Source of the DNA: Kitasatospora sp. Root107
Lineage (GTDB): Bacteria; Actinomycetota; Actinomycetes; Streptomycetales; Streptomycetaceae
Assembly (NCBI RefSeq): GCF_001424875.1
Contig: NZ_LMCT01000012.1
Span: 441,864 to 505,863 of the forward strand
Length of the DNA: 64,000 nucleotides
Direction: 5' to 3'
Numbering within the stretch: position 1 is the first letter of the stretch; every line of letters starts with the position of its first letter. Below the pieces are notes generated by a model that saw nothing but the letters and a program-made list of their open reading frames with translations, did no database searches and was not told where the DNA came from. A program made the translations under genes and the position numbers. Below are positions 1-64,000 of this stretch, piece by piece.

Positions 1-2
1 AG

Positions 3-575
<573 letters not shown>

Positions 576-730
576 CCCCAACTCGCCTCCGGCGCAGCAT
601 AGTTGATCGTTCCGCGCCGGGGGCGGCGGCACTGCGGCCCGGCGGCCGCCGACGAGTCGTCATTTCACCCGCAGATACGCCAATCGGGAGAAGTGCGTCG
701 CCAATCGCCATAAATCGGACGTACGCCACG

Positions 731-736
731 TACTGT
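731..736 (+). promoter_or_regulatory. -10 element TACTGT for a leaderless start at 743
   Basis: TACTGT fits TANNNT and ends 6 nt before the ATG at 743. No ribosome-binding site precedes that ATG. This spacing would put the transcription start on or beside the start codon. Confidence 0.5.
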
Positions 737-742
737 CGTGGC

Positions 743-1435
743 ATGCCGACGCCACACGGATCGCGCGGCGGCATGGCCTTCAGCGCCGACGAAGTCCGCG
801 TGTTGCGCCGTGCCCTCGCCCAAGCGCTGTACCCGGTCCACATGCCGTACCCGACTCCTACGGGCGAGTTGTGGGCCGAGGACGTCCAGGAGGCCCTGCG
901 CCTCGCCGAAGCCGTGGACGAGGCCGTCCAGGAGGGCGGGCGGCTGCGCTCGTTCCTGCTCGCCGACCTCTCCCGCTACCGCGCCGCACTGCCCGGCAGC
1001 GTCTCCGGTTATCTGGAACGCCTGGAGGAGGCCATCACCGACGGCTACCTCCCGAACGCCGAGGACCTCACCGCCCTCCGCGCCCTGACCCGGCTGCCCT
1101 GCGGGAGCGGCGAACGCTCCCGCAGGTCCCGGCTGGCGGGCCGCTGTCACGCCATCGCCGAGGCCGACGTCCGCGAACGCCTCGCCCTCAGCACCGGCCA
1201 ACGGCACCTGACGGCCGTACCAAGCCCCGCCGCTCCCCCCAGCGGCGGCCCCTTCGATCCAGCTGGAGGACGGTTCCCGATGACAGACCCCGCCGTGGCC
1301 CCGAAGCACCCCGCCGACGCCCGCCCGACGCCCCGCCGGATGCCCACCCCCGCCGAACTCTTCGGCCGCCGTACGCACGCCGAGCCCGGCAGCCCGGCCC
1401 CGTCCCAGGAGGACCTGGAACTCGCCACCGGCTGA
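743..1435 (+). CDS. Conserved streptomycete hypothetical protein downstream of coaX
   Basis: A 230-residue protein that I recognise only as a conserved companion of coaX in streptomycetes, with no known function. The N-terminal half (about residues 11-115) is a mostly helical, acidic segment beginning FSADEVRVLRRAL. The C-terminal half is low-complexity, rich in Pro, Arg and Ala, and contains RRMPTPAELFGRR. There is no signal peptide or membrane segment, so it is probably cytoplasmic. ATG 743 is chosen because a -10 element lies 6 nt upstream, suggesting leaderless translation. ATG 773 is an alternative start. A hairpin follows the stop codon. Confidence 0.75.
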   Translation: MPTPHGSRGGMAFSADEVRVLRRALAQALYPVHMPYPTPTGELWAEDVQEALRLAEAVDEAVQEGGRLRSFLLADLSRYRAALPGSVSGYLERLEEAITDGYLPNAEDLTALRALTRLPCGSGERSRRSRLAGRCHAIAEADVRERLALSTGQRHLTAVPSPAAPPSGGPFDPAGGRFPMTDPAVAPKHPADARPTPRRMPTPAELFGRRTHAEPGSPAPSQEDLELATG

Positions 1436-1444
1436 CGGACGCTC

Positions 1445-1469
1445 AGGGGAGGCCGCCACGGCCTCCCCT
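1445..1469 (+). terminator. GC-rich hairpin after the coaX-linked gene
   Basis: Perfect 10-bp stem: AGGGGAGGCC at 1445-1454 and its complement at 1460-1469, with a 5-nt loop. There is no U-tract, as is common for actinobacterial terminators. Confidence 0.6.
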
Positions 1470-1623
1470 CAGGCGTGCCGCCCCGTAACGATCTGACAAA
1501 GCGCCCGTCCAGGATGCCCCGCCTTGATGCTCCTTGGTCGAATCGTCCGTCAAATCATGTCGCTGTCCGGACATTTGGAGAACCTAGGGTGCGGGGTGAA
1601 CATCCTGTGACCAAAGGACAGCA

Positions 1624-3351
1624 GTGGTACTCATACGCCTGGCGCGCCCGTTCGGCATCGCCGCCGCGCTCACCCTCGCCGTGACCGGCACCGCCCTCCC
1701 CGCCTCGGCGGCCTCGGACCTCAGCCTGATGCTGGAGGGTCCGGCGGCGATTTCGATCGACCCGACGGCCAAGCCGGAGCCGCACTCGGCCGGGAACCTC
1801 CCCCTCTACATCGGGCGCGTGGGCAAGGAAGCGGCGAAGGACGTCGTGGTCAGCTACGACACCCGCGACCTGACCGGCGTCGCCGAGCTCACCCTGAGCG
1901 GCCAGTGCACCGTCTCCGGCACCGTGCACACCTGCAAGCAGTGGTTCCCGCTGGAGTACGACCGCATCAACCTCACGGAGAATGCGACGCTGACCGGGGC
2001 CAAGGACGCCAAGATCGGCGCCAAGGGCGTCCTCCACATCAAGGCGACCAGCTCCAACGCCAAGGAGGCGGTCCAGGACGTCGAGGTCTTCACCGGCGGC
2101 CCGAAGCTGGAGCTCAAGGAGATCCCCGCCCAGAACAAGGTCAAGATCGGCAGCACGCTCGACGCCCCGATCGAGATCACCAACAAGGGCTCGCTGCCGG
2201 CCAACCGGGTCATCCTCGCCATGTACGCCACCGACGGGCTGGAGTTCAAGCAGCGCTTCGGCAACTGCGAGTACGGCGCCGAATCGGGCGGCGGCAGCTG
2301 GACCTCCTCCGCCGGAATGATCTGCACCGTCGACACCCAGGTCGCACCGGGTGAGACCGTCAAGCTCAGTCCGATGCAGTTCGGTGTCACCCCGACGGCG
2401 CTCTACACCTTCGCGAACTTCCACATCCTCGCCAACGTGGAGACCGGCACGCACTGGATGCGGGAGTCCTACAACCTCAAGCCCGGCTCCGGCCCCCGGC
2501 TCACCTTCGTCGGCAAGCCCGAGGCGCCGGTCGCCACGGTGGGTGGCCCGAACATCGACGAGGACAACGGCAGCGCCCACAACTACGCCGAGCTGGAGGT
2601 CCATGCGGACAGCAGCGCGGACTTCTCGGCCATCGCCCAGTGGACCCCGGCGGCCGGCGGCCGGACCGGCAAGCTCACCGTCGGGATGCTGAACAGCGGA
2701 CCGGGCAGTGTCTACGACCGCAGCGGCGGCGAGTCCGCGCCGAGCGTCCAGGTCGTCCTGCCCAAGGGCGTCACGGCCACCACCGTGCCCGAGAAGTGCA
2801 GCGCGGGCGGCCACGCCAACGGCGAGCAGGTCAAGGACCAGGGTTACTACACCTGCTCCACCGACATCTGGATCCCCAACGGCGCCCGGTACACCTTCGA
2901 GTTCGCCCTCGCGCTCACCGCCGAGGCCGTGAACTCCACCGTCCCGTTCTCCCTGCAGAACAGCCAGAGCTCCTACGAGCCGGGCCACCCCTCCGCGGTG
3001 ATGTCCTGGGACAAGAACCCGGCCAACGACCTCGGCTCGATCAAGCTGGGTGAGCAGGCGAGCGGCAACCTGCCGACCACCACGCCCACCAAGCCCGCCA
3101 CCACGGCTCCGACCAAGGCGCCCACCAAGGCCCCGCCGGCCGTTCAGCCGACCGGCACCCGGTCCGCGTCCGCCGTCCCGGCCGGGCAGAAGTCCTCCGC
3201 CGCGCCGAGCACCTCCACCGGACCGCTCGCCTCCACCGGCGGCGGCTCGAACGCCGGCCCGATCGCCGGTGCCGGCATCGCCGCGATCGTCCTCGGTGCC
3301 GCTCTGGTCGTGGTGGCCCTGCGCCGCCGCCGGGCAGGCGCACACCAGTAG
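1624..3351 (+). CDS. Secreted, sortase-anchored surface protein with LASTG motif
   Basis: A 575-residue cell-surface protein. It has an N-terminal signal peptide (hydrophobic to about residue 29, ending ASA), extracellular beta-rich repeats that read like the DUF11/CARDB type (for example around residues 160-290), and a Thr/Pro/Lys-rich spacer at about 485-530. The C-terminus is a complete sorting signal: LASTG at 535-539, a hydrophobic helix, then RRRR. LAXTG is the motif used by class E sortases of Streptomyces, so covalent linkage to peptidoglycan is expected. The GTG start at 1624 has AAAGGA at 1613-1618, and TAGGGT at 1585-1590 could be the -10. No sortase gene is nearby. The ligand or role is unknown. 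Confidence 0.8.
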   Translation: MVLIRLARPFGIAAALTLAVTGTALPASAASDLSLMLEGPAAISIDPTAKPEPHSAGNLPLYIGRVGKEAAKDVVVSYDTRDLTGVAELTLSGQCTVSGTVHTCKQWFPLEYDRINLTENATLTGAKDAKIGAKGVLHIKATSSNAKEAVQDVEVFTGGPKLELKEIPAQNKVKIGSTLDAPIEITNKGSLPANRVILAMYATDGLEFKQRFGNCEYGAESGGGSWTSSAGMICTVDTQVAPGETVKLSPMQFGVTPTALYTFANFHILANVETGTHWMRESYNLKPGSGPRLTFVGKPEAPVATVGGPNIDEDNGSAHNYAELEVHADSSADFSAIAQWTPAAGGRTGKLTVGMLNSGPGSVYDRSGGESAPSVQVVLPKGVTATTVPEKCSAGGHANGEQVKDQGYYTCSTDIWIPNGARYTFEFALALTAEAVNSTVPFSLQNSQSSYEPGHPSAVMSWDKNPANDLGSIKLGEQASGNLPTTTPTKPATTAPTKAPTKAPPAVQPTGTRSASAVPAGQKSSAAPSTSTGPLASTGGGSNAGPIAGAGIAAIVLGAALVVVALRRRRAGAHQ

Positions 3352-3385
3352 GCAACCGCTCCACCCGCCGGCCCCGGAGAGGTTC

Positions 3386-3391
3386 TACCCT
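3386..3391 (+). promoter_or_regulatory. -10 element TACCCT for leaderless lysS
   Basis: TACCCT ends 6 nt before the GTG start at 3398. The intervening bases (GGTGGG) lack a usable ribosome-binding site at proper spacing. Confidence 0.55.
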
Positions 3392-3397
3392 GGTGGG

Positions 3398-4957
3398 GTG
3401 AGCGATCAGAACAGCATCCCCGCGACCGACGACCTTCCCGAGCAGATGCGCGTCCGGCGCGAGAAGCTGGACCGGCTCCGGGCGGCCGGCGTCGACCCGT
3501 ACCCGGTCGGCTTCCCGCGCACCACCACCATCGCCGACCTGCGCGCCAAGCACCCCGACCTGGAGCCGGACGTCACGACCGGCGAGCGGGCCGGCGTGAC
3601 CGGCCGCGTGGTGCTGGCCAGGACCGGCGGCAAGCTCTGCTTCGCCACCCTGCGGGACGGCTCGGGCGACCTCCAGGTGATGTTCTCCCTGGACAAGCTG
3701 GGCCCGGAGCGGCTGGCGGCCTGGAAGGCCGACATCGACCTCGGCGACCAGGTGGGTGTCGAGGGCGAGGTGATCACCTCCAAGCGCGGTGAGCTGTCGG
3801 TCCTGGTGGACCGCTGGGAGCTGACCGCCAAGTGCCTGCGGCCGCTGCCGGACAAGCACAAGGGCCTGACCGACCCGGAGGCCCGGGTCCGCCAGCGCTA
3901 CGTGGACCTGATCGTGAACCCGGAGGCCCGGGAGATCCTCTACCTGCGCAGCAAGGTGGTCCGCTCGATCCGCCGCACCTACGAGGAGCGCGGCTACATC
4001 GAGGTGGAGACCCCGATGCTGCAGCCGGTGCACGGCGGCGCCAACGCCCGGCCGTTCACCACCCACATCAACGCGTACGACATCGACCTCTTCCTACGGA
4101 TCGCCCCGGAGCTGTACCTCAAGCGCCTGGTGGTCGGCGGCGCCGAGAAGGTCTTCGAGATCAACCGCAACTTCCGCAACGAGGGCGCGGACTCGACCCA
4201 CAACCCCGAGTTCACCTCGCTGGAGTCGTACGAGGCGTACGGCGACTACGACACCCAGGCCGAGCTGATCCGGGCCACCATCGTGAACGCGGCCCGGGAC
4301 GCGCTCGGCACCACCGTGGTGCGCGGCATCGGCCCGGACGGCGCGGAGCACGAGATCGACCTGGCCGAGCCGTGGGCCGAGGTCAGCGTCTACCCCGGCA
4401 TCTCCGGGCACCTGGGCACCGAGGTGACCCCGGAGACCGGCGTCGCCGAGCTGCGCGAGCTGGCCGACAAGGCCGGCATCCCGTACGAGAAGGAGTGGGG
4501 CCACGGCCAGATCGTGCTGGAGATGGTCGAGCGGCTGCTCGAGCACCACGCGATCAAGCCCACCTTCATCAAGGACTACCCGACCGAGGTCTCGCCGCTG
4601 ACCCGTCAGCACCGCTCGATCCCGGGTGTGGCCGAGAAGTGGGACCTGGTCATCTTCGGCACCGAGATCGGCACCGCCTACTCCGAGCTGGTCGACCCGG
4701 TCGAGCAGCGGGCCCGCCTCACCGCCCAGTCGCTGCTGGCGGCCGGCGGCGACGTCGAGGCGATGCAGGTGGACGAGGACTTCCTGCGCGCGCTCGAGTA
4801 CGCGATGCCGCCGACCGGTGGTCTCGGCCTCGGGGTGGACCGCCTGATCATGCTGCTGACCGGCAAGAACATCCGCGAGACGGTGCTCTTCCCGATCGTG
4901 AAGCCGACCGTCAAGGCCGCCAAGGCCGAGGCGGATTCCGACTCTGAAGAGGAGTGA
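3398..4957 (+). CDS. lysS: Lysyl-tRNA synthetase, class II
   Basis: Charges tRNA-Lys with lysine in the cytoplasm. The 519-residue product has the N-terminal OB-fold anticodon-binding domain (roughly residues 60-180) and a class II catalytic core. Motif 2 is FRNEGADSTHNPEFTSLE and motif 3 contains GGLGLGVDRLIMLLTG, ending with NIRETVLFP. Length is normal. The start at GTG 3398 is chosen because it follows a -10 element by 6 nt and gives the expected N-terminus (VSDQNSIPATDD). The open frame extends further upstream, but that part overlaps the preceding gene. It sits 4 nt before a small membrane-protein gene and is probably co-transcribed with it. Confidence 0.97.
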   Translation: MSDQNSIPATDDLPEQMRVRREKLDRLRAAGVDPYPVGFPRTTTIADLRAKHPDLEPDVTTGERAGVTGRVVLARTGGKLCFATLRDGSGDLQVMFSLDKLGPERLAAWKADIDLGDQVGVEGEVITSKRGELSVLVDRWELTAKCLRPLPDKHKGLTDPEARVRQRYVDLIVNPEAREILYLRSKVVRSIRRTYEERGYIEVETPMLQPVHGGANARPFTTHINAYDIDLFLRIAPELYLKRLVVGGAEKVFEINRNFRNEGADSTHNPEFTSLESYEAYGDYDTQAELIRATIVNAARDALGTTVVRGIGPDGAEHEIDLAEPWAEVSVYPGISGHLGTEVTPETGVAELRELADKAGIPYEKEWGHGQIVLEMVERLLEHHAIKPTFIKDYPTEVSPLTRQHRSIPGVAEKWDLVIFGTEIGTAYSELVDPVEQRARLTAQSLLAAGGDVEAMQVDEDFLRALEYAMPPTGGLGLGVDRLIMLLTGKNIRETVLFPIVKPTVKAAKAEADSDSEEE

Positions 4958-4961
4958 CCTG

Positions 4962-5111
4962 GTGGACTACATCAGTGCGATCGTGCCCCCGCTGGTGATG
5001 GCGATCGGGTTCGGCTTCCTGGTGCGGGCGATCATCCGCTCGCAGGGCGGCGCCCAGCGAGCCAAGGAGGACGCCGCCGCCGATCTGCTGGCGACCCGGA
5101 ACGCCGAATAA
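4962..5111 (+). CDS. Small single-span membrane protein after lysS
   Basis: A 49-residue protein starting VDYISAIVPPLVMAIGFGFL. It has one strongly hydrophobic segment (about residues 3-25) followed by a short charged cytoplasmic tail (RSQGGAQRAKEDAAADLLATRNAE). It begins 4 nt after the lysS stop, and the end of lysS (GAAGAGGAG) serves as its ribosome-binding site. A stable hairpin follows at 5126-5156, closing the unit. I know of no assigned function. The coupling to lysS and GC-rich third positions support it being a real gene. Confidence 0.75.
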   Translation: MDYISAIVPPLVMAIGFGFLVRAIIRSQGGAQRAKEDAAADLLATRNAE

Positions 5112-5125
5112 CGCAACATCGCTGA

Positions 5126-5156
5126 CGCGCCGTCACTCCTTGGGGGTGACGGCGCG
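5126..5156 (+). terminator. Terminator after lysS operon
   Basis: Perfect 11-bp stem (CGCGCCGTCAC at 5126-5136 paired with its complement at 5146-5156) and a 9-nt loop, 14 nt after the preceding stop codon. Confidence 0.75.
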
Positions 5157-5213
5157 CCGGTTTGCGCCGAATCAGCAAATTTTGTCCGGATCACTCCCTA
5201 TCCTGGCCGGACT

Positions 5214-5618
5214 ATGGTGCGGCAACTCGGAGAACTCGAGAACGACATCATGACCAGGGTCTGGCAGTGGAACCGCCCGGTCACGGTTCGCGAGGTTCTA
5301 CAGGATCTGCGGTCGGAACGCGAAATCGCGTACACCACCGTCATGACGGTGCTCGACAAGCTCTTCAGAAAGGGCTGGCTCCGGCGCGAGCAGGTCGGTC
5401 GCGCCTATGTATATGAGCCGGTCTCGTCCCGCGAGGCATACACCGCGGCACTCATGAACGACGCCTGGGCCACCAGTGACAATCCGGCCGCGGCACTGGT
5501 TCACTTCTTCGGGCTGATGTCGCCCGAGCAGCGCGAGGCACTCCGGGACGCACTCCGGGTCACCGCGCCGGCACCTGCCGATAGCGAAGTCGATACCGGG
5601 GAGACCGGAAGCGCCTGA
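5214..5618 (+). CDS. BlaI/MecI-family winged-helix regulator
   Basis: A 134-residue DNA-binding protein of the BlaI/MecI/CopY family. Residues 5-75 form the winged helix (LGELENDIMTRVW, TVREVLQDL, AYTTVMTVLDKLFRKGWLRRE). The second half, HFFGLMSPEQREALRDALR, is the dimerisation region. Classical members repress beta-lactamase genes and are inactivated by a sensor protease. No BlaR-type protease or beta-lactamase is nearby, so its targets are unknown. TATCCT at 5199-5204 is a plausible -10 element, and the leader is very short. The downstream acetyltransferase gene has its own leaderless promoter. Confidence 0.85.
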   Translation: MVRQLGELENDIMTRVWQWNRPVTVREVLQDLRSEREIAYTTVMTVLDKLFRKGWLRREQVGRAYVYEPVSSREAYTAALMNDAWATSDNPAAALVHFFGLMSPEQREALRDALRVTAPAPADSEVDTGETGSA

Positions 5619-5624
5619 GCACGA

Positions 5625-5630
5625 TAGCGT
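5625..5630 (+). promoter_or_regulatory. -10 element TAGCGT for a leaderless start at 5637
   Basis: TAGCGT ends 6 nt before the ATG at 5637. The spacer CCCGCC contains no Shine-Dalgarno sequence. Confidence 0.6.
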
Positions 5631-5636
5631 CCCGCC

Positions 5637-6164
5637 ATGGAGGTCACCATCCGCCGGGCGCGGACCAGCGACGTGCGAGCAGTGCGGCGGCTCATCGACG
5701 GCTACTCACGGGACGGCATTCTGCTCGACAAGCCGACCGTGACGCTGTTCGAGGCTGTACAGGAGTTCTGGGTCGCCGAACGCGACGACACCGGCCTGGT
5801 GGTCGCCTGCGGCGCACTGCACGTGATGTGGGAGGACCTGGCCGAGGTCCGCACCCTGGCGGTCGATCCGTCCTGCAAGGGCCTGGGGGTCGGCCATCTG
5901 CTGCTGGAGAAGCTGGTGCACACCGCCCGCTGGCTGGGTGTCCGTCGGATTTTCTGCCTGACGTTCGAGGTCTCCTTCTTCTCGAAACACGGTTTCGTCG
6001 AGATCGGCGAAACCGATGATGATACGTCAGACCCGGCGGCGATCGCTACGGATGTCTATGAGGAGCTTCTACGTTCGTACGACGAAGGAGTCGCGGAGTT
6101 CCTCGATCTGGAGCGGGTGAAGCCCAACACGCTGGGCAACTCAAGGATGCTGCTGCGGCTCTGA
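5637..6164 (+). CDS. GNAT N-acetyltransferase, ArgA-like amino-acid acetyltransferase
   Basis: A 175-residue GCN5-related acetyltransferase. The acetyl-CoA signature is LAVDPSCKGLGVGHLLLEKLV (about residues 79-100), followed by GVRRIFCLTFEVSFFSKHGF. This architecture matches the short, kinase-free N-acetylglutamate synthase described in mycobacteria (Rv2747 type), which would acetylate glutamate for arginine synthesis. That substrate is inferred from family resemblance. No arginine genes are adjacent. The start is fixed by a -10 element 6 nt upstream. Other GNAT substrates cannot be excluded. Confidence 0.8.
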   Translation: MEVTIRRARTSDVRAVRRLIDGYSRDGILLDKPTVTLFEAVQEFWVAERDDTGLVVACGALHVMWEDLAEVRTLAVDPSCKGLGVGHLLLEKLVHTARWLGVRRIFCLTFEVSFFSKHGFVEIGETDDDTSDPAAIATDVYEELLRSYDEGVAEFLDLERVKPNTLGNSRMLLRL

Positions 6165-6278
6165 AGACCGGCGGAACAGCTCGGCCGACGCCTTCGGAGG
6201 AGCCAGGGGTTTGTGTTTTCACGGAAAAGACGCTTTCCTTTCTCTAAGCAATGCGTCGTTTAGCGGAAAGGGAAGCCC
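6165..6278 (+). promoter_or_regulatory. AT-rich lsr2 leader region
   Basis: The 114 nt before lsr2 contain a strikingly AT-rich block (about 6205-6270, with TTTGTGTTTTCACGGAAAAG and runs of T and A) in a ~70% GC neighbourhood. AAAGGGAAG at 6267-6275 is the ribosome-binding site for the GTG at 6279. AT-rich DNA is what Lsr2 binds, so autoregulation is plausible. Confidence 0.5.
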
Positions 6279-6629
6279 GTGGCACAGAGGGTGCAGGTCA
6301 TTCTTGAAGACGATCTCGACGGCGGCTCGGCGGACGAGACCGTGACGTTCGCCCTGGACGGCGTGGCCTACGAGATCGACCTGAAGAGCGCGAACGCGGA
6401 CAAGCTGCGCGGGCTGCTGGCCCCGTATGTCGACAAGGGCCGCAAGCAGAGCGGCCGACTGGCCGGGGCGCGTCGGGGCACCGCCCGCGGCGCGGGCCGC
6501 CCGGCGGCGGGTGCGCCGGACACCGCGAAGATCCGCGCGTGGGCCAAGGAGAACGGCTTCGACGTCAACGACCGCGGCCGTGTCCCGAGCAACGTGCGCG
6601 AGGCGTACGAGCTGGCGAACCCCTCCTGA
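6279..6629 (+). CDS. lsr2: Lsr2 nucleoid-associated protein
   Basis: A 116-residue xenogeneic silencer that coats and bridges AT-rich DNA, the actinobacterial counterpart of H-NS. The N-terminal dimerisation domain (about residues 1-55: MAQRVQVILEDDLDGG, TFALDGVAYEIDL, LAPYV) is followed by a basic flexible linker rich in Arg, Gly and Ala (55-80). The C-terminal DNA-binding domain (82-116) contains the minor-groove RGR hook at residues 99-101 within NDRGRVPSNVREAY. Streptomycetes usually have this copy plus a shorter paralogue. It is expected to silence horizontally acquired and specialised-metabolite genes, possibly including the PKS cluster here. Confidence 0.97.
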   Translation: MAQRVQVILEDDLDGGSADETVTFALDGVAYEIDLKSANADKLRGLLAPYVDKGRKQSGRLAGARRGTARGAGRPAAGAPDTAKIRAWAKENGFDVNDRGRVPSNVREAYELANPS

Positions 6630-6642
6630 CCTGAGGTCAGGA
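6624..6642. terminator. 19-bp palindrome spanning two convergent stop codons
   Basis: TCCTGACCT-G-AGGTCAGGA is a perfect 9-bp inverted repeat. It contains the lsr2 stop (6627-6629) and the stop of the leftward gene (6637-6639). It may act as a compact bidirectional terminator, although a 1-nt centre would need looser folding. Confidence 0.4.
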
Positions 6643-7110
6643 AGCCGGTGCCAGCCCCATCAGGTCCCGGGCGCAGGCATCGGCCAGACAGTCGAGCAGT
6701 CGCAGCAGATCGGGCGAGCGCAGGTCCAGTCCGGTAACCGGTCCGGCCGGGCGCAGCCAGACCGCCGGTCGGCCCTCGGGGCGTGGCGCGGGGCGTGGAG
6801 GAGCCTCCTCCGCGCCCCGCGGCCGTGGCACCCGGGGCGGCTCGGCCGCCCGGGCGGTGAGGCCGAGCCTCAGCTCGGCTCCCCAGCCCAGCCAGTGCAG
6901 CAGCTCCGGCACCGCCTCCGCGGTGTCCGGTGCGAGCAGGAAGGCGACCCGGTCACCCCGGGCCACCACCGGCCCCGACGGCCGCCCGAGGCGGTCCAGC
7001 CGGGCGAGCGACGCCAGCCCGACCGGGCGGCGCACCTCGACCCGGTCGGAGTCCAGCAGTGCGGTGAGCGGGATGGGGCAGAGCCCGGTCAGGACCGACG
7101 GAACCGTCAT
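6637..7110 (-). CDS. Conserved hypothetical between lsr2 and clpC, prim-pol-like fragment
   Basis: A 157-residue protein with no assigned function, conserved at this locus in streptomycetes. The stretch RRPVGLASLARLDRLGRPSGPVV and the following VARGDRVAFLLAP resemble the N-terminal part of bifunctional primase/polymerase-type proteins of actinomycetes, but the catalytic acidic residues of that fold are not visible. I therefore treat the similarity as partial. The middle is Pro/Arg/Glu-rich. The stop is 7 nt from the lsr2 stop on the opposite strand. Start is ATG at 7110. Confidence 0.65.
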   Translation of the reverse strand: MTVPSVLTGLCPIPLTALLDSDRVEVRRPVGLASLARLDRLGRPSGPVVARGDRVAFLLAPDTAEAVPELLHWLGWGAELRLGLTARAAEPPRVPRPRGAEEAPPRPAPRPEGRPAVWLRPAGPVTGLDLRSPDLLRLLDCLADACARDLMGLAPAS

Positions 7111-7561
7111 GGGCTGTGCAACGCTGGAGGGGCGGAGCGGTCACGCGGCCACCACCTGAACGGCCGCGAGCCCGATCTGATCCACCGTCAGCCACGGTGG
7201 ACTTCTCGCCAGGCGAACACCGCCACCGGGGAAACTGCGCGAAACTCGCCGGAATACCGGGTATGAATGCAGGTGGGTGGGGCCAAGAGCCCCGGCCGAG
7301 CAGATCGCGAGACCAGCTGTCCGAGTCCTCGGTGGGCGTTGTTCGCCGATGGCGTAGCGGTATCGGGTGCATCAGGCCCTGCTGTGGGAACACCGTCTCC
7401 CAGCATCAGGTTGGGAATGGTGTCGGCTGGTCGCGCAGCATGAAAGGCTCCACGAGGGTGGAGTTGATCCGTGAGCCGCGCCGCTGAGCGGGACTAGCAT
7501 GCGGAAGGACAGGGCGGGGACAGTCCCCGAACTGCCCGACCGCTCTGAGGAGCGATAAACG
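7111..7561 (+). promoter_or_regulatory. clpC upstream region
   Basis: A 451-nt divergent intergenic region. It holds the candidate ClgR operator at 7341-7354, a 6-bp inverted repeat CTCCAC/GTGGAG at 7448-7463, and GAGGAG at 7546-7551, which is the clpC ribosome-binding site. I see no convincing gene here. Confidence 0.5.
7341..7354 (+). promoter_or_regulatory. Candidate ClgR operator
   Basis: GTTCGC-CGATG-GCG matches the published streptomycete ClgR box (GTTCGC, 5 nt, GCG) without mismatch. ClgR activates ATP-dependent protease genes such as clpP1, clpC and lon. Confidence 0.7.
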
Positions 7562-10078
<2,517 letters not shown>

Positions 10079-10106
10079 CAGCAACCGGGTAACGGCACCG
10101 GCTCCG

Positions 10107-10151
10107 AAAGGGCCCCTGCACTGGCCATAGCGCCAGGGCAGGGGCCCTTTT
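10107..10151 (+). terminator. clpC terminator
   Basis: Perfect 13-bp stem (AAAGGGCCCCTGC at 10107-10119 paired with 10138-10150), an 18-nt loop and a short T-run (TTTT). Confidence 0.85.
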
Positions 10152-10450
10152 GCCATGCCCGCCCCGTTCATCCTCAGGTCACAATTCCTGTGATGAACCG
10201 CACGGTACTCCCCGCCGTTCGACGGATAGCCAGAGCGGTTCGGATGCGATGGATGCGCCCAGCGGGCGGTTCCGCCCCGGCATTTGACAGATGATCAGGT
10301 GATAGAAGCGGCGGAGCATAGCGCCGTGGCCATGTCATGGTCAAGGTCTTTCTTTTTTGCTCACGCTTGGATCAAATGTCGTCCACCTGTCTTTCATTGG
10401 TTCACCGGCGGGGCCATGAGCTCGGCCGGTATGGGGAGGACGTCACCACG
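10152..10450 (+). promoter_or_regulatory. Upstream region of the M6 protease gene
   Basis: About 300 nt without a convincing gene. It contains TTGACA at 10284-10289, a T-rich tract (10350-10360, CTTTCTTTTTTGC) and GGAGG at 10435-10439. No well-spaced -10 follows the TTGACA. I see no repeat or RNA element. Confidence 0.35.
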
Positions 10451-12805
10451 TTGAAGATATCCAAGAAGGCCGCTGCGGCGACCGCTGCCGTGGCGGTAAT
10501 CGCCGCTCTCGGCGCGGGAATGCTGCCGGCTACGGCTACCGCCGCGCCGGTCACGGTCACGAACGACCCGGCCGACGCTGTGCAGAACTCACAGGCGGAC
10601 CACAACCTGCCGGGTCCGCTGACCGGCAAGATGGAGGCCGAGCAGAAGGCCGCCATCGAGCAGCTGGTGAACGGCACCGCCAAGGTCGAGACCCACGGTG
10701 GCAGCACCAGCATCAAGCTGGGCCGCGACAAGTTCGTCGAGCTCGCCCGTGAGCGCACGGACAAGATCTTCACCGTCCTGGTCGAGTTCAGCGACCAGGT
10801 CGACAGCACCACCAAGCTGCCCAACGGCAACGTCAAGTACGGTGGTCAGCCCGGCCCGCAGCGCAACATGATCGCGGAGCCGGACCGCACGAAGGACAAC
10901 TCCACGGACTGGCGCGCGGACTACAACCGCGAGCACTACCAGGACATGTACTTCAGCACCACCAAGGACTCGCTCAAGACCTACTACGAGCGTCAGTCCT
11001 CCGGCCGTTACTCGGTCGACGGCCAGGTCACCGACTGGGTGAAGGTGCCGTGGAACGAGGCCCGTTACGGCTCGGACTACTGCGGTCAGCACGTCTGCAA
11101 CAACGCGCAGGACCTGATCCGTGACGGCATCAACGCCTGGGTCGCGGCCGAGAAGGCCAAGGGCCAGACGGACGCTCAGATCAAGGCGCAGATCGCCCAG
11201 TACGACCAGTGGGACCGGTACGACTTCGACCACGACGGCAACTTCAACGAGCCCGACGGTTACATCGACCACTTCCAGATCGTGCACGCCGGTGAGGACC
11301 AGTCCGCCGGTGGCGGCGTCCAGGGCACCGACGCGCTCTGGGCCCACCGCTCCTACGCCTACGGCACCCTGCAGGGCCAGACCGGCCCGGACAACAACAA
11401 GCTGGGTGGCACCCCGGTCGGCGGCACCGGCATCTGGGCCGGTGACTACACCATGCAGGCCGAGAACGGTGGCCTCGGTGTGTTCGCGCACGAGTACGGC
11501 CACGACCTCGGTCTGCCGGACCTGTACGACACCTCGGGCAGCGGGATCGACAACTCGGTCGGCTTCTGGTCGCTGATGTCCTCGGGTTCCTGGCTCGGCA
11601 CCGGCAAGAACAGCATCGGTGACAAGCCGGCCGACCTCGACGCCTGGAGCAAGCTGCAGCTCGGCTGGCTCAAGTACGAGAAGGGCGCCGCGGGCAAGTA
11701 CTCCGCGCACCTGCTCGGCCCGGCGGAGTACAACACCAAGCGCCCGCAAGCGCTGGTGGTCGACCTGCCGAAGAAGACCGTCACCACCGTCATCAACACC
11801 CCGTTCGAGGGTGCCGGCGAGTGGTGGAGCGGTAGCGCCGACGACCTGAACGTCTCGGTGGCCCGTGACGTCGACCTGACCGGTAAGACCTCGGCCAGCC
11901 TGTCGGCCAAGGCCTGGTACGACATCGAGCAGGACTACGACTACGCCTACGCCGAGGTCTCGACCGACGGTGGCACCAAGTGGACTGCCGTCAACGGCAC
12001 GTTCAACGGCACGGCCATCCCGGCCGACCCGGCCGGCAACGCCGGTCTGACCGGTGACTCGGCCGGCAAGTGGGGCGACCTGTCCTACTCGCTGGACGCC
12101 TACGCCGGCAAGGCCGTCAAGGTCCGGTTCCACTACACCACCGACGGTGGCGTGCACCTCAAGGGCCTCGCGCTCGACAACATCGTCGTCAGCGCGAACG
12201 GTGCCCCGGTCTTCACCGACACGGTGGAGAACGGCGACAACGGCTGGACCGCGGTCGGCTTCTCGCGGATCAACGGCAGCTTCTCGAAGGACTACGAGCA
12301 GCACTACCTGGTCGAGAACCGTCAGTACATCTCGTACGACGAGACCCTCAAGACCGGCCCGTACTCCTTCGGTTCGACCGCCAAGCCCGACTGGGTCACG
12401 CACTACGCGAACCAGAACGGCCTCCTGATCTGGCTGTGGGACAAGTCGCAGAGCGACAACAACGTCACCAACCACCCCGGCCAGGGCCTGATCCTGCCGG
12501 TCGACTCGCACCCCGAGACCCTCAAGTGGGCCGACGGCACCGCGATGCGTCCGCGTCTGCAGGGCTACGACTCGACCTTCGGGTTCGAGCGCACCGACGG
12601 CCTGAAGCTCCCCAAGGCCGACGTGCTGACCACCATCCCCTCCTCGCGGGGCGTCAGCTCGTTCAACGACGCGAAGAACAAGTACTGGTCCGCTGAGAAC
12701 CAGTACAGCAGCGTCCAGGTGCCCAACACCAACACCGCGATCTCGGTCCTCTACGAGAGCTGGAACAAGCTCGAGACCCTGGTCCTGGTCAGCCCCGGCA
12801 AGTGA
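10451..12805 (+). CDS. Secreted M6-family (immune inhibitor A-like) metalloprotease
   Basis: A 784-residue secreted zinc protease. A signal peptide (KISKK, hydrophobic core, cleavage near ATAAP) is followed by a propeptide (about 40-105). The catalytic domain has the zinc motif HEYGH at about 347-351 within HEYGHDLGLPDLYD, and the downstream met-turn region LMSSGSW. The C-terminal part has beta-sandwich domains (about 460-630) of the type found in InhA. M6 proteases degrade extracellular proteins. In streptomycetes the likely role is nutrition or developmental autolysis. The start is taken as TTG 10451, 11 nt after GGAGG, because there is no ATG or GTG between that site and the signal peptide. 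A terminator follows. Confidence 0.9.
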   Translation: MKISKKAAAATAAVAVIAALGAGMLPATATAAPVTVTNDPADAVQNSQADHNLPGPLTGKMEAEQKAAIEQLVNGTAKVETHGGSTSIKLGRDKFVELARERTDKIFTVLVEFSDQVDSTTKLPNGNVKYGGQPGPQRNMIAEPDRTKDNSTDWRADYNREHYQDMYFSTTKDSLKTYYERQSSGRYSVDGQVTDWVKVPWNEARYGSDYCGQHVCNNAQDLIRDGINAWVAAEKAKGQTDAQIKAQIAQYDQWDRYDFDHDGNFNEPDGYIDHFQIVHAGEDQSAGGGVQGTDALWAHRSYAYGTLQGQTGPDNNKLGGTPVGGTGIWAGDYTMQAENGGLGVFAHEYGHDLGLPDLYDTSGSGIDNSVGFWSLMSSGSWLGTGKNSIGDKPADLDAWSKLQLGWLKYEKGAAGKYSAHLLGPAEYNTKRPQALVVDLPKKTVTTVINTPFEGAGEWWSGSADDLNVSVARDVDLTGKTSASLSAKAWYDIEQDYDYAYAEVSTDGGTKWTAVNGTFNGTAIPADPAGNAGLTGDSAGKWGDLSYSLDAYAGKAVKVRFHYTTDGGVHLKGLALDNIVVSANGAPVFTDTVENGDNGWTAVGFSRINGSFSKDYEQHYLVENRQYISYDETLKTGPYSFGSTAKPDWVTHYANQNGLLIWLWDKSQSDNNVTNHPGQGLILPVDSHPETLKWADGTAMRPRLQGYDSTFGFERTDGLKLPKADVLTTIPSSRGVSSFNDAKNKYWSAENQYSSVQVPNTNTAISVLYESWNKLETLVLVSPGK

Positions 12806-12837
12806 GCTCAGCTCAACTGACGTGGTAAGCAGGTGAC

Positions 12838-12873
12838 TTCGGCCCCGCTGGGATTCGTCCCGGCGGGGCCGAG
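12838..12873 (+). terminator. Terminator after M6 protease gene
   Basis: Stem of about 15 bp with two G-U type pairs (core CGGCCCCGC at 12840-12848 with GCGGGGCCG at 12863-12871) and a 6-nt loop. Confidence 0.75.
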
Positions 12874-13102
12874 GTGCGTTCAGCCGACGGTGAGGCGTGA
12901 GAGGCCACGGACGGCCGCCACGCGGCTCGCCACAGTCAGAACCCGGTCGGGCTGCCGAGGTCGTCGTTGCCGACCTCCACGGAGCCGTCCGGGCTCAGCC
13001 TTGGCAGCTCCTTGGTCAGGTCTTGGACGTCCGCTGTACGGGCGCTAACCGGGCGGACGAGAGGGTGGGACACATCGAAGACCCAGCCGAAGAGGAGTTC
13101 TG

Positions 13103-13603
13103 ATGAAGCGTCGGACCGCCACCCGTGCCGCCATCGCCGCCGCCGTCGCCGTGGCCGCGATCGGCACCGTGACCGTCGGTATGGCCCAGGCCGGGGAGGA
13201 AAGGCGCGGCAAGGCCACCGAGCAGGAGATCGCCGCGCTGTTCGACCAGTGGAACGCCGCCCTGCAGACCGGCGACCCGGAGCAGGTCGCCGACCGGTAC
13301 GCGGACGATGCGGTGCTGCTGCCCACCGCCTCACCGCGGATCCGCACCAACCACGCGGAGATAGCCGACTACTTCGAGCACTTCCTGCAGAAGAAGCCGA
13401 AGGGCGAGAAGATCCGCTCGGTGATCAACATTTTGGACAAGGACTCGGCCATCGACGCCGGTGTCTACCGCTTCCACCTCACCGACCCGCAGACCGGCGT
13501 GACCAAGCCGGTCGAGGCCCGCTACACGTACGAGTACGAGAAGCGCGGCGGCAAGTGGCTGATCGTCAACCACCACTCCTCGGTGCTGCCGGCCGAGGGC
13601 TGA
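13103..13603 (+). CDS. Secreted SgcJ/EcaC-type SnoaL-like fold protein
   Basis: A 166-residue protein with an N-terminal signal peptide (KRRTATRAAIAAAVAVAAI..., cleavage near AQA) and an NTF2-like alpha/beta cone domain (about 40-162). Motifs are LFDQWNAALQTGDPEQVADRYADDAVLLP and the C-terminal KWLIVNHHSSVLP, characteristic of the CaMKII-association/SgcJ group. Members are often annotated as oxidoreductases, but catalysis is unproven. GAGGAG at 13091-13096 supports the ATG at 13103. Its last 38 bp overlap the end of the convergent histidine-kinase gene, so the two transcripts are antisense to each other at their 3' ends. Confidence 0.85.
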   Translation: MKRRTATRAAIAAAVAVAAIGTVTVGMAQAGEERRGKATEQEIAALFDQWNAALQTGDPEQVADRYADDAVLLPTASPRIRTNHAEIADYFEHFLQKKPKGEKIRSVINILDKDSAIDAGVYRFHLTDPQTGVTKPVEARYTYEYEKRGGKWLIVNHHSSVLPAEG

Positions 13604-14981
13604 CCCGGAGCGCCGCCCGCAGGCCGATCCGGACGTCCAGCCCGCCCCCGGGGGCGTCCCGCAGGGTTACGCTGCCGCCGTCGTCCGTCACCAGCCGGTG
13701 GACGATGGCGAGCCCGAGGCCCGAGCCGGAACGGCCGGTCAGGCCCTGCCCCCGCCAGAACCGGTCGAACGCGCGGGCCTGCTCGGCGGCGGACATCCCC
13801 GGCCCCTGGTCCAGGATCTCCAGCACCACCTCGTCCCCCGCACCGGCCGGGGTCTCCAGGCGGACGGTGATGATGCTCCGGTCCGGCGAGACCTCCAGGG
13901 CGTTGGAGAGCACGTTGTCCAGCACCTGGTCGAGGTTGCCCGGGCCCACCAGCACCCGCTGCCGCTCGTCCGCGTCACCTGCCAGCACGATGCGCACCCC
14001 GCGTTCCTCGGCGGCCGGGCGCCAGACGGCCAGCCGCTCGCCGACCAGTTCGCGCAGCACCAGCGGCTCGGGGGCGGAGACCTTGGCCTCGGCTCTGGCC
14101 AGCACCAGCAGGCCGCTGACCAGCCGGCTCATCCGGACCACCTCGGCGGTGGCCGACTCGACGTCCTCGCGCACATACTCGTCGTCGACCCCGTCCGCGA
14201 TGTTGTCCAGCGAGAGCCGCAACGCGGTCAGCGGGGTGCGCAACTGGTGCGAGGCGTCCGCGACGAAGATCCGCTGCGAGGCGACCAGGGTGTCCAGCCG
14301 CTCGGCGCCCTGGTTGAGCGTCAGGGCCAGGGTGCGGGTCTCGTGCGGTCCGGTGACCGGCGAGCGCGCCGTGAGGTCACCGTTGCCGAACCGGCTGGCC
14401 ATCTCGTTGAGCTGGCGCAGCGGCCGGGTCAGCCTGCGGGCCACGATCGCGCCGACACCGGCCGCCACCGACAGCACCCCGGCGGCCAGTACGGCCCGGA
14501 ACCCCCAGATCCACCACAGCCGTTCGCTCAGATCGGCGGTCGCGTACCGGATCTGCACCGCGCCGACGATCCGCTCCGGGGCACCCTGGGCGCGGGCCGG
14601 CACGGTGACCACCAACTCGGGCCCCCAGACCGGCCAGGAGCCCCAGTCGACGGTGCTGCGCCCTTCGCCGAGGGCCCGGGCGAGGGCCGGGTCGTCCGGC
14701 CGGGCGACCCGCAGCGGCGACACCGGGGCACCGTCCACCGCGAACAGCTCGACCGTCCCCGGCATCTCCTCCGCGTACGCCTCCGCCACCCGGGCCAACG
14801 CCTGCCGGGCCGGTGCGTCCCGGTCGGCCAGCAGCAGTGCCATGGTGGCGGCCTCACGGCGCACCAACTGCTCGGTCTCCCCGCGCAGTTGGGCGGTCAG
14901 CGTGAACGCCACCGGCACGGTGAAGGCGGCCAGCGCGACCGCGACCAGCAGGACGTAGCTGACGATCAGTCGGCGGATCAC
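13566..14981 (-). CDS. Two-component sensor histidine kinase
   Basis: A 471-residue membrane kinase. It has an N-terminal transmembrane helix (about 5-27), an extracytoplasmic sensor region of about 130 residues, a second helix (about 165-190), and a HAMP domain beginning RRLTRPLRQLNEMA. The HisKA H-box is VADASHQLRTPLTALRLSLD, and the HATPase has the N-box DNVLSNALEVS and G-boxes DQGPGMS and GSGLGLAIV. It phosphorylates the response regulator encoded immediately upstream, with which it overlaps by 4 bp (GTGA), so translation is coupled. The stimulus is unknown. Neighbouring secreted-protein genes make an envelope signal possible. The 3' end overlaps the convergent SgcJ-like gene. Confidence 0.93.
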   Translation of the reverse strand: MIRRLIVSYVLLVAVALAAFTVPVAFTLTAQLRGETEQLVRREAATMALLLADRDAPARQALARVAEAYAEEMPGTVELFAVDGAPVSPLRVARPDDPALARALGEGRSTVDWGSWPVWGPELVVTVPARAQGAPERIVGAVQIRYATADLSERLWWIWGFRAVLAAGVLSVAAGVGAIVARRLTRPLRQLNEMASRFGNGDLTARSPVTGPHETRTLALTLNQGAERLDTLVASQRIFVADASHQLRTPLTALRLSLDNIADGVDDEYVREDVESATAEVVRMSRLVSGLLVLARAEAKVSAPEPLVLRELVGERLAVWRPAAEERGVRIVLAGDADERQRVLVGPGNLDQVLDNVLSNALEVSPDRSIITVRLETPAGAGDEVVLEILDQGPGMSAAEQARAFDRFWRGQGLTGRSGSGLGLAIVHRLVTDDGGSVTLRDAPGGGLDVRIGLRAALRVSPRPAAPRSGG

Positions 14982-15655
14982 TCCGGCTGCTCCTGGACCA
15001 CCAGCCGGAAGCCCACCCCGCGCACCGCCTCGATCAGCACGGCCCCGGCCAACTTCCTTCGCAGCGCTGCCACATGGACGTCCAGTGTCTTGGTCGGGCC
15101 GAACCAGTTGGCGTCCCAGACCGCCTCCATGATCTGCTCCCGGGACATCAGCGCACCCGGCTCCTCGGTGAGGAAGGCCAGCAGGTCGTACTCCTTCGGG
15201 CTGAGCGCCACCTCGGCCCCGGCCAGCCGGACCCGGGCCGCCTTGCGGTCCAGGGTGAGCAGCGGCCCGTAGCGGTCGGGGCCTTGCAGGGCCTGCTGCT
15301 TGGGCTGCACCCTGCGCATCACCGCCCTGATCCGGGCGATCACCTCTCGCACCCCGAACGGCTTGGAGACGTAGTCGTCGGCGCCCACCTCCAGCCCGAC
15401 CACCCGGTCCGTCTCGTCGCTGCGAGCACTGATCACGATGATCGGCACATCGCCCCTGGCCCGCAGCGCCCGGCAGACGTCCAGCCCGTCCGTGTCGGGC
15501 AGCCCGAGGTCGAGGAGCACCAGATCGGGCGGCACCGACACGCTCAGCGCCGCCTGCCCGGTGGTCACCCACTCGACCTCGAAGCCGTACCTCAGCAGCC
15601 CGCGCCGCAACGACTCGGCGACCGGCTCGTCGTCTTCCACCAGCAGTACACGCAC
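14978..15655 (-). CDS. OmpR-family response regulator
   Basis: A 225-residue two-component regulator. The receiver domain (1-115) has the acidic pocket VEDDE, the phospho-acceptor Asp in DLVLLDLGLPDTDG (about residue 48), and the conserved Lys in DDYVSKPF. The C-terminal winged helix (about 130-220) has the OmpR signature SPKEYDLLAFL and DVHVAALRRKL. All phosphorylation residues are intact, unlike the orphan regulator near 33 kb. It starts at GTG 15655, 7 nt after TAGGGT, so it is probably leaderless. It forms a two-gene operon with the kinase. Confidence 0.95.
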   Translation of the reverse strand: MRVLLVEDDEPVAESLRRGLLRYGFEVEWVTTGQAALSVSVPPDLVLLDLGLPDTDGLDVCRALRARGDVPIIVISARSDETDRVVGLEVGADDYVSKPFGVREVIARIRAVMRRVQPKQQALQGPDRYGPLLTLDRKAARVRLAGAEVALSPKEYDLLAFLTEEPGALMSREQIMEAVWDANWFGPTKTLDVHVAALRRKLAGAVLIEAVRGVGFRLVVQEQPE

Positions 15656-15662
15656 GTAGCGA

Positions 15663-15668
15663 ACCCTA
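15663..15668 (-). promoter_or_regulatory. -10 element TAGGGT for the two-component operon
   Basis: Read on the minus strand, TAGGGT ends 7 nt before the GTG start of the response regulator, consistent with a leaderless transcript. Confidence 0.6.
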
Positions 15669-15697
15669 GCCGCCGGTCGCCGATCTTCGGGACCGGG

Positions 15698-16813
15698 TCA
15701 ACGCAGCAGCTCCAGGAAGGCCGCCACCGCCTCCTCGATCTCCTCCGGCGTCCACTCCAGGGCGGCGGACGCGATCGTCATCTCGGTCATCGAGTGGCCG
15801 GGCACCGGCCCCGGCTCGTCCCACCAGCCGAACAGGCCGACGCCCTGCTCCTCGGCCAGCCGGAGCGTGGCCTCGGTCAACTCCCCGGCGCCGTACGGCA
15901 GCCAGAGCTGGAACTGGTGGGTGTGCGGGGCCTCCGGGACCAACCGGGCGCCGGGGATTTTCCGCAGCGTGTCGGCGACCACCTTGGCCTGCGCGACGTA
16001 CGACTCCAGCCTGGGCAGCGTGCGCTCCAGGCCGGCCAGGGCGCTGAGCGCGACCGGCCACTGCTGGTAGAGCGAGCCGCCGTACCGGTGCCGCCAGACC
16101 TTGGCCTCCCGGACGAAGTCGGCCGAGCCGGCCAGGGCGGCCCCGCTGATGCCCTCCAGGGTCTTGTAGAAGGAGACGTAGATCGAGTCGCCGAGGGCGG
16201 CGATCTCCGGCAGCGAGTGGCCCAGGTGGTAGACCGACTCCCAGATCCTGGCCCCGTCCAGGTGGACGTGCACCCCCTCCACCGCACCGACCGCCGCGAC
16301 CAGCTCGTCCCAGCTGGGCAGGATGAACCCGGCGTCCCGGAGCGGGAGTTCGAGCATCAGGGTGCCGAACTTCTCCTCGCAGTCCCGCAGTTCGTCCGGC
16401 GTGGGCACCCGGGGCTCCTCGGTCGGCCAGACCGAGGTCAGCCCGCCGAGGCGCTGGTACGCCCGGTGCTCCCACAGCTCGGGGTGCGACAGCGGGTGCA
16501 TCGCCACCGTGCGGTTGCCGCTGCGGTCGGCCCAGTATCTGAGGGCGACCTGCTGGGCCATCGTGCCGGTGGGGAAGAAGGCCGCGTCCGGCTTGCCGAG
16601 CAGATCGGCGACCTGCTCCTCCAGGGCCCGGATCACACCGTCCCCGTAGAGGTCCTGCGACCGGTCCAGGTCGTACCCGGAGAGGTCCGCGTCGGCGGTC
16701 AGGGTGGCCAGCCGGTCGCGGACCGACTGCGGCCGAGTGCCCGAGAGCAGTCGGCCGCAGCGGTGGAAAGCGTGGAAGCGTCGCTCGCGTGTGGTGAGCT
16801 CAGGTTCGGTCAT
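15698..16813 (-). CDS. Threonine aldolase-like PLP-dependent lyase
   Basis: A 371-residue fold-type I pyridoxal-phosphate enzyme of the threonine aldolase/beta-eliminating lyase family. The cofactor Lys lies in SFYKTLEG (about residue 211), and the phosphate site region is FFPTGTMAQQ. The upstream VHLDGARIW supplies the Asp that contacts the pyridine nitrogen. Expected chemistry is cleavage of a beta-hydroxy amino acid to glycine and an aldehyde. The N-terminal ~45 residues (ERRFHAFHRCGRLLSG) are longer than in classical LtaA, so the exact substrate is uncertain. It starts at ATG 16813. The next gene on the same strand encodes an aldehyde dehydrogenase, which could oxidise the aldehyde product. 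Confidence 0.85.
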   Translation of the reverse strand: MTEPELTTRERRFHAFHRCGRLLSGTRPQSVRDRLATLTADADLSGYDLDRSQDLYGDGVIRALEEQVADLLGKPDAAFFPTGTMAQQVALRYWADRSGNRTVAMHPLSHPELWEHRAYQRLGGLTSVWPTEEPRVPTPDELRDCEEKFGTLMLELPLRDAGFILPSWDELVAAVGAVEGVHVHLDGARIWESVYHLGHSLPEIAALGDSIYVSFYKTLEGISGAALAGSADFVREAKVWRHRYGGSLYQQWPVALSALAGLERTLPRLESYVAQAKVVADTLRKIPGARLVPEAPHTHQFQLWLPYGAGELTEATLRLAEEQGVGLFGWWDEPGPVPGHSMTEMTIASAALEWTPEEIEEAVAAFLELLR

Positions 16814-16853
16814 GCGACCGATCCTGCCTCACCCCTGGCGGCCCCTCCAGTGA

Positions 16854-18404
16854 TTAGCGCGGCGGGTAGAGCGAGTACGACGGGAAGTTGCCGTACAGCT
16901 TCTCGTCCGCCCCTTCCGCCCCGTAGGTCACGGCCTGGACCAGCAGGTCACCGCCGACGAAGGCACCCTTCCAGGACGCGCCGAGCCCGCCGAACACCTC
17001 ATCCCGGTCACCCCGGCTGCGCGGCTTGTTGATGCCGACCTTGAAGGCCAGCAGATCGGGCCCGACCCGGTCGGCGAAGGCGGGGTCGTCGGTGGCCAGC
17101 GAGGCGACCAGCGAGCCGTTGCCCGCGTTCATCGCCGCCAGCAGCTCGGCCTCGGTGTCAACCAGCACGATCGAGTCCAGCGGGCCGAACGGCTCGGAGT
17201 GGTGCAGCGCCCAGCTGGCCGGCGGGTCGAGCACGGCCGCCGGGGCGAGGTAGGCGTCCAGCGACTGACCGGGCAGGAACAGGCCGTCGGCCAGGCTGCC
17301 CCGGCGCAGCGGGACCGCCCTGGCGGCCACTGCGGCGTCGAAGTGGCCGCGCAGCTCGGCCGCCTTGGCGGCGTGGATGACCGGGCCGAAGTCGAGGTCG
17401 GGCAGCGGGTCGGCCGGGTCGGCGACGGCCAGCGGGTGGCCGAACCGCAGCTCGTCCAGCACGCCGAGGTAGGTCTCCAGGAAGGCCGGGAACAGCGAGC
17501 GCTGCACCACGTAGCGCGGGTACGCGGTGCAGCGCTGCTTGGCGTACTCGAAACCCTTCTTCAGGTGCGCGCCGAGCGCCGCCCAGTCGCTGTAGTCCCA
17601 GATGCCCCAGGCGTTCAGGCCCTCCTGCTCCAGGAAGTGACGGCGGTTCAGGTCGGCCAGCGTGGTGGCGGCCTTGCGGCCGTTGGCCCGGCCGCCGACG
17701 AAGGCCAGCGCACCCAGGCCGGCCGAGCGGATCAGCGCGTCGCCGATCTGCCCGCCCATGCCGGAGAGCAGGGTGACCGGCAGTCCGGCCCGGTGCATCA
17801 CCGCGTGCGCGAGGGTGAGGCAGTGGAAACCACCCTGGGAGGGGGTTTTGGCGACCACCGCGTTGCCCGCCAGCAGCTGCACCAGCTCGGCGTGCACCTG
17901 CACGCTCATCGGGTAGTTCCAGCTGGCGATGTTGGAGACCGGTCCGGGCAGCGGGGTGCGGCCGGCCAGCTGACGGTCGATCTGCTCCAGGTACCAGCGC
18001 ACCCCGTCCAGTGCCCGGTCCACGTCCGCGCAGGCCAGGCGCCAGGGCTTGCCGATCTCCCAGACCAGCAGCAGGGCGAGCAGGTCGCGCTGCTCGGCCA
18101 GACCCTCGACCGCAGCGGCCACCCGGGCCTTGCGCTCGTCCAGCGGCACCCGGGACCAGGTGGCGTGCTGCTCGATCGCGAACGCGACGGCGGCCTCGGC
18201 CTCCTCGACACCGATCCGGGGCGGGCCCGGGATCGCGGTGCCGTCTAGCGGGGTGGTGTGCTCGCCCGGCGTGCCGACGGCGCGCCACTCACCGCGCACC
18301 AGGTTGAGCAGCCGGTCGGGGGTGAAGGCTTCGGGCGCGGCCTGGACGCAGCGGGCGTAGGTCTCGGTCCAGGACGTGCCGGGCTTGAGCTGTGGTGCCG
18401 CCAT
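16854..18404 (-). CDS. Aldehyde dehydrogenase-superfamily protein
   Basis: A 516-residue NAD(P)-dependent aldehyde dehydrogenase-like protein. It shows the N-terminal cofactor domain (SNIASWNYPMSVQVHAELVQLLAGNAVVAKTPSQ), a general-base Glu in HFLEQEGLNAW (about residue 258), and a candidate catalytic Cys in YAKQRCTAYPRYVVQ (about 299). The motifs diverge from classical ALDHs (usually ELGGK and GQxC), so this is a distinct subgroup also seen near paaN/paaZ-type proteins. The substrate is unknown. It lies 40 nt upstream of the threonine-aldolase-like gene on the same strand and may act on its aldehyde product, which is an inference from position. Confidence 0.82.
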   Translation of the reverse strand: MAAPQLKPGTSWTETYARCVQAAPEAFTPDRLLNLVRGEWRAVGTPGEHTTPLDGTAIPGPPRIGVEEAEAAVAFAIEQHATWSRVPLDERKARVAAAVEGLAEQRDLLALLLVWEIGKPWRLACADVDRALDGVRWYLEQIDRQLAGRTPLPGPVSNIASWNYPMSVQVHAELVQLLAGNAVVAKTPSQGGFHCLTLAHAVMHRAGLPVTLLSGMGGQIGDALIRSAGLGALAFVGGRANGRKAATTLADLNRRHFLEQEGLNAWGIWDYSDWAALGAHLKKGFEYAKQRCTAYPRYVVQRSLFPAFLETYLGVLDELRFGHPLAVADPADPLPDLDFGPVIHAAKAAELRGHFDAAVAARAVPLRRGSLADGLFLPGQSLDAYLAPAAVLDPPASWALHHSEPFGPLDSIVLVDTEAELLAAMNAGNGSLVASLATDDPAFADRVGPDLLAFKVGINKPRSRGDRDEVFGGLGASWKGAFVGGDLLVQAVTYGAEGADEKLYGNFPSYSLYPPR

Positions 18405-18828
18405 CGGAGTTCCTCCGGTAGGGGGGACGGGGTGGCTCGGGGCTGGGCGTGCTGCGGACGCTGATCAGCCTGGCACGGGGGCCCACGAACTGGACAGCGA
18501 ATCCGCCCCGGATAGGGGTGACCGCGATGCTGTGACCCGGTTCACGGTTGCGGCCCGATCGGCGCGGGTAGACCAGGCCCTCCGGTGGGGCTCGTCACAC
18601 CCTCGGCGGCTGATACGGGGCTCGGTAGTAGACCGGGGCCGGTGGGGCAATATGCCCGGTTCGCCCGATTGGGCAGTCCGATCAGAAGATCATTACTCCA
18701 CCCGCTGAAAAGTTGCGCACCCTTACTGACTACACGCCGTAGTAGGTCACACCATTTTGGGGCACCCGCGGTGACCGTTTACATCTGACTGGTCCCCCTG
18801 TTCCCGACCCACGAGGTGTCGTCGCCCG
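18405..18828. promoter_or_regulatory. Divergent intergenic region before the M23 peptidase
   Basis: 424 nt between divergent genes. I see only short inverted repeats: GGGCA-ATA-TGCCC at 18645-18657 and CTAC-ACGCC-GTAG at 18730-18742. I looked for a cyclic di-AMP riboswitch, common before streptomycete cell-wall hydrolase genes, and did not find its conserved core. Confidence 0.35.
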
Positions 18829-19623
18829 ATGTCTTCCCTTCACCGTGTCACCGCCTGGGTGCGGGAACGCCGGACGGTAGTGGCCTGGAGCGGCGCTCTG
18901 ACGCTGGCCGGCGGCGCACTGCTGATGCCCGCGACCGCTTCCGCGCAGACCGTGCTGCCGACCACCCCGGGCACCTCGGCCTTCACCTCCGCCGCGTTCG
19001 GCTCCGCCGCCCACGGCGGCCCGCAGCAGGCCGCCCTGGTGCAGGTCGCCGCGCCCAGCCCGTACGAGCTGCCCGGCTCCGCCTCCTCGCAGCACACGGT
19101 GACGGTCGCGGACAACCTGGCCCCCGCCCCGGCGCCCGAGCCCGCCCCCGCACCGGCTCCCGCACCGGAGCCTGCGGCCGCGCCCACCCCGGCGCCCGCA
19201 CCCGCGCCCGCCCCGGCCTGGTCCGCGCCCACCCCCGGCAAGCCGATCAGCAACCCGTACGGCGTGAAGAACCCCGACTACGCCGCCGGCTATCACACCG
19301 GCGTGGACTTCGCGGTGTCCGTCGGCACCCCGCTGCTCGCGGTCGGCGACGCCACCGTGGTCTCGGCCGGGTACGACGGTGCGTACGGCAACGAGGTGGT
19401 GCTGCGGCTCTCCGACGGTCACTTCGCCGAGTACGCGCACCTGTCCTCGGTCTCGGTGCGCGCCGGGCAGACCGTGACGGCGGGTCAGCAGATCGGCAAG
19501 GCCGGCACCACCGGCAACTCCACCGGTCCGCACCTGCACTTCGAGATCCGCAGCGCGAACAAGTACGGCGCCGTGATCGACCCGATCGCCTTCCTCTCGG
19601 CGCGCGGCGTCACCGACTTCTGA
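18829..19623 (+). CDS. Secreted M23-family peptidase with Pro-Ala linker
   Basis: A 264-residue LytM-type zinc endopeptidase that should cut peptide cross-links in peptidoglycan. It has a signal peptide (to about residue 39, ASAQ), a variable region (40-100), and a rigid (Ala-Pro)n linker at about 99-136 with scattered Glu. The catalytic domain (about 140-262) has zinc ligands in YHTGVDFAV (H and D) and the active-site/zinc HxH in GPHLHFEIR. All required residues are present. There is no LysM or other binding domain. It is monocistronic, with a strong terminator after it. A role in cell-wall growth or spore germination is inferred from the family. Confidence 0.92.
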   Translation: MSSLHRVTAWVRERRTVVAWSGALTLAGGALLMPATASAQTVLPTTPGTSAFTSAAFGSAAHGGPQQAALVQVAAPSPYELPGSASSQHTVTVADNLAPAPAPEPAPAPAPAPEPAAAPTPAPAPAPAPAWSAPTPGKPISNPYGVKNPDYAAGYHTGVDFAVSVGTPLLAVGDATVVSAGYDGAYGNEVVLRLSDGHFAEYAHLSSVSVRAGQTVTAGQQIGKAGTTGNSTGPHLHFEIRSANKYGAVIDPIAFLSARGVTDF

Positions 19624-19649
19624 TCCCGTACGACAGACGCACGACTCGA

Positions 19650-19681
19650 CGAGGGCCCCGTCCGGCTGGACGGGGCCCTCG
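19650..19681 (+). terminator. Terminator after M23 peptidase gene
   Basis: Perfect 14-bp stem (CGAGGGCCCCGTCC at 19650-19663 with its complement at 19668-19681) and a GGCT tetraloop. Confidence 0.85.
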
Positions 19682-19918
19682 TGTGTGCGGAGTCGGCGGC
19701 GGGTGACGGCCCGTCCGCTTGATCCGTTCGTCCCGACGGCCGCGTGCGTCGCCGTGCCCGGGGTGCCGCTCTGCGCGGAGGCCGGGGGTCCGCCTCGACG
19801 CGTCGGCGCCTTCGCTGGTCCGTGCCGGGGGGCGTCGCCACGGCGGAAGGGTCCGGCAGGCGACGGCACGCCGGCCGTCGGGGGTTCGGGGGTGGAGGGA
19901 AAGGCCGACCGGGGCGGG
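19682..19918. other. Non-coding spacer at the left edge of the PKS cluster
   Basis: 237 nt between the M23 terminator and the stop of the convergent phosphopantetheinyl transferase gene. I see no gene, repeat or RNA element. It marks the probable left border of the polyketide cluster. Confidence 0.4.
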
Positions 19919-20671
19919 TCAGTTGACGCTGCGCCAGATGTGGGGCTCCGGCTCCTCGTGGTGGCCCTGCGCCCGCTCGTCGGCGGTCGGCGCCGGTCCG
20001 CCGACGAACTCCGGCCGCTGGGGTGGGGTGCCCGAGGAGACCCCCACCGCGGCGACGTATCCACCGCGCAGCCGGACGGCCCTGAACTCCGCCGGGGTGT
20101 ACGGCGTCCGGGCGACGTAGGGCAGGCACTCCCCCTGCGGCTCGAAGCCGATCCGCCGCAGACCGCCGCGCAGACCCTCGCCGGTCAGCTTCACCGCCGC
20201 CTCCTTCAGCACCCACAGGGCCGCCCGGTGCTCCTCGGTGGCCGGCCGCAGGGCCGCCCGCTCGGCGGGGGTGAGGAAGGTGCTGTCGGGCAGCGCCGCC
20301 ACCCGCGAGACCTGCTCGGTGTCGATCCCGACCACCGCGCCCACCGCCACGGCCGCCATCGTGTAGCGGCCGCTGTGCGCGATGCTCAGCGACAGCTCGG
20401 GGTGGGCCTCCACCCGGGGGCGGCCGTCGGCGTGGCGGGCCAGCCGCAGCGCCGTCCACGGCTCACCCACCAGGTCGGAGGCGGCCCGGCGGGCCAGCCA
20501 CCGGGCGACCAGCGACCGGGTCCGGTCCGACGGCCGGTGCAGCCTCAGGACCCGCTCGCGCTCGGGCGCGGGCAGTGCCCGGAAGACCGCCTCGGCGAGC
20601 TCCTCGGACCCGGGGGTGTCCAGGTCGTGGGCGAGGAACCGGGTCTGCGGAGGGATCGGGCCCGGTGTCAT
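19919..20671 (-). CDS. Sfp-type 4'-phosphopantetheinyl transferase
   Basis: A 250-residue enzyme that transfers the 4'-phosphopantetheine arm from CoA to a Ser of carrier proteins. The two core signatures are present: VVGIDTEQ (Asp117, Glu119, metal ligands) and LWVLKEAAVKLTG (Trp153, Lys156, Glu157). LSLSIAHSGRY at about 93-103 is the usual N-terminal motif. It is the last gene of the PKS operon, its ATG overlapping the preceding stop as ATGA. It is therefore very likely the activator of the cluster's ACP, encoded 3.3 kb upstream in the same transcript. Many type II PKS clusters lack their own transferase. Confidence 0.92.
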   Translation of the reverse strand: MTPGPIPPQTRFLAHDLDTPGSEELAEAVFRALPAPERERVLRLHRPSDRTRSLVARWLARRAASDLVGEPWTALRLARHADGRPRVEAHPELSLSIAHSGRYTMAAVAVGAVVGIDTEQVSRVAALPDSTFLTPAERAALRPATEEHRAALWVLKEAAVKLTGEGLRGGLRRIGFEPQGECLPYVARTPYTPAEFRAVRLRGGYVAAVGVSSGTPPQRPEFVGGPAPTADERAQGHHEEPEPHIWRSVN

Positions 20672-20868
20672 CCGGTCCTCGCCCTCAGCCGGGTGCGCTG
20701 CCGGGGCACCCGCCGGCCCGGCTGCGGGGCCGGCCACTCGGCCGACTCGCGGGCCGGCCCGGAGCCGGCTGTCCGCAGGGCACCGGGGGCGAAGATGCTC
20801 AGGGCGGCCACCAGCGGGTGCTCGTCGCCCTCGGCCGACGGGACCGCCGGGTGCACCGGGGTGCCCAT
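20668..20868 (-). CDS. 66-residue unknown protein embedded in the PKS operon
   Basis: A small protein (MGTPVHPAVPSAEGDEHPLV...) whose ATG overlaps the preceding stop by 1 bp (TGATG) and whose stop overlaps the next start by 4 bp (ATGA). This arrangement strongly suggests that it is translated. It has a short hydrophobic stretch (HPLVAALSIFAPGAL) and a basic C-terminus (RRVPRQRTRLRARTG). The size and the Trp-Pro-Arg-rich tail faintly recall acyl-CoA carboxylase epsilon subunits, which would fit malonyl-CoA supply. However, the usual N-terminal V-x-G-x-P motif is missing and no beta subunit is nearby. Function is unassigned. Confidence 0.6.
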   Translation of the reverse strand: MGTPVHPAVPSAEGDEHPLVAALSIFAPGALRTAGSGPARESAEWPAPQPGRRVPRQRTRLRARTG

Positions 20869-21260
20869 CACGCCGTCCCGGACTGCCCGGCCCTGCGCCA
20901 CACGAGCACCCGACGCTGCTGACGGGCGTCGACCTCCCGGGTGGCGCGGACGGTGAGCAGGTCACCGTCGAGCACGGCGTCCCGGGTCTGCTCGACGCCG
21001 ATCCAGTCGGCGCGCGAGGAGATCCGGATGCGATGCACGACCTGACCCTCGGTCACCCACCACTCGCCCGCGTACCCCATGTAGGAGGGGCCGGGGCCGG
21101 GGGTCGTCGGCATCATGCTCACCGAGACGTGGCCGTCGGGCGTGTAGACCAGCATTCCCTCGGGCGCGGGGCCCAGCGGGCCCTCGCCCACGGGCCGCCC
21201 GGCCTCGTCCAGGTCGTGGAAGGCCTCCAGGTGCCACACCCCGACGATGTCCTGTGTCAT
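20868..21260 (-). CDS. Lipocalin-like domain protein
   Basis: A 130-residue single-domain protein of the Lipocalin_5 type: IVGVWHLEAFHDLDE at the start, GMLVYTPDGHVSVSMMP in the middle, and DGDLLTVRATREV near the end. Such small beta-barrels recur in aromatic polyketide clusters, where they may bind a hydrophobic intermediate or assist a cyclisation or oxidation. None of this can be shown from sequence. It overlaps the hydrolase gene upstream (ATGA at 21257-21260) and the small gene downstream (TGATG), so its stoichiometry is probably coupled to theirs. No signal peptide. Confidence 0.85.
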   Translation of the reverse strand: MTQDIVGVWHLEAFHDLDEAGRPVGEGPLGPAPEGMLVYTPDGHVSVSMMPTTPGPGPSYMGYAGEWWVTEGQVVHRIRISSRADWIGVEQTRDAVLDGDLLTVRATREVDARQQRRVLVWRRAGQSGTA

Positions 21261-22165
21261 GTTCGGTGATCCTTTCCGGCTCCTCTGCGGCCCGCGCACT
21301 CCTCCACGAAGCCGAGTGTCCTGAGGTGGTACGCGCGCGCCGTCCAGCCGAGGCTGATGTTGTGGCCCGCATCGGGTTGGTGGTCGATCACGACCCGGGG
21401 TGACGCACTCAACCGGGACCGCAGCCGTGCCACGGCCTGCTGGTCGTGCCGCCACCACGACTCGTGCTCGGCGAAGGTGAGCCGGACCGGCACCCGGATC
21501 CGCCCCGCCAGGTCGGCGAACTCCTCCTGCCAGCGGACGGCGTCCGCGAGCTCACGCGGCGGCACGGGCGCCACGACCGTGCCACCGGCCTGGAACGTCC
21601 CCGGCGGGTAGAGGCGCAGCGGCCCCCAGTTGAGGCGCCAGTTCCGGCCGCCGCGCGGGGCCTCCGCCACCGGCGGCGCCGCGTACTCGTCGCCGCAGCC
21701 GGAGATGTCCAGGCCCAGCAGCCCCGGCACCGCGCCGTCCGCCGCGATCCGCAGCGCCGCCTTGCCGCCGAACGAGTGCGCGAGCAGGAAGATCCCGGCA
21801 CCGGTGTCGTACCGGGCCGCCAGACCGCGCAGGGCCGCCGCCAGGGTGGCCGCCTGGTCCGCGATCCCCTGCCCTTCGGGCAGCTGCCGGGCCGAGTGCC
21901 CGTAGCCGGGCCGGTCCACGGCCACCGCCGCGAAGCCGAGGTCCGCGGCGAGGGACAGGAACGAGGTCTCCGGATGGGCCGGTCCGCCGAAGTACGCCGC
22001 GCTCATCCCCGCTCCGTGCAGGGCGACCACCATCGCCCGGCACGGAGCGTTGGACGGGCGGGCGAGCAGGGCGGAGAGGGTGATCCCGCCCGCGTCCAGG
22101 GTGATGCTCCGGGTCTCCGCCGTCGCCGTCGCCGTCCCCGGACCGGCCAGCTGCGCCACCGTCAC
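21257..22165 (-). CDS. Alpha/beta hydrolase
   Basis: A 302-residue alpha/beta-fold hydrolase. The nucleophile elbow is LLAHSFGGKAAL (Ser within H-S-F-G), the oxyanion region is VALHGAGMSAAYF, and the catalytic His is likely in DAGHNISLG. The acid may be in TFAEHESWW. In a polyketide pathway it could release or decarboxylate the chain, hydrolyse an ester, or act as an editing thioesterase. Sequence alone does not decide. It starts at GTG 22165, overlapping the aromatase stop by 4 bp (GTGA), and ends overlapping the lipocalin-like start, so it is translationally coupled on both sides. Confidence 0.85.
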   Translation of the reverse strand: MTVAQLAGPGTATATAETRSITLDAGGITLSALLARPSNAPCRAMVVALHGAGMSAAYFGGPAHPETSFLSLAADLGFAAVAVDRPGYGHSARQLPEGQGIADQAATLAAALRGLAARYDTGAGIFLLAHSFGGKAALRIAADGAVPGLLGLDISGCGDEYAAPPVAEAPRGGRNWRLNWGPLRLYPPGTFQAGGTVVAPVPPRELADAVRWQEEFADLAGRIRVPVRLTFAEHESWWRHDQQAVARLRSRLSASPRVVIDHQPDAGHNISLGWTARAYHLRTLGFVEECAGRRGAGKDHRT

Positions 22166-23112
22166 GGCCGGTCGCCCCCGGCGAGCCCCTCCGCGTACGA
22201 CTTGGCGATGCCCAGCGTCGCCAGGCTGTTGGTGCTGAGCGCGGTACGGACGAAGTCGATCGCGTCCTGGACGGTCGCGTCCGCCCCCAGGATCCCGGCG
22301 ATCTTCGCGGTGTCGACCGTGAAGGTGTGCTGGGAGGAGGCCGTGACGCCGTCGTCCGTCGGGGTGATCGTCCAGTACCCCGTGTGCAGCGTGATCAGCG
22401 CGGGGAGGGTGACCTGCTTGTACGCGATCTGGTACGGCGGCAGCCCGACCCGGTGCGACTTCGTGGTGTGCGAACTGCCGTCCTTGGAGCGGGTGTCCAT
22501 CTCCAGGGTCTGCAGTCCCTCGGCCGGCTCGTCGAGACGCACCGCGAGGACGTGTGGCAGCCGCTCGGTCCACAGGTCCGCCCGGTAGATGAACTCGTAC
22601 ACGTCCCGGGCGGCGCCCCTGATGTGCACGGTGTCCTCGAACGAGCAGGTCAGCTCGTCCACGGCGCCGGCCGACTCGGCGATCGCCTTGAGCGAGTCCA
22701 GCTCTGTGCGGGAGTTGCGGTCCACCACGTCGTCGAGCCAGCCGAGACTGTCGGCGTCGACGGCCCGGTAGTCGTGGTCCAGCCGGACCAGCGTCTCCCC
22801 GGACGGCAGCGCCTCGATCAGCCAGGCACCGCCCATCGCGGCCACCGGAGGCGTGCTGACCTCCTGCCGGAACCGGATCCGGAGGTTCTCCGGGTCCAGG
22901 GTGCGGTGCGAGGTCCAGTTCTTGACGGTGTCGCCCGCCGTCGCCCAGATCCGGATCCGCTCCTCCCGCTCGCCGCGCTCCAGGTGGTCGACGTAGATGC
23001 TCGGGGGGAACACCTGGGGCCAGCTCGTAGCCTCCGCCAGCAGGCGGTAGACGGTCTCGGCCGGGGCCGAGATCTTGATCTCGTGTCCGGACTCGTGCAG
23101 CTCGGACGGCAT
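22162..23112 (-). CDS. Didomain polyketide aromatase/cyclase
   Basis: A 316-residue protein of two START/Bet v1-like halves (about 1-150 and 155-316), both beginning with a helix-grip motif (HEIKISAPAETVYRLLAEATSWPQVFP and FEDTVHIRGAARDVYEFIYRADLW). Didomain ARO/CYCs of the ActVII type act on C9-reduced polyketides, dehydrating and aromatising the first (C7-C12) ring. Its presence next to an ActIII-like ketoreductase fits this use. It lies 40 nt after the ketoreductase gene and overlaps the hydrolase gene by 4 bp. No signal peptide. Confidence in family is high; ring position is inferred. Confidence 0.93.
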   Translation of the reverse strand: MPSELHESGHEIKISAPAETVYRLLAEATSWPQVFPPSIYVDHLERGEREERIRIWATAGDTVKNWTSHRTLDPENLRIRFRQEVSTPPVAAMGGAWLIEALPSGETLVRLDHDYRAVDADSLGWLDDVVDRNSRTELDSLKAIAESAGAVDELTCSFEDTVHIRGAARDVYEFIYRADLWTERLPHVLAVRLDEPAEGLQTLEMDTRSKDGSSHTTKSHRVGLPPYQIAYKQVTLPALITLHTGYWTITPTDDGVTASSQHTFTVDTAKIAGILGADATVQDAIDFVRTALSTNSLATLGIAKSYAEGLAGGDRP

Positions 23113-23152
23113 GTTGGACTCCTCGGAGCTCGGGGAAGGACGGGTCTGGGGC

Positions 23153-23938
23153 TCAGAAATTGCCGAGCCCGCCGCAGACGTTCAGGGCCTGGGAGGTGAT
23201 GGCGGCCGCCGTGTCGGAGACCAGGTAGCCGACCAGCCCGGCCACCTCCTCCGGGGTCGAGTAGCGGCCCAGCGGGATCTTGGCCTGGAACTTCTCCAGC
23301 ACCGCCTCCTCCGTGGCGCCGGACAGCCGGCTGTAGTTCTGCCGGACGCGCTCGGCCATCGGGGTCTCTACGTAGCCGGGGCAGACCGCGTTGACCGTGA
23401 TGCCGGTGGGGGCCAGCTCGTTGCCGAGTGCCTTGGTGAAGCCGACCACGCCGTGCTTGGAGGCGGAGTACGGGGCGCCCAGGACCACGCCCTGCTTGCC
23501 CGCGGTCGAGGCGATGTTGATGATGCGGCCCCAACTCCGGTGCCGCAGCCCGCCCGTGGTCAGCACCTCACGGGTCAGCCGGAACACGCTGTTGAGGTTG
23601 GTCTCGATCAGGTTGTCCCACAGCTCGTCGGCGATGTCGGCGGTGACTCCGCCGCCACTGATCCCCGCGTTGTTGACGAGCACGTCGACCTGGCCGAACC
23701 GGTCGACGGCGGCCTGGACGTACCCGCGGATCGAGTCCCGGGACCGCACGTCGAGCACCACACCATCGACGTCGAGCCCTTCCTCCCGGAGCTGCTTGAC
23801 GGTCGTGAGGACCTTGTCCTCGGTGCGCGACCCGATGAACACCTGGTGGCCCTGGCCGGCCAGCAGCCGGGTGACGGCCAGACCGATTCCACTGGTGGCA
23901 CCGGTCACCAGGACGACCCGACGCTCCTGCTGTGTCAT
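23153..23938 (-). CDS. ActIII-like polyketide ketoreductase
   Basis: A 261-residue NADPH-dependent short-chain reductase that should reduce the C9 ketone of the nascent polyketide. The cofactor motif is TGATSGIG (12-19). The catalytic tetrad is Asn114, Ser144, Tyr157 and Lys161, at the same numbers as in the actinorhodin KR. Length is also the same as ActIII. The C-terminus (NVCGGLGNF) closely follows the actIII type. It lies between ACP and aromatase genes with gaps of 31 and 40 nt. Together with the didomain aromatase it predicts a C9-reduced aromatic scaffold. Confidence 0.95.
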   Translation of the reverse strand: MTQQERRVVLVTGATSGIGLAVTRLLAGQGHQVFIGSRTEDKVLTTVKQLREEGLDVDGVVLDVRSRDSIRGYVQAAVDRFGQVDVLVNNAGISGGGVTADIADELWDNLIETNLNSVFRLTREVLTTGGLRHRSWGRIINIASTAGKQGVVLGAPYSASKHGVVGFTKALGNELAPTGITVNAVCPGYVETPMAERVRQNYSRLSGATEEAVLEKFQAKIPLGRYSTPEEVAGLVGYLVSDTAAAITSQALNVCGGLGNF

Positions 23939-23969
23939 GACTTCTCTTCTCTGCGTGTGGGCTTCTGGC

Positions 23970-24233
23970 TCAGGCTGCGGGCGTCATCAGGTGCGCGGAG
24001 ACGGCCGCCAGGAAGGCGCGCGGGGTGCTGGCGTCGCCGACGACGGCCTCGTCCAGCTCGATGCCGTACTCGCGCTCGACCCGGCCTGCGGTCTCCAGCA
24101 GCGCGAGCGAGTCGTAGCCGATGTCGCTGAACTCGGTGTCGAGGACGTCCCCGCTGAGGCCGGTGCCCTCGGGGGCGCCGGAGCCTTCGAGGAGGATCCG
24201 CTTGAGGTCGTCGAGGGTGAAGGTCTGTGACAT
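23970..24233 (-). CDS. Type II PKS acyl carrier protein
   Basis: An 87-residue carrier protein. The phosphopantetheine attachment site is Ser42 in IGYDSLALLE, the same position as in the actinorhodin ACP. Helix II and the acidic surface typical of type II ACPs are present. It carries the growing poly-beta-ketone to the ketosynthase pair, KR and cyclases. It follows the KS-beta gene by 50 nt, which is the standard alpha-beta-ACP order of a minimal PKS. The operon also encodes a phosphopantetheinyl transferase that should load it. Confidence 0.96.
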   Translation of the reverse strand: MSQTFTLDDLKRILLEGSGAPEGTGLSGDVLDTEFSDIGYDSLALLETAGRVEREYGIELDEAVVGDASTPRAFLAAVSAHLMTPAA

Positions 24234-24283
24234 GGGGGCTTCGCTTTCTTGACTGGGTGTGGGGTGAGGTGACCGATGGGGAG

Positions 24284-25477
24284 TCAGGAGCGCACGACCA
24301 TGGCCGAGTTGAAGCCGCCGTGGCCCCGGGCCAGCACCAGCGCCGTGCGCAGCGCGGCCGGGCGCGGCTGGGAGACGACCAGGTCGAGGCCGAAGCGCTC
24401 GGCAGCCTCGATGTGGACGGTCGGCGGGATCACGCCGTCCTCCAGGGCGAGGAAGGCCGTGGCCAGGTCCAGGGCGGCACCCCCCGCGTACAGGCGGCCG
24501 GTCATCGTCTTGGGGGCGGTGACCGGGACCCCGCGCGGGCCGAAGACCGCGACCAGCGTCTCGGCCTCGATCCGGTCGAGCTCGGGATCGGCCGCCGCGT
24601 CGGCGAAGACGACGTCCACCTCGGAGGGCAGCACCCGGGCGTCGGCGAGGGCGAGTTCGACGGCCTTGCGCAGCCCGGGCTCCCGCCCGTCGAAGGTGGC
24701 GGCGTACCCGGCGATCTCGCCGTACACCTTGGCGCCGCGGGCGCGTGCCGACTCCGCCGACTCGGTGATGAGCAGCGCGCCGCCCTCACCGGCCACATGG
24801 CCGTCGGCCCGGTCGTCGAACGGGAGGTAGGCGTGGGTGGGTTCGGCGGCGGTGCTGAGCCGGCCGCTGGTGTGCAGACCCACCCAGCCCCAGGAGCAGA
24901 GCAGGGCGTCCACCGCGCCGGCCACCACCAGCCGGGTGCCCTTGCGGATCTGGCGGCGGGCCTGGGCCACCGCGTCCAGGCCGCCGGACTGGTCGGTGAC
25001 GACGACGCCGCTGGGGCCCTTCATGCCGTTGCGGATCGAGATCTGGCCGGTGTTGACCGCGTAGAACCAGGCGAAGGACTGGTAGGCGCTGACGTACTGG
25101 CCGCCCTTGCTCCAGAGGTTCTTCAGCTCGCGCTGGCTGAACTCGAAGCCGCCCGCCGAGCTGGCGGTGCTCACGCCCATGTCGAACTCGGGCAGCTCGG
25201 CCGGCCGCACCTGCGCGTCCGCCAGGGCCCAGTCCGCGGCGACCAGGGAGAGCCGGGTCACCCGGTCCGTCTGCGGCATCAGCCGGCTCGGCAGGTGGTC
25301 CTCGGCCGTGAAGCCGGTGATCTCCCCGGCGAGCTTCGCCGGGTACGGCGAGGCGTCGAAGTGGGTGAGCGGTCCGATGGCACTCTTGCCGGCCAGCGTC
25401 GCGTTCCAGTAGTCCCGCGCGCCGAGCCCGTTGGGCGCGGTCACGCCCAGTCCCGTCACCACCACTGAGGCCGTCAT
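24284..25477 (-). CDS. Ketosynthase chain length factor (KS-beta)
   Basis: A 397-residue subunit that pairs with KS-alpha and sets chain length. The active-site Cys of ketosynthases is replaced by Gln163 in [11 protein letters not shown], the hallmark of KS-beta, which primes by malonyl-ACP decarboxylation. In the chamber-lining helix [14 protein letters not shown], the residues corresponding to actinorhodin Thr112 and Phe116 appear to be Ser114 and Leu118. These smaller side chains may permit a chain longer than C16, but this is only a rough inference. It starts at ATG 25477, overlapping the KS-alpha stop by 4 bp, the usual coupling that keeps the heterodimer balanced. Confidence 0.95.
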
Positions 25478-26745
25478 GCGACGCTCCTTTCCGGTTGGGT
25501 CAGCACCATGGCGCTCTGGAATCCGCCGAAGCCGCTGCCGACCGTGAGGACGGTGTCGACGACCTGCTCGCGAGCGGTCAGCGGCACGTAGTCCAGGTCG
25601 CACTCGGGGTCGGGGGTGTGCAGGTTCGCCGTCGGTGGGACGGTGTTGTGACTGATCGCCAGGACGGACGCGGCGATCTCGATGGAACCGATCGCGCCCA
25701 GCGAGTGCCCCACCATGGACTTGATGGAGCTCACCGGCGTGCGGTAGGCGTGGTCGCCCAGGCTGCGCTTGAACGCGGCGGTCTCGTGCCGGTCGTTCTG
25801 CTTGGTCCCCGAGCCGTGCGCGTTGATGTAGTGGACGGCCGTGGGGTCCATCCGGGCCTCGTCCAGGGCCGCGGTGATGGCCTGCGCCATCTCCGCGCCG
25901 TCGGGGCGCAGGCCCGTCATGTGGTACGCGTTGCTCCGGGTCGCGTACCCCGCGATCTCGGCGTGGATCCGGGCCCCGCGGCGCCGCGCGCTCTCCAGCT
26001 CCTCCAGGACGAACACCGCCGAACCCTCGCCGAGCACGAACCCGTTGCGGGTGCCGTCGAACGGACGGGAGGCGTGCGCGGGGTCGTCGTACCGCGGCGT
26101 GGTCGCCTTGATCGCGTCGAAGCAGGCCATGGTGATCGGCGAGATCGGTGCGTCGCTGGCGCCGGCGATCACGACGTCGGCCGAGCCCTCGCGGATCAGC
26201 TCGACGGCGTAGCCGACCGAGTCGAGCCCGGAGGTGCAACCGGCCGACACCATGCTGACCGGGCCCTGGGCACCCACCGACCGGGCGACCTCGGCCGCGA
26301 ACGAGCTCGGCACGAAGTAGTCGTAGAAGAACGGGTCGGCGTAGCTGTGGTCGACCAGGTCGAGCCGGCCGCCGTCGCTCACCGTGCGGTAGTCCTGGTC
26401 CAGGCTCATCGTGGCGCCCACGGCGCTGCCGATGGTGACGCCGATCCGGTAGGGGTCGAGCGTTCCGGTGTCCAGACCGCTGTCGGCGACCGCCCCGCGC
26501 GCCGCCACCAGGGCGAACTGCGCGGCGCGGTCCATCCGCCGGACCTCCTGCGGGGTCAGGCCGTGCGCGTAGGGATCGAAGTCGATCTCCGCGGCGACCC
26601 GGGAGCGGAACTGGGTGGGGTCGAAGAAGGTGATCGTCCTGGTGGCCGTGCGGCCCTCGCTCAGCAGACTCCAGAAGGCCTTGGTGCCGACCCCGCCGGG
26701 GGCGAGCACCTCCATCCCGGTGATGACCACGCGCCTGGCGCTCAT
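25474..26745 (-). CDS. Beta-ketoacyl synthase alpha subunit (KS-alpha)
   Basis: A 423-residue condensing enzyme of the minimal type II PKS. The catalytic triad is Cys170 ([10 protein letters not shown]), His310 ([15 protein letters not shown]) and His347 ([12 protein letters not shown]). It performs iterative decarboxylative Claisen condensations with malonyl-ACP. It starts at ATG 26745. The start overlaps the end of the double-cyclase gene by 4 bp (ATGA) and its own end overlaps KS-beta by 4 bp. The sequence is typical of aromatic type II enzymes, not fatty-acid FabF, as shown by the TKQND(R)HE loop and its partnership with the Gln-type KS-beta. Confidence 0.96.
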
Positions 26746-27422
26746 GCCGAGGCCTCCCAGCTGTAGAAGCGGGTGCCGACCTGGTCGGCGGTGGAGCGCC
26801 AGGTGGCCGGGTCGTACACCTTGACCAGCGGCTCCAGCTCCCGGCAGATCTTGATGAACCGGGGGTCGGCCTCCTTCCACGCCTGGTCGATGAGCGCGTA
26901 CCCGTCGGCCAGCACGAAGTCCTGGATGTGGAAGTAGACGCCGCCGAGGTTGAACAGCTGGCGGCGGCGGGTGCCCATGTGGTGCGGGAAGTCGGTGGCG
27001 TCGAGCTCGGCGAACAGCCGCGACACCTCGGGGATCACCACCGGGTCCATCCGGTTCACGATGACCGTGCTGTGCAGGACCTCCCCCGCCTGCACGGGCT
27101 TCCCCTGCCAGGCGTAGAAGCGGGTCGCCATCGCGTCCAGCGGCGCGAACTCGGCACCGTCCTCGTACGCGGACACCAGCGGGGCGAGGTCCTCGACCAG
27201 CCGGCCGTAGTCGGCGTCGTCCTTCAGCCCGATGCCCGGCGCCGTCGTCTGCTCGTCCGTGAAGTCCTGAATGTGGACCAGCAGGCCGTGGTAGCCGAAC
27301 AGTTGGCGTCGCAGCGTCCCCACCGAGGCGGGCGCGCCGGAGGCGTCGAACCTGGCGAACGCCCCCGTGATGTCCTGCTCCGACTCGGCGGCCGTCCTCG
27401 TCAGAGTCACCGTCGTGCGCAT
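26742..27422 (-). CDS. Tandem double-domain TcmI-type polyketide cyclase
   Basis: A 226-residue protein made of two homologous ~105-residue TcmI-family domains. Domain 1 has [20 protein letters not shown] (35-54) and [10 protein letters not shown]. Domain 2 has [20 protein letters not shown] (150-169) and GTRFYSWEA. Classical TcmI is a single ~110-residue ferredoxin-like domain that works as a dimer and closes later rings. Here the dimer may be built into one chain with two non-identical sites. It sits between the ferredoxin (1-bp overlap) and KS-alpha (4-bp overlap). Domain 2 keeps the consensus better ([16 protein letters not shown]), so domain 1 may be divergent or specialised. Confidence 0.9.
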
Positions 27423-27616
27423 CAATCCTCCATGATGGAAAGAGACTTGGTGGGGCAGACGAACACCGCCTTGCGCGCCCCTTCCGCGGCCGGGCCCTCG
27501 GGCCGGTCGGTGAGCAGCAGGACGACGCCGTTGTCGTCCTGCGAGAACACCGCGGGTTCGGTGAGCACGCACTGGCCGGAGCCGACGCAGCGCTCGTCGT
27601 GTTTCGCTATCCGCAT
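27422..27616 (-). CDS. [3Fe-4S] ferredoxin for the neighbouring P450
   Basis: A 64-residue ferredoxin of the actinobacterial P450-partner type. Cysteine ligands lie in RCVGSGQC (Cys10 and Cys16) and VCPTKSL near the C-terminus. The position between the first two that would hold a fourth Cys is occupied by another residue, as expected for a 3Fe-4S cluster. It would pass electrons from a ferredoxin reductase (not encoded nearby) to the P450 whose gene lies 10 nt upstream. Its stop overlaps the cyclase ATG by 1 bp (TGATG). Confidence 0.93.
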
Positions 27617-27626
27617 GACCCGCCCC

Positions 27627-28886
27627 TCACCAGGTGACCGGGAGCGCGTGCAGTCCGAAGACCACCGAGTCGTACTTGAACGGGAGTTCGTCCACGTCGA
27701 CCGCGAGCTGCAGGGTGGGGATGCGGCGGAAGAGGGTCTCGAAGACGACCTCCAGCTCCAGGCGCGACAGGTTCTGCGCCAGGCACTGGTGCGGCCCGTA
27801 GCCGAAGGCGACGTGGTGCCGGTCGCCGCGCAGCAGGTCCAGCTCGCCCGGGTTCTCGAAGACCTCGGGGTCGTGGTTGGCGGCGTAGACGGAGGCGATC
27901 ACACCCTCACCGGCCCGGATCGTCACACCACCGATCTCGACGTCCTCCAGCGCCACCCGGGCCGCGCCGATGTCGGTGATCGAGTAGAACCGCAGCATCT
28001 CCTCGATGGCCAGCGGGATGCGCTCCTTCGGCTCCGCCATGACCGCCGCGCGCTGCTCGGGGTTGGTGAGGAAGGTGTAGACGCCGAGGGAGATCAGCCC
28101 GGCGCTGGAGTCGTGGCCGGCGAACAGCAGCAGGTGCGCGAGAGCGGAAAGGCCCTCGAAGTTGACCTCGCCGTGCTCTTCCCGCTGCTGGATGATCTGA
28201 CGGCTCAGCAGGTCGTCACCGGGATTCTCGGCTTTGCTCGCAATGAGCTCGTCCATGAATTTGCGCAGCGTCTTGGAAATCTCGAAGCGCTCTTCCCAGG
28301 TGACCCCCTTCGCCAGAATCCTGGAGGTGAGGTCACGGAAATAGGGCTGCTGCTCCAGCGGTGCCCCGACGAGTTCCGCGACCATCATGGCCGGCACCGG
28401 GTGGCCGATCCACTTCACCAGGTCGGCGGGCTGGGGCTGCTTCAGGAGCTCGTCGATCGCGTCGTCGACGATCTCCTGGATGCGCGGCCGCATGGTGGCG
28501 ACCCTGCGCACGGAGAACTCGCTGATCACCGGGCGGCGGGCGTCGTTGTGCTCCTTGCCGTCCATGCTCAGCATGAACTTCGGCTGCCGGGAGAGGCCCT
28601 CGCGCTGACCGGGGGCCAGGATCGGGAATCCGGGGGCGAGCCGGTCCGCGCTGAACCGGGGGTCGGCGAGAACCGAGCGGACGTCCTCGTAACGGGTGAG
28701 CATCCAGGCCGGGTTTCCGTCCTGCATGCGCACCTTCTTGGGGCGCTCACCGTTTCGGACCTCCTCGTACACGGGAGGCGCCGAATAAGGGCATGTCCGG
28801 GTTACCGGATACGTCGGAAGGTCCGCCGCTTCGGCGGCAGTTCCGAGCGCGTCGTTCACATTGTCGACAGTGGGAGTCTGGCTCAC
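27627..28886 (-). CDS. Cytochrome P450, CYP105-like
   Basis: A 419-residue soluble monooxygenase. The heme ligand is Cys368 in FGYGPHQCLAQNLSR. The ExxR motif is Glu296-Arg299 (EMLR). The I-helix oxygen-activation motif is AGHDS (256-260), where most P450s have A-G-x-x-T, so Thr is replaced by Ser260. The N-terminus (YPVTRTCPYSAPPVYEEVR) resembles CYP105-type enzymes, which commonly pair with small ferredoxins. It leads the PKS operon and probably hydroxylates or oxidatively couples the aromatic product. It starts at GTG 28886, with GAGAGGGA 6 nt upstream and candidate regulator repeats before it. Confidence 0.94.
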   Translation of the reverse strand: MSQTPTVDNVNDALGTAAEAADLPTYPVTRTCPYSAPPVYEEVRNGERPKKVRMQDGNPAWMLTRYEDVRSVLADPRFSADRLAPGFPILAPGQREGLSRQPKFMLSMDGKEHNDARRPVISEFSVRRVATMRPRIQEIVDDAIDELLKQPQPADLVKWIGHPVPAMMVAELVGAPLEQQPYFRDLTSRILAKGVTWEERFEISKTLRKFMDELIASKAENPGDDLLSRQIIQQREEHGEVNFEGLSALAHLLLFAGHDSSAGLISLGVYTFLTNPEQRAAVMAEPKERIPLAIEEMLRFYSITDIGAARVALEDVEIGGVTIRAGEGVIASVYAANHDPEVFENPGELDLLRGDRHHVAFGYGPHQCLAQNLSRLELEVVFETLFRRIPTLQLAVDVDELPFKYDSVVFGLHALPVTW

Positions 28887-28934
28887 GAATAGTCCCTCTC
28901 AGTGGGAACCGGCTCGTTATCGGGCGTCCCGGAA

Positions 28935-28978
28935 AACATAGGCTCGGCACCCGTCGCGGAGTGTCCAGGAAGTGTCAA
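28935..28978 (-). promoter_or_regulatory. 11-bp-spaced heptads and -10 of the PKS operon promoter
   Basis: On the minus strand TTGACAC (28978-28972), TGGACAC (28967-28961) and weaker CGACGGG (28956-28950) recur at exactly 11 bp. Nine nt later comes TATGTT (28940-28935), a fair -10. This geometry is that of SARP or OmpR/PhoP-class activator sites overlapping the -35 region. The transcript would start about 42 nt before the P450 GTG. Confidence 0.55.
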
Positions 28979-29048
28979 CTCTTCGCGCAGAACATGTCAG
29001 GCACCGCTCTCCCACCCCATGGGTTCAGTAGTACAGAAAGTGAAGTCA

Positions 29049-29070
29049 TTGCACTTACGTACCGAGTGTG
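29049..29070 (+). promoter_or_regulatory. Candidate TetR operator before the FAD monooxygenase
   Basis: TTGCACTT, 6 nt, then CGAGTGTG, containing CACT-N9-AGTG. It matches 18 of 22 positions of a site at 30963-30984. TTGCAC may also be the -35. It lies in the leader, ruling out the GTG at 29068 as start. Confidence 0.6.
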
Positions 29071-29115
29071 GTTTTGTTGGAGCGTCGGACTACCAGCTTC
29101 GAAAGGGGACGCCCA

Positions 29116-30273
29116 GTGCAGTCGGCCGGGTACCCGCGGATCGCGATCGTCGGCTCGGGCTTGGGAGGGCTGGCCTGCGCACGCGTGCTGCAGGCGCACG
29201 GGGTGTCCGTGTCCGTCTTCGAACGGGAACCGGAAGGTGGCGCGCGGCCGCAGCGGGGCAGCGTCCAGCTCCGCGCCGACCTGGGGCAGGCCGCGCTCGC
29301 GGCGGCCCGGCTGACCGATCGGTTCCGCGCCTCCTGTCGGCCGGCCGGCCGGGAGCTGCGGGTCTTCGACCCCTTCACCGCCGCGCTGCTGCACCACGAT
29401 CCGCCGCCCGACCGGCCGGGCCCGGAGTCAGCGGAGGGGTCGGCGGAGGGGTGGGCCGAGGAGCAGAACGCGGTGATCGACCGCGGGCGGCTGCGGGCCC
29501 TCCTGCTGGACTCCCTCGACGTGCGGACGGTGTCCTGGCGGCACTTCGTCGTCGACGTCACCGAGCGCAGCGGCGGCCGGTGGCGACTGCACTTCAGCGA
29601 CGGCCGCCGGGAGGACTACGACCTGGTCATCGGCGCCGACGGCGCCTGGTCCCGGGTGCGGGCACTGCTCTGCCGCGCCACGCCCGGCTATACGGGCGTC
29701 ATGTCGGTCGAGGCCGGCTGCGACGCGGTCGACACCCGCCATGTCGACCTCGCCTGGCTGGTGGGCGCCGGCACCCTGGTGGCGCGGGACACCGACCGCG
29801 TACTGCTCGCCCAGCGGGACGGCGGCGGCAGCGTCGGCCTGCACGCCGTCTTCCGCGCCCCCGAGAGCTGGTGGATCTCCTGCGGCCTGGCGGCCCGGAA
29901 CCAGGCCGTGCTGCGCAGTCAGCTGCTGGAGGTGTTCGACGGCTGGGACGAGCGGCTGCTGTACGCCCTCCGGAAGAGCGACGGAGTCCTCGTGGTGCGC
30001 CCGGTGTACGCACTGCCGGGGCCGCCCGCGTGGCGGCACGTCTCCGGGGTGACCCTGGTCGGGGAGGCGGCCCATCCGATCCAGCCGTTCGACCGGGGGG
30101 CGGATCTGGCGTTACGCGACGGCGCGGATCTCGCCCGGGCCGTCCTGGCGGCGGTCGCCGGCGACGACACGGCCGTCCTCGTCTACGAGTACGAGATGCG
30201 CTCGCGCGCCGCCTCGGCCGCCGAGGGCGCGGCGCGGCGGCTGCGCGCCCTCATGACCTCACCCGTCCCGTAG
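29116..30273 (+). CDS. FAD-dependent aromatic monooxygenase, TTA-containing
   Basis: A 385-residue flavoprotein of the PHBH/TetX group. It has the dinucleotide-binding motif IVGSGLGGLACARVL at the N-terminus, and the middle motif DLVIGADGAWSRVR. The C-terminal FAD motif is VGEAAHPIQPFDRGADLAL, where families usually read GDAAH...PFAGEGANLA. The Glu, Asp and Arg changes are unusual and may affect flavin contacts. It probably hydroxylates the polyketide. Codon 30112-30114 is TTA, so translation should depend on bldA tRNA. It starts at GTG 29116 with AAAGGGG upstream. It is divergent from the PKS operon, and its promoter shares an operator with the nearby exporter. Confidence 0.88.
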   Translation: MQSAGYPRIAIVGSGLGGLACARVLQAHGVSVSVFEREPEGGARPQRGSVQLRADLGQAALAAARLTDRFRASCRPAGRELRVFDPFTAALLHHDPPPDRPGPESAEGSAEGWAEEQNAVIDRGRLRALLLDSLDVRTVSWRHFVVDVTERSGGRWRLHFSDGRREDYDLVIGADGAWSRVRALLCRATPGYTGVMSVEAGCDAVDTRHVDLAWLVGAGTLVARDTDRVLLAQRDGGGSVGLHAVFRAPESWWISCGLAARNQAVLRSQLLEVFDGWDERLLYALRKSDGVLVVRPVYALPGPPAWRHVSGVTLVGEAAHPIQPFDRGADLALRDGADLARAVLAAVAGDDTAVLVYEYEMRSRAASAAEGAARRLRALMTSPVP

Positions 30274-30320
30274 CCGACGGGGCATGAGGAGTCGACGGGG
30301 CGTCAGAGAGCCGACGCGCC

Positions 30321-30917
30321 TCAGGCTTCCGGGCCGAACAGGCCCGCCCAGCCGCGCTCCAGCAGCTCGAAGGCGCCGCCCAGGACGCCCTGCGGATCGC
30401 CGTCGCGCCCTTCGAGCAGGCTCGGCGCCTCCAGCGCGAAGAGCGCCAGCGCCGCGCACCGCGCATCGTCGACGGGAACGCCGAGTTCCTCGGCGATGGC
30501 GTGCGCGACCGCGCTCTGGTGCCGCATCCACATCCGGTGCGCGTACTCGCGCAACGCCTGGGTGGAGTTGACCAGTTCGAGGAAGGCGATGACGCGCGGA
30601 TCGTCGGGCTCGGCATCGCTCCTGAGCCGCAGGATCACCTCGCGCAGGGCCGCCGGGATCGACTGACCCGGCGCGCGGTTGCGGACGGCACCCACCAGCA
30701 CCGCCTCGTTCGCGGCGTCCTCGTCGAAGACCAGCGCCTCCTTGCTGGCGAAGTGCTTGAAGAGGGTCGTGGTGGAGACGTCGGCCGCGTCCGCGATGTC
30801 CTTCACCCCGACCTTGTCGTACCCGCGCTCGAGGAAGAGCTCCAGCGCCGCATCGGCCAGCGCCTGGCGGGTGGCTGCCTTCTTCCGCTCACGGCGGCCC
30901 ATCACTGTGTCGGTCAT
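30321..30917 (-). CDS. TetR-family regulator beside DHA2 exporter
   Basis: A 198-residue repressor-type protein. The N-terminal helix-turn-helix (about 10-57) is RQALADAALELFLERGYDKVGVKDIADAADVSTTTLFKHFASKEAL, typical of TetR. The C-terminal region (about 80-195) is a ligand-binding helical domain. It is divergent from a DHA2 exporter gene, and a candidate operator lies between them. A near-identical operator also precedes the FAD monooxygenase gene, so it probably controls both, releasing on binding of a pathway product. Ligand and regulation are inferred. It starts at ATG 30917 and ends 47 nt from the convergent FAD gene. Confidence 0.9.
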   Translation of the reverse strand: MTDTVMGRRERKKAATRQALADAALELFLERGYDKVGVKDIADAADVSTTTLFKHFASKEALVFDEDAANEAVLVGAVRNRAPGQSIPAALREVILRLRSDAEPDDPRVIAFLELVNSTQALREYAHRMWMRHQSAVAHAIAEELGVPVDDARCAALALFALEAPSLLEGRDGDPQGVLGGAFELLERGWAGLFGPEA

Positions 30918-30962
30918 AGGTGGATCGTACCTCCAGGGTGCCTCACTCAAAACATTGCCTCG

Positions 30963-30984
30963 TTGCACTTTTGAATCGAGTGTG
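30963..30984 (+). promoter_or_regulatory. Candidate TetR operator before DHA2 exporter
   Basis: TTGCACTT, 6 nt, CGAGTGTG with CACT-N9-AGTG. It lies between the divergent TetR and exporter genes and is the sister of 29049-29070. Confidence 0.65.
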
Positions 30985-31087
30985 CTGTTCTGGTGGGGCA
31001 CGAGTGGCCGGACATCGCCACTCCCCGTGTCACCGCACTCCCCTCACCCTTCCGCACGCCTTCGGCGTCACCGAAAGGACGTCTGTC

Positions 31088-32707
31088 GTGTCTACGTCAT
31101 CCCCGACCTCTCCGGTCGGCGTGCCCCCCTCGGAGCCGGTCACCACGCCGGCCAACATCCGCTGGACCCTGCTCGGCGTGATGCTCGGAATGCTGCTGGC
31201 GATGCTCGACAACACGATCGTCAGCACCTCGATGCTGACGATCGTCGGCGACCTCGGCGGCCTGGACCACATCTCCTGGGTGGTGACCGCGTACGCGCTC
31301 GCCACCGCCGTCTCCACGCCCGTCTGGGGCAAGTGCGGTGACCTGTACGGGCGCAAGCACGCCTACCTCACGGCGATCGCGGTCTTCCTGATCGGTTCGG
31401 TCGCCTCCGGTGCCGCCCAGTCCATGTCGCAGCTGATCGCCTTCCGGGTGATCCAGGGCCTCGGCGCCGGCGGCCTGGCCTCGCTGGCCTTCGCCCTGAT
31501 CGGTTCGCTGGTCGCACCGCGCGAGCGCGGCCGCTACCAGGGCATGACCGCCACCGTGATGGCCGTGGGCACGGTCGGCGGGCCGCTGCTCGGCGGTCTG
31601 ATCACCGGTCACCTGGGGTGGCGCTGGGCGTTCTACGTCAACCTGCCCCTCGGCCTGGTCACGTTCGTCTGGTGCCAGGTCATGCTGAAGCTGCCCCGCC
31701 AGCGGACCAAGGCGAAGATCGACTGGCTCGGCATCGTCCTCATGACCATCACCATCAGCTCCGTCGTGCTGGCCGCGACCTGGGCCGGCAACACCTACGC
31801 CTGGGGTTCGTGGCAGATCATCGGCCTGTTCGCGACCGCCCTCGTCGGCCTGTTCGCCTTCGTCGCCTCGCAGAAGCGCGCACCCGAACCGGTGCTGCCG
31901 CTGCGGGTGTTCGCGACCGGCAACTACAAGATGGCCTCGATCATGGTCTGTGCCGCCGGCGCGGCCATGTTCGGCGCGACCCTGTACCTGCCGGTGTTCC
32001 AGCAGAGCGTGCAGGGCGCGGACGCGACCAGCTCCGGCCTGCTGCTGCTGCCGATGGTGGCGCCCATCGCCCTGGTGTCCAACATCGTCGGCAAGGTGAT
32101 GTCCCGCACCGGCAAGTACAAGATCTTCCCGATCGTGGGGTCGGCCTGCCTCTCCGTCGGCCTGTTCCTGCTGTCGACCATGGACACGGACACCTCCCGC
32201 CTCCTGACCAGCCTCTACATGGTCCTGGTCGGCGTCGGGTTGGGCTTCCTGATGCAGATGACCACGACCATCGCGCAGAACAGCGTCGAGATGAAGGACA
32301 TGGGCGTCGCCTCGGCGGGCGTCACCCTCTTCAGGACCATCGGCGGTTCGCTGGGCGTGGCCGTGTTCGGCTCCCTGTTCACCCGGGCCCTGGAGAACCA
32401 CCTGCCCGGCTCCGGCACGGGCGACTCCGACCTGGAGCTCAGCGCCTCCGCCCTGGCCGGCCTTCCGGCGGGCGCCCGGGACGCCTACCTGGGCGCGGTC
32501 GCCGAGGGCACCCAGAACATCTTCCTGGTCGCCGCCGTCATCTGCGCCGCAGCGTTCTTCGCGGCGCTCGCCGTCAAGGAGGTCCCGCTGCGCGGGAAGC
32601 CCGGCGGAGCACCTGGCCCGGGTCCGGCGGGGGCTGCAACGGTGGGTCCCCAGGCCGGGGCGTCGGCAACGTCGGCAGCAGTCCCGCCGGGACGGCCCAC
32701 GACGTGA
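31088..32707 (+). CDS. DHA2-family MFS drug exporter (first copy)
   Basis: A 539-residue 14-helix major facilitator. Motif A is GKCGDLYGRKHAYL after helix 2, and antiporter motif C-like glycines follow (GTVGGPLLGGLITGHLGWRWAFYVN). It should export the polyketide by proton exchange from the cytoplasmic membrane. The C-terminal tail is Pro/Gly/Ala-rich. It starts at GTG 31088 with GAAAGGA 8 nt upstream. It is controlled from the TetR intergenic region. It is closely related to the second DHA2 exporter at 37971-39542, suggesting duplication within the cluster. Confidence 0.93.
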   Translation: MSTSSPTSPVGVPPSEPVTTPANIRWTLLGVMLGMLLAMLDNTIVSTSMLTIVGDLGGLDHISWVVTAYALATAVSTPVWGKCGDLYGRKHAYLTAIAVFLIGSVASGAAQSMSQLIAFRVIQGLGAGGLASLAFALIGSLVAPRERGRYQGMTATVMAVGTVGGPLLGGLITGHLGWRWAFYVNLPLGLVTFVWCQVMLKLPRQRTKAKIDWLGIVLMTITISSVVLAATWAGNTYAWGSWQIIGLFATALVGLFAFVASQKRAPEPVLPLRVFATGNYKMASIMVCAAGAAMFGATLYLPVFQQSVQGADATSSGLLLLPMVAPIALVSNIVGKVMSRTGKYKIFPIVGSACLSVGLFLLSTMDTDTSRLLTSLYMVLVGVGLGFLMQMTTTIAQNSVEMKDMGVASAGVTLFRTIGGSLGVAVFGSLFTRALENHLPGSGTGDSDLELSASALAGLPAGARDAYLGAVAEGTQNIFLVAAVICAAAFFAALAVKEVPLRGKPGGAPGPGPAGAATVGPQAGASATSAAVPPGRPTT

Positions 32708-32723
32708 CCCCTCAAGAAATACT

Positions 32724-32751
32724 TTGACACGCCGACTGCGATCCATATCCT
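32724..32751 (+). promoter_or_regulatory. Strong sigma-70-like promoter TTGACA-N16-TATCCT
   Basis: TTGACA (32724-32729), 16 nt, TATCCT (32746-32751). It would give a leader of about 270 nt before the regulator start. Confidence 0.6.
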
Positions 32752-32861
32752 CCCGTAAGGCACGCCGGGACCCACGAATGGGAGTCTGTTTCCGGCCAAT
32801 CCACTGGCGCACGTTGATCACCGCCAGGCCGTATGTGAGGATAAAGACAGTCTCCTTAAAC

Positions 32862-32883
32862 GTCGATTTCAGACATAATCGAC
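32862..32883. promoter_or_regulatory. Inverted repeat GTCGATT-N8-AATCGAC
   Basis: Perfect 7-bp arms with an 8-nt spacer in the regulator leader. It has the size of a dimeric repressor or activator site. Confidence 0.5.
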
Positions 32884-32900
32884 TCCGCGTAAACAACCGC

Positions 32901-32930
32901 CGCGCGCGAACAACGGGGCTCGCGCGCGAA
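32901..32930 (+). repeat. Direct repeat CGCGCGCGAA, 20-bp period
   Basis: Identical 10-mers at 32901-32910 and 32921-32930. The period is two DNA turns. A related CGCGCGAAAA occurs at 33821-33830. Confidence 0.5.
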
Positions 32931-33028
32931 ACAGGAGCGCACCGCAGAGAAGTTTCTGATTGAACCATTGCGTCGCGGCTCGCGCCCGTCGCAGTGTTGA
33001 ACATGTAGGCATCGGGGGTGCCATAAAC

Positions 33029-33739
33029 ATGCGCAATGGCTTCATGCAGCCAACGACAGAGACGATCGAGGACATCGGCACGGACATCACGTGGCGTGTG
33101 CTCATCGTCGAGAGCGACAACCGGGACAGGGAGATCTTCGGACAGGGTTTGAGCTTCTACGGATGCAAGGTGAGTGCGGTCTCCACGGGACGGGAGGCGC
33201 TCGACGCCTTCCGGGAGGTCGACCTGGTACTGCTCGGCCTCGATCTGGCCGACCGGGACGGGCTGGAGGTCTGCCGGATGATCCGGGCCGCCTCGGACAC
33301 GCCGATCATCGCCATCACGGCCCGCGGGGCCGAACGGGACGCGGTCCTCGGGCTGCGGGCAGGCGCGGACGACTACGTGGTCAAGCCGTGCGGATCCCAC
33401 GAACTGGCCGCTCGGATCGACGCGGTGATGCGCCGGGTACGGGTCGGCCGGAATGCGGAACGTGTCATCGAACACGGTTCGCTGCGTATCGACACCGGCC
33501 GGCGCGAGGTGACGCTGAAGGACCGGACGATCAAGACCACCAAAAAGGAGTTCGAACTCCTCCACCTGTTGGCCTCCCATCCCGGCACCGTCCTCTCCCG
33601 GGAGACGATAATGCGGCAGGTCTGGGGCGACTCGTGGTCCAGAAGGACCATCGACACCCACGTCAGCAGCATCCGGACCAAACTCGGCCGGAATGACTGG
33701 ATCATCACCATACGCGGGGTCGGATTCATGATGGCCTGA
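33029..33739 (+). CDS. Orphan atypical OmpR-family response regulator, JadR1-like
   Basis: A 236-residue regulator with a receiver (about 22-138) and an OmpR winged helix (about 145-235: TTKKEFELLHLLASHPG, TIDTHVSSIRTKLG). The phospho-acceptor Asp is replaced: DLVLLGLDLADRDG has Gly70 where families have Asp. The acidic pocket reads VESD, with Ser29 for Asp. Switch Thr97 and Lys119 remain. No kinase gene is nearby. This matches the atypical regulators of angucycline clusters (JadR1, Aur1P, LanI), known or thought to sense pathway end products. It is the likely PKS activator. The start is ATG 33029 after GGGGGTG. Confidence 0.88.
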   Translation: MRNGFMQPTTETIEDIGTDITWRVLIVESDNRDREIFGQGLSFYGCKVSAVSTGREALDAFREVDLVLLGLDLADRDGLEVCRMIRAASDTPIIAITARGAERDAVLGLRAGADDYVVKPCGSHELAARIDAVMRRVRVGRNAERVIEHGSLRIDTGRREVTLKDRTIKTTKKEFELLHLLASHPGTVLSRETIMRQVWGDSWSRRTIDTHVSSIRTKLGRNDWIITIRGVGFMMA

Positions 33740-33820
33740 TCAGCCCCGAAAGCAGTATCAGGATTGCGCCCGCCATGCACCGAAAGAACGGACCCGGATA
33801 ATCCCGGGGTCGGCAGCGTG

Positions 33821-33830
33821 CGCGCGAAAA
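33821..33830 (+). promoter_or_regulatory. CGCGCGAAAA motif before the short-chain reductase
   Basis: Shares CGCGCGAA with the two repeats upstream of the orphan regulator. It lies 26 nt before the reductase ATG. Confidence 0.3.
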
Positions 33831-33855
33831 CGATAATTCGTCGAAGGGAATTGAA

Positions 33856-34596
33856 ATGGCCGACCTGACCGGAAAGGTCGCCCTGGTGACCGGGGCCAGC
33901 CGGGGTATCGGCGCCGCCACCGCCGAACGGCTCGCACGGGACGGTGCCGACGTGGTGCTGACCTACGCGAGCTCCCCCGACGACGCCTCGGAGGTGGCGC
34001 GGCGGATAGAGGCCACGGGGCGCAGGGCGACAGCGGTACGCGCTGACGCGGGTGACCCTGCTGCCGTCGCCGAGGCGGTCGAACGGACCGTCACGGAGTA
34101 CGGCCGGCTGGACATCCTGGTCAACAACGCCGGGATCCTTATGGGCGGCCCGCTGAAGGACATCTCGGAGGCGGAGGTGGACCGTATCCTCGCCGTGAAC
34201 CTGCGGGCCGCCTTCCTCGGCGCGCGCGCCGCGGAACCGCACCTCGGCGAGGGCGGGCGGATCATCAACATCGGCAGCGTCGGGGCCCACTGGTTCCCAC
34301 AGCCCGGCGGCGCCCTGTACGGCATGACGAAGTCGGCACTGATCGGCATGACCAAGGGGCTCGCCCGCGACTTCGGCCCCAAGGGCACCACGGTCAACCT
34401 GATCTCGCCCGGCCCGATCAGAACCGCGATGCTCGACGAGGACGGGCCGATGGACGTACCCCTCCTGCCGTTGACCGCCCTCGGCCGGTTCGGCGAGCCG
34501 GCCGAGGTGGCCTCGCTGATCGCCTTCCTGGCGAGCGACGAGGCGGCGTTCATCACCGGCGCCACCATCACCATCGACGGCGGCATCAGCCTGTGA
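33856..34596 (+). CDS. Short-chain dehydrogenase/reductase
   Basis: A 246-residue classical SDR. The cofactor motif is TGASRGIG (12-19), NNAG is at 90-93, and the catalytic residues are Ser141, Tyr155 and Lys159 (IGSVGAHWFPQPGGALYGMTK). The C-terminal TIDGGISL is FabG-like. It is a second reductase in the cluster and differs from the ActIII-like KR, so it may reduce a later ring carbonyl or quinone as a tailoring enzyme. It starts at ATG 33856 with GAAGGGA upstream. It follows the orphan regulator by 116 nt and is closed by a terminator. Confidence 0.9.
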   Translation: MADLTGKVALVTGASRGIGAATAERLARDGADVVLTYASSPDDASEVARRIEATGRRATAVRADAGDPAAVAEAVERTVTEYGRLDILVNNAGILMGGPLKDISEAEVDRILAVNLRAAFLGARAAEPHLGEGGRIINIGSVGAHWFPQPGGALYGMTKSALIGMTKGLARDFGPKGTTVNLISPGPIRTAMLDEDGPMDVPLLPLTALGRFGEPAEVASLIAFLASDEAAFITGATITIDGGISL

Positions 34597-34600
34597 CCGG

Positions 34601-34634
34601 GGGGCCCGCGGTCCGATCACGGACCTCGGGCCCC
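34601..34634 (+). terminator. Terminator after the short-chain reductase gene
   Basis: 15-bp stem with one mismatch (GGGGCCCG... at 34601-34615 and CGGACC... at 34620-34634) and an ATCA loop. Confidence 0.75.
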
Positions 34635-34703
34635 TGGACGGCAGGGCCTTCGGGCTCCACTCGGCAGCGGCCGACCCGAACACCCGTCAGACCCATGCAA
34701 ACT

Positions 34704-34718
34704 GACTGACCATCAGTC
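34704..34718. promoter_or_regulatory. Palindromic operator before the MMPL gene
   Basis: GACTGA-CCA-TCAGTC, perfect 6-bp arms and 3-nt centre, about 98 nt before the MMPL start. Size and symmetry suit a TetR-type repressor. Confidence 0.55.
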
Positions 34719-34815
34719 CACGGAGTGACCACTGCCTCCGCCAGGACCGCGTGCCTCCCGCTGCGCCCGCACCGGCTTCCCATCAAGTCCACGACCCGAA
34801 CGGAAGTATGCCTCC

Positions 34816-37086
34816 GTGGCCACGTTCCTTTATCGACTCGGAAAATTCTCCTACCGGCGACGCAACTTCGTCGCTCTCCTGTGGGTCGCGCTGCTCGTCC
34901 TCGCGGGCGTGGCGGCGGCCAACGCGCCCACCGCCGTCGACAGTTCCTTCTCGATCCCCGGCACCGAAGCGCAGAAGGCGTTCGACCTGCTCGACGAGCG
35001 CTTCCCGGGTATGAACGCGGACGGTGCCACCGCCCGGGTCGTCTTCAAGGCCGGAGCAGGCGGCACGGTCGCCGACGCCGCCACCCGGGAGAAGATCGAG
35101 AAGACCGTCGCCGAGCTCAAGTCCAGCTCGGCGCAGGTCGATTCGGCCTCCGACCCGTTCGCAGAGAAGACCGTCAGCGAGGACGGCACGATCGCCTACA
35201 CCTCGGTCGACTACAAGGTCTCTCCCCCGGAGCTGAAGGACGCCGACCGCGACGCCCTCCAGCAGACGGTCGCCCGGGCGCGGGCCTCCGGGCTCACCGT
35301 CGAGCTCGGCGGCGACGCGCTCCAGGCGGATCCGGAGGCCGGCGGCACCGAGTTCATCGGCATCGCGATGGCGGCCGTGGTCCTCGTCGTCACCTTCGGT
35401 TCCCTGGTGGCCGCCGGGCTGCCGCTGCTCACCGCGCTCATCGGGGTCGGCATCGGGGTCTGCTCCGTCACCGCCCTCGCCAAGGCGCTCGACCTGGGCA
35501 CCGACAGTTCGACGCTGGCCATGATGATCGGCCTGGCGGTCGGCATCGACTACGCGCTGTTCATCGTCTCCCGCTACCGCGCCGAACTCGCCGACGGCTG
35601 GGAACGGGAGGAGGCGATGGGCCGGGCCGTGGGCACGGCCGGGTCGGCCGTGGTCTTCGCCGGCCTCACCGTGGTGATCGCGCTGGCCGGCCTGGCCGTG
35701 GTCAATCTCCCGATGCTCACCAAGATGGGCGGCGCGGCGGCCGGCACGGTCGCGATCGCGGTCCTGATCGCACTCACCATGATCCCGGCGCTGCTCGGCT
35801 ACGTCGGCAAGCGCGTGCACGGCCGCCGGGCCCGGCGGGAGATCGCCCAGCCGGGCAGCGCGTCGGCCGGGCCCGCGAAGCCGAACGCGGGCACCCGCTG
35901 GGCGGGCTTCGTACTGCGCCACCCGGTGGCGGTCCTGCTCGCCGCGGTCCTCGGACTCGGCGCGACCGCGATCCCGGTCGCCTCACTCGAACTGGGCCTG
36001 CCCGACGGCAGCTCCCAGGCCCCCGCAAGCACCCAGCGCAAGGCCTACGACCTCCTCTCGGAGGGTTTCGGGCCGGGTTTCAACGGCCCGCTGATCGCGG
36101 TTGTCGACGTCAGGCACGCAGCCGATCCGAAGGCCTCGGCGGACGGCGTCGCGGAGCGGGTGAGGCGTACGGCCGGAGTCGCGAAGGTCTCCCCGGCGAT
36201 GTTCAACGATGCCGGTGACACGGCGCTGCTCACCGTCGTCTCCCGGTACAAGCCGAGCTCGGTGGACACCGAGGAGGTCGTCCAGGCGATCCGCGCCACG
36301 GGCAAGGACCTCAAGGCCGAGACCGGCGCCGAGCTGATGATCTCCGGCGCCACCGCCATGAACATCGACTTCTCGCAGAAGCTGAACGACGCGCTCGTGC
36401 CGTACCTGGCACTGGTGGTCGGTCTGGCGTTCCTGCTCCTCGTGATCGTCTTCCGCTCGATCCTGGTGCCACTGAAGGCGGCGCTCGGCTTCCTGCTGTC
36501 GGTGCTCGCCGCGCTCGGCGCCGTCGTGGCGGTGTTCCAGTGGGGCTGGCTCGCCCCGGTCTTCGGCGTGGAGCAGCCTGGCCCCATCATGTCGATGATG
36601 CCGATCTTCATGGTGGGCCTGGTGTTCGGCCTGGCGATGGACTACGAGGTCTTCCTCGTGACCCGCATGCGCGAGGCGTACGTCGGTGGTGAGCCCGCCA
36701 GGCAGGCGATCGTCACCGGGTTCCGCCACGGGGCCCGGGTGGTCACCGCGGCGGCCGTGATCATGATCTCGGTCTTCTCGGGCTTCATCGGTTCCAGCGA
36801 GCAGATGGTGAAGATGATCGGCTTCGGGCTGGGCATCTCCGTCCTCTTCGACGCGTTCCTGGTGCGCATGACGATCGTGCCCGCGGTGCTCGCACTGCTC
36901 GGCGACAAGGCCTGGTGGCTGCCCGGCTGGCTGGGACGGCTGCTGCCGAACGTCGACGTGGAAGGAGCCGGTCTGACGTCCTCGCTCGGCGCGGGCCGGG
37001 AGCTCGACGGACCGGAGGCCGACGATCTCCTCAGCGTCGGTGGATCGCCCGCCGAGGGCGCGGGCGGCTGGCACAGCCGGCGGTAG
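34816..37086 (+). CDS. MMPL-family RND exporter
   Basis: A 756-residue membrane transporter with the MmpL layout: a helix, a large external loop, five or six helices, then the pattern repeated. Proton-relay motifs are GIDYALFIVSRYR in the first half and AMDYEVFLVTRMREAY in the second, each with the key Asp-Tyr pair. MMPL proteins move hydrophobic molecules and lipids across the inner membrane. In polyketide clusters they commonly act as export pumps. It starts at GTG 34816, and a palindromic operator lies upstream. Its gene converges on a TetR gene across a shared terminator. Confidence 0.93.
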   Translation: MATFLYRLGKFSYRRRNFVALLWVALLVLAGVAAANAPTAVDSSFSIPGTEAQKAFDLLDERFPGMNADGATARVVFKAGAGGTVADAATREKIEKTVAELKSSSAQVDSASDPFAEKTVSEDGTIAYTSVDYKVSPPELKDADRDALQQTVARARASGLTVELGGDALQADPEAGGTEFIGIAMAAVVLVVTFGSLVAAGLPLLTALIGVGIGVCSVTALAKALDLGTDSSTLAMMIGLAVGIDYALFIVSRYRAELADGWEREEAMGRAVGTAGSAVVFAGLTVVIALAGLAVVNLPMLTKMGGAAAGTVAIAVLIALTMIPALLGYVGKRVHGRRARREIAQPGSASAGPAKPNAGTRWAGFVLRHPVAVLLAAVLGLGATAIPVASLELGLPDGSSQAPASTQRKAYDLLSEGFGPGFNGPLIAVVDVRHAADPKASADGVAERVRRTAGVAKVSPAMFNDAGDTALLTVVSRYKPSSVDTEEVVQAIRATGKDLKAETGAELMISGATAMNIDFSQKLNDALVPYLALVVGLAFLLLVIVFRSILVPLKAALGFLLSVLAALGAVVAVFQWGWLAPVFGVEQPGPIMSMMPIFMVGLVFGLAMDYEVFLVTRMREAYVGGEPARQAIVTGFRHGARVVTAAAVIMISVFSGFIGSSEQMVKMIGFGLGISVLFDAFLVRMTIVPAVLALLGDKAWWLPGWLGRLLPNVDVEGAGLTSSLGAGRELDGPEADDLLSVGGSPAEGAGGWHSRR

Positions 37087-37088
37087 CG

Positions 37089-37138
37089 CCCCGGCCCGGC
37101 TCCGCCCCGACGGATCGGGGCGGAGGAGCCGGGCCGGG
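37089..37138. terminator. Large bidirectional hairpin between MMPL and TetR genes
   Basis: Long GC-rich stem (CCGGCCCGGCTCC...CCGA and its imperfect complement, with a 3-nt bulge) and a CGGA loop. It lies between two convergent genes. Confidence 0.75.
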
Positions 37139-37153
37139 TGGGGGAAGGCGGGG

Positions 37154-37765
37154 TCAGGCGGGGTCGATCAGCCCGGCGATCTCCAACGCGACCTCAAGCG
37201 CCGCGTCGGTCGCCTCCGCCAGGGTGGCGGCCGGCTCGTGACCCGCACAGGCCGGGTCGGGCCCACCCTCCTGGTCCTGCTTGAGCAGGAACAGCGCGGT
37301 GTTGATCGAGAACAGTGCCATCGCGGCGCGCAGCCGGTTCTGGAAACTCGCGTCAGGGCCGTGCACCAGCCGGATCATCGCGAACATCCGGGCCTTGAAC
37401 TTCAGCCCCGCCGCGGACTCCCGCAGCGACGGCTGGTTCTCGTGGAAGAACCGCAGCAGCGGTGCCCGCTCGGTCATTCCGGCGGCGAACCGGCGGACCA
37501 GCTCGTCCCGCAGCTCCGGCGACCAGGGCCGGCCCTCGCCCCAGGCGATCGCCTCGTCGATCGGCGCGGCCATGCTCTCCACGATGCCGTGGACGATGTC
37601 GTCCTTGGTCTTGAAGTGGTAGTACAGCGCGGCCTTGGTGACCCCGAGCCGATCAGCGATCTCGCGCAGCGAGGTCTTCTCGTACCCCTGCTCGGCGAAC
37701 AGCTCCAGCGCCACGTCGATGATCCGCGCCCTGGTGTCGGTACGGGGGCTCTGCGCGGTGCTCAT
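37154..37765 (-). CDS. TetR-family regulator of the second DHA2 exporter
   Basis: A 203-residue TetR protein. The DNA-binding region (about 10-58) reads TRARIIDVALELFAEQGYEKTSLREIADRLGVTKAALYYHFKTKDDI. The helical C-terminal domain should bind an effector. It is divergent from the second DHA2 exporter (37971) with operator-like repeats between, the usual repressor/exporter pair. It might also act on the palindrome before the MMPL gene, which is an inference. It starts at ATG 37765; the open frame extends upstream, but the resulting extra ~40 residues look non-coding. Confidence 0.9.
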   Translation of the reverse strand: MSTAQSPRTDTRARIIDVALELFAEQGYEKTSLREIADRLGVTKAALYYHFKTKDDIVHGIVESMAAPIDEAIAWGEGRPWSPELRDELVRRFAAGMTERAPLLRFFHENQPSLRESAAGLKFKARMFAMIRLVHGPDASFQNRLRAAMALFSINTALFLLKQDQEGGPDPACAGHEPAATLAEATDAALEVALEIAGLIDPA

Positions 37766-37891
37766 GAGTTGGCGGCCTGCCTCAGGACTGCGATCGGGGT
37801 GGAGAGTGCGGTGTCCCGGATCTCCGGGCTCGCATTCTCCCTGCAACCGGGCTCGTAAGCGAGTAATCGGCTTGACGCCCAGCATACGGAC

Positions 37892-37939
37892 AACTTACCG
37901 TGCCAGAGGTCCATTCACTAGCCGGTCGGCAAGTAAGTT
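37892..37939. promoter_or_regulatory. Widely spaced inverted repeat AACTTAC / GTAAGTT
   Basis: AACTTAC at 37892-37898 and its complement at 37933-37939, separated by 34 nt between divergent TetR and DHA2 genes. It could be two half-sites of a repressor or a loop site. A -35-like TTGACG (37872-37877) precedes it. Confidence 0.45.
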
Positions 37940-37970
37940 AGCCACCGGTACCGCAGCGGGAGACAGAAGC

Positions 37971-39542
37971 ATGCCGAAACAGCAGGTCGACACCCCGGCG
38001 GCGGCCGAGGTGCCGGAGGCCGATCCGACGCCGCGCAGCCCGCGCGAGATCCGGCTGGTGATGATCGGTCTGGTGGTCGCCATGCTCCTGGCGATGCTGG
38101 ACAACCTGATCGTGGGCACCGCGATGCCCACCATCGTCGGAGACCTCGGCGGCGCCGAGCACCTCTCCTGGGTGGTCACCTCGTACACCCTGGCCACCGC
38201 GGCCTCCACCCCGATCTGGGGCAAGCTCGGCGACCTGTACGGCCGCAAGGGCACCTTCCTGATCTCGATCGGGATCTTCCTGCTCGGCTCGGCGCTCTCC
38301 GGGCTCTCGCAGACCATGACCCAGCTGATCGCCTTCCGCGCGATCCAGGGCCTGGGCGCGGGCGGCCTGATGGTCGGCGTGATGTCGATCATGGGCGCGC
38401 TAGTGCTGCCGCGCGACCGCGGCAAGTACCAGGGCATGTTCGCGGCCGTGATGGCGCTGGCCACCATCGGCGGCCCGCTGGTCGGCGGTTTCATCACCGA
38501 CCACCTGAGCTGGCACTGGACCTTCTACATCAACCTGCCGCTCGGCATCGTCGCGCTCGCCTTCATCGTGGTGACGCTCAAGCTGCCCAAGGTCCGCTCC
38601 ACCGCGAAGATCGACTACCTCGGCGCGATCCTGCTCACCGCCGGCATCACCTCGCTGGTCCTGATCACCACCTGGGGCGGCCAGGAGTACGCCTGGGGCT
38701 CCAAGCAGATCCTCGGCCTGACCGCGCTCGCCGCCGCCTCGCTGATCGGCTTCTGCTACGTCGAGCAGCGGGCCGAGGAGCCGATGCTGCCGCTCGGCCT
38801 GTTCCGCAACCGGAACTTCGCGCTGGTCTCGGTGATCGGGTTCATCGTCGGCTTCGCGATGTTCGGCGCCGTCACCTTCCTGCCGCTCTACCAGCAGACC
38901 GTGCAGGGCGCCTCGGCGACCAACTCCGGGCTGCTGCTGATGCCGATGATGTTCGGCATGCTGGTCATCTCGCTGGTGGTCGGCGGGATCGTCACCAAGA
39001 CCGGCAAGTACCGGGTCTTCCCGATCATCGGTACCACCGTGATGGCCGGCGGCTCGCTGCTGCTCTCCACCCTCGGCACCGACACCAGCCAGTTCACCTC
39101 GGCCTGCTACATGGTGGTGCTCGGCGCCGGTATGGGCTTCCTGATGCAGATCACCATGCTGGTCGCGCAGAACAGCGTCGAGCTCAAGGACATGGGCGTG
39201 GCCAGCTCCACCGCCACCCTGTTCCGCACCATCGGCGGCTCGTTCGGAGTCGCCCTGTTCGGCGCCCTGTTCAACAACCAGGTCACCTCGACCATGGCCT
39301 CCTCCGGCGCACAGGTCCCCGGCGGCCACGGCCAGCTCGGCCCGGACGCGCTGCGCGCCCTGCCCGCGCAGTTCCAGGACGCGTACCACCACGCCGTCGC
39401 CAACGGCATGCACACCGTCTTCCTGTGGGGTGCGGTGATCAGCCTGGTCGCCGTGGCGGCCGCACTCTTCATGCGCGAGACGCCGCTGCGCGGTGCGGGC
39501 GACGAGCCCGCCGAGAAGTCGCTCGAGGCTGCCGCGGTCTGA
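37971..39542 (+). CDS. DHA2-family MFS drug exporter (second copy)
   Basis: A 523-residue 14-helix exporter. Motif A is GKLGDLYGRKGTFL. It shares long identical stretches with the first copy (MLLAMLDN, PTIVGDLGG/LTIVGDLGG, QLIAFRxIQGLGAGGL, FLMQxTxxxAQNSVELKDMGVAS), so the two are paralogues. It starts at ATG 37971 with GGGAG 8 nt upstream. Upstream open codons overlap the operator and are not used. It is probably repressed by the divergent TetR. Its terminator marks the right border of the polyketide cluster. Confidence 0.93.
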   Translation: MPKQQVDTPAAAEVPEADPTPRSPREIRLVMIGLVVAMLLAMLDNLIVGTAMPTIVGDLGGAEHLSWVVTSYTLATAASTPIWGKLGDLYGRKGTFLISIGIFLLGSALSGLSQTMTQLIAFRAIQGLGAGGLMVGVMSIMGALVLPRDRGKYQGMFAAVMALATIGGPLVGGFITDHLSWHWTFYINLPLGIVALAFIVVTLKLPKVRSTAKIDYLGAILLTAGITSLVLITTWGGQEYAWGSKQILGLTALAAASLIGFCYVEQRAEEPMLPLGLFRNRNFALVSVIGFIVGFAMFGAVTFLPLYQQTVQGASATNSGLLLMPMMFGMLVISLVVGGIVTKTGKYRVFPIIGTTVMAGGSLLLSTLGTDTSQFTSACYMVVLGAGMGFLMQITMLVAQNSVELKDMGVASSTATLFRTIGGSFGVALFGALFNNQVTSTMASSGAQVPGGHGQLGPDALRALPAQFQDAYHHAVANGMHTVFLWGAVISLVAVAAALFMRETPLRGAGDEPAEKSLEAAAV

Positions 39543-39552
39543 CACCACGACA

Positions 39553-39590
39553 GATGCCCGGGCCGCCCCGTGTGGGGTGGCCCGGGCATC
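39553..39590. terminator. Bidirectional terminator between DHA2 and mutY
   Basis: 17-bp stem with one G-U pair (GATGCCCGGGCC... at 39553-39569 and its complement at 39574-39590) and a GTGT tetraloop. Confidence 0.9.
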
Positions 39591-39618
39591 CGTCGTTCCG
39601 GGGCCGGGTGCGCGAGAG

Positions 39619-40512
39619 CTACTGCGGGAGCCGGTACACGCCTTGGGCGACCGGCTCGACCAGCCCGTCGGCGACCAGGCCGTCGAGCGCCCGGGCCCGC
39701 TGGACCTGGTCCGGCCAGACCGCGTCGAGCCGGGCCTGCGGGACCTCGCCGTGCGCGTCCCGCAGGACGGCGAGCAGCTTGCCCCGGACCTGACGGTCCG
39801 TCCCCTCGTACGTCTGCCCCCGGCGGGGCGGGCCCTGGTACGGCGGGCAGCCGGCCGCCTGCCAGGCGCAGTGCCGGCGCAGCGGGCAGCCGTCGCAGCC
39901 GGGGCTGCGCGCGGTGCAGACCAGCGCGCCGAGTTCCATCACACCGACCGCCCAGGCGGCGGCGGTGCCGGTGTCGGCGGGCAGCAGGCCGGTCGCGGTC
40001 CGCCGCTCGGCGGCCGTGGTGGCCTGCGCCGGGTACTCCACCCCCTCGACCGCGCGGGCGAACACCCGGCGGACGTTGGTGTCCAGCACCACATGGCGCT
40101 GCCGGAAGGCGAACGAGGCGACCGCCGCGGCGGTGTACTCACCGACACCCGGCAGCGCGAGCAGTGCGGCGTGGTCGTCGGGGACCCGGCCACCGTGCTC
40201 GCGGGTGATCGCGACGGCGGCGGCGTGCAGCCGCAGCGCCCGGCGCGGATATCCGAGCCTGCCCCACATCCGGACCGCCTCACCCGGCGCGTCCGCAGCC
40301 AGGTCGGCCGGGGTGGGCCAGCGTTCCAACCAGGCGGCGTACGCGGGCAGCACCCGCTTCACCGGGGTCTGCTGGAGCATGAACTCACTGACCATCACGG
40401 CCCAGGGCGAAGCCTCCGGGGTACGCCAGGGAAGGTCGCGGGCGTTGGCCTCGTACCAGTCGAGAACGGTCGAGTGCAGCAGCGGGGCGGGGGTCACGGA
40501 AGTGGCAGCCAT
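39619..40512 (-). CDS. mutY: A/G-specific adenine DNA glycosylase MutY
   Basis: Removes adenine mispaired with 8-oxoguanine during base excision repair. The 297-residue protein has the HhH-GPD fold with LPGVGEYTAAAVASFAF (hairpin) and the catalytic Asp downstream in VVLDTNVRRV. Glu in MLQQTPVKRV-type helix motifs is consistent with MutY. The [4Fe-4S] cluster loop is CTARSPGCDGCPLRRHC, with the 6-2-5 cysteine spacing. The C-terminal domain is short compared with E. coli MutY. It starts at ATG 40512 and ends at a shared terminator. Confidence 0.93.
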   Translation of the reverse strand: MAATSVTPAPLLHSTVLDWYEANARDLPWRTPEASPWAVMVSEFMLQQTPVKRVLPAYAAWLERWPTPADLAADAPGEAVRMWGRLGYPRRALRLHAAAVAITREHGGRVPDDHAALLALPGVGEYTAAAVASFAFRQRHVVLDTNVRRVFARAVEGVEYPAQATTAAERRTATGLLPADTGTAAAWAVGVMELGALVCTARSPGCDGCPLRRHCAWQAAGCPPYQGPPRRGQTYEGTDRQVRGKLLAVLRDAHGEVPQARLDAVWPDQVQRARALDGLVADGLVEPVAQGVYRLPQ

Positions 40513-40669
40513 GGGGCGTCCATCCTGCCATGCGGGCCGCTCTGCTCCGTCCAGGGGAATAGTTGACCAATAACAACAAATTGATAATTTGCAGAGCGTA
40601 GACAAACGGATACCGACCGCATCTATGATTTCCGCAGTCAGAATTCGGCGCCTCACAAAGGAGCAGACA
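40513..40669 (+). promoter_or_regulatory. AT-rich divergent region before the EF-hand gene
   Basis: 157 nt, with an unusually AT-rich core (40556-40590, for example AATAACAACAAATTGATAAT). TAGACA-N19-TATGAT (40599-40629) is a promoter candidate, and AAAGGAG at 40658-40664 is a strong ribosome-binding site. It is a possible Lsr2 target. Confidence 0.45.
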
Positions 40670-40873
40670 ATGGCAACGGAAGAGCACGCCCGCCGCCAGT
40701 TCAACGAGATCGACACTGATGGGGACGGTTTCATCACCGCCTCCGAGCTGAAGTCCTACCTTCAGAAGATCCCTGCGGTGAGCGATGCCAACGCGGCGCA
40801 GACCTTCGCGTTCGCCGACGCGGACAATGACCAGGAGATCAGCTACGAAGAGTTCAAGGACTTCATCCGGTAG
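40670..40873 (+). CDS. Small two-EF-hand calcium-binding protein
   Basis: A 67-residue protein of two EF-hands. The loops are DTDGDGFITASE (about 15-26) and DADNDQEISYEE (about 50-61). The first is canonical; the second has Asp, Asn and Gln in place of some Asp/Gly positions but keeps the final Glu. It belongs to the streptomycete calmodulin-like group (CabC/CabD type), some members of which affect sporulation or buffering of calcium. No signal peptide. AAAGGAG supports the ATG at 40670. It stands alone with its own terminator. Confidence 0.92.
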   Translation: MATEEHARRQFNEIDTDGDGFITASELKSYLQKIPAVSDANAAQTFAFADADNDQEISYEEFKDFIR

Positions 40874-40881
40874 AGGTCCCT

Positions 40882-40908
40882 GGGGTGGCCCTCGCCACGG
40901 GCCACCCC
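40882..40908 (+). terminator. Terminator after EF-hand gene
   Basis: Perfect 10-bp stem (GGGGTGGCCC at 40882-40891 with its complement at 40899-40908) and a 7-nt loop. Confidence 0.75.
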
Positions 40909-40994
40909 GCTCCCCCGTCCGGAGCAAAACACGGATGATGTGAAGGAACCGGCCCAGCAGCGGTGTTGATGCACCATCGGGTGTGCCGGGTCTC

Positions 40995-41000
40995 GTAGAG
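40995..41000 (+). promoter_or_regulatory. -10 element TAGAGT for a leaderless start at 41008
   Basis: TAGAGT ends 7 nt before the GTG at 41008, and no ribosome-binding site intervenes. Confidence 0.6.
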
Positions 41001-41007
41001 TTTGCGC

Positions 41008-41859
41008 GTGCCTTCTCTGCGTCAACCCGTGGGACCGCTGCCGGCCTCGATCTACTGGCGACGGCGCATCGTCGTGCTCGTGGCCCTGACAGCCCTCCTC
41101 GCGCTGGTCCTCTGGCTGGTCACGCGCCCCAGCGGCGACGGGAAATCCGGCCGGGGCAAGGCGGCCCAACCCGCCCCGGCCCAGTCGATCACCCCTGGCG
41201 CCGACCCCACCGGACCGGCGATCACCACCCGGCCGGGCGGCAGCGGCGGCTCCGGCGGCTCGACCGCCACCGGCGGGGTCTCGGGCTCCGGCGGCGGCGA
41301 GGTCAGCCTGACCACGGGCGGCACCGGGACTACGGGCACCGCAGGCACGTCAGGCACGTCTGGCACGGCGTCAGGCGGCGGCGCGGGTGGCACTTCGGGG
41401 GGCAGCAGCACTCCCCCTCCGGTGAACACCGCCGAGGTGATGGCCCTGCCGGTCTGCACCGCCTCCCAGGTCTCGCTGGAGCTGGCGGGCAGTCAGGACG
41501 CCTACAAGGCCAAGGACAAGCCCCGGCTCTCGCTCACCGTACGGAACACGTCCACGGGCACCTGCCGGGTCAACCTCGGCCGGACGGCCTCCACGGTGGT
41601 CGTCACCCTGGCCGAGTCCAACGAGCGGATCTGGTCCTCCGGCGACTGCCCGACGGAGCGTCAGGACACCTGGGTCCAGCTCGGCGCGGGCGCCGGCCTG
41701 ACCGAGACGTTCACCTGGGAGCGCGGTCGCAGCAAGCCCCAGTGCGCCACCCCGGACACCACCCCGGCCCCGGTCGGCCGCTACCTCGTCCAGGCCACCC
41801 TCAACGGCCCGGCGGGCGGCCCGGTTGCGGCCCGTACGTCGATCCGCCTGGAGGACTGA
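41008..41859 (+). CDS. Membrane-anchored protein with Gly/Ser/Thr linker
   Basis: A 283-residue conserved streptomycete protein of unknown function. A short cytoplasmic N-terminus (PSLRQPVGPLPASIYWRRR) precedes one transmembrane helix (about 22-40). A long Gly/Ser/Thr-rich extracellular linker follows (about 60-140, with repeats such as GTSGTSGTASGGGAGG). A small C-terminal beta domain (about 145-283) has four Cys that may form two disulphides (VCTAS, TCRVN, DCPTE, QCATP). The topology suggests an external domain held off the membrane. GTG 41008 follows a -10 by 7 nt. It converges on the MFS gene with a 9-nt gap. Confidence 0.8.
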   Translation: MPSLRQPVGPLPASIYWRRRIVVLVALTALLALVLWLVTRPSGDGKSGRGKAAQPAPAQSITPGADPTGPAITTRPGGSGGSGGSTATGGVSGSGGGEVSLTTGGTGTTGTAGTSGTSGTASGGGAGGTSGGSSTPPPVNTAEVMALPVCTASQVSLELAGSQDAYKAKDKPRLSLTVRNTSTGTCRVNLGRTASTVVVTLAESNERIWSSGDCPTERQDTWVQLGAGAGLTETFTWERGRSKPQCATPDTTPAPVGRYLVQATLNGPAGGPVAARTSIRLED

Positions 41860-41867
41860 CCCGACAC

Positions 41868-43181
41868 CTACTGTGCCCGGGCGGGCCAGACTGCCTGCCG
41901 CAGGGAGCGGTTGAAGGTGGCGGGCAGCAGGGCGACGGCGAGCAGGGCGGTCAGCAGCTGGAGGACCACGACCGGCCGGAGCTGGCCGAGCAGCAGTCCG
42001 CCGGCGAAGCTGCCCAGCGGTACGCCGAGCATGAACAGCGTCATGGTCGCGGCGATCACCCGGCCGCGCAGGGCGTCCGGCACCTGTTGGAAGATCAGCA
42101 GATCCACCATCACCCGCAGCGCGGGCACGCCGAGCGAGACCACCAGCAGCATCAGGAAGAGCGCGACCGGGCCGCTGACCAGCGCGGGGGTCAGCAGCAG
42201 CGGAACCATGGCCCAGGTGACGGCCAGCAGCAGCCGCCCGGGGCGCAGGTGCCGGTGCAGCGGACGGACCAGCAGGGCGCCGAGCAGCCCGCCGACCGCC
42301 TCGCCCGTCAGCACCAGGCCGGTACCCGTGGTCGAGGTGCCGCCATCCCGGAGCAGGACCATCAGCGGCAGCAGCGTCGCGGCGCCGACCAGATTGATCA
42401 CGGCGACCACACCGACGATCGACCGCATCACCGGGTTGCCCCAGAGCTGGCGGAGGCCCGCCAAGGCGCTGCCGTTCTCCCGGCCCGCACTCTGCTCGCC
42501 GCTGCCCTCCAGGTCGGCCGGGCGGCTCTCGAACCGGACCAGGCAGGCCGTGGCCAGGGAGTAGAGCGAGGTGAGGGCGGTGGCGAGGAAGGGAACGGCC
42601 CGGCCGAGGCCGAGCAGCAGTCCGGCCAGCGGCGGACCGAGCAGAACCGCGCCGTTGACCCGCACCTCGTCCTGGGTGAGCGCCTGCCGGAGCTGGGAGG
42701 GCGGCACCAGCGAACGGACCGCCAGCGTCCGGACCGGGCCCGCATAGGCGATGGTGGCGCCGATGACGGCGGCGACCAGCAGGGCGTGCCAGACGGTGAG
42801 GCGGTCCAGCCAGAGTGCGGCCGGGACGGAGAGGGTGGCAAGCACCCGGACGGTGTCGGCCACGATCAGGATCAGGCGGCGGTCGCGGCGGTCGGCGAGG
42901 GCGCCGCCGTGCAGGCCGAACAGCAGCGAGGCCGTGAACTGGACCGCACCGAACGCTCCGGCGAGCAGCGCGGACCCGGTCATCGCCAGCAGTAGGAGCG
43001 GGTAGGCGGTGTCGGCGACCATCGTGCCGAGCATCGAGGCGGCGGCTCCGCTCCACATCGCCTGGTAACGCCAGTTGCGGCGCAGGGGTACCGCCGTGCT
43101 CCGGTCGACCTCGCGCTCCCCGGCTTCGCACTCCCCAACCTCGTGCGCCCCGACCTCGTCCAGCTGCTGCTGCGCGGTCAT
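41868..43181 (-). CDS. MFS efflux transporter (MdfA/macrolide-type)
   Basis: A 437-residue 12-helix transporter. Motif A is GGALADRRDRRLIL after helix 2. The fold resembles the DHA3 group (macrolide and tetracycline effluxers). The N-terminal 30 residues are acidic with a repeated EVG-x-x-E pattern (DEVGAHEVGECEAGEREVD), unusual for such proteins. It is divergent from an ArsR-type regulator, and between them lies a perfect 22-bp inverted repeat, so inducible efflux is likely. The substrate is unknown. It starts at ATG 43181. Confidence 0.88.
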   Translation of the reverse strand: MTAQQQLDEVGAHEVGECEAGEREVDRSTAVPLRRNWRYQAMWSGAAASMLGTMVADTAYPLLLLAMTGSALLAGAFGAVQFTASLLFGLHGGALADRRDRRLILIVADTVRVLATLSVPAALWLDRLTVWHALLVAAVIGATIAYAGPVRTLAVRSLVPPSQLRQALTQDEVRVNGAVLLGPPLAGLLLGLGRAVPFLATALTSLYSLATACLVRFESRPADLEGSGEQSAGRENGSALAGLRQLWGNPVMRSIVGVVAVINLVGAATLLPLMVLLRDGGTSTTGTGLVLTGEAVGGLLGALLVRPLHRHLRPGRLLLAVTWAMVPLLLTPALVSGPVALFLMLLVVSLGVPALRVMVDLLIFQQVPDALRGRVIAATMTLFMLGVPLGSFAGGLLLGQLRPVVVLQLLTALLAVALLPATFNRSLRQAVWPARAQ

Positions 43182-43211
43182 GCCCCACCCCGTTCACCCG
43201 AGCGTGCACGG

Positions 43212-43261
43212 TCACCCTTCTGCAACCATTCACGCTTGAGTGAATGGTTGCAGAAGGGTGA
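43212..43261. repeat. Perfect 22-bp inverted repeat between MFS and ArsR genes
   Basis: Arms 43212-43233 (begins TCACCCTTCTGC, ends CCATTCAC) and 43240-43261 are exactly complementary, with GCTTGA between them. It is far longer than an ordinary operator. It lies 31 bp before the MFS start and would also form a hairpin in that gene's leader. Confidence 0.85.
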
Positions 43262-43281
43262 TTGTTTGCACAAGCGTTGAC

Positions 43282-43299
43282 GTTCATGGGTTAATGAAC
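43282..43299. promoter_or_regulatory. Inverted repeat GTTCAT-N6-ATGAAC at the ArsR start
   Basis: Perfect 6-bp arms ending 2 nt before the GTG at 43302. A site here would block transcription initiation, so autorepression is likely. Confidence 0.6.
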
Positions 43300-43301
43300 C
43301 A

Positions 43302-43919
43302 GTGGACGAGCAACTGAGTGAGCGTGAAGTCGGCGACCTGGCAACGCTGAAGGCACTGGCCGACCCCATGCGGCTGGCGATCCTGAACGCGCTGATGCAG
43401 CGGGACCCGCAACCGCTGACGGTCAAGGAGATCGCCGTCGCGCTCGACGAACCGCCGACCAAGCTCTACCGGCACATCAAGCAGCTCGAACAGACCGCGT
43501 TGATCATGGTGGCCGGGACCAGGGTGGTGTCCGGCATCACCGAGAGCCGCTACCGGCCGGCCCAGAAGACACTGCGCCTCTCCGGCCAGGTCTTCGCCGA
43601 CGGCAGCATCGACCGGCACGAGGCGATCGGCCCGCTGCTCGCCGCGCTTGACCTGGTCCGCGCCGACTTCCGCAGCCACTACCTGGCGGACCGGCTCGAC
43701 CTGCCGAACATCGCCCCGGGTCTGCCCGCCTCACCCGCCATGTTCAACCACTTCAGCCTGCGGCTGCGTCCCGAGCGGGTGGTCCAGTTGCGCAAAAAGC
43801 TCGGTGCCATCTTCGACGAACTGGCCGCCGAGGGCGACAGCTCCGCCCCGGACGCCGTGGACGTCACGATGCTCAGCCTGCTCTACGCGGCGAAGCCGAC
43901 CGACCCGACGGATACCTGA
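43302..43919 (+). CDS. ArsR-like winged-helix regulator
   Basis: A 205-residue regulator. The N-terminal winged helix (about 12-80) reads LATLKALADPMRLAILNALMQ, then LTVKEIAVALDEPPTKLYRHIKQLEQTALI, an ArsR/DUF-type helix-turn-helix. It lacks the metal-binding ELCVCDL motif of arsenic sensors, so it probably senses an organic ligand. The C-terminal ~110 residues are a separate helical domain. It is divergent from the MFS efflux gene and close to two inverted repeats. The start is GTG 43302. It ends within a CTGACCC-C-GGGTCAG palindrome (43916-43930). Confidence 0.85.
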   Translation: MDEQLSEREVGDLATLKALADPMRLAILNALMQRDPQPLTVKEIAVALDEPPTKLYRHIKQLEQTALIMVAGTRVVSGITESRYRPAQKTLRLSGQVFADGSIDRHEAIGPLLAALDLVRADFRSHYLADRLDLPNIAPGLPASPAMFNHFSLRLRPERVVQLRKKLGAIFDELAAEGDSSAPDAVDVTMLSLLYAAKPTDPTDT

Positions 43920-43967
43920 CCCCGGGTCAGCGCCAGGCGCGGGTCGGAGTCAGGACCAGCGCCAGGG

Positions 43968-45074
43968 TCAGACGTAGCGCTCCAGGATGGACGATTCTGC
44001 GAGCCGCGACAGCCCCTCGCGGACCGAGCGGGCCCGGGTCTCGCCGACGCCCTCGACCGTCTGCAGGTCGTCGATGCTGGCGGCCAGCAGCTTCTGCAGA
44101 CCGCCGAAGTGCTCGACCAGCCGCTCGATGACGGTGTTGGGCAGCCGGGGCACCTTGGCCAGCAGGCGGTAGCCGCGCGGCGAGACCGCCGAGTCCAGCG
44201 ACTCCGGCGTGCCGGGGTAGCCGAAGGCCTTGGCGACGGTCTGCAGGTCGAGCAGCTCCGCGTGGGTGAGCGCCTCCAGGTCGGCGAGCACCTCGGGGAC
44301 GGTCTTGCCGCGCTTGGCGGCCCGCTCGGGGAAGTAGTCCCGGGCGACCAGTTCGCGTTCGGGCTCGACGCCAGCGATCAGCTCGTCCAGCTGGAGCGAG
44401 AGCAGTCGGCCGTCGGTGCCGAGTTCGAGCACGTAGCCCGCGATCTCGGCCGCGATCAGCCGGACCATCTCCAGCCGCTGGGCGACCGCGGTGACGTCCC
44501 GGACGGTGACCAGGTCCTCGATCTCCAGCGCGGAGAGGGTGCCGGCCACCTCGTCGAGGCGGAGCTTGTAGCGCTCCAGGGTGGCCAGCGCCTGGTTGGC
44601 CCGGGAGAGCACGGTGGTGGAGTCCTCCAGCACCCGGCGGGTCCCGTTCACGTACATCGCGATCAGCCGCATCGAGTGCGAGACCGCGACCACCGGGAAG
44701 CCGGTCTGCCGGTTGACCCGCTCGGCGGTGCGGTGCCGGGTGCCGGTCTCGTCGGTGGGGATGGTCGAGTCGGGCATCAGGTGCACCCCAGCCCGGAGGA
44801 TCTTGGTGATGTCCTTGTCCAGGACCACCGCACCGTCCAGCTTGCACAGTTCGCGCAGCCGGGTGGCGGTGAACTCGACGTCCAGCACGAAGCCGCCGGT
44901 GGAGATGGAGTCCACCGTCTTGTCGAAGCCGAGCACGATCAGCCCGCCGGTGTTGGCCCGGAGCACCCGCTCCAGACCGTCGCGCAGACCCGTCCCCGGC
45001 GCGATGGCTGTGAGGGAAGCCCGCAGCAGGGCCTCCTCGCGGGGGGACTTGTCCGCCCGGTCGCTGGCTGCCAC
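43968..45074 (-). CDS. disA: Diadenylate cyclase DisA
   Basis: A 368-residue octameric enzyme making cyclic di-AMP and scanning DNA for branched structures. The N-terminal DAC domain has the catalytic DGA motif (Asp80-Gly81-Ala82 in CKLDGAVVL) and the RHR motif (113-115 in TRHRTAERV). A helical spine follows (about 150-290). The C-terminal helix-hairpin-helix domain has VEGVGETRARSVREGL. It starts at GTG 45074 with GGAGGAG upstream. It lies 123 nt after radA on the same strand, the conserved actinobacterial radA-disA order, and RadA is known to inhibit DisA in some species. Confidence 0.97.
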   Translation of the reverse strand: MAASDRADKSPREEALLRASLTAIAPGTGLRDGLERVLRANTGGLIVLGFDKTVDSISTGGFVLDVEFTATRLRELCKLDGAVVLDKDITKILRAGVHLMPDSTIPTDETGTRHRTAERVNRQTGFPVVAVSHSMRLIAMYVNGTRRVLEDSTTVLSRANQALATLERYKLRLDEVAGTLSALEIEDLVTVRDVTAVAQRLEMVRLIAAEIAGYVLELGTDGRLLSLQLDELIAGVEPERELVARDYFPERAAKRGKTVPEVLADLEALTHAELLDLQTVAKAFGYPGTPESLDSAVSPRGYRLLAKVPRLPNTVIERLVEHFGGLQKLLAASIDDLQTVEGVGETRARSVREGLSRLAESSILERYV

Positions 45075-45197
45075 GTGACTCCTCCGGTCGACCCGGACCG
45101 CGTGGCGTGGTGCCCGACGGTCTGTCTCTCATTACTGCACTTCATGCCGATTAAACAGGGGAAAGTCTAACGGCGTTCGGCAATAAGGAGGTCCGGG

Positions 45198-46709
45198 TCA
45201 GTTGAGTTCTTCCGAGTCGACCGGTTCCCAGCCCTGCATGAGCTCCTCCGGGTAGGCCACGGCGGGTGCGGCGACCGGTGCCGGGCGCGGGGCGGGCGGG
45301 CCCCCGGCGGCCTCGGTACGGGGCTTCGCGGCGGCCTTGCGGCGGCCCGGGATGGCCCGCAGGGCCTCGCCGATGTCGGCCACCTCGACCACCTTCATCC
45401 CGCGCGGGACCTTGCCAGGATCCGGCGGGACCAGGGCGTGCGTGAAGCCCAGCCGGTGCGCCTCGGCGAGCCGCCGCTGAACACCCGTCACCCGGCGGAC
45501 CTCGCCCGCCAGGCCGACCTCGCCGATCGCCACCAGGCCGTTCGGCAGCGGGGTGTCCGAGGAGGAGCTGGCCACCGCGAGCGCGATCGCCAGGTCGGCG
45601 GACGGCTCGGTGAGCTTCACGCCGCCGACCGTCGCGGTGTAGATGTCCTGCTTGCCGAGCTTGACGCCGCCGTGCCGCTCGACCACCGCCAGGATCATCG
45701 CGATCCGGGGCGACTCCAGGCCGGAGGTGGTCCGGCGCGGGGACGGGATCTGCGAGTCGACCATCAGCGCCTGCACCTCGGCCACCAGCGGCCGGCGGCC
45801 CTCCAGGGTGACGGTCAGACAGGTACCGGGGACCGGCTTGTCACGCCGGGTCAGGAACAGCCCGGACGGGTCGGCCAGGCCGATGATGCCCTCGTCGTGC
45901 AGCTCGAAGCAGCCGACCTCGTCGGTGGCGCCGTAGCGGTTCTTGATGCCACGGATGATCCGCAGCCGGGCGTGCCGGTCACCCTCGAAGCTCAGCACCA
46001 CGTCCACCAGGTGCTCCAGCAGCCGGGGCCCGGCGATCGAACCGTCCTTGGTGACGTGGCCGACCAGCAGCGTCGCCATCCCGCGGTCCTTGGAGGCCCG
46101 GATCAGCGCACCCGCCACCTCGCGGACCTGGGCCGGACCGCCGGGCGCGCCGTCCAGCTCGGCGGAGGCGATGGTCTGCACCGAGTCCAGCACCAGCAGG
46201 CCGGGGTTGACCGCGTCGATGTGGCCGAGCACCGCACCGAGGTCGGACTCGGCGGCCAGGTAGAGGTGGTCGGAGAGCGCGTTGATCCGGTCGGCGCGCA
46301 GCCGGACCTGGCTGGCCGACTCCTCTCCGGTCACGTAGAGGGTGCGGTGCTGGTCACTGGCCGCCTTGGCCGCCACGTCCAGCAGCAGGGTCGACTTGCC
46401 GACACCGGGCTCGCCCGCCAGCAGCACCACCGCGCCGGGCACCAGGCCACCGCCGAGCACCCGGTCGAGCTCGGGTACGCCGGTGGTACGGGCGGTCGCG
46501 ACCTTGCCGTCGATCTGGCCGATCGGCATCGCGGGGGTGCTGACCGGGCCGGCGGCGGTGGTCCGGATCGGGACCGCGCCGTACTCCTCCACGGTGCCCC
46601 AGGCGTTGCACTCGGGGCAGCGGCCGACCCACTTGGGCAGTTGGTTGCCGCACTCGGTGCAGCGGTACGCCGGGCGAGCTTTGGCGGTGGTCTTGGTGCG
46701 GGCAGCCAT
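45198..46709 (-). CDS. radA: DNA repair protein RadA (Sms)
   Basis: A 503-residue RecA-related helicase that processes recombination intermediates. The N-terminal zinc finger has Cys17, Cys20, Cys31 and Cys34 (CTECGNQLPKWVGRCPEC). The Walker A is GEPGVGKST (about 97-105). The RadA-specific KNRFG motif is KNRYGATDE here. The C-terminal Lon protease-like domain (about 310-450) lacks proteolytic function in this family. The C-terminal tail is Pro/Ala-rich and longer than usual. It starts at ATG 46709, 7 nt after TACGGT, so it is probably leaderless. Confidence 0.97.
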   Translation of the reverse strand: MAARTKTTAKARPAYRCTECGNQLPKWVGRCPECNAWGTVEEYGAVPIRTTAAGPVSTPAMPIGQIDGKVATARTTGVPELDRVLGGGLVPGAVVLLAGEPGVGKSTLLLDVAAKAASDQHRTLYVTGEESASQVRLRADRINALSDHLYLAAESDLGAVLGHIDAVNPGLLVLDSVQTIASAELDGAPGGPAQVREVAGALIRASKDRGMATLLVGHVTKDGSIAGPRLLEHLVDVVLSFEGDRHARLRIIRGIKNRYGATDEVGCFELHDEGIIGLADPSGLFLTRRDKPVPGTCLTVTLEGRRPLVAEVQALMVDSQIPSPRRTTSGLESPRIAMILAVVERHGGVKLGKQDIYTATVGGVKLTEPSADLAIALAVASSSSDTPLPNGLVAIGEVGLAGEVRRVTGVQRRLAEAHRLGFTHALVPPDPGKVPRGMKVVEVADIGEALRAIPGRRKAAAKPRTEAAGGPPAPRPAPVAAPAVAYPEELMQGWEPVDSEELN

Positions 46710-46716
46710 GGGGCAC

Positions 46717-46722
46717 ACCGTA
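46717..46722 (-). promoter_or_regulatory. -10 element TACGGT for leaderless radA
   Basis: On the minus strand TACGGT ends 7 nt before the radA ATG, with no ribosome-binding site between. Confidence 0.55.
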
Positions 46723-46849
46723 GCGGCTGGCACCGACAAGTACTTCGGGGCTCGGAGTGGGTACCTCCCAAAGGTTCTCGGTCGGGTGGTGTTGTTACCC
46801 GAAAGAAGTACAAGGGGCCCGAATCAGCCCCGTCGTTCGGCCGGGTGCC

Positions 46850-46855
46850 TAGCGT
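46850..46855 (+). promoter_or_regulatory. -10 element TAGCGT for a leaderless start at 46863
   Basis: TAGCGT ends 7 nt before the GTG at 46863. Confidence 0.55.
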
Positions 46856-46862
46856 CGGACGG

Positions 46863-48470
46863 GTGACGACTTCCCCCACGTCCACGGCGGCGGCCTACGA
46901 CCAGTACGCCGACGGGCTGTTCACGTACTGTCTCTCCGTTCTCTGCGAGCACGGCGCCACCGTTGCGGCGGTCCGCGAGGTGCGCGACCTCGCGCTGCGG
47001 CACGGCGAACGGCTGGCCGATCCGGCGTTGCGCCGGGCCTGGCTGTACTCGCTGGCGCGGCACTGCTGTCTGCAGCGGCTGGCCCAGGGCCAGCCGGCCC
47101 CTGGGCCTGAGCAGCGGCGGGAGCTGGCTTCACTGGCCTGGCCGGAGGCGGCCGGGACGCCGCCGGAGCAGCGCGAGGCGCTGGAGCTGGCGGTGCGCCA
47201 CCGGCTCGGGCCGGACGAGGTGGCCGCCGTGCTGGGGCTGTCCAGGGTGGCGGGTGACGAGCTGCTGGCCGCCGCCGAGGCGGAGGTGTGGCGGACCCGG
47301 GTCGCGCTGCTGGTGCTCGGCGTGGGCAGCTGCCCGGTGCTGGCCGAGCTGGGCGGGGCCGGGGCGGAGAGCTGGCGGGAGTGGGTGCTCGGCCCGGCGC
47401 TGCGCCGCGAGCTGGTCCGCCACCTGGTGGACTGCCCGACCTGCCGGGGTACGGCGGAGCGGGTCTCCGGCGAGCTGGGCCGCGGTCTGGCGGCACTGCC
47501 CGGGCTGCCCTTGCTGCCCGCGCCGGAGGAGCTGCGGGCCCGGATGGTGTCCCGGCGGCCGGCCGGGCCCGAGGAGGGCGCGCTCCGGTTCGACCAGCGG
47601 GGCTTCCCCCGGCACCGGGCGCCGAGTCGGCTCGGTGGTCTGGCGGTGCGTCAGCGGGTGGTGACCACGGGTGTGCTGGCGGCGGTGCTGACGGCTCCGG
47701 TGGTGGCGCTCTGGGGCGCGCACCGCAGCGATGACGGTGTGTCGGGGGCGGCGGCGGTCTCCTCGGTGCGGGTGGAGACGCCTGCGAAGCCGTCCGCCGG
47801 GCCGTCGGTCCGCGAGGTGCCGTCGGTCGGCTCGGAGCACGGCCTTGAGCTGGCCGGTTCGGTCACCACGGGCGCAGAAACGTTGCTGCCGTCCGTGCTG
47901 GGCCCGGCGGTCCAGGTGCCGGGACACGGTGCCACCCGGCTGGGCAACGCCACCCCCAGGCCGGAGGCCCCGGCCGAGGTGGTGCCTGCGGCTCCCGGCC
48001 AGTTGACCGTCGGGGCCCAGGAGTTCGGCGAGCGGACGGTGATCACCCTGGTCAACTCCGGTGGCACCACGATCCACTGGCACGCGGAGGTGGACGCCGA
48101 CTGGCTGCGGCTGAGCCGCGACTCCGGCACCCTGGCCCCGGCCCAGCGGATCACCGTCACCGTGACGGTCGATCAGTCCCGGGCCCCGGACCACCAGTGG
48201 CGGGCCCGGATCGCCCTGCCCCCGTCCCAGGCCGTGGTCACCCTGGAGGGCGGCCCTTCGGACCGGGGCATCCCGTCCCAGTCCCCCACCCCCGGGGCGA
48301 GCGACAGCCCGTCGCCGACGCCCAGCGGCTCCCCGAGCCCCTCGCCCAGCAGCACCCCGACCGGCTCGCCCGAGCCCGGCCCGAGCCCGACCTCCACCCC
48401 CGCCCCGACTCCAACCGGTTCGCCGTCCGCCTCGGCCCCGGCCTCCCCCGCCGCCCCGGAGACCCCGTGA
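46863..48470 (+). CDS. Membrane protein fusing a sigma-like region, HxxxCxxC motif and BACON-like domain
   Basis: A 535-residue protein. Residues 1-150 resemble a degenerate ECF sigma factor (YADGLFTYCLSVLCEHG, then HRLGPDEVAAVLGLS, a region 4-like helix-turn-helix). His187, Cys191 and Cys194 (HLVDCPTC) form a ZAS-like anti-sigma zinc motif. One transmembrane helix lies at about 265-285. Outside is a BACON-like beta domain (about 365-445, IHWHAEVDADWLRLSRDSGTL), then a Ser/Pro/Thr-rich tail. It is conserved in streptomycetes but its function is unknown. The layout suggests a membrane-bound regulator sensing an envelope or glycan cue. The GTG follows a -10 by 7 nt. Confidence 0.82.
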   Translation: MTTSPTSTAAAYDQYADGLFTYCLSVLCEHGATVAAVREVRDLALRHGERLADPALRRAWLYSLARHCCLQRLAQGQPAPGPEQRRELASLAWPEAAGTPPEQREALELAVRHRLGPDEVAAVLGLSRVAGDELLAAAEAEVWRTRVALLVLGVGSCPVLAELGGAGAESWREWVLGPALRRELVRHLVDCPTCRGTAERVSGELGRGLAALPGLPLLPAPEELRARMVSRRPAGPEEGALRFDQRGFPRHRAPSRLGGLAVRQRVVTTGVLAAVLTAPVVALWGAHRSDDGVSGAAAVSSVRVETPAKPSAGPSVREVPSVGSEHGLELAGSVTTGAETLLPSVLGPAVQVPGHGATRLGNATPRPEAPAEVVPAAPGQLTVGAQEFGERTVITLVNSGGTTIHWHAEVDADWLRLSRDSGTLAPAQRITVTVTVDQSRAPDHQWRARIALPPSQAVVTLEGGPSDRGIPSQSPTPGASDSPSPTPSGSPSPSPSSTPTGSPEPGPSPTSTPAPTPTGSPSASAPASPAAPETP

Positions 48471-48475
48471 CCGGG

Positions 48476-49678
48476 TTACGGCAGCGGGGCCGCCTCCGCC
48501 ACCACCGCGAGGGCCAGGGCGCGGACCTGGTCGAGCGTCAGCACCGGCGTGGAGACGGGCGTCCGGCCCTCGACGACCGGTGGGTTGAGCGCCGAGACCG
48601 TGACCCGCAGCCGGTCCGGACGGAGCAGCACAACCACGTTGCGGTAGCTCGGTCCGCCGAACGGTTCGGTCCTGGCGAGCAGCAGGGTGCCGTCCGCCAG
48701 CCGTTCGGCCCCGGCGAACTCGTCGGCCGGCGTGCCCATCGGCGGCTTCCGCCAGTCCCGCAGGTGGACGTCCACCCCGCCCGTGTTCACCCGCAGGTGC
48801 AGGTTGTCGGCGGTCGGCCTGAGCTGGTCGGCCACCGCCCCGGCGGGGAGCAGCGGTTGGACGATGGCCGCGATCCGCTCCCCGGCGAGCACCGGCGGCG
48901 GGACGACCTGGGTCAGCCCACCCGCCGGGATCGCCTCGAAGGCGGGACGCCAGACCGGGTCGGCGGCGATCACCCCGAGCTGAGCCACCGTCAGGGGGGG
49001 CTCCGCCCGGGTGGTGTTCTGGTCGACCATGTTGGCGAAGTTGTACGAACTGACGTTCACCCACCGCCCGTCGGGAGCGTCCAACGAGGCCGACCAGATC
49101 CGCTTCGGGTCCCCGCCTGGCAGCTGGTCGCGGCGGAGGGTGAGCGTGCCGCCGTCCGCCGTCCGGCTCTGTTCGCAGATCTCGGTCGCGGACGGCTCGG
49201 CCGGGCAGTCGGTCTTGGACCGGTGGCCCTCCTGCGCCTGCAGCCGGTTCACGGTGACCGTCACCAAGGCCCGGCCCCGGCCGTCGTCCACGGTGACCGA
49301 CAGCCTGGGCGGCAGCCCGGTGCGCACGGACTCGGCGGTGTCGATCGCCTCGGAGTCGAGCACCTGGAGACCGGTCAGGTGCGAGGTCAGCGCGGCGACC
49401 AGCTGCGGGGCCGTCAGACCGGGTGCGGACGGTGAGGCACTGGACGCCGGGGGCACCGGGCGGGCGGCGCCGCCGGGCAGTCCCGCGACGGCCGCCGTGC
49501 CGGCCGCCAGCAGCAGCACGGCCGCCGCGCCACCCGTCACGGTGAACGACCGGCGGCGCATCCGGCGCCCCCGGGCGGCTCCGCCGAGGGTGAGGCCGTG
49601 CTGGTCGGGTTCGAAGGCCGTACCGGCCCGGCGCAGGGCCCGGGTCAACTCGCCCTCGAAGTCGGAGTGTTCGGACAT
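48476..49678 (-). CDS. Membrane-anchored partner of the ECF sigma factor
   Basis: A 400-residue protein with a 44-residue cytoplasmic N-terminus (FEGELTRALRRAGTAFEPD...), one transmembrane helix (about 46-65) and a large external domain containing two Cys (DCPAE, ICEQS). Encoded 64 nt after an ECF sigma gene on the same strand, it has the position and topology of an anti-sigma factor. However, I see no zinc-binding ZAS motif, so it may be a different kind of regulator. Start ATG 49678 is preferred over GTG 49681. It converges on the BACON gene, ending 5 nt from it. Confidence 0.75.
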   Translation of the reverse strand: MSEHSDFEGELTRALRRAGTAFEPDQHGLTLGGAARGRRMRRRSFTVTGGAAAVLLLAAGTAAVAGLPGGAARPVPPASSASPSAPGLTAPQLVAALTSHLTGLQVLDSEAIDTAESVRTGLPPRLSVTVDDGRGRALVTVTVNRLQAQEGHRSKTDCPAEPSATEICEQSRTADGGTLTLRRDQLPGGDPKRIWSASLDAPDGRWVNVSSYNFANMVDQNTTRAEPPLTVAQLGVIAADPVWRPAFEAIPAGGLTQVVPPPVLAGERIAAIVQPLLPAGAVADQLRPTADNLHLRVNTGGVDVHLRDWRKPPMGTPADEFAGAERLADGTLLLARTEPFGGPSYRNVVVLLRPDRLRVTVSALNPPVVEGRTPVSTPVLTLDQVRALALAVVAEAAPLP

Positions 49679-49742
49679 CACGGATCACCGTCTCTCGGAA
49701 GGGTCAGACCGGCCCTGGCGGCCCGGCAGTCGGAACAGGCGC

Positions 49743-50282
49743 TCAGTGCCCGGCCAGCTCGGCCAGCGAGTCGCCGAGCAGAGCGCGGAGGCGGACCAGC
49801 GCGCGGGAGCTCCGGGTACGTACGGCACCGGAGTTGGAGTGCAGGATCTCGGCGGTCTGCTCGATGCTGACGTCCTCCCAGTAGCGCAGCACCAGCACCG
49901 CCCGGTCCTGGGCGGAGAGTCGGGCGAGCGCTTCGAGCAGGGTCAGCCGCAGGGTGCCGTCGTCGCCGTCCGGCCCGGCCCGGTCGGGGAGTTCGCCGGT
50001 CGGGCGCTCGGTACTGCTGCGCCGTCGCTGGTGGCTCAGGTAGGTGCGGAACAGGACCCGCTGGGCGTACCCGGCCGGGTTGTCGATCGACCGGCCGCCG
50101 AGCAGCCAGCCGGAGCGGCGCCAGAGCGCGTACATCCGGCCGAGGGTCTCCTGCACCAGGTCCTCGGCGAGGTGGGTGTCCCCGCCGGTCAGCAGACAGG
50201 CCGAGCGGTAGAGCTGGCCCGCGCCTGCCGCCGCGAACTCCAGGTACCGCTCGTCCCGGTCGCGCCCGCTCCGGTTTCCCAC
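49743..50282 (-). CDS. SigE-family ECF RNA polymerase sigma factor
   Basis: A 179-residue extracytoplasmic-function sigma factor. Region 2 is about residues 8-75 (FAAAGAGQLYRSACLLTGGDTHLAEDLVQETLGRMY, with the conserved region 2.2 helix). Region 4 is about 115-170 (LARLSAQDRAVLVLRYWEDVSIEQTAEILHSNSGAVRTRSSRALVRLRALL). It belongs to the streptomycete SigE-like/SACE group. The following gene encodes a membrane protein that may control it. The start is taken as GTG 50282, with GGGGGAG 8 nt upstream; GTGs at 50288 and 50291 are alternatives. Confidence 0.9.
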   Translation of the reverse strand: MGNRSGRDRDERYLEFAAAGAGQLYRSACLLTGGDTHLAEDLVQETLGRMYALWRRSGWLLGGRSIDNPAGYAQRVLFRTYLSHQRRRSSTERPTGELPDRAGPDGDDGTLRLTLLEALARLSAQDRAVLVLRYWEDVSIEQTAEILHSNSGAVRTRSSRALVRLRALLGDSLAELAGH

Positions 50283-50371
50283 CCTCACCACTCCCCCGCC
50301 TGCTGCCACCTGCTCACACCTGTCTGACGCGGTGAAGGCTGCGGGGTGTTACAGCGAGGCGAAGAGTACGG

Positions 50372-51706
50372 TCAGCGCGGCTGCAGCGGCGGCAGCCGGT
50401 ACGTACCGTCCAGGACGGCGGCGCCCGGCTGGTAGAGCCGGATCACCGGGCGGAAGTCCCCTTCGGGGGCGGGCAGCCAGTTGGCCGCCTCGGCCGGGTC
50501 CTCCGGCCGCCGGTGCTGGACCACCAGGGTGAGCGAGCCGTCCGGTGCGTACACCAGGCCCGGCGTGCGGTCGCCGATCGAATAGCGGTCGATCGGGTTG
50601 GCCACCAGGTAGTAGTCGGTGGCGTCGTACATGGTGAGCGACCAGAACGCGTCCACCGGCGGCGGTTCCTCGAAGCGCAGGGTGTACGAGCGAGCGCCGG
50701 TGAGCGTCCTCCCCTCGGCGTCCTGGACAGTCATCGCGTACGCCGCCTCGTAGGCGTGGTTGCCCCAGAGCCCGGTCCGGGCGGCGACCGCGCGGGTCAG
50801 GTAGGCGGCCCGGCGGTCGGGGATCCGCCACTGCGGGTCGTCCAGGGTGCCGGGGCCGAAGTGGTCCAGGTTGTAGTCGAAGAGGTGCAGGTTCAGCACC
50901 CACTCGCCGCCCGGCAGGTCGGGGTCGGGGCGGCCTGCCTCCTCGACCCGGCGGCGGCCCTCGGCCAGGCCGGTGGCCAGCGCGGTCGCCCAGTCGGGGG
51001 CGGGGTTGCGGTAGGGCGAGGCGCCGACGTCCAGCAGACCGAGCGGGGCGAACCGCTGCTGGTACTCGACATCGGGCGCGGCAGGCGGGAACTGTGCCAT
51101 CCAGAGCCGGAGTTGCTCCAGGAAGCGGAGCTGCTCCGGCACCTCGGGGTCGGGCTCGGGCAGGCCCGCGTACACCCCGCCCGGCTCCAGCGGGGTCAGG
51201 GTCAGTCGGCGCTGGAGCTCGCGCACCCGGGGCAGGTCGGCCGGCCCCTCACAGGCGTTGCGGCCCACCACGGTGGCGACCGTGGTCGGGCACTCGATCA
51301 CCTCGAGCCCGGGCTCGGGGGTGCCGTGCCAGTGCGGGGGCACCAGCAGGCGGCGCTGCGCACCGGTGCCGGTGGCCCGGCGGCCCAGGTAGGCGAAGTT
51401 GTCGGTCCAGGCGTCGACGAACTGGAGCACCAGGTAGGCGCCGTCGGTGTCCGGCACGTCCAGAACCAACGGGCCGCCGGAGAGGTCGAGTTGGGCGACC
51501 GAGTAGACGGTGTCGTTGTTCACGGAGACGAACTCGGTCCCGGCCGTGGCGAGTCGGTCGGCGTGGCCGAAGCGGTTGAAGTCGGTGGCGGGCAGGCTGC
51601 CCATGCCCTGTCGTCGGCACCGGTCGACCATGGTGAGGTCGAAAACCATCGGGTAGCCGTAGACGTAGGCGTCGGCCGCCAGGGCTTCGAGATTGGCCTC
51701 GATCAT
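50372..51706 (-). CDS. DUF1254/DUF1214 domain protein (second of a tandem pair)
   Basis: A 444-residue protein containing DUF1254 (about 1-130: YVYGYPMVFDLT, VNNDTVYSVAQLDLSGGPLVLDVPD) and DUF1214 (about 300-440: FWSLTMYDATDYYLVANPIDRYSIGDRTPGL). These domains have no proven function, although the beta-rich fold and W-L-PAP motifs recur across bacteria and fungi. There is no signal peptide. It is a paralogue of the upstream gene and starts in its stop codon (ATGA at 51703-51706), so the two are translated together and may form a heteromer. Confidence 0.85.
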   Translation of the reverse strand: MIEANLEALAADAYVYGYPMVFDLTMVDRCRRQGMGSLPATDFNRFGHADRLATAGTEFVSVNNDTVYSVAQLDLSGGPLVLDVPDTDGAYLVLQFVDAWTDNFAYLGRRATGTGAQRRLLVPPHWHGTPEPGLEVIECPTTVATVVGRNACEGPADLPRVRELQRRLTLTPLEPGGVYAGLPEPDPEVPEQLRFLEQLRLWMAQFPPAAPDVEYQQRFAPLGLLDVGASPYRNPAPDWATALATGLAEGRRRVEEAGRPDPDLPGGEWVLNLHLFDYNLDHFGPGTLDDPQWRIPDRRAAYLTRAVAARTGLWGNHAYEAAYAMTVQDAEGRTLTGARSYTLRFEEPPPVDAFWSLTMYDATDYYLVANPIDRYSIGDRTPGLVYAPDGSLTLVVQHRRPEDPAEAANWLPAPEGDFRPVIRLYQPGAAVLDGTYRLPPLQPR

Positions 51707-53058
51707 GCCCCGACCACCTCCGGCTCGCGCGGGGTGAGCGGCGGGATGGTCCAAGTCCCGTCCAGGACACGCTGGTCGGGGCCGTAGAGCCGGATGACGA
51801 TGCTGAACGGACCGTCGGGGGCGGGCAGCCAGTTGGCACTGTGCTCGGCGTTGGCCGGGCGCTTGTGCCGGACGTGCAGGGTCAGGCCGCCGTCCGGGTC
51901 GTACACCAGACCCGGGGTGCGATCGCCGATCGAGTACCGCTGCAGCGGGTTGTCCACCAGCAGCCGGTCGGGCAGGCCGTACATGGTGGCGGACCAGAAG
52001 AACCGGGCCGGGGGCAGCCGGTCGGGCGGGAAGTGCAGCACGTAGTCGCGGTCCGAGGCGTTCGGCGGGCGGTTGCCCTCGCTGTCGGCCACCCAGCCGC
52101 CGTACCAGGCCTCGGCGGACGGCAGGCCGTACAGGCCCTTGTAGGCGCCGACCGCACGCTTCAGGAAGTCCTCGCCCAGCTCGGCCCGGGTGCCGAACAG
52201 GCCGGTGTTGCCGACCGTCCCGGCGGCGGCCCGCTCCAGCTCCGCCCGGCCGTCCGCGATGCCCTGGGTGACCGACTCGCGCAGCTCGGCGGTCAGCGTG
52301 GCGGGCTCGAAGTCCCCGCCACCGATGCCGAGTTCGGCCAGTCGGCGGCGCAGGTCCAGCTCGGCGGGGAGGGCGGTGCCGGCCGGCCGGGCCGGGAAGA
52401 AGCCGAGCAGGAAGTCCAGCAGGACGAAGAACTCCAGGGTGTCCCGGATCTCCTCCCGCCAGACCGGCCAGACCGGCTCGGGAGCGGCGGGCGGCGGCTC
52501 GGCGCCCCGGTGCGCGCTGAGCGGCCGAAGGGCGTACTGCTGCTGGATCCGCTCCAGCTCGGGGACGTCCTCCGGGCCGGCCAGGTAGGTGCGGCCGACG
52601 ATGCCGACCAGCTCGGTGTCGGCGCGCAGCACCCCGTCGAAGCCGTCCGCCGGGACGTCCCGGTGCCCGGGCCCGGTGACCAGGTAGCGGCCGGCCGACC
52701 CGCCGGTGGTGCGGGTGCCGACGAAGCCGACGTACGGGGTGTCCAGGTCGTGCAGCGGGATCACGTAGTAGCGGTCCACGGCCGGGACCTCGATCACCCA
52801 CGGCTCGGCCCGCAGGTCGAGCCAGGCCCAGGAGTACGGGGTGTCGTTGTTCGGGGTGACCACGTCGGTGTTGGCCGGGGTAGAGGGCTGCGGGTAGTGC
52901 CGGAACACACCGAAGCCGCCGACGTACCGCGGATCCGCCTGGTCGACGGCCTGCGGGTAGAGGGTGCGGTAGTTCTCCAACAGGCTGAATCCCCAGATCC
53001 AGCCCTCCGCCGCCGTCCTGCGCACCGTCGCCGGATCCACCAGTACCGGGTTTCCCAT
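51703..53058 (-). CDS. DUF1254/DUF1214 domain protein (first of a tandem pair)
   Basis: A 451-residue paralogue of the following gene. Domain DUF1254 is near 15-140 (GWIWGFSLLENYRTLY, VTPNNDTPYSWAWLDLRAEPWVIEVP). DUF1214 is near 310-450 (FFWSATMYGLPDRLLVDNPLQRYSIGDRTPGLVYD). The two proteins share PNNDT/VNNDT, YSIGDRTPGLVY and SANWLPAPDGPF/AANWLPAPEGDF. It has no signal peptide. It starts at ATG 53058. Function is unknown. It is divergent from an epimerase-like gene by about 170 nt. Confidence 0.85.
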   Translation of the reverse strand: MGNPVLVDPATVRRTAAEGWIWGFSLLENYRTLYPQAVDQADPRYVGGFGVFRHYPQPSTPANTDVVTPNNDTPYSWAWLDLRAEPWVIEVPAVDRYYVIPLHDLDTPYVGFVGTRTTGGSAGRYLVTGPGHRDVPADGFDGVLRADTELVGIVGRTYLAGPEDVPELERIQQQYALRPLSAHRGAEPPPAAPEPVWPVWREEIRDTLEFFVLLDFLLGFFPARPAGTALPAELDLRRRLAELGIGGGDFEPATLTAELRESVTQGIADGRAELERAAAGTVGNTGLFGTRAELGEDFLKRAVGAYKGLYGLPSAEAWYGGWVADSEGNRPPNASDRDYVLHFPPDRLPPARFFWSATMYGLPDRLLVDNPLQRYSIGDRTPGLVYDPDGGLTLHVRHKRPANAEHSANWLPAPDGPFSIVIRLYGPDQRVLDGTWTIPPLTPREPEVVGA

Positions 53059-53227
53059 GCTGCCGCACTCCCCAGATCGGACATAACGTCACAGACCATA
53101 CGGAACGGATGCTATGTCGCCCATGGTCGACCGGCATGTCGGACGGAGCGTCAGCTCTCGGCGAACCCGCTTTGCCCAGGGCGAACCTCGCTTCCGGTGG
53201 CAGCCCGAGCGGCGCAGGCTGAACGGC

Positions 53228-54247
53228 ATGAACCTCCTCGTGATCGGCGGCTCGTCCTTCCTCGGCCGCGCCTACGTGTCCGAAGCCCTGCAGCGTGGCC
53301 ACCGGGTCACCACCTTCAACCGCGGCCTCTCCGGCCCCGACCAGCCCGGCGTCGAAGCCGTCCGGGGCGACCGCAACTCCCCCGAGGACCTGGCCCGGCT
53401 GGTCGACGGCCGCCACTGGGACGCCGTGGTGGACAGTGCCGGGCAGCAGCCGTACGCGGTCTCGCTGGCCGCCCGGACGCTGCGCGACCATACCGGGCAC
53501 TACACCTTCGTCTCCTCCGTGCACGCCTTCACCGACTGGCCCGCCGTGTCGGTCGACGAGGACACTGCCACCCAGCCCTGCCCCGCCGACACCCCGGCCG
53601 ACCAGCCGCCCGGCAACCACCTCAAGGCCGGCTGCGAGCGGGCGGTACTGGAGGTGTTCGGGCCCGAGCGGTCGCTGATCCTGAACTGCGGCCTGCTGAT
53701 CGGCCCGTACGAGAACGTGGGCCGGCTGCCCTGGTGGCTGGAGCGGATCGCCGAGGGCGGCAGGGTGCTCGCGGGTGGCGACCCGGAGCGCGAGCTCCAG
53801 CTGATCGACGCCCGGGACTTCGCCGCCTTCGGGCTCGACCTGCTGGAGCGGGGCGACGCCGGACGGTACGTCACCACCGCGCTGCCCGGCACCAGCACCA
53901 TGCGCGGGATGCTCGAAGCCTGTGTGACCGCCACCGGCAGCGGGGCCGAACTGGCCTGGGCGCCGGACGAGTTGCTCACCGAGGCGGCGGTGTCGCCGTG
54001 GACCGAGCTGCCGCTCTGGAGCCCGACCTCGCCCGACTGGGCGGGCATCTGGACCGCCGACGCCGCGAAGGCCGCGGCGGCCGGACTGCGCACCCGCCCG
54101 CTGGCCGACACGGTCGCCGACACCTGGGCCTGGATCCAGCAGCGTGGCCCCGCCGACGCCCCCTACCGGCAGGGCAGCACCGAGCTCGGGATCGACCGGG
54201 CGAAGGAGCAGCAGCTGCTGACCGCACTGGGTCGGTCCGAGGGCTGA
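53228..54247 (+). CDS. NAD-dependent epimerase/dehydratase-like extended SDR
   Basis: A 339-residue extended short-chain dehydrogenase. The N-terminal Rossmann motif is LVIGGSSFLGRAYVSEAL. The usual Tyr-x-x-x-Lys is replaced: the region after YTFVSSVHAF has no clear YxxxK, and HLKAGCERAVLE stands where catalytic Tyr-Lys residues are expected. It may be a reductase or an atypical member like the isoflavone reductase or mRNA-binding groups. The start at ATG 53228 gives the glycine motif at the N-terminus; upstream ATGs would add about 38 basic residues. The gene is closed by a terminator. Confidence 0.8.
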   Translation: MNLLVIGGSSFLGRAYVSEALQRGHRVTTFNRGLSGPDQPGVEAVRGDRNSPEDLARLVDGRHWDAVVDSAGQQPYAVSLAARTLRDHTGHYTFVSSVHAFTDWPAVSVDEDTATQPCPADTPADQPPGNHLKAGCERAVLEVFGPERSLILNCGLLIGPYENVGRLPWWLERIAEGGRVLAGGDPERELQLIDARDFAAFGLDLLERGDAGRYVTTALPGTSTMRGMLEACVTATGSGAELAWAPDELLTEAAVSPWTELPLWSPTSPDWAGIWTADAAKAAAAGLRTRPLADTVADTWAWIQQRGPADAPYRQGSTELGIDRAKEQQLLTALGRSEG

Positions 54248-54253
54248 ACGGCG

Positions 54254-54290
54254 GTGGGCGGCACTGCTCGACCTGAGCGGTGCCGCCCAC
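54254..54290. terminator. Bidirectional terminator between epimerase and prenyl synthase genes
   Basis: 16-bp stem with one G-U pair (GTGGGCGGCACTGCTC at 54254-54269 and 54275-54290) and a 5-nt loop. Confidence 0.88.
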
Positions 54291-54301
54291 GACGCAGGAG
54301 C

Positions 54302-55354
54302 TCAGTACGCCCGTCGGGTGACCAGCTCCGCGAGGGCCAGCAGGTCGTCGGCCGCCGACGGGTCGGGGACGGCGTCCGCCAGGTGGGCGATCGCGGCCGC
54401 CATCCGCTCACAGGACTCGCTCTGGGCCCAGGCCCGGCCGCCGGCCTGGTCCACCGAAGCGGCCGCCTCGCGCAGCTCGACGGCGGTCAACGGGCGTTCC
54501 AGTGCGTAGAGTTCGGCCAGCCGGGCACTGCCCGGGTTGCCGGAGGCGAGTGCGAAGACCACCGGCAGGGACTTCTTCCTGGCGGCCAGGTCGGCGCCGA
54601 CCGGCTTGCCGGTGACCGCCGGGTCGCCCCAGATGCCGATCAGGTCGTCGATCAGCTGGAAGGCCAGCCCGATCTCCCGGCCGAACGCGTCCAGCGCGGC
54701 CGCCGCCTGCTCCCCCGCGCCACCGTAGAGCGCACCGATCGCGCAGGCACTACCGAGCAGGGCGCCGGTCTTGGCCTCGGCCATGGCCAGGCACTCGGCC
54801 AGGGTGACGTCGTCGCGCTGCTCGAAGGCGCAGTCCGCCTGCTGGCCCTCGCAGAGCTCGACCACACAGTCGGCCAGCCGCCGGACCGCCGTCGCGGCGG
54901 CCGGGTGCTCGTCCTCCGCGAGCACCCGCAGGGCCAGCGAGTGCATCGCGTCGCCCGCCAGGATCGCCTCGGTGACGCCGAACACCCGCCAGGCGGTGGG
55001 GCGGTGGCGCCGGGTGTCGTCCCGGTCGATGACGTCGTCGTGCAGCAGGGTGAAGTTGTGCACCAGCTCGACGGCGGCCGCCGCCCGGACCGCCACAGCG
55101 GGCCCGGTGGCCCCGACCGCCTGGGCCGCGGCCAGCACCAGGGCCGGCCGGATCGCCTTGCCCGAACCGGCGGTCGACGGCACGCCGTCCGCCTCCCACC
55201 ATCCGAAGTGGTACCCCGAGACCCGCCGCATCGAGGCGGGCAGCGACTCGACGGCCGCCCGCAGCACCGGGTCCACCACCGCCCGGGAGCGGGCCAGCAC
55301 CTCGATGGCCTCGGCCCCCTCGCGGCTGTCCCGCTCGATCGTGAAGATCCCCAT
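54302..55354 (-). CDS. Polyprenyl diphosphate synthase, encapsulin-associated
   Basis: A 350-residue trans-isoprenyl diphosphate synthase that joins isopentenyl diphosphate to allylic diphosphates. The first Asp-rich motif is DDVID (106-110, in LLHDDVIDRDDTRRHRPT) and the second is DDLIGIWGD (236-244). Both are intact. SGYHFGWWEADG (46-57) is a subgroup marker seen in enzymes found with family 2 encapsulins. It lies 72 nt after a family 2B encapsulin gene, so it is probably the cargo. No long N-terminal disordered targeting extension is visible, so the loading signal must be elsewhere or short. Confidence 0.9.
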   Translation of the reverse strand: MGIFTIERDSREGAEAIEVLARSRAVVDPVLRAAVESLPASMRRVSGYHFGWWEADGVPSTAGSGKAIRPALVLAAAQAVGATGPAVAVRAAAAVELVHNFTLLHDDVIDRDDTRRHRPTAWRVFGVTEAILAGDAMHSLALRVLAEDEHPAAATAVRRLADCVVELCEGQQADCAFEQRDDVTLAECLAMAEAKTGALLGSACAIGALYGGAGEQAAAALDAFGREIGLAFQLIDDLIGIWGDPAVTGKPVGADLAARKKSLPVVFALASGNPGSARLAELYALERPLTAVELREAAASVDQAGGRAWAQSESCERMAAAIAHLADAVPDPSAADDLLALAELVTRRAY

Positions 55355-55426
55355 GTCCGTCCTCCCCCAGATGAAGTGGCTGCGCGCGGACCGCCCGCAG
55401 CCTCGGTACCGCCGGCTCCGGTGCGG

Positions 55427-56860
55427 TCAGCCCCGGTGCGCGATGTCGACGTTCTCCAGCACACCGACCGCGTTGGGCACCAGCACCGCCGCGGAGTAGT
55501 AGGTGCTCACCAGGTAGGAGGTGATCGCCTTCTCGTCGATCCCCATGAACCGCACCGAAAGACCGGGCTCGTACTCGTCCGGAAGACCGGTCTGCCGCAG
55601 CCCGATCACCCCCTCGCTGTTCTCCCCGGTCCGCATCGCCAGGATCGAGGTGGTCTGCCCCTTGCTGATCGGGATCTTGTTGCAGGGCAGGATCGGCACC
55701 CCGCGCCAGGCGGTCACCCGCTGCCCGTCCAGCTCGACCGCCTCCGGGTACAGGCCGCGCTTGCTGGCCTCCCGGCCGATCGCCGCGATCGCCCTCGGGT
55801 GCGCCAGGTAGAACCGGGTGCTCCGGCGCCGGCTGAGCAGGTCGTCCATGTCGTCCGGGGTCGGCGGCCCCGAGTGGGTGGAGATCCGCTGCTCGTACGC
55901 GGCGGTCGCCAGCAGGCCGAACTCGGGGTTGTTGACCAGCTCGTACTCCTGGCGCTCGCGCAGCGCCTCGATGGTCAGCCGGAGCTGCTGCTCGGTCTGG
56001 TTCATCGGCCCGTTGTAGAGGTCGGCGACCCGGGTGTGCACCCGGAGCACGGTCTGAGCCAGGCTCAGCTCGTACTCGCGCGGCCGCAGCTCGTAGTCCA
56101 CGAAGGTGCTCGGCAGTTCGACCTCACCCCGGTGGCCGGCCGACAGCTCGATCTGCGCCTCGCCGTACTTGTTGACGGCCTGTCGGGCGCCCGCCGCATA
56201 CCGCTCGAGCTGCTCGCGCAGCGCGGGGGAACGCCCGGCCAGCTCCTGGAAGGCCGCCCGGGGCAGCGCCAGCACGGTGCCCGCCGTGACGGCCCGGACG
56301 GCGTACGGCCAGAGCGGGTCGGACTGCCCGAGAGCCTCGTCCCCCAGCTGGTCGCCGTCGGCCGACATCCCGAGCACCGTGGTCTCGCCGTACCTGCCGA
56401 CGCCCAGCCGGTCGAGTTTGCCGTGCGCGATCAGAAACACCTCGTCGACCGGCTGCCCGGCCTCCGCCAGCAGCTCGCCGGGGGCGACCGTACGGGCGGT
56501 GCACCGGCCCGCCAGCTCGACCAGCAGCCGGTCGTCCGGGAAGTCGCGGAGCAGCGGGATCTCCCGCAGCGTCGGCGCCACCACCCGGACCTCGGAGCCG
56601 GTCTGCTCGAATCCCACCCGGCCCTGGCCGACGGCGTGGCTCAGCCGCCGGTTCACCCGGTAGGCGCCGCCCGCGACCTCGACCCAGGGCAGCACCTTGA
56701 GCAGCCAGCGGTCGCTGATCTCCTGCATCTGCGGGGCGGACTTGGTGGTGGTCGCCAGTTGTCGGGCGGCCTCGGTCCCGAGGCTCTGTGGGCGCACACC
56801 GGCCGCGGCCGGTGACTCCCCGCCCTGGTGGGGGATACCGACATTGGTTTCGATGGACAT
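55427..56860 (-). CDS. Family 2B encapsulin shell protein with cNMP-binding domain (EshA-like)
   Basis: A 477-residue HK97-fold nanocompartment protein. An N-terminal arm (about 1-95) leads into an inserted cyclic-nucleotide-binding-like domain (about 100-215: [53 protein letters not shown]). The encapsulin fold follows (about 235-477: [68 protein letters not shown]). This is the EshA/family 2B architecture, known to enclose terpene-related enzymes in streptomycetes. The neighbouring prenyl synthase is the likely cargo. Whether the domain binds a nucleotide is open. It starts at ATG 56860. Confidence 0.92.
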
Positions 56861-57289
56861 CGAAGGCCTCTCCGCGAGCACGATGCGGGCATGATGGACG
56901 GATCGCGTTGCGTGGTTCATAGTGGCGGCCGGCCGGGCTCAGCTGATCGACAAATGCCACCGGGCTCACCCGAATCAGTGATTGTTCGGACGTTCTCGCT
57001 CCGACTACGCCGTTTCTGTGCATCGCGTACGCCGTCGCACTCGGACCGTCGAAGAATTCACATCCCGGAAACCTGTCGACCACCAGGCCAACTGGCCAGC
57101 AATTCAAGTGAGTTGACGGAAGCCCGGCGATTCCCCCGGTTGACGCCGCGGATCGGCCGCCACCCCCCGTTCATCCGTTCGGCCGAGAGCGCTAAGGTGC
57201 CACTTCAAGGGCGCAGTCAAGGCCGATCGGCCATCCTCTGCCGGACGCCCTCCCACTCTTCTTGCTGCCCTTTTCCAGGGAGACCTCTG
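56861..57289. promoter_or_regulatory. Divergent region between encapsulin and ATP-grasp genes
   Basis: 429 nt of lower GC with no gene that I believe. TAAGGT at 57193-57198 is a -10 candidate for the rightward gene, and GGGAG at 57278-57282 its ribosome-binding site. I found no clear repeats. Confidence 0.4.
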
Positions 57290-58408
57290 TTGATCGCCCC
57301 CACCCGCGTCTGGCTGAACCGCACCTACGCCGAGAACGTCTTCTTCATTGACCTGCTGCGGGCGGCGCCGGTGGAGGTCTACGCCACCCACGTGGACGCC
57401 GACTCCCCCGTCCTGGCGGCCGCCGACCACGGCCTGCTGGAGCCGGACGGCCTGTCCGCCGAGGCGTACGTGGAGTTCGCCCTGGACTTCTGCGACCGGC
57501 ACCGGATCGACGTCTTCCTCCCCCGGCTGCACCAGCTCGCGATCGCGCGGCGCCGCGCCGAGTTCACCGCCCGGGGCACCGAATTGATCTGCCCGCCCGC
57601 CCAGGCGATCGCCACCTTCGAGAGCAAGGTGGACGGCTACGTCGCGATGGCGGCCGCCGGGCTGCCGGTGCCGAGCTGGCACCACGTCCGGACCGCCGAC
57701 GAACTGCTGCGCGCGGTGGAGGAGTTGGAGTACGCCGGGGAGCAGCCCTGCCTCAAGCCGGCCAGCGGCGCGGGCGGCGAGGGCTTCCGCACCATCACCC
57801 GGGAGCCGTTCCAGCTGGGGCAGCTGGCCGGCTGGCCCAGCGGCAGCGTGCAGCTCGACCAGCTGGCTGACGCGATCGCCGCCGCCCCCGAGCCGGTCGA
57901 CCTGCTGGTGATGCCCTACCTGGAGGGCCCCGAGGTCTCGGTGGACTGCCTCGCCGACCCGGACGGCCGGCTGCTGGCCGCCGTCGGCCGCAGCAAGCGC
58001 AGCCGCCGCCGGAGCTTCACCGTCGACCCGGTGTACCTGGAGCCGACCCGGCGGCTGATCGAGACCTTCGGGATGGCCTACCTCTCCAACGTGCAGTTCC
58101 GCCACCACCGGGGAGTGCCGGTGCTGCTGGACATCAACACCCGGCCCTCGGGGGGTCTGCACCAGCTGCGGCTGTGCGGGCTCAACCTGCCGCTGGCCGC
58201 CGTCCAGCTGGCGCTCGGCCGGCTGCCGGCACTGCCGCCCGCCGACGAACTGCTGGGCGAGGACTACGCGTTGGTGGCCGCCATCCAGCCGATCCTGCCG
58301 TCACTCGGTGCAGCGCCGCGCCAGCCGGAGACCCTGCCCGAGCCGGAGCTCCTGCCCCTGCCGGTGGCGGCCGTGCACCAGCCGAAGCCGATGGCCGCAC
58401 TGGTCTGA
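57290..58408 (+). CDS. ATP-grasp domain ligase, substrate unknown
   Basis: A 372-residue ATP-grasp protein. An N-terminal pre-ATP domain (about 1-105) precedes ATP-binding motifs PCLKPASGAGGEGFRTI (about 150-166) and LLVMPYLEGPEVSVDCLAD. The metal site is VLLDINTRPSGGLHQLRL (about 282-299). These enzymes ligate a carboxylate to an amine or thiol. Neighbours give no substrate. The first codon is taken as TTG 57290, 7 nt after GGGAG; upstream ATG and GTG codons would add a long basic, non-coding-looking stretch. The C-terminal ~40 residues are Pro/Leu-rich. Confidence 0.82.
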   Translation: MIAPTRVWLNRTYAENVFFIDLLRAAPVEVYATHVDADSPVLAAADHGLLEPDGLSAEAYVEFALDFCDRHRIDVFLPRLHQLAIARRRAEFTARGTELICPPAQAIATFESKVDGYVAMAAAGLPVPSWHHVRTADELLRAVEELEYAGEQPCLKPASGAGGEGFRTITREPFQLGQLAGWPSGSVQLDQLADAIAAAPEPVDLLVMPYLEGPEVSVDCLADPDGRLLAAVGRSKRSRRRSFTVDPVYLEPTRRLIETFGMAYLSNVQFRHHRGVPVLLDINTRPSGGLHQLRLCGLNLPLAAVQLALGRLPALPPADELLGEDYALVAAIQPILPSLGAAPRQPETLPEPELLPLPVAAVHQPKPMAALV

Positions 58409-58433
58409 CACGCGGGGCCGGGCCGGCCTCGGG

Positions 58434-58991
58434 TCAGCCGGGGCCGTTCCAGTCCAGGGTCGGCGGCAGCACGCCCTCCAGGGTGAGCAGCCAGCGCTTG
58501 ATCTCCAGGCCGCGCGGCCCGCCGCCGAAGCCACCGATGCCGTCCGAGGCGACCACCCGGTGGCAGGGCACCAGCAGGCAGAGCGGATTGGCGCCCATCA
58601 TCTTGCCCACCGTCCGGGCCGCCGTCCATCCACCGTCCGTGAAGTCCTCGAACACCCCACTGCGGGCGCCGAGTTCGCCGTAGGTGAGGGTCTGCCCGTA
58701 GCCGGCCTGGGCGGTCAGGGTCTGCAGCACGGTGCGATGCGGCCCGGTGGTGAACCGCCAGTCGATCGGCAGCTCCAGCTCCGTCCGCCGACCTTCGAAG
58801 TACTCCGCCAGCCGGGCCCGCACCAGCCCGGCCCGGCTCTCGTCCGCACACTCCGGTATCCCCACCCGGCCGGGCACACCCGTGATCGCGTCGCCGTGGT
58901 ACGAGACCGCCGCCACTCCCTGCTCGGTGACGGCCAGCCGCAGCGGCCCGCTCGGCAGCGGCGTCGGCACGGTCACCCAGGAGATCCACAT
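58434..58991 (-). CDS. Methylated-DNA-protein-cysteine methyltransferase
   Basis: A 185-residue suicide enzyme that takes methyl groups from O6-methylguanine. The acceptor is Cys143 in LLVPCHRVV. The helix-turn-helix with the Arg finger is TLTYGELGARSG...ARTVGKMMGANP (about 101-136). The segment FEDFTDGGW before the recognition helix is longer than in many Ogt proteins. The start at ATG 58991 follows TAGCGT by 6 nt, indicating a leaderless transcript. It converges on the ATP-grasp gene, with 25 nt between the stops. Confidence 0.92.
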   Translation of the reverse strand: MWISWVTVPTPLPSGPLRLAVTEQGVAAVSYHGDAITGVPGRVGIPECADESRAGLVRARLAEYFEGRRTELELPIDWRFTTGPHRTVLQTLTAQAGYGQTLTYGELGARSGVFEDFTDGGWTAARTVGKMMGANPLCLLVPCHRVVASDGIGGFGGGPRGLEIKRWLLTLEGVLPPTLDWNGPG

Positions 58992-58997
58992 ACCAGC

Positions 58998-59003
58998 ACG
59001 CTA
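58998..59003 (-). promoter_or_regulatory. -10 element TAGCGT for the leaderless methyltransferase gene
   Basis: Minus-strand TAGCGT ends 6 nt before the ATG at 58991. Confidence 0.6.
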
Positions 59004-59108
59004 CCCGCGCCCACCCACGGCGAACGGCCGGATTCCCGATTCCTCCGCAACGGGGCCACCCGCGCGTCGGCCGTGGCACGGCGCGGACGCGTCGGGTATC
59101 AAGAAAGG

Positions 59109-59648
59109 GTGAAATCACCCCATAAGCAGTTAATTCCCCCGCCCTTGCTCACCCTCGACAGCTCCGGCCTGGTCGCCGAGATCGAGGCGTACCTCGCCAC
59201 CGTCCCGCCGCCGGTCCGCCCGGACCTGCCCTACGTCTGCCCGCTCGGCAGCATCCGGCAGCCCTGGTACGCGGAGCACCGCCCGCCGGCCCCGACCCTG
59301 CTGGACCGCCTGCTGCGCAGGCCCCCGGCACCGACCGTGGTGGGCATCGCCGGGCACCTGTCGCTGACCTCCCGGTACCTGGCCGCGGCCGGCTGGGTGC
59401 AGGGCACCATGTGGGACGCCGAGGGCCGGGTCTGCCTGCTCGGCGCACAGGCCGCCGTCCTGGCCCATGGCTTCGGCTCGCCCGGGGACGCCCGCCGGGC
59501 ACGGATCCAGGTGATGGAGGTGCTGCACGCGAGCGGACACCCCGTCAGCTCCCCCGACGAGTACAACGACGACCCGGCCACCCGGCAGGCGGACGTCCAC
59601 CGGCTGCTCGACCGGGCCGCCGCCCGCGCCCGTACACTCGGGATCTGA
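59109..59648 (+). CDS. DUF6197-like hypothetical protein
   Basis: A 179-residue protein of unknown function. A Pro-rich N-terminus (LIPPPLLTLDSSGLVAEIEAYL) leads to a compact alpha domain (about 80-178) with RYLAAAGWVQGTMWDAEGRVCLLGA and VMEVLHASGHPVSSPDEYND. That pattern, W-x-Q-G-x-x-x-D-x-x-G-R-x-C-L-x-G, resembles the small DUF6197 family of actinomycetes; the assignment is tentative. No signal peptide. GTG 59109 lies right after AAGAAAGG, too close for a normal ribosome-binding site, so it may be leaderless, or TTG 59143 could be used instead. Confidence 0.7.
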   Translation: MKSPHKQLIPPPLLTLDSSGLVAEIEAYLATVPPPVRPDLPYVCPLGSIRQPWYAEHRPPAPTLLDRLLRRPPAPTVVGIAGHLSLTSRYLAAAGWVQGTMWDAEGRVCLLGAQAAVLAHGFGSPGDARRARIQVMEVLHASGHPVSSPDEYNDDPATRQADVHRLLDRAAARARTLGI

Positions 59649-59678
59649 GACCCGGCCGCGACCCGAAGGAGCCCGACG

Positions 59679-59870
59679 ATGAGCGAGGCCGTTCGCAGCG
59701 ACGTCGTCCAGGGTGATGTCGTCCAGGGTGAGCCCGTCCGGAGCGCCGCCGTCCGGGACGAGAAGAGCAGGCGCCGCCAGATGCTGGTCCGGGCCTCCAT
59801 CTACATCGCCGGTACGCACGCCTTCGCCGGGTTCGTGATCCTGCTGTTCGCGCTGGGCAACCGCCACTGA
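59679..59870 (+). CDS. Small DUF6126-like membrane protein
   Basis: A 63-residue protein whose N-terminus holds a short repeat (DVVQGDVVQGEPV), encoded by a 15-bp direct repeat at about 59699-59730. A charged segment DEKSRRRQMLVRA precedes one transmembrane helix (about 38-60, SIYIAGTHAFAGFVILLFALG). The pattern RRxxxVRAxIYxxGTHxFAGFxxLLF is that of DUF6126 in streptomycetes. Function is unknown. GAAGGAG at 59664-59670 supports ATG 59679. It follows the previous gene by 30 nt. Confidence 0.82.
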   Translation: MSEAVRSDVVQGDVVQGEPVRSAAVRDEKSRRRQMLVRASIYIAGTHAFAGFVILLFALGNRH

Positions 59871-59973
59871 GCTCCGGCTCCACCCGATCGGGCAGGCGTG
59901 TCCGGTGGTTCGCCCACCGACAGCCGGGCAGACTGCCCAGCGACGGCGGAAGCGCGGAAACGGGCGGTGGACG

Positions 59974-61092
59974 ATGTCGGAATCCGATGCGGGCCAGGTG
60001 CCGACCATCGGGGTGGAGGAGGAGTTCCTGCTCGCCGACCGGTACAGCCGGGCCGCCGTCGGGGCCGCGCCGACCGTCCTGAAGACCGCCGCCGAACTGC
60101 TCGGCGACCAGGTCGGCTGCGAGCTGTTCCCGACCATGGTGGAGACCCGGACCGTACCGGTGCACACCCTGGACCAGCTGCACGGTGAACTGCGCCGGCT
60201 GCGCGCGGGCATCGCCGCCGCGGCCGAGCAGGCGGACTGCCGGGCGGTGGCCTCCGGCACCATGGTGATCCCCTCCGTCACCCGACTCGACGTCAGCAAC
60301 CAGGACCGGTACCGGCGGATGGTCACCGAGTACGGGCCGCTGGTGCACGGCGACCAGGGCGCGGGCGTGGCCGGCTGTCACATCCACCTCGGCGTGCCGG
60401 ACCGGGAGAGCGCCGTCCAGCTCGCCAACCACCTCCGTCCCTGGCTGCCGACGCTGCAGGCGATCGCCGCCAACTCGCCCTTCCACGACGGCCGGGACAC
60501 CGGCTACGCGGGCTGGCGCACACTGCGCTGGGCCCAGTTCCCGGGCGCCGGGCCGACCCCGTTGCTCGCCGACGCCGCCGAGTACGACGCGCTGCTGGAC
60601 CGGCTGGTGGAGACGGGGCTGTTGCTCGACCGACGGATGGCCTACTGGCACGCCCGGCCCTCCGAGACCTTCCCGACCGTGGAGATCCGGGTCTGCGACG
60701 TGAACGCCGACCCCGGGGTGGTCGTCCTGCTGGCCGGGCTGGCCCGCGCACTGGCCGCCGTGCTGCTGGCCGAGGCCGCCCGGGGCGTCCGGCCGCCCCA
60801 GGTATCCGATCCGCTGCTCCGGGCCGCGCACTGGCGGGCCGCCCGGGACGGCCTGACCGGCGCCGGGGTCGACCTGACCACCGGCACCCCCGCCCCCGCC
60901 GTCGAGCTGGTCGAACGCCTGCTCCGCCGGATCGCCCCCGGCCTGGCCGCCGCCGGGGACACCGCGACCGTCCACAGCCTGTGGACAGAGCTGCGTGGCC
61001 ACGGCGGCGGCGCCGAGCGGCAGCGCACGGCCCACCGCCGCCGGTACGACCTGCGGGACGTGGTCGACGCGGTCACGCTGCCGGAGCAGTAG
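59974..61092 (+). CDS. Carboxylate-amine ligase, glutamate-cysteine ligase family 2 (YbdK-like)
   Basis: A 372-residue ATP-dependent ligase. The N-terminus IGVEEEFLL carries the metal/ATP-binding Glu triplet, and the middle has AGCHIHLGVPDRESAV. The C-terminal half has PTVEIRVCDVNADP. YbdK enzymes can make gamma-glutamylcysteine weakly. In actinomycetes related enzymes (EgtA) feed ergothioneine synthesis. No mycothiol or ergothioneine genes are adjacent, so the physiological product is uncertain. The start is ATG 59974. The last 20 bp overlap the convergent NTF2-like gene. Confidence 0.88.
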   Translation: MSESDAGQVPTIGVEEEFLLADRYSRAAVGAAPTVLKTAAELLGDQVGCELFPTMVETRTVPVHTLDQLHGELRRLRAGIAAAAEQADCRAVASGTMVIPSVTRLDVSNQDRYRRMVTEYGPLVHGDQGAGVAGCHIHLGVPDRESAVQLANHLRPWLPTLQAIAANSPFHDGRDTGYAGWRTLRWAQFPGAGPTPLLADAAEYDALLDRLVETGLLLDRRMAYWHARPSETFPTVEIRVCDVNADPGVVVLLAGLARALAAVLLAEAARGVRPPQVSDPLLRAAHWRAARDGLTGAGVDLTTGTPAPAVELVERLLRRIAPGLAAAGDTATVHSLWTELRGHGGGAERQRTAHRRRYDLRDVVDAVTLPEQ

Positions 61093-61540
61093 CCCGGACG
61101 GCAGACGGCAGATTGCTCTCGTTCCAGTCGCCGTGCCGCCAGACCGGTGTGGCCTGGACCTTGGCGAAGCGCCAGCCCTGCGGCGTCCGGACGACCTCCC
61201 AGCGGTAGACGCCACCCATGAAGCGCGGGCCGTCGGGGCCGGTGAGCGGGGCGAAGGCCACCCGCAGGTTGGCCCGGACCGAGGCGCGGTCGCCGTCCCG
61301 CTCGATCAGCACGTCGGTGATCGAGTGCTGGGTCCGGGTGTCCTCGGTGTGGTTGTGCCTGGCCTGGGCGACCAGCCGGTGCACGCCCTGGACCAGACCG
61401 CCCGGGGTCTCGGCGACGGCGTCCTCGGTGAACAGATCGCGCCCGTCGCCGGTCACCCCCTCGTCCAGCCAGCGGCCCTGACGGGAGATCAGGTCGGTGA
61501 TCTCGTTGCGGTCGAACAGCTCCTGCAGTCGGTCGTCCAT
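61073..61540 (-). CDS. NTF2-like / SnoaL-like family protein
   Basis: A 155-residue alpha/beta cone protein: DRLQELFDRNEITDLISRQGRWLDEG at the start, LFTEDAVAETPGGLVQGV, then HSITDVLIERDGDRASVRANLRVAF. The WRFAKVQATPVWRHGD at the end is typical of SnoaL_4 proteins, which include polyketide cyclases and small hydrolases. The substrate is unknown. The start ATG 61540 has GAGGGGG 7 nt upstream. It is divergent from a TetR regulator with an inverted repeat between them, so it is probably that regulator's target. Confidence 0.83.
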   Translation of the reverse strand: MDDRLQELFDRNEITDLISRQGRWLDEGVTGDGRDLFTEDAVAETPGGLVQGVHRLVAQARHNHTEDTRTQHSITDVLIERDGDRASVRANLRVAFAPLTGPDGPRFMGGVYRWEVVRTPQGWRFAKVQATPVWRHGDWNESNLPSAVRATAPAA

Positions 61541-61575
61541 GATGACGCCCCCTCGTTGTCGGTGTGCTCGGACCA

Positions 61576-61603
61576 TATTGGCACTCGGTCTCATTTGGCA
61601 ATA
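61576..61603. promoter_or_regulatory. Operator-like repeats between NTF2-like and TetR genes
   Basis: TATTG (61576-61580) and CAATA (61599-61603) are inverted repeats around TTGGCA direct repeats (61578-61583, 61595-61600). It is a plausible TetR autoregulatory site. Confidence 0.5.
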
Positions 61604-61652
61604 GGTCGCTTTCGAGCCTCAGGAGCTACCGCTCCCGAGGGTCGCCGCCGGA

Positions 61653-61658
61653 TAGGGT
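61653..61658 (+). promoter_or_regulatory. -10 element TAGGGT for leaderless TetR gene
   Basis: TAGGGT ends 6 nt before the ATG at 61665. Confidence 0.6.
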
Positions 61659-61664
61659 GTCGCC

Positions 61665-62303
61665 ATGACCGCCGCCCCGCGCCCCCAGGACCGCTCGCTG
61701 CCGCTCCGTGAGCGCAAGAAGCTGCGCACCCGCCGGGCGTTGGCCGACGCGGCCCTGCGCCTGTTCGGTGAGCAGGGCTTCGATGCGACCACGCTGGAGG
61801 AGCTGGTCGACGCGGTCGAGGTCTCCAAGTCCACGTTCTTCCGCACCTTCCCGGCCAAGGAGGCGGTGGCGATCGAGGCCGAGGTCGAGCTCTGGTCGGC
61901 CTGCCTGGCCGCACTGGCCGAGCGGCCACTGACCGGACTGGTCCTCGCCGAGCTGCAGGGCGTGCTGGCCGAGGTGACCGCCGCACTGGACCCGGACTGG
62001 GACGAGCGCTACGCGGCGACCCGCGAACTGGTCCGCAGCACACCGGCGTTGCTCTCGTACATGGCGCACTACCGGAACGAGGTCGAGCAGCAGATCATCG
62101 CCCGGCTGGCCGAGCGGCTGGACCTGCCCGCCGACGACCTGCGCCTGCGGGTACTCGCCCAACTGACCATCACCGCCTGGAGCGTGTCCGCCCGGGACTG
62201 GGTCCACTCGACCGACCGCGGAGACCGGAGCAGCCTGACCGCCCGGCTGGCCCGCACCTTCGCGGCGATCCCGGCGGGCCTGGAGCTGCGCGCCGGGGGC
62301 TGA
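61665..62303 (+). CDS. TetR-family regulator
   Basis: A 212-residue repressor-type protein. The DNA-binding domain (about 18-65) reads TRRALADAALRLFGEQGFDATTLEELVDAVEVSKSTFFRTFPAKEAV. The C-terminal half is all-helical. It is divergent from an NTF2-like gene, and an inverted repeat lies between. The start is ATG 61665, 6 nt after TAGGGT, so it is probably leaderless. Ligand unknown. The secreted glycosidase gene downstream has its own promoter region (145 nt). Confidence 0.9.
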   Translation: MTAAPRPQDRSLPLRERKKLRTRRALADAALRLFGEQGFDATTLEELVDAVEVSKSTFFRTFPAKEAVAIEAEVELWSACLAALAERPLTGLVLAELQGVLAEVTAALDPDWDERYAATRELVRSTPALLSYMAHYRNEVEQQIIARLAERLDLPADDLRLRVLAQLTITAWSVSARDWVHSTDRGDRSSLTARLARTFAAIPAGLELRAGG

Positions 62304-62448
62304 CCCGGGCAGGTCCGTCGATCCGACGTACTTGCGCGATCTCTGTCGAAATTTTGCACTTTTACATGGACTTCATGCACCGTCGCGCCTAGTCTCTCCA
62401 ACGCTCGGCCGTTCCCACCCACGCGACCAGCAAGGAAGTGCATCCCCC

Positions 62449-64000
62449 ATGCAGCCACCCCCACTTCGCCGCCTGCGCGCTCCGCTCGCCGTGCTGACGG
62501 CCGCCGCACTGAGCTCCGCCGCCCTGCTCGGCCTGACCGCCCAGTCCGCGCACGCCGCCGCCGTACCGACCCTGTCCCCGCTGGACGTCTCCGGCCGGGG
62601 TGCCACCGTCCCGTTCAGGGAGCAGGAGGCCGAGTACGCGGCCACCAACGGCACCGTGATCGGCCCCGAGCGGCGCTACGGCACCCTGCCCTCGGAGGCG
62701 TCGGGACGCCAGGCCGTCACGCTCAACTCCACCGGCCAGTACGTGGAGTTCACCCTGGCCGCGCCGGCCAACGCGATGAGCTTCCGGTACAGCCTGCCGG
62801 ACACCGCCGACGGCCGGGGGCGGACCGCCTCGATCGACCTGCTGGTCAACGGATCGAAGCTGAAGGACCTGCCGGTCACCTCCAAGTACGGCTGGTACTA
62901 CGGGGGTTACCCGTTCAACAACAACCCCGGTGACACCAACCCGCACCACTTCTACGACGAGACCCGGACCATGTTCGGCTCCACCCTGCCCGCCGGAGCG
63001 AAGATCCGGCTGCAGGTCTCCTCCACCGCGCAGTCGCCCAGCTTCACCATCGACCTGGCCGACTTCGAGCAGGTCGCCGCGCCGATCGCCAAGCCCGCTG
63101 GGGCACTTGACGTGGTGACGGACTTCGGCGCCGACCCGAGCGGGGCCACCGACTCGACCACGAAGTTCCAGGCGGCGGTCAACGCCGGGCAGGCGCAGGG
63201 GAAGACGGTCTTCATCCCGCCGGGCAGCTTCACCCTCTACGACCACGTGGTGGTGGACGGCGTCACGCTGGCCGGGGCCGGTCCCTGGTACAGCGTGCTC
63301 GGCGGACGCGACCCGGTGAACCGGAACCGGGCGGCCGGCATCTACGGCAAGTACGTGCCGGGCGGCGGCTACGGCGGCGCGGTCCGGCCGCACGAGGCGG
63401 GTGGTCCGAGCCGGAACGTCACGCTCAAGGACTTCGCCCTGATCGGCGACATCCAGGAGCGGGTCGACGACGACCAGGTGAACGCCATCGGCGGCGCGAT
63501 GAGCAACTCGGTGGTCGACAACCTGTGGATCCAGCACACCAAGGTGGCCGCCTGGATGGACGGTCCGATGGACCACCTCACCATCCGCAACAGCCGGATC
63601 CTGGACCAGACCGCCGACGGCGTGAACTTCCACACCGGGGTCACCGACTCGTCCGTCACCAACACCTTCGTCCGCAACACCGGCGACGACGGCCTGGCCT
63701 CCTGGCCGGAGCGGGTGCCGAACGTGCGCGACAGCTTCACCCACAACACGGTCGTGCTGCCGATCCTGGCGAACAACATCGTCACGTACGGCGGCAAGGA
63801 CTTCACCATCTCGGACAACGTGATGGCCGACACCATCAGCAACGGCGGCGGCCTGCACATCGCCAACCGCTACCCGGGCGTCAGTTCGGGCAACGGCACC
63901 GCCGTGGCGGGCACCATCACCGCCGCCCGGAACACCCTGATCCGGACCGGCAACAGCGACTTCAACTGGAACTTCGGGGTCGGCGCGGTCTGGTTCAGCG
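62449..64000 (+). CDS. Secreted beta-helix glycosidase, GH87/mycodextranase-like, 3' truncated by window edge
   Basis: The first 517 residues of a secreted enzyme. A signal peptide (hydrophobic to about residue 37, AHAA) is followed by a carbohydrate-binding module of the CBM35-like type (about 45-205: YAATNGTVIGP, GRQAVTLNSTGQYVEFTL). A parallel beta-helix (about 220 onward) has VTDFGADPSGATDSTTKFQAAVNAGQAQGKTVFIPPG and repeated Asn/Asp-rich rungs such as NTGDDGLASWPERVP. This architecture is known for alpha-1,3-glucanases and mycodextranases acting on fungal wall glucan. ATG 62449 has AAGGAAG 10 nt upstream. The 3' end is beyond the window. Confidence 0.85.
   Translation, partial: MQPPPLRRLRAPLAVLTAAALSSAALLGLTAQSAHAAAVPTLSPLDVSGRGATVPFREQEAEYAATNGTVIGPERRYGTLPSEASGRQAVTLNSTGQYVEFTLAAPANAMSFRYSLPDTADGRGRTASIDLLVNGSKLKDLPVTSKYGWYYGGYPFNNNPGDTNPHHFYDETRTMFGSTLPAGAKIRLQVSSTAQSPSFTIDLADFEQVAAPIAKPAGALDVVTDFGADPSGATDSTTKFQAAVNAGQAQGKTVFIPPGSFTLYDHVVVDGVTLAGAGPWYSVLGGRDPVNRNRAAGIYGKYVPGGGYGGAVRPHEAGGPSRNVTLKDFALIGDIQERVDDDQVNAIGGAMSNSVVDNLWIQHTKVAAWMDGPMDHLTIRNSRILDQTADGVNFHTGVTDSSVTNTFVRNTGDDGLASWPERVPNVRDSFTHNTVVLPILANNIVTYGGKDFTISDNVMADTISNGGGLHIANRYPGVSSGNGTAVAGTITAARNTLIRTGNSDFNWNFGVGAVWFS

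Follow-up and report, generated by a model that had tools for sequence, protein, structure and literature searches.

A putative phosphorylation-independent activator with glycine at the phospho-acceptor position, and its predicted direct-repeat operator, in a type II polyketide cluster of Kitasatospora sp. Root107

JadR1, which activates the jadomycin cluster of Streptomyces venezuelae, is the most studied member of a family of atypical response regulators (PMC8910723), and DNA binding by both JadR1 and RedZ is lost in the presence of their products (PMC12632262). SimReg1 of the simocyclinone cluster, which has been grouped with JadR1, LanI and LndI and has no kinase in its cluster, keeps three of six phosphorylation residues and is released from DNA by simocyclinone culture extract (PMC3261101). 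Aur1P of the auricin cluster, located on plasmid pSA3239 of Streptomyces lavendulae, binds and activates aur1Ap, and auricin intermediates abolish the activation (PMC8910723). Full Aur1P activity requires Aur1O. The proposed relative PapR6 failed ligand tests (PMC12632262). Aspartate-less receivers which are not tied to antibiotic clusters, such as ChxR and HP1043, also function without the usual phospho-acceptor, the commonest substitute being Glu (PMC12632262).

A comparable regulator is encoded in the window, i.e., the whole stretch of 64,000 nucleotides (64 kb) that was analysed here. Its gene, domains and altered active-site codons are the following:

33029..33739, plus strand: atypical OmpR-type response regulator (ARR) of 236 aa, assigned by Pfam, residues, tree and model
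aa 23-139 of the ARR: pseudo-receiver
aa 146-235 of the ARR: winged-helix DNA-binding domain
33110..33115, plus strand: codons 28-29, Glu-Ser, acidic pair with the second acid gone
33236..33238, plus strand: codon 70, GGC (Gly), phospho-acceptor position (alignment, orthologue)

Domain search, structure model and structural matches all gave an OmpR/PhoB-type architecture of receiver plus winged helix. PF00072 and PF00486 both scored above the Pfam cut-off, and the AlphaFold2 model contains an intact receiver (mean pLDDT of 92-94 for the blocks covering residues 21-70), with G70 at the end of beta-3, as well as the winged helix; its closest structural matches were MtrA and PrrA. The DNA-binding domain is intact, as the initial annotation had stated. 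Aligned to canonical regulators, the five-residue set of the receiver reads E28 S29 / G70 / T97 / K119. Gly70 replacing the phosphorylated Asp and Ser29 breaking the acidic pair, both of which had been proposed from the sequence beforehand, were thereby confirmed, while Thr97 and Lys119 are retained. Canonical two-component regulators are recognised by the phospho-acceptor Asp together with the acidic pair, and G70 and S29 place the ARR outside this group.

An orthologue with 95% identity is encoded at loci L077/L078 of a second genome of the genus, G013, in a cluster matching that of the window at approximately 91-98%. Its active-site set (ESGTK) is identical and its codon 70 is also GGC, which rules out a sequencing error at this codon. 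Between the two orthologues dN/dS is approximately 0.12 for the entire gene, 0.08 for the receiver part and 0.09 for the DNA-binding domain; KS-alpha of the cluster, compared with its G013 orthologue, has 0.11. These low values indicate purifying selection by which the receiver is maintained, and a pseudogene could likewise be ruled out.

Homologue searches covering 70 genomes of the genus, 395 genomes of the family and annotated plasmids yielded more than 100 homologues of the ARR, mostly with 50-62% identity; a scan of genome contigs with the single protein returned distant regulators only. In a quick maximum-likelihood tree from which the five active-site columns were left out, 118 atypical regulators, among them the ARR and Aur1P, split from the canonical ones with 99% SH-aLRT. 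The regulator on pSA3239 was identified as Aur1P because its length of 771 bp and that of the following gene (882 bp) match the aur1P and aur1O fragments described previously (PMC8910723). It shares 60% identity with the ARR across receiver and DNA-binding domain, and it also lacks the second acid (E-S). Both clusters have a CYC-KSa-KSb-ACP-KR-ARO core, and the same type of 11-bp repeat (see below) appears in the target promoter region of Aur1P. Unlike the ARR, Aur1P retains the phospho-acceptor Asp and is co-transcribed with the coactivator Aur1O, of which the window contains no homologue, while a distant one is located elsewhere in the genome. The auricin cluster also differs in having GBL receptors and SARPs. 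By description, JadR1 resembles the ARR as an OmpR-type, kinase-free activator of an angucycline cluster, although product feedback has been demonstrated for JadR1 and would apply to the ARR by analogy. SimReg1, similar by description as well, differs in its pathway and in also binding an exporter promoter, and ChxR and HP1043 are set apart by the Gly of the ARR in place of the more common Glu.

Among the 108 members with at least 50% identity, Asp70 is retained in 93, including Aur1P; the other 15 carry Gly (seven), Ser (four), Glu (two), Thr (one) or Ala (one). Position 29, on the other hand, is Asp or Glu in only five of the 108. What is defective in nearly all members of this family is thus the second acidic position and not Asp70, whose state changed at least six times across the tree. 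The ARR grouped with four more Gly-bearing proteins, namely its orthologue and those of L048 (S. camelliae), L106 and L114; within this group only the orthologue pair has strong branch support. The loci of these proteins have their cluster type in common (KS-alpha 86-96%), and judged from these sequences Gly70 is the mark of a small subclade whose members lie in a single type of type II PKS cluster. The initial annotation had described the missing Asp as a JadR1-type pattern. Family membership (in the tree with Aur1P), the lack of a kinase and the location in a cluster agree with this description, but Asp loss is a minority state.

Several loci (L079, L097, L099, L100, L102, L105, L108, L109, L112, L113, L116 and L117) contain two ARRs that belong to different subclades and are separated by a few kb; these might work in pairs or as heterodimers. 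On a plasmid of Nocardia sp. NBC_01377 (L050, 11095-15654) a block of MFS exporter, TetR regulator, FAD oxidoreductase and ARR resembles that of the window and is adjoined by group II intron and IS630 genes; no type II PKS lies within 15 kb of this block in either direction.

The genes surrounding the ARR gene are:

27627..28886, minus strand: cytochrome P450, the nearest gene downstream of the predicted operator
26742..27425, minus strand: polyketide cyclase with two PF04673 stretches
25474..26745, minus strand: ketosynthase alpha (KS-alpha)
24284..25477, minus strand: ketosynthase beta / chain-length factor (KS-beta)
23970..24233, minus strand: acyl carrier protein (ACP), assigned from its position and its likeness to ACPs annotated in related clusters (no match in an NCBIfam scan)
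23153..23938, minus strand: ketoreductase (KR)
22162..23112, minus strand: aromatase/cyclase
29128..30273, plus strand: FAD-dependent monooxygenase, divergent from the P450 gene
30321..30923, minus strand: TetR-family regulator, divergent from the MFS exporter
31064..32707, plus strand: MFS exporter

From cyclase to aromatase the minus-strand genes, which the P450 gene precedes, show an angucycline-type order; this order of the PKS core is common to many of the homologue loci (KS-alpha mostly 70-96% identical). From the P450 gene towards the ARR gene they are followed by the divergent FAD monooxygenase, the TetR regulator and the exporter. Further downstream are genes for an alpha/beta hydrolase, a lipocalin-like protein and a phosphopantetheinyl transferase, an order shared with the plasmid cluster of S. 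camelliae. The imperfect palindrome TTGCACTTNNGNANCGAGTGTG, 22 bp long, is present in exactly two copies (0.01 expected), one before the FAD monooxygenase gene (29049-29070) and one between the TetR gene and the exporter gene (30963-30984), and is probably the operator of the TetR regulator. No SARP gene or BTAD domain was found in the 64-kb window, the ARR having a receiver instead, and control of the cluster by a SARP was rejected on this basis. In agreement with the initial annotation there is also no kinase nearby: the sole HATPase_c match of the window (approximately 13617-13937) lies about 19 kb from the ARR gene, beside a canonical regulator of its own (14978-15655). This canonical pair of a HAMP/HisKA/HATPase kinase and an OmpR-type regulator (13566-15655) is also retained in the orthologous region of G013.

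A candidate binding site of the ARR was recognised by comparing the intergenic regions of the window locus and its closest clusters:

28962..28978, minus strand: predicted ARR operator core TTGACA-N5-TGGACA, an 11-bp direct repeat in the P450/PKS promoter (conservation)

This repeat, TTGACACTTCCTGGACA, is situated upstream of the P450 gene within a block of about 36 bp (28957-28992) that is identical in the orthologous cluster, and similar repeats precede the P450 genes of L048, L106 and L114. The repeats formerly placed at 28935-28978 do exist, but their core is narrower. In 2.04 Mb of family loci, 19 pairs of YTGACA occur at a period of 11 bp, whereas no other period between 7 and 30 bp has more than five. 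The family loci thus appear to share an 11-bp direct repeat, YTGACA-N5-YTGACA, which is reported here as new; text searches of the literature returned nothing usable on a published operator of the JadR1/Aur1P family. With a scoring matrix trained on sites excluding the window and its orthologue, the site at 28962 had the highest score of the 64 kb, 20.6 bits vs. 12.4 bits for the runner-up; one of 100 simulated windows reached 20.6 bits. This test is not fully blind, as the motif was first noticed in the window locus and its nearest relatives. At the aur1 locus the top-scoring site (21708) is in the aur1O-aur1A gap, the region in which Aur1P reportedly binds and switches on aur1Ap (PMC8910723). 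In leave-one-locus-out scans, 44 of the 48 top sites with at least 18 bits were intergenic according to a crude gene call, and Asp-less loci are represented among these sites; about half of the family loci score below 18 bits, and in the window the second half-site, TGGACA, deviates from the consensus. Counts of exact 6-mer repeats were suggestive at most, and an unsupervised motif search in upstream stretches of 300 bp mainly picked up upstream coding sequence. Downstream of the sites there is no -10 hexamer at a constant spacing. The leader of the ARR gene itself contains no good match and no standout family-type repeat. Autoregulation is for this reason not predicted.

At L046 and elsewhere in the family, many sites carry a third half-site, CTG at +22, as well as another box of the CCTGAC type about 40-60 bp downstream. 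Three such repeats in tandem with 11-bp spacing, within one mismatch, occur at two other positions of the genome (G000:C17:43037-43064 and G000:C45:118428-118455).

We consider it quite probable that the ARR is a phosphorylation-independent, cluster-situated activator of the JadR1/Aur1P family which binds the predicted site at 28962-28978 and drives the operon from P450 to aromatase. The receiver would be unable to take up phosphate on the canonical Asp and would be retained as a folded pseudo-receiver, probably for dimerisation. A dimer would then occupy the two head-to-tail half-sites 11 bp apart and activate an operon that we infer to extend from P450 through cyclase, KS-alpha, KS-beta, ACP and KR to aromatase. 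For dimerisation and activation we rely on the OmpR/PhoB family together with Aur1P, JadR1 and SimReg1. By analogy with these relatives, late products of the pathway may bind the pseudo-receiver and release the ARR from DNA, resulting in negative feedback, a step for which we regard the chances as even. The initial annotation had proposed that the ARR activates the PKS operon in response to an end product. While the predicted repeat makes the P450/PKS promoter the likely target, the sign has to be reversed, as the effect is inhibitory in each relative that gave a positive result; activation until product accumulates is the better analogy.

A serious, though less probable, alternative to this product feedback is that the ARR is constitutively active without any ligand and that its output is set only by the amount made, e.g., with its own promoter under the control of a TetR regulator or a gamma-butyrolactone receptor, as has been suggested for VmsT. 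Pseudo-receivers can be constitutively active and controlled by synthesis, and PapR6 was negative in ligand tests (PMC12632262). In addition, Asp is kept and lost alternately within one family with one operator type, so that the residue in the pocket seems to matter little for DNA binding. The strong purifying selection on the receiver, however, speaks against this alternative, as do the three relatives that respond to products or extracts (PMC12632262, PMC3261101, PMC8910723).

It is unlikely that the repeat at 28962 is the site of another regulator or a plain -35 promoter element and that the ARR acts elsewhere. TTGACA is a -35-like hexamer, which the repeat resembles, and the degenerate pattern alone is not rare, with at least one match in 61 of 100 shuffles and about one expected per 64 kb; the site thus carries weight because it is conserved and not because it is rare. 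Across the genome the pattern is not enriched (28 matches vs. 35 in the control), and the site is therefore a local prediction. Against another owner of the site stand the 11-bp periodicity in the family loci, the coincidence with aur1Ap, the intergenic sites near ARR genes and the lack of a SARP in the window that could claim it. A little less likely still is the idea that the change from Asp to Gly in the subclade was selected to open the phosphorylation pocket as a product-binding site, turning the pseudo-receiver into a dedicated metabolite sensor with an unchanged 11-bp operator.

Repression instead of activation of the P450/PKS operon would be conceivable if the predicted site overlapped the -35 region, and JadR1 is known to repress chloramphenicol genes as well (PMC6627628), but as JadR1, Aur1P, SimReg1 and others activate their own clusters (PMC8910723, PMC3261101) we regard it as very unlikely. 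Least credible is a residual two-component regulator that would receive phosphate from a distant kinase or a small phosphodonor at a different residue, e.g., Asp72: Thr97 and Lys119 are retained, Asp72 is two residues past the lost Asp and the genome has many histidine kinases, but position 70 is Gly, Ser29 replaces a metal-binding acid, no kinase is encoded within 18 kb, and D+2 is commonly acidic in members keeping Asp70, so that Asp72 is not a compensating change.

Taken as a probable activator, the ARR is a well-supported and, for the most part, ordinary representative of a known family of activators of antibiotic clusters, in which the Gly variant is unusual. As Asp-bearing and Asp-less members apparently work on one operator type, this family would offer a ready test of what role, if any, the conserved Asp retains. 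The predicted operator may also provide a simple way of locating the promoters on which these activators act in silent polyketide clusters.

Follow-up and report, generated by a model that had tools for sequence, protein, structure and literature searches.

Locus and gene neighbourhood

The window, a stretch of 64,000 nucleotides from Kitasatospora sp. Root107, carries on its forward strand a gene that is divergent from radA. The following features were assigned to this gene, to its product (the Root107 protein) and to the two neighbours on the other side.

43968..45074, minus strand: disA, next after radA (NF010009, 514.7 bits, cut-off 201)
45198..46739, minus strand: radA, divergent neighbour (TIGR00416, 507 bits, cut-off 403)
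46863..48470, plus strand: whole gene, 535 amino acids, GTG start (an alternative GTG lies 6 codons upstream, at 46845)
46884..47087, plus strand: putative pseudo-sigma region 2, residues 8–75 (profile alignment to 28 ECFs), Asp and Gln of region 2.2 lost
47154..47300, plus strand: putative pseudo-sigma region 4, residues 98–146 (Pfam, profile alignment, residue counts), recognition helix no longer basic
47310..47477, plus strand: predicted RsiW-like zinc anti-sigma domain, residues 150–205 (family profile against PDB: RsiW, RslA)
47331..47333, plus strand: Cys157, first putative zinc ligand (31/31 Streptomycetaceae, 21/21 relatives)
47421..47444, plus strand: HxxxCxxC, residues 187–194 (motif search, conserved in homologues)
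47523..47546, plus strand: segment PEELRARM resembling anti-sigma helix 4, residues 221–228, kept in the Root107 protein
47589..47609, plus strand: juxtamembrane FDxxGFP segment, residues 243–249 (pattern counts in homologues)
47658..47714, plus strand: single membrane span, residues 266–284 (hydropathy; N-terminus predicted inside)
47988..48254, plus strand: predicted extracytoplasmic BACON_2 domain, Pfam match 376–440, conservation to about residue 464 (Pfam, homologue alignment)
48258..48467, plus strand: Pro/Ser/Thr-rich C-terminal tail, fast-evolving (translation, dN/dS)

The GC content at the three codon positions of 46863–48470 (0.77/0.63/0.93) fits the coding frame. Residues 1–215 match 292 of 297 Streptomycetaceae genomes and 17 of 17 genera (E 0.001; the count is of sequence matches), in agreement with the initial annotation, which had described the gene as conserved in streptomycetes. 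A scan of genome contigs yielded 18 loci, all in Kitasatospora or Streptomyces records. In a sample of the class comprising 394 genomes, 93 had a match at E 1e-5, and 40 of these, by a count of the listing, belong to the family of the window.

Of 45 loci whose surroundings were compared, 41 show radA and the gene in divergent orientation, with disA beyond radA in 40 of the 41. The remaining four are two loci at a contig edge (L012, L021) and two that are not orthologues at this locus (L027 from Nonomuraea and L083). No report on the radA-divergent gene was found in the open-licence full-text literature, which was searched without the model-strain locus tag. Two tandem copies follow radA in seven loci from two other families of the order (L078–L082, L084, L085). 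The shorter one, type A, showed no recognised external domain in the one copy tested; the other, type B with BACON, is the orthologue of the Root107 gene. The type-A paralogue is also degenerate in its sigma part, and its copies in L078, L079 and L080 lack HxxxCxxC. In Kitasatospora sp. DSM 101779 (L023, 6001–7120) the orthologue looks broken, with the start and the membrane/BACON part in different frames and the middle unmatched. The lesion may be natural or may stem from faulty assembly.

Several nearby genes were considered as partners. Downstream, 24 of the 45 loci encode a Cys-rich protein of about 285 amino acids (e.g. L089, 4180–4917), and all but one of these 24 have it on the opposite strand. 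It was rejected as an operon partner because it is convergent, and it was not found in the window or in the Kitasatospora-type loci L009–L023. A convergent 401-aa gene, which has no Pfam family, and a SigE-type gene at 49743–50309 were also rejected. Since the former was matched in 1 of 45 loci (L023) and the latter in 2 of 45 (L023 and L086, E below 1e-20), neither is predicted to form a conserved system with the gene. In 35 upstream regions, one of just 101 bases, a SigR-type pattern (GGGAAN-N17-19-GTT) and a TTGAC-type pattern had no match, and no clear conserved block was seen within the viewed part of their alignment.

Two further observations concern the surroundings. Between mutY and disA, positions 41002–41859 (plus strand) encode a protein of 285 amino acids that matched no Pfam family at E 0.01; many loci of the order have a relative at the equivalent position. 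The product looks like another membrane-anchored envelope protein of the radA-disA cluster. At 50372–51838 and 51703–53058 (minus strand) lie adjacent DUF1254/DUF1214 paralogues, which overlap as extracted.

Membrane span, external domain and selection

One membrane span and an external BACON-like domain had been read from the sequence initially, and both were recovered. The span at residues 266–284 has a mean hydropathy of 2.04, with seven Lys/Arg in the preceding 26 residues versus three in the following 26, and the N-terminus is accordingly predicted inside. A second hydrophobic stretch at residues 147–166 (hydropathy 1.81), which overlaps the putative zinc ligand Cys157, is probably not a membrane span. 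BACON_2 (PF19190) matches residues 376–440 with 35.1 bits against a Pfam gathering cut-off of 25 and is the sole Pfam match above cut-off in the protein. An AlphaFold model of the BACON region from 14 sequences was too weak to settle the fold (mean pLDDT 50.9), and Foldseek returned nothing usable with this low-confidence model (best E 0.93).

As described in PMC11216935, BACON is a carbohydrate-binding domain by name, with mucin as predicted substrate, and it occurs in 929 proteins of Actinomycetota, 16% of the domain-bearing proteins. Hence, BACON_2 is not rare in Actinomycetota. The match by itself is no proof of polysaccharide binding.

For the comparison of homologues, 104 sequences of at least 260 amino acids were reduced to 44 below 75% identity. 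L021 and L053 were left out for an incomplete N-terminus and L023 was dropped by length. The final set contains 35 orthologues (31 from Streptomycetaceae and four deep ones), four type-A proteins and three outgroup sequences. The 31 Streptomycetaceae proteins comprise 15 from loci L087–L106 and 16 others, mostly from the genus of the window. A further 21 proteins from other families of the same class are referred to as relatives. The juxtamembrane pattern [FL][DTGE]xxGFP occurs in 28 of 31 Streptomycetaceae proteins, 4 of 4 deep orthologues and 9 of 21 relatives.

In the comparison with the closest genome (L086), the dN/dS values are 0.18 for sigma2, 0.06 for sigma4, 0.08 for the zinc part and 0.13 for BACON, as against 0.45 for the sigma2-sigma4 linker, 0.30 for the external linker and 0.59 for the tail. 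Four more distant pairs gave higher and noisier values (sigma2 0.22–0.38, sigma4 0.30–0.53, zinc part 0.19–0.68, BACON 0.32–0.62). Judged by the size of the ratios, the pattern suggests that selection maintains the degenerate sigma part.

Part of these data would be accounted for by an envelope protein with a mainly structural or anchoring role. BACON and the Pro-rich linkers would then serve as a spacer and the cytoplasmic part as a zinc-stabilised anchor, with no signalling involved. DUF1735 and BACON have indeed been proposed to act as membrane-bound spacers (PMC11216935), and the external linker and the tail evolve fast. However, sigma4 and the zinc part are among the slowest-evolving parts in the closest pair, and all four putative zinc ligands are invariant in the 31 Streptomycetaceae proteins, which suggests more than an anchor. 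We regard the mainly structural role as improbable.

Sigma ancestry and the zinc domain

Compared singly with Pfam, the Root107 protein matches Sigma70_r4_2 with 15.3 bits (cut-off 25.7) and zf-HC2 with 11.9 bits, both below cut-off, and has no Sigma70_r2 match at E 1. Sigma models of NCBIfam match weakly at residues 8–86 and 98–140 (E 0.005 or worse). Because these single-sequence matches are weak and lie below the curated cut-offs, the initial wording of a degenerate sigma-like segment is fair. At the family level the homology became firm. A profile of the 35 orthologues was compared with one of 28 ECFs from the same genome, i.e. 30 region-4 loci minus L113 (wrong frame) and L136 (WhiG-like by reading). 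This gave a probability of 98.1, an E-value of 8.6e-14 and a score of 91.0 over 149 columns; 30 column-shuffled control profiles reached a probability of at most 0.8 and a score of at most 17.6.

Bridging homologues were found by tblastn, namely an annotated RNA polymerase sigma factor of Thermomicrobium roseum (residues 12–203, 29.8%, E 4e-10) and a Nonomuraea protein (residues 9–194, 32.5%, E 1e-11). Both bridge proteins and L083 pass the Pfam cut-offs for sigma regions 2 and 4. The orthologue L081 at the radA locus has both Sigma70_r2 and BACON_2 above cut-off. A profile of 25 proteins (the Root107 protein and 24 relatives) found the structures of AlgU, SigW and SigE at E below 1e-16; this profile mainly tests the relatives, most of which have recognisable sigma domains.

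Structure prediction contributed less. The AlphaFold model of residues 1–220 from 14 sequences was too weak to settle the fold (mean pLDDT 46.7). With this low-confidence model, the best 30 Foldseek rows were all ECF sigma factors or PhyR by title; the best E-value was 0.049, none of the 30 was below 0.001, and the score also uses sequence. VIA-align placed sigma region 4 first (Z 7.1), with unrelated HTH proteins within 2 Z.

The weak model and the single-sequence matches below all curated cut-offs would be expected if the sigma resemblance had arisen by chance in a helical, alanine-rich region. This is refuted in practice by the profile comparison with its shuffled controls and by the bridging homologues, and we consider a chance resemblance extremely improbable. 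Judged from the profiles, the N-terminus is homologous to a whole ECF sigma factor, and common ancestry over regions 2 and 4 is well supported.

In the tree, the 14 type-B rows stand together (99/99) within a group that also contains type A, L083, Nonomuraea and Thermomicrobium (86/95). The fusions L141 (ECF52-like), L142 and L144 from the same genome fall outside this group; L141 sits on a long branch and its placement is unsure. With type A supported at 49/15, types A and B may or may not have arisen by one duplication.

The zinc motif HxxxCxxC is located exactly where it had been placed at first, at residues 187–194. It is not expected by chance, because it appears in just 35 of 20000 shuffles of the protein and is conserved in homologues. 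None of the 31 Streptomycetaceae proteins, the four deep orthologues or the 21 relatives lacks any of the four putative ligands (C157, H187, C191, C194). When a zinc-region profile built from 37 members was compared with the PDB, RsiW (E 0.0014) and RslA (E 0.0071) were the two best matches. RslA is named here by the entry title; the chain is titled conserved membrane protein. Next came a collagen chain (0.015), the DdvA anti-sigma factor (0.043) and two further collagen chains, the collagen matches being taken as chance. With Hx3Cx2C and an upstream ligand, the motif belongs to an anti-sigma-type (ZAS) domain that would bind zinc. RsiW and RslA share the HxxxCxxC region with the Root107 protein, but they are separate proteins acting on a partner sigma factor, whereas the zinc domain described here is fused behind the pseudo-sigma part. 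Profiles and bridging homologues together show that the protein consists of an ECF sigma factor, now diverged, with an RsiW-like zinc anti-sigma domain behind it.

According to Casas-Pastor et al. (PMC7406223), anti-sigma helix 4 covers sigma regions 2.1–2.2 and helix 1 covers the -35-binding part of sigma4. The final part of the RsiW match falls on the segment past the zinc motif. A strict helix-4 motif is found in 1 of 31 Streptomycetaceae proteins (the Root107 protein only), in 4 of 4 deep orthologues and in 18 of 21 relatives. The count is 9/31 versus 19/21 with a looser motif and 16/31 versus 20/21 with the loosest; all these motifs were composed after viewing the relatives, and the size of any loss is motif-dependent.

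Decay of the sigma part and proposed mode of action

Consensus residues of regions 2.2 and 4.2 are not retained in the family of the Root107 protein (Streptomycetaceae). The Asp/Glu of region 2.2 (position 35) is present in 1/31 Streptomycetaceae proteins, 13/21 relatives and 28/28 ECFs of the same genome. The respective counts are 0/31, 6/21 and 25/28 for Gln38, 6/31, 17/21 and 28/28 for a basic residue 137, and 1/31, 17/21 and 13/28 for a basic residue 139. Position 132 is an exception with the opposite trend (basic in 16/31, 1/21 and 25/28). The mean charge of the recognition helix is −0.71 in Streptomycetaceae, +1.81 in the relatives and +2.71 in the ECFs, but the ECFs came from among the top matches to the canonical region-4 model and exaggerate the contrast, so that the relatives, which also vary, are the fairer comparison.

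Among the four deep orthologues, three have the region 2.2 acid, none Gln38, one a basic 137 and none a basic 139, with a helix charge of −0.50; the four type-A proteins have identical counts and a charge of −0.25. Decay of the sigma part is graded, since the region 2.2 acid is absent in 8 of the 21 relatives and the deep orthologues keep it in 3 of 4 at an already negative charge. In L180, L183, L185 and L191, from other families of the class, the region 2.2 acid is missing and the charge of the recognition helix is zero or negative. This points to the possibility that the sigma part decayed more than once.

Extra cysteines were observed in pseudo-sigma region 2. C23, C28 and C69 are invariant in 14 sequences (the Root107 gene, L009–L020 and L022), and C69 is present in all 31 Streptomycetaceae proteins. 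A redox or metal role is possible for them.

Receptors in which a sigma and an anti-sigma factor are fused are already known, hence the presentation of the combination as unprecedented does not hold. A review (PMC8999054) lists ECF48, ECF52 and ECF53 as sigma-ZAS fusions. In SCO4117 of Streptomyces coelicolor, reported in 2018 as the first characterised ECF52 member, the sigma domain is followed by a zinc finger, a span, a Pro-rich region and a carbohydrate module; the null strain was more impaired than one that retained the truncated sigma part alone (PMC5826349). Carbohydrate modules of ECF52 and ECF53 are given in PMC10766802 as predictions, without experiments.

Other fusions are encoded in the same genome. 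L141, the ECF52-like one, has sigma regions 2 and 4 and NPCBM above cut-off. L142 combines sigma region 2 with AbfB, has no region 4 match and might be of the ECF48/ECF53 kind. L144 is a sigma-ZAS fusion that contains a run of N.

The Root107 protein resembles SCO4117 and L141 in carrying, on a single chain, a sigma part, a zinc finger, a span, a Pro-rich region and an external module. In ECF52 proteins, however, the sigma domains are recognisable and the external module is a carbohydrate module (NPCBM in L141), whereas here a degenerate sigma part is combined with BACON. Membership in ECF52 was rejected, as the external domain is BACON_2 and not NPCBM and the tree separates the protein from L141 (fork 86/95, L141 on its long branch). 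ECF48 and ECF53, compared by description only, also have a C-terminal ZAS-like fusion with one or two spans (PMC8999054).

Closer counterparts are L186, L194, L196 and L197 from other actinobacterial families. They share the domain order and the four zinc ligands, but have Sigma70_r2 as well as BACON_2 above cut-off, i.e. their region 2 is recognisable, unlike that of the Root107 protein. In L190, BACON_2 is below cut-off. At E 0.01, Sigma70_r2 is found in 21 and BACON_2 in 5 of the 25 proteins (24 relatives and the Root107 protein). What is unusual here is the decay of the sigma part. The initial idea of a sigma and an anti-sigma factor fused in cis fits the presumed ancestor and living relatives; in Streptomycetaceae, where the 2.2/4.2 positions are lost, a sigma factor that works is less likely.

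A strongly diverged ECF sigma factor that still works has nevertheless to be considered. A BACON signal would trigger regulated proteolysis, and the freed N-terminus would bind RNA polymerase. The domain order is that of ECF52 and other fusions in the genome, the sigma segments are conserved in the closest pair (L086) and the helix-4-like segment is retained in the Root107 protein. Proteolytic release is also the published model for such fusions; it is proposed for ECF52 and, according to the review (PMC8999054), experimentally characterised for IutY as the only case. However, the consensus positions of regions 2.2 and 4.2 and the charge of the recognition helix are lost. Because of this loss, a working sigma factor is less likely in Streptomycetaceae, and we regard it as a doubtful, if serious, candidate. 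A parallel decay of the polymerase-facing surface and its presumed masking helix possibly fits a sigma part that needs no restraint.

We lean, with modest confidence, towards a single-pass receptor derived from an ECF sigma-zinc anti-sigma fusion of the ECF52/ECF53-like kind, whose pseudo-sigma part now signals by protein contact. Starting from an ancestor that joined an ECF sigma factor and its cognate zinc anti-sigma domain in one chain, the Streptomycetaceae proteins would have turned the sigma half into a pseudo-sigma domain that kept core positions and lost the region 2.2 acid and Gln together with the basic 4.2 helix. The BACON domain would sense the cell envelope. From there the signal would presumably reach the cytoplasmic pseudo-sigma4/zinc module, which would act through contact with other proteins and might, for instance, hold or release a sigma or anti-sigma partner; the N-terminus would not be set free as a sigma factor.

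In PhyR, a protein that carries a receiver domain, a sigma-like domain binds an anti-sigma factor rather than starting transcription. The PhyR entries among the Foldseek matches are titled anti-anti-sigma. PhyR has no membrane span, unlike the Root107 protein, in which no receiver-domain Pfam match was found at E 1, and the likeness is an analogy only. A more specific form of the contact model, which we put forward quite tentatively, makes the protein a dead-sigma decoy, found throughout Streptomycetaceae, and a membrane-bound counterpart of PhyR partner switching. BACON signals would switch capture and release of a sigma or anti-sigma factor in trans by the pseudo-sigma4/zinc module, tied by its locus to radA-disA and thereby to DNA repair and c-di-AMP.

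If the proposed single-pass receptor is right, a sigma factor would have been turned into a signalling scaffold, dropping its transcription-initiating function and keeping the sensor and the zinc module. Fused sigma/anti-sigma receptors are known but little studied, and the family concerned is one of antibiotic producers. The finding also provides a precise genetic target, a single gene beside radA in laboratory Streptomyces.
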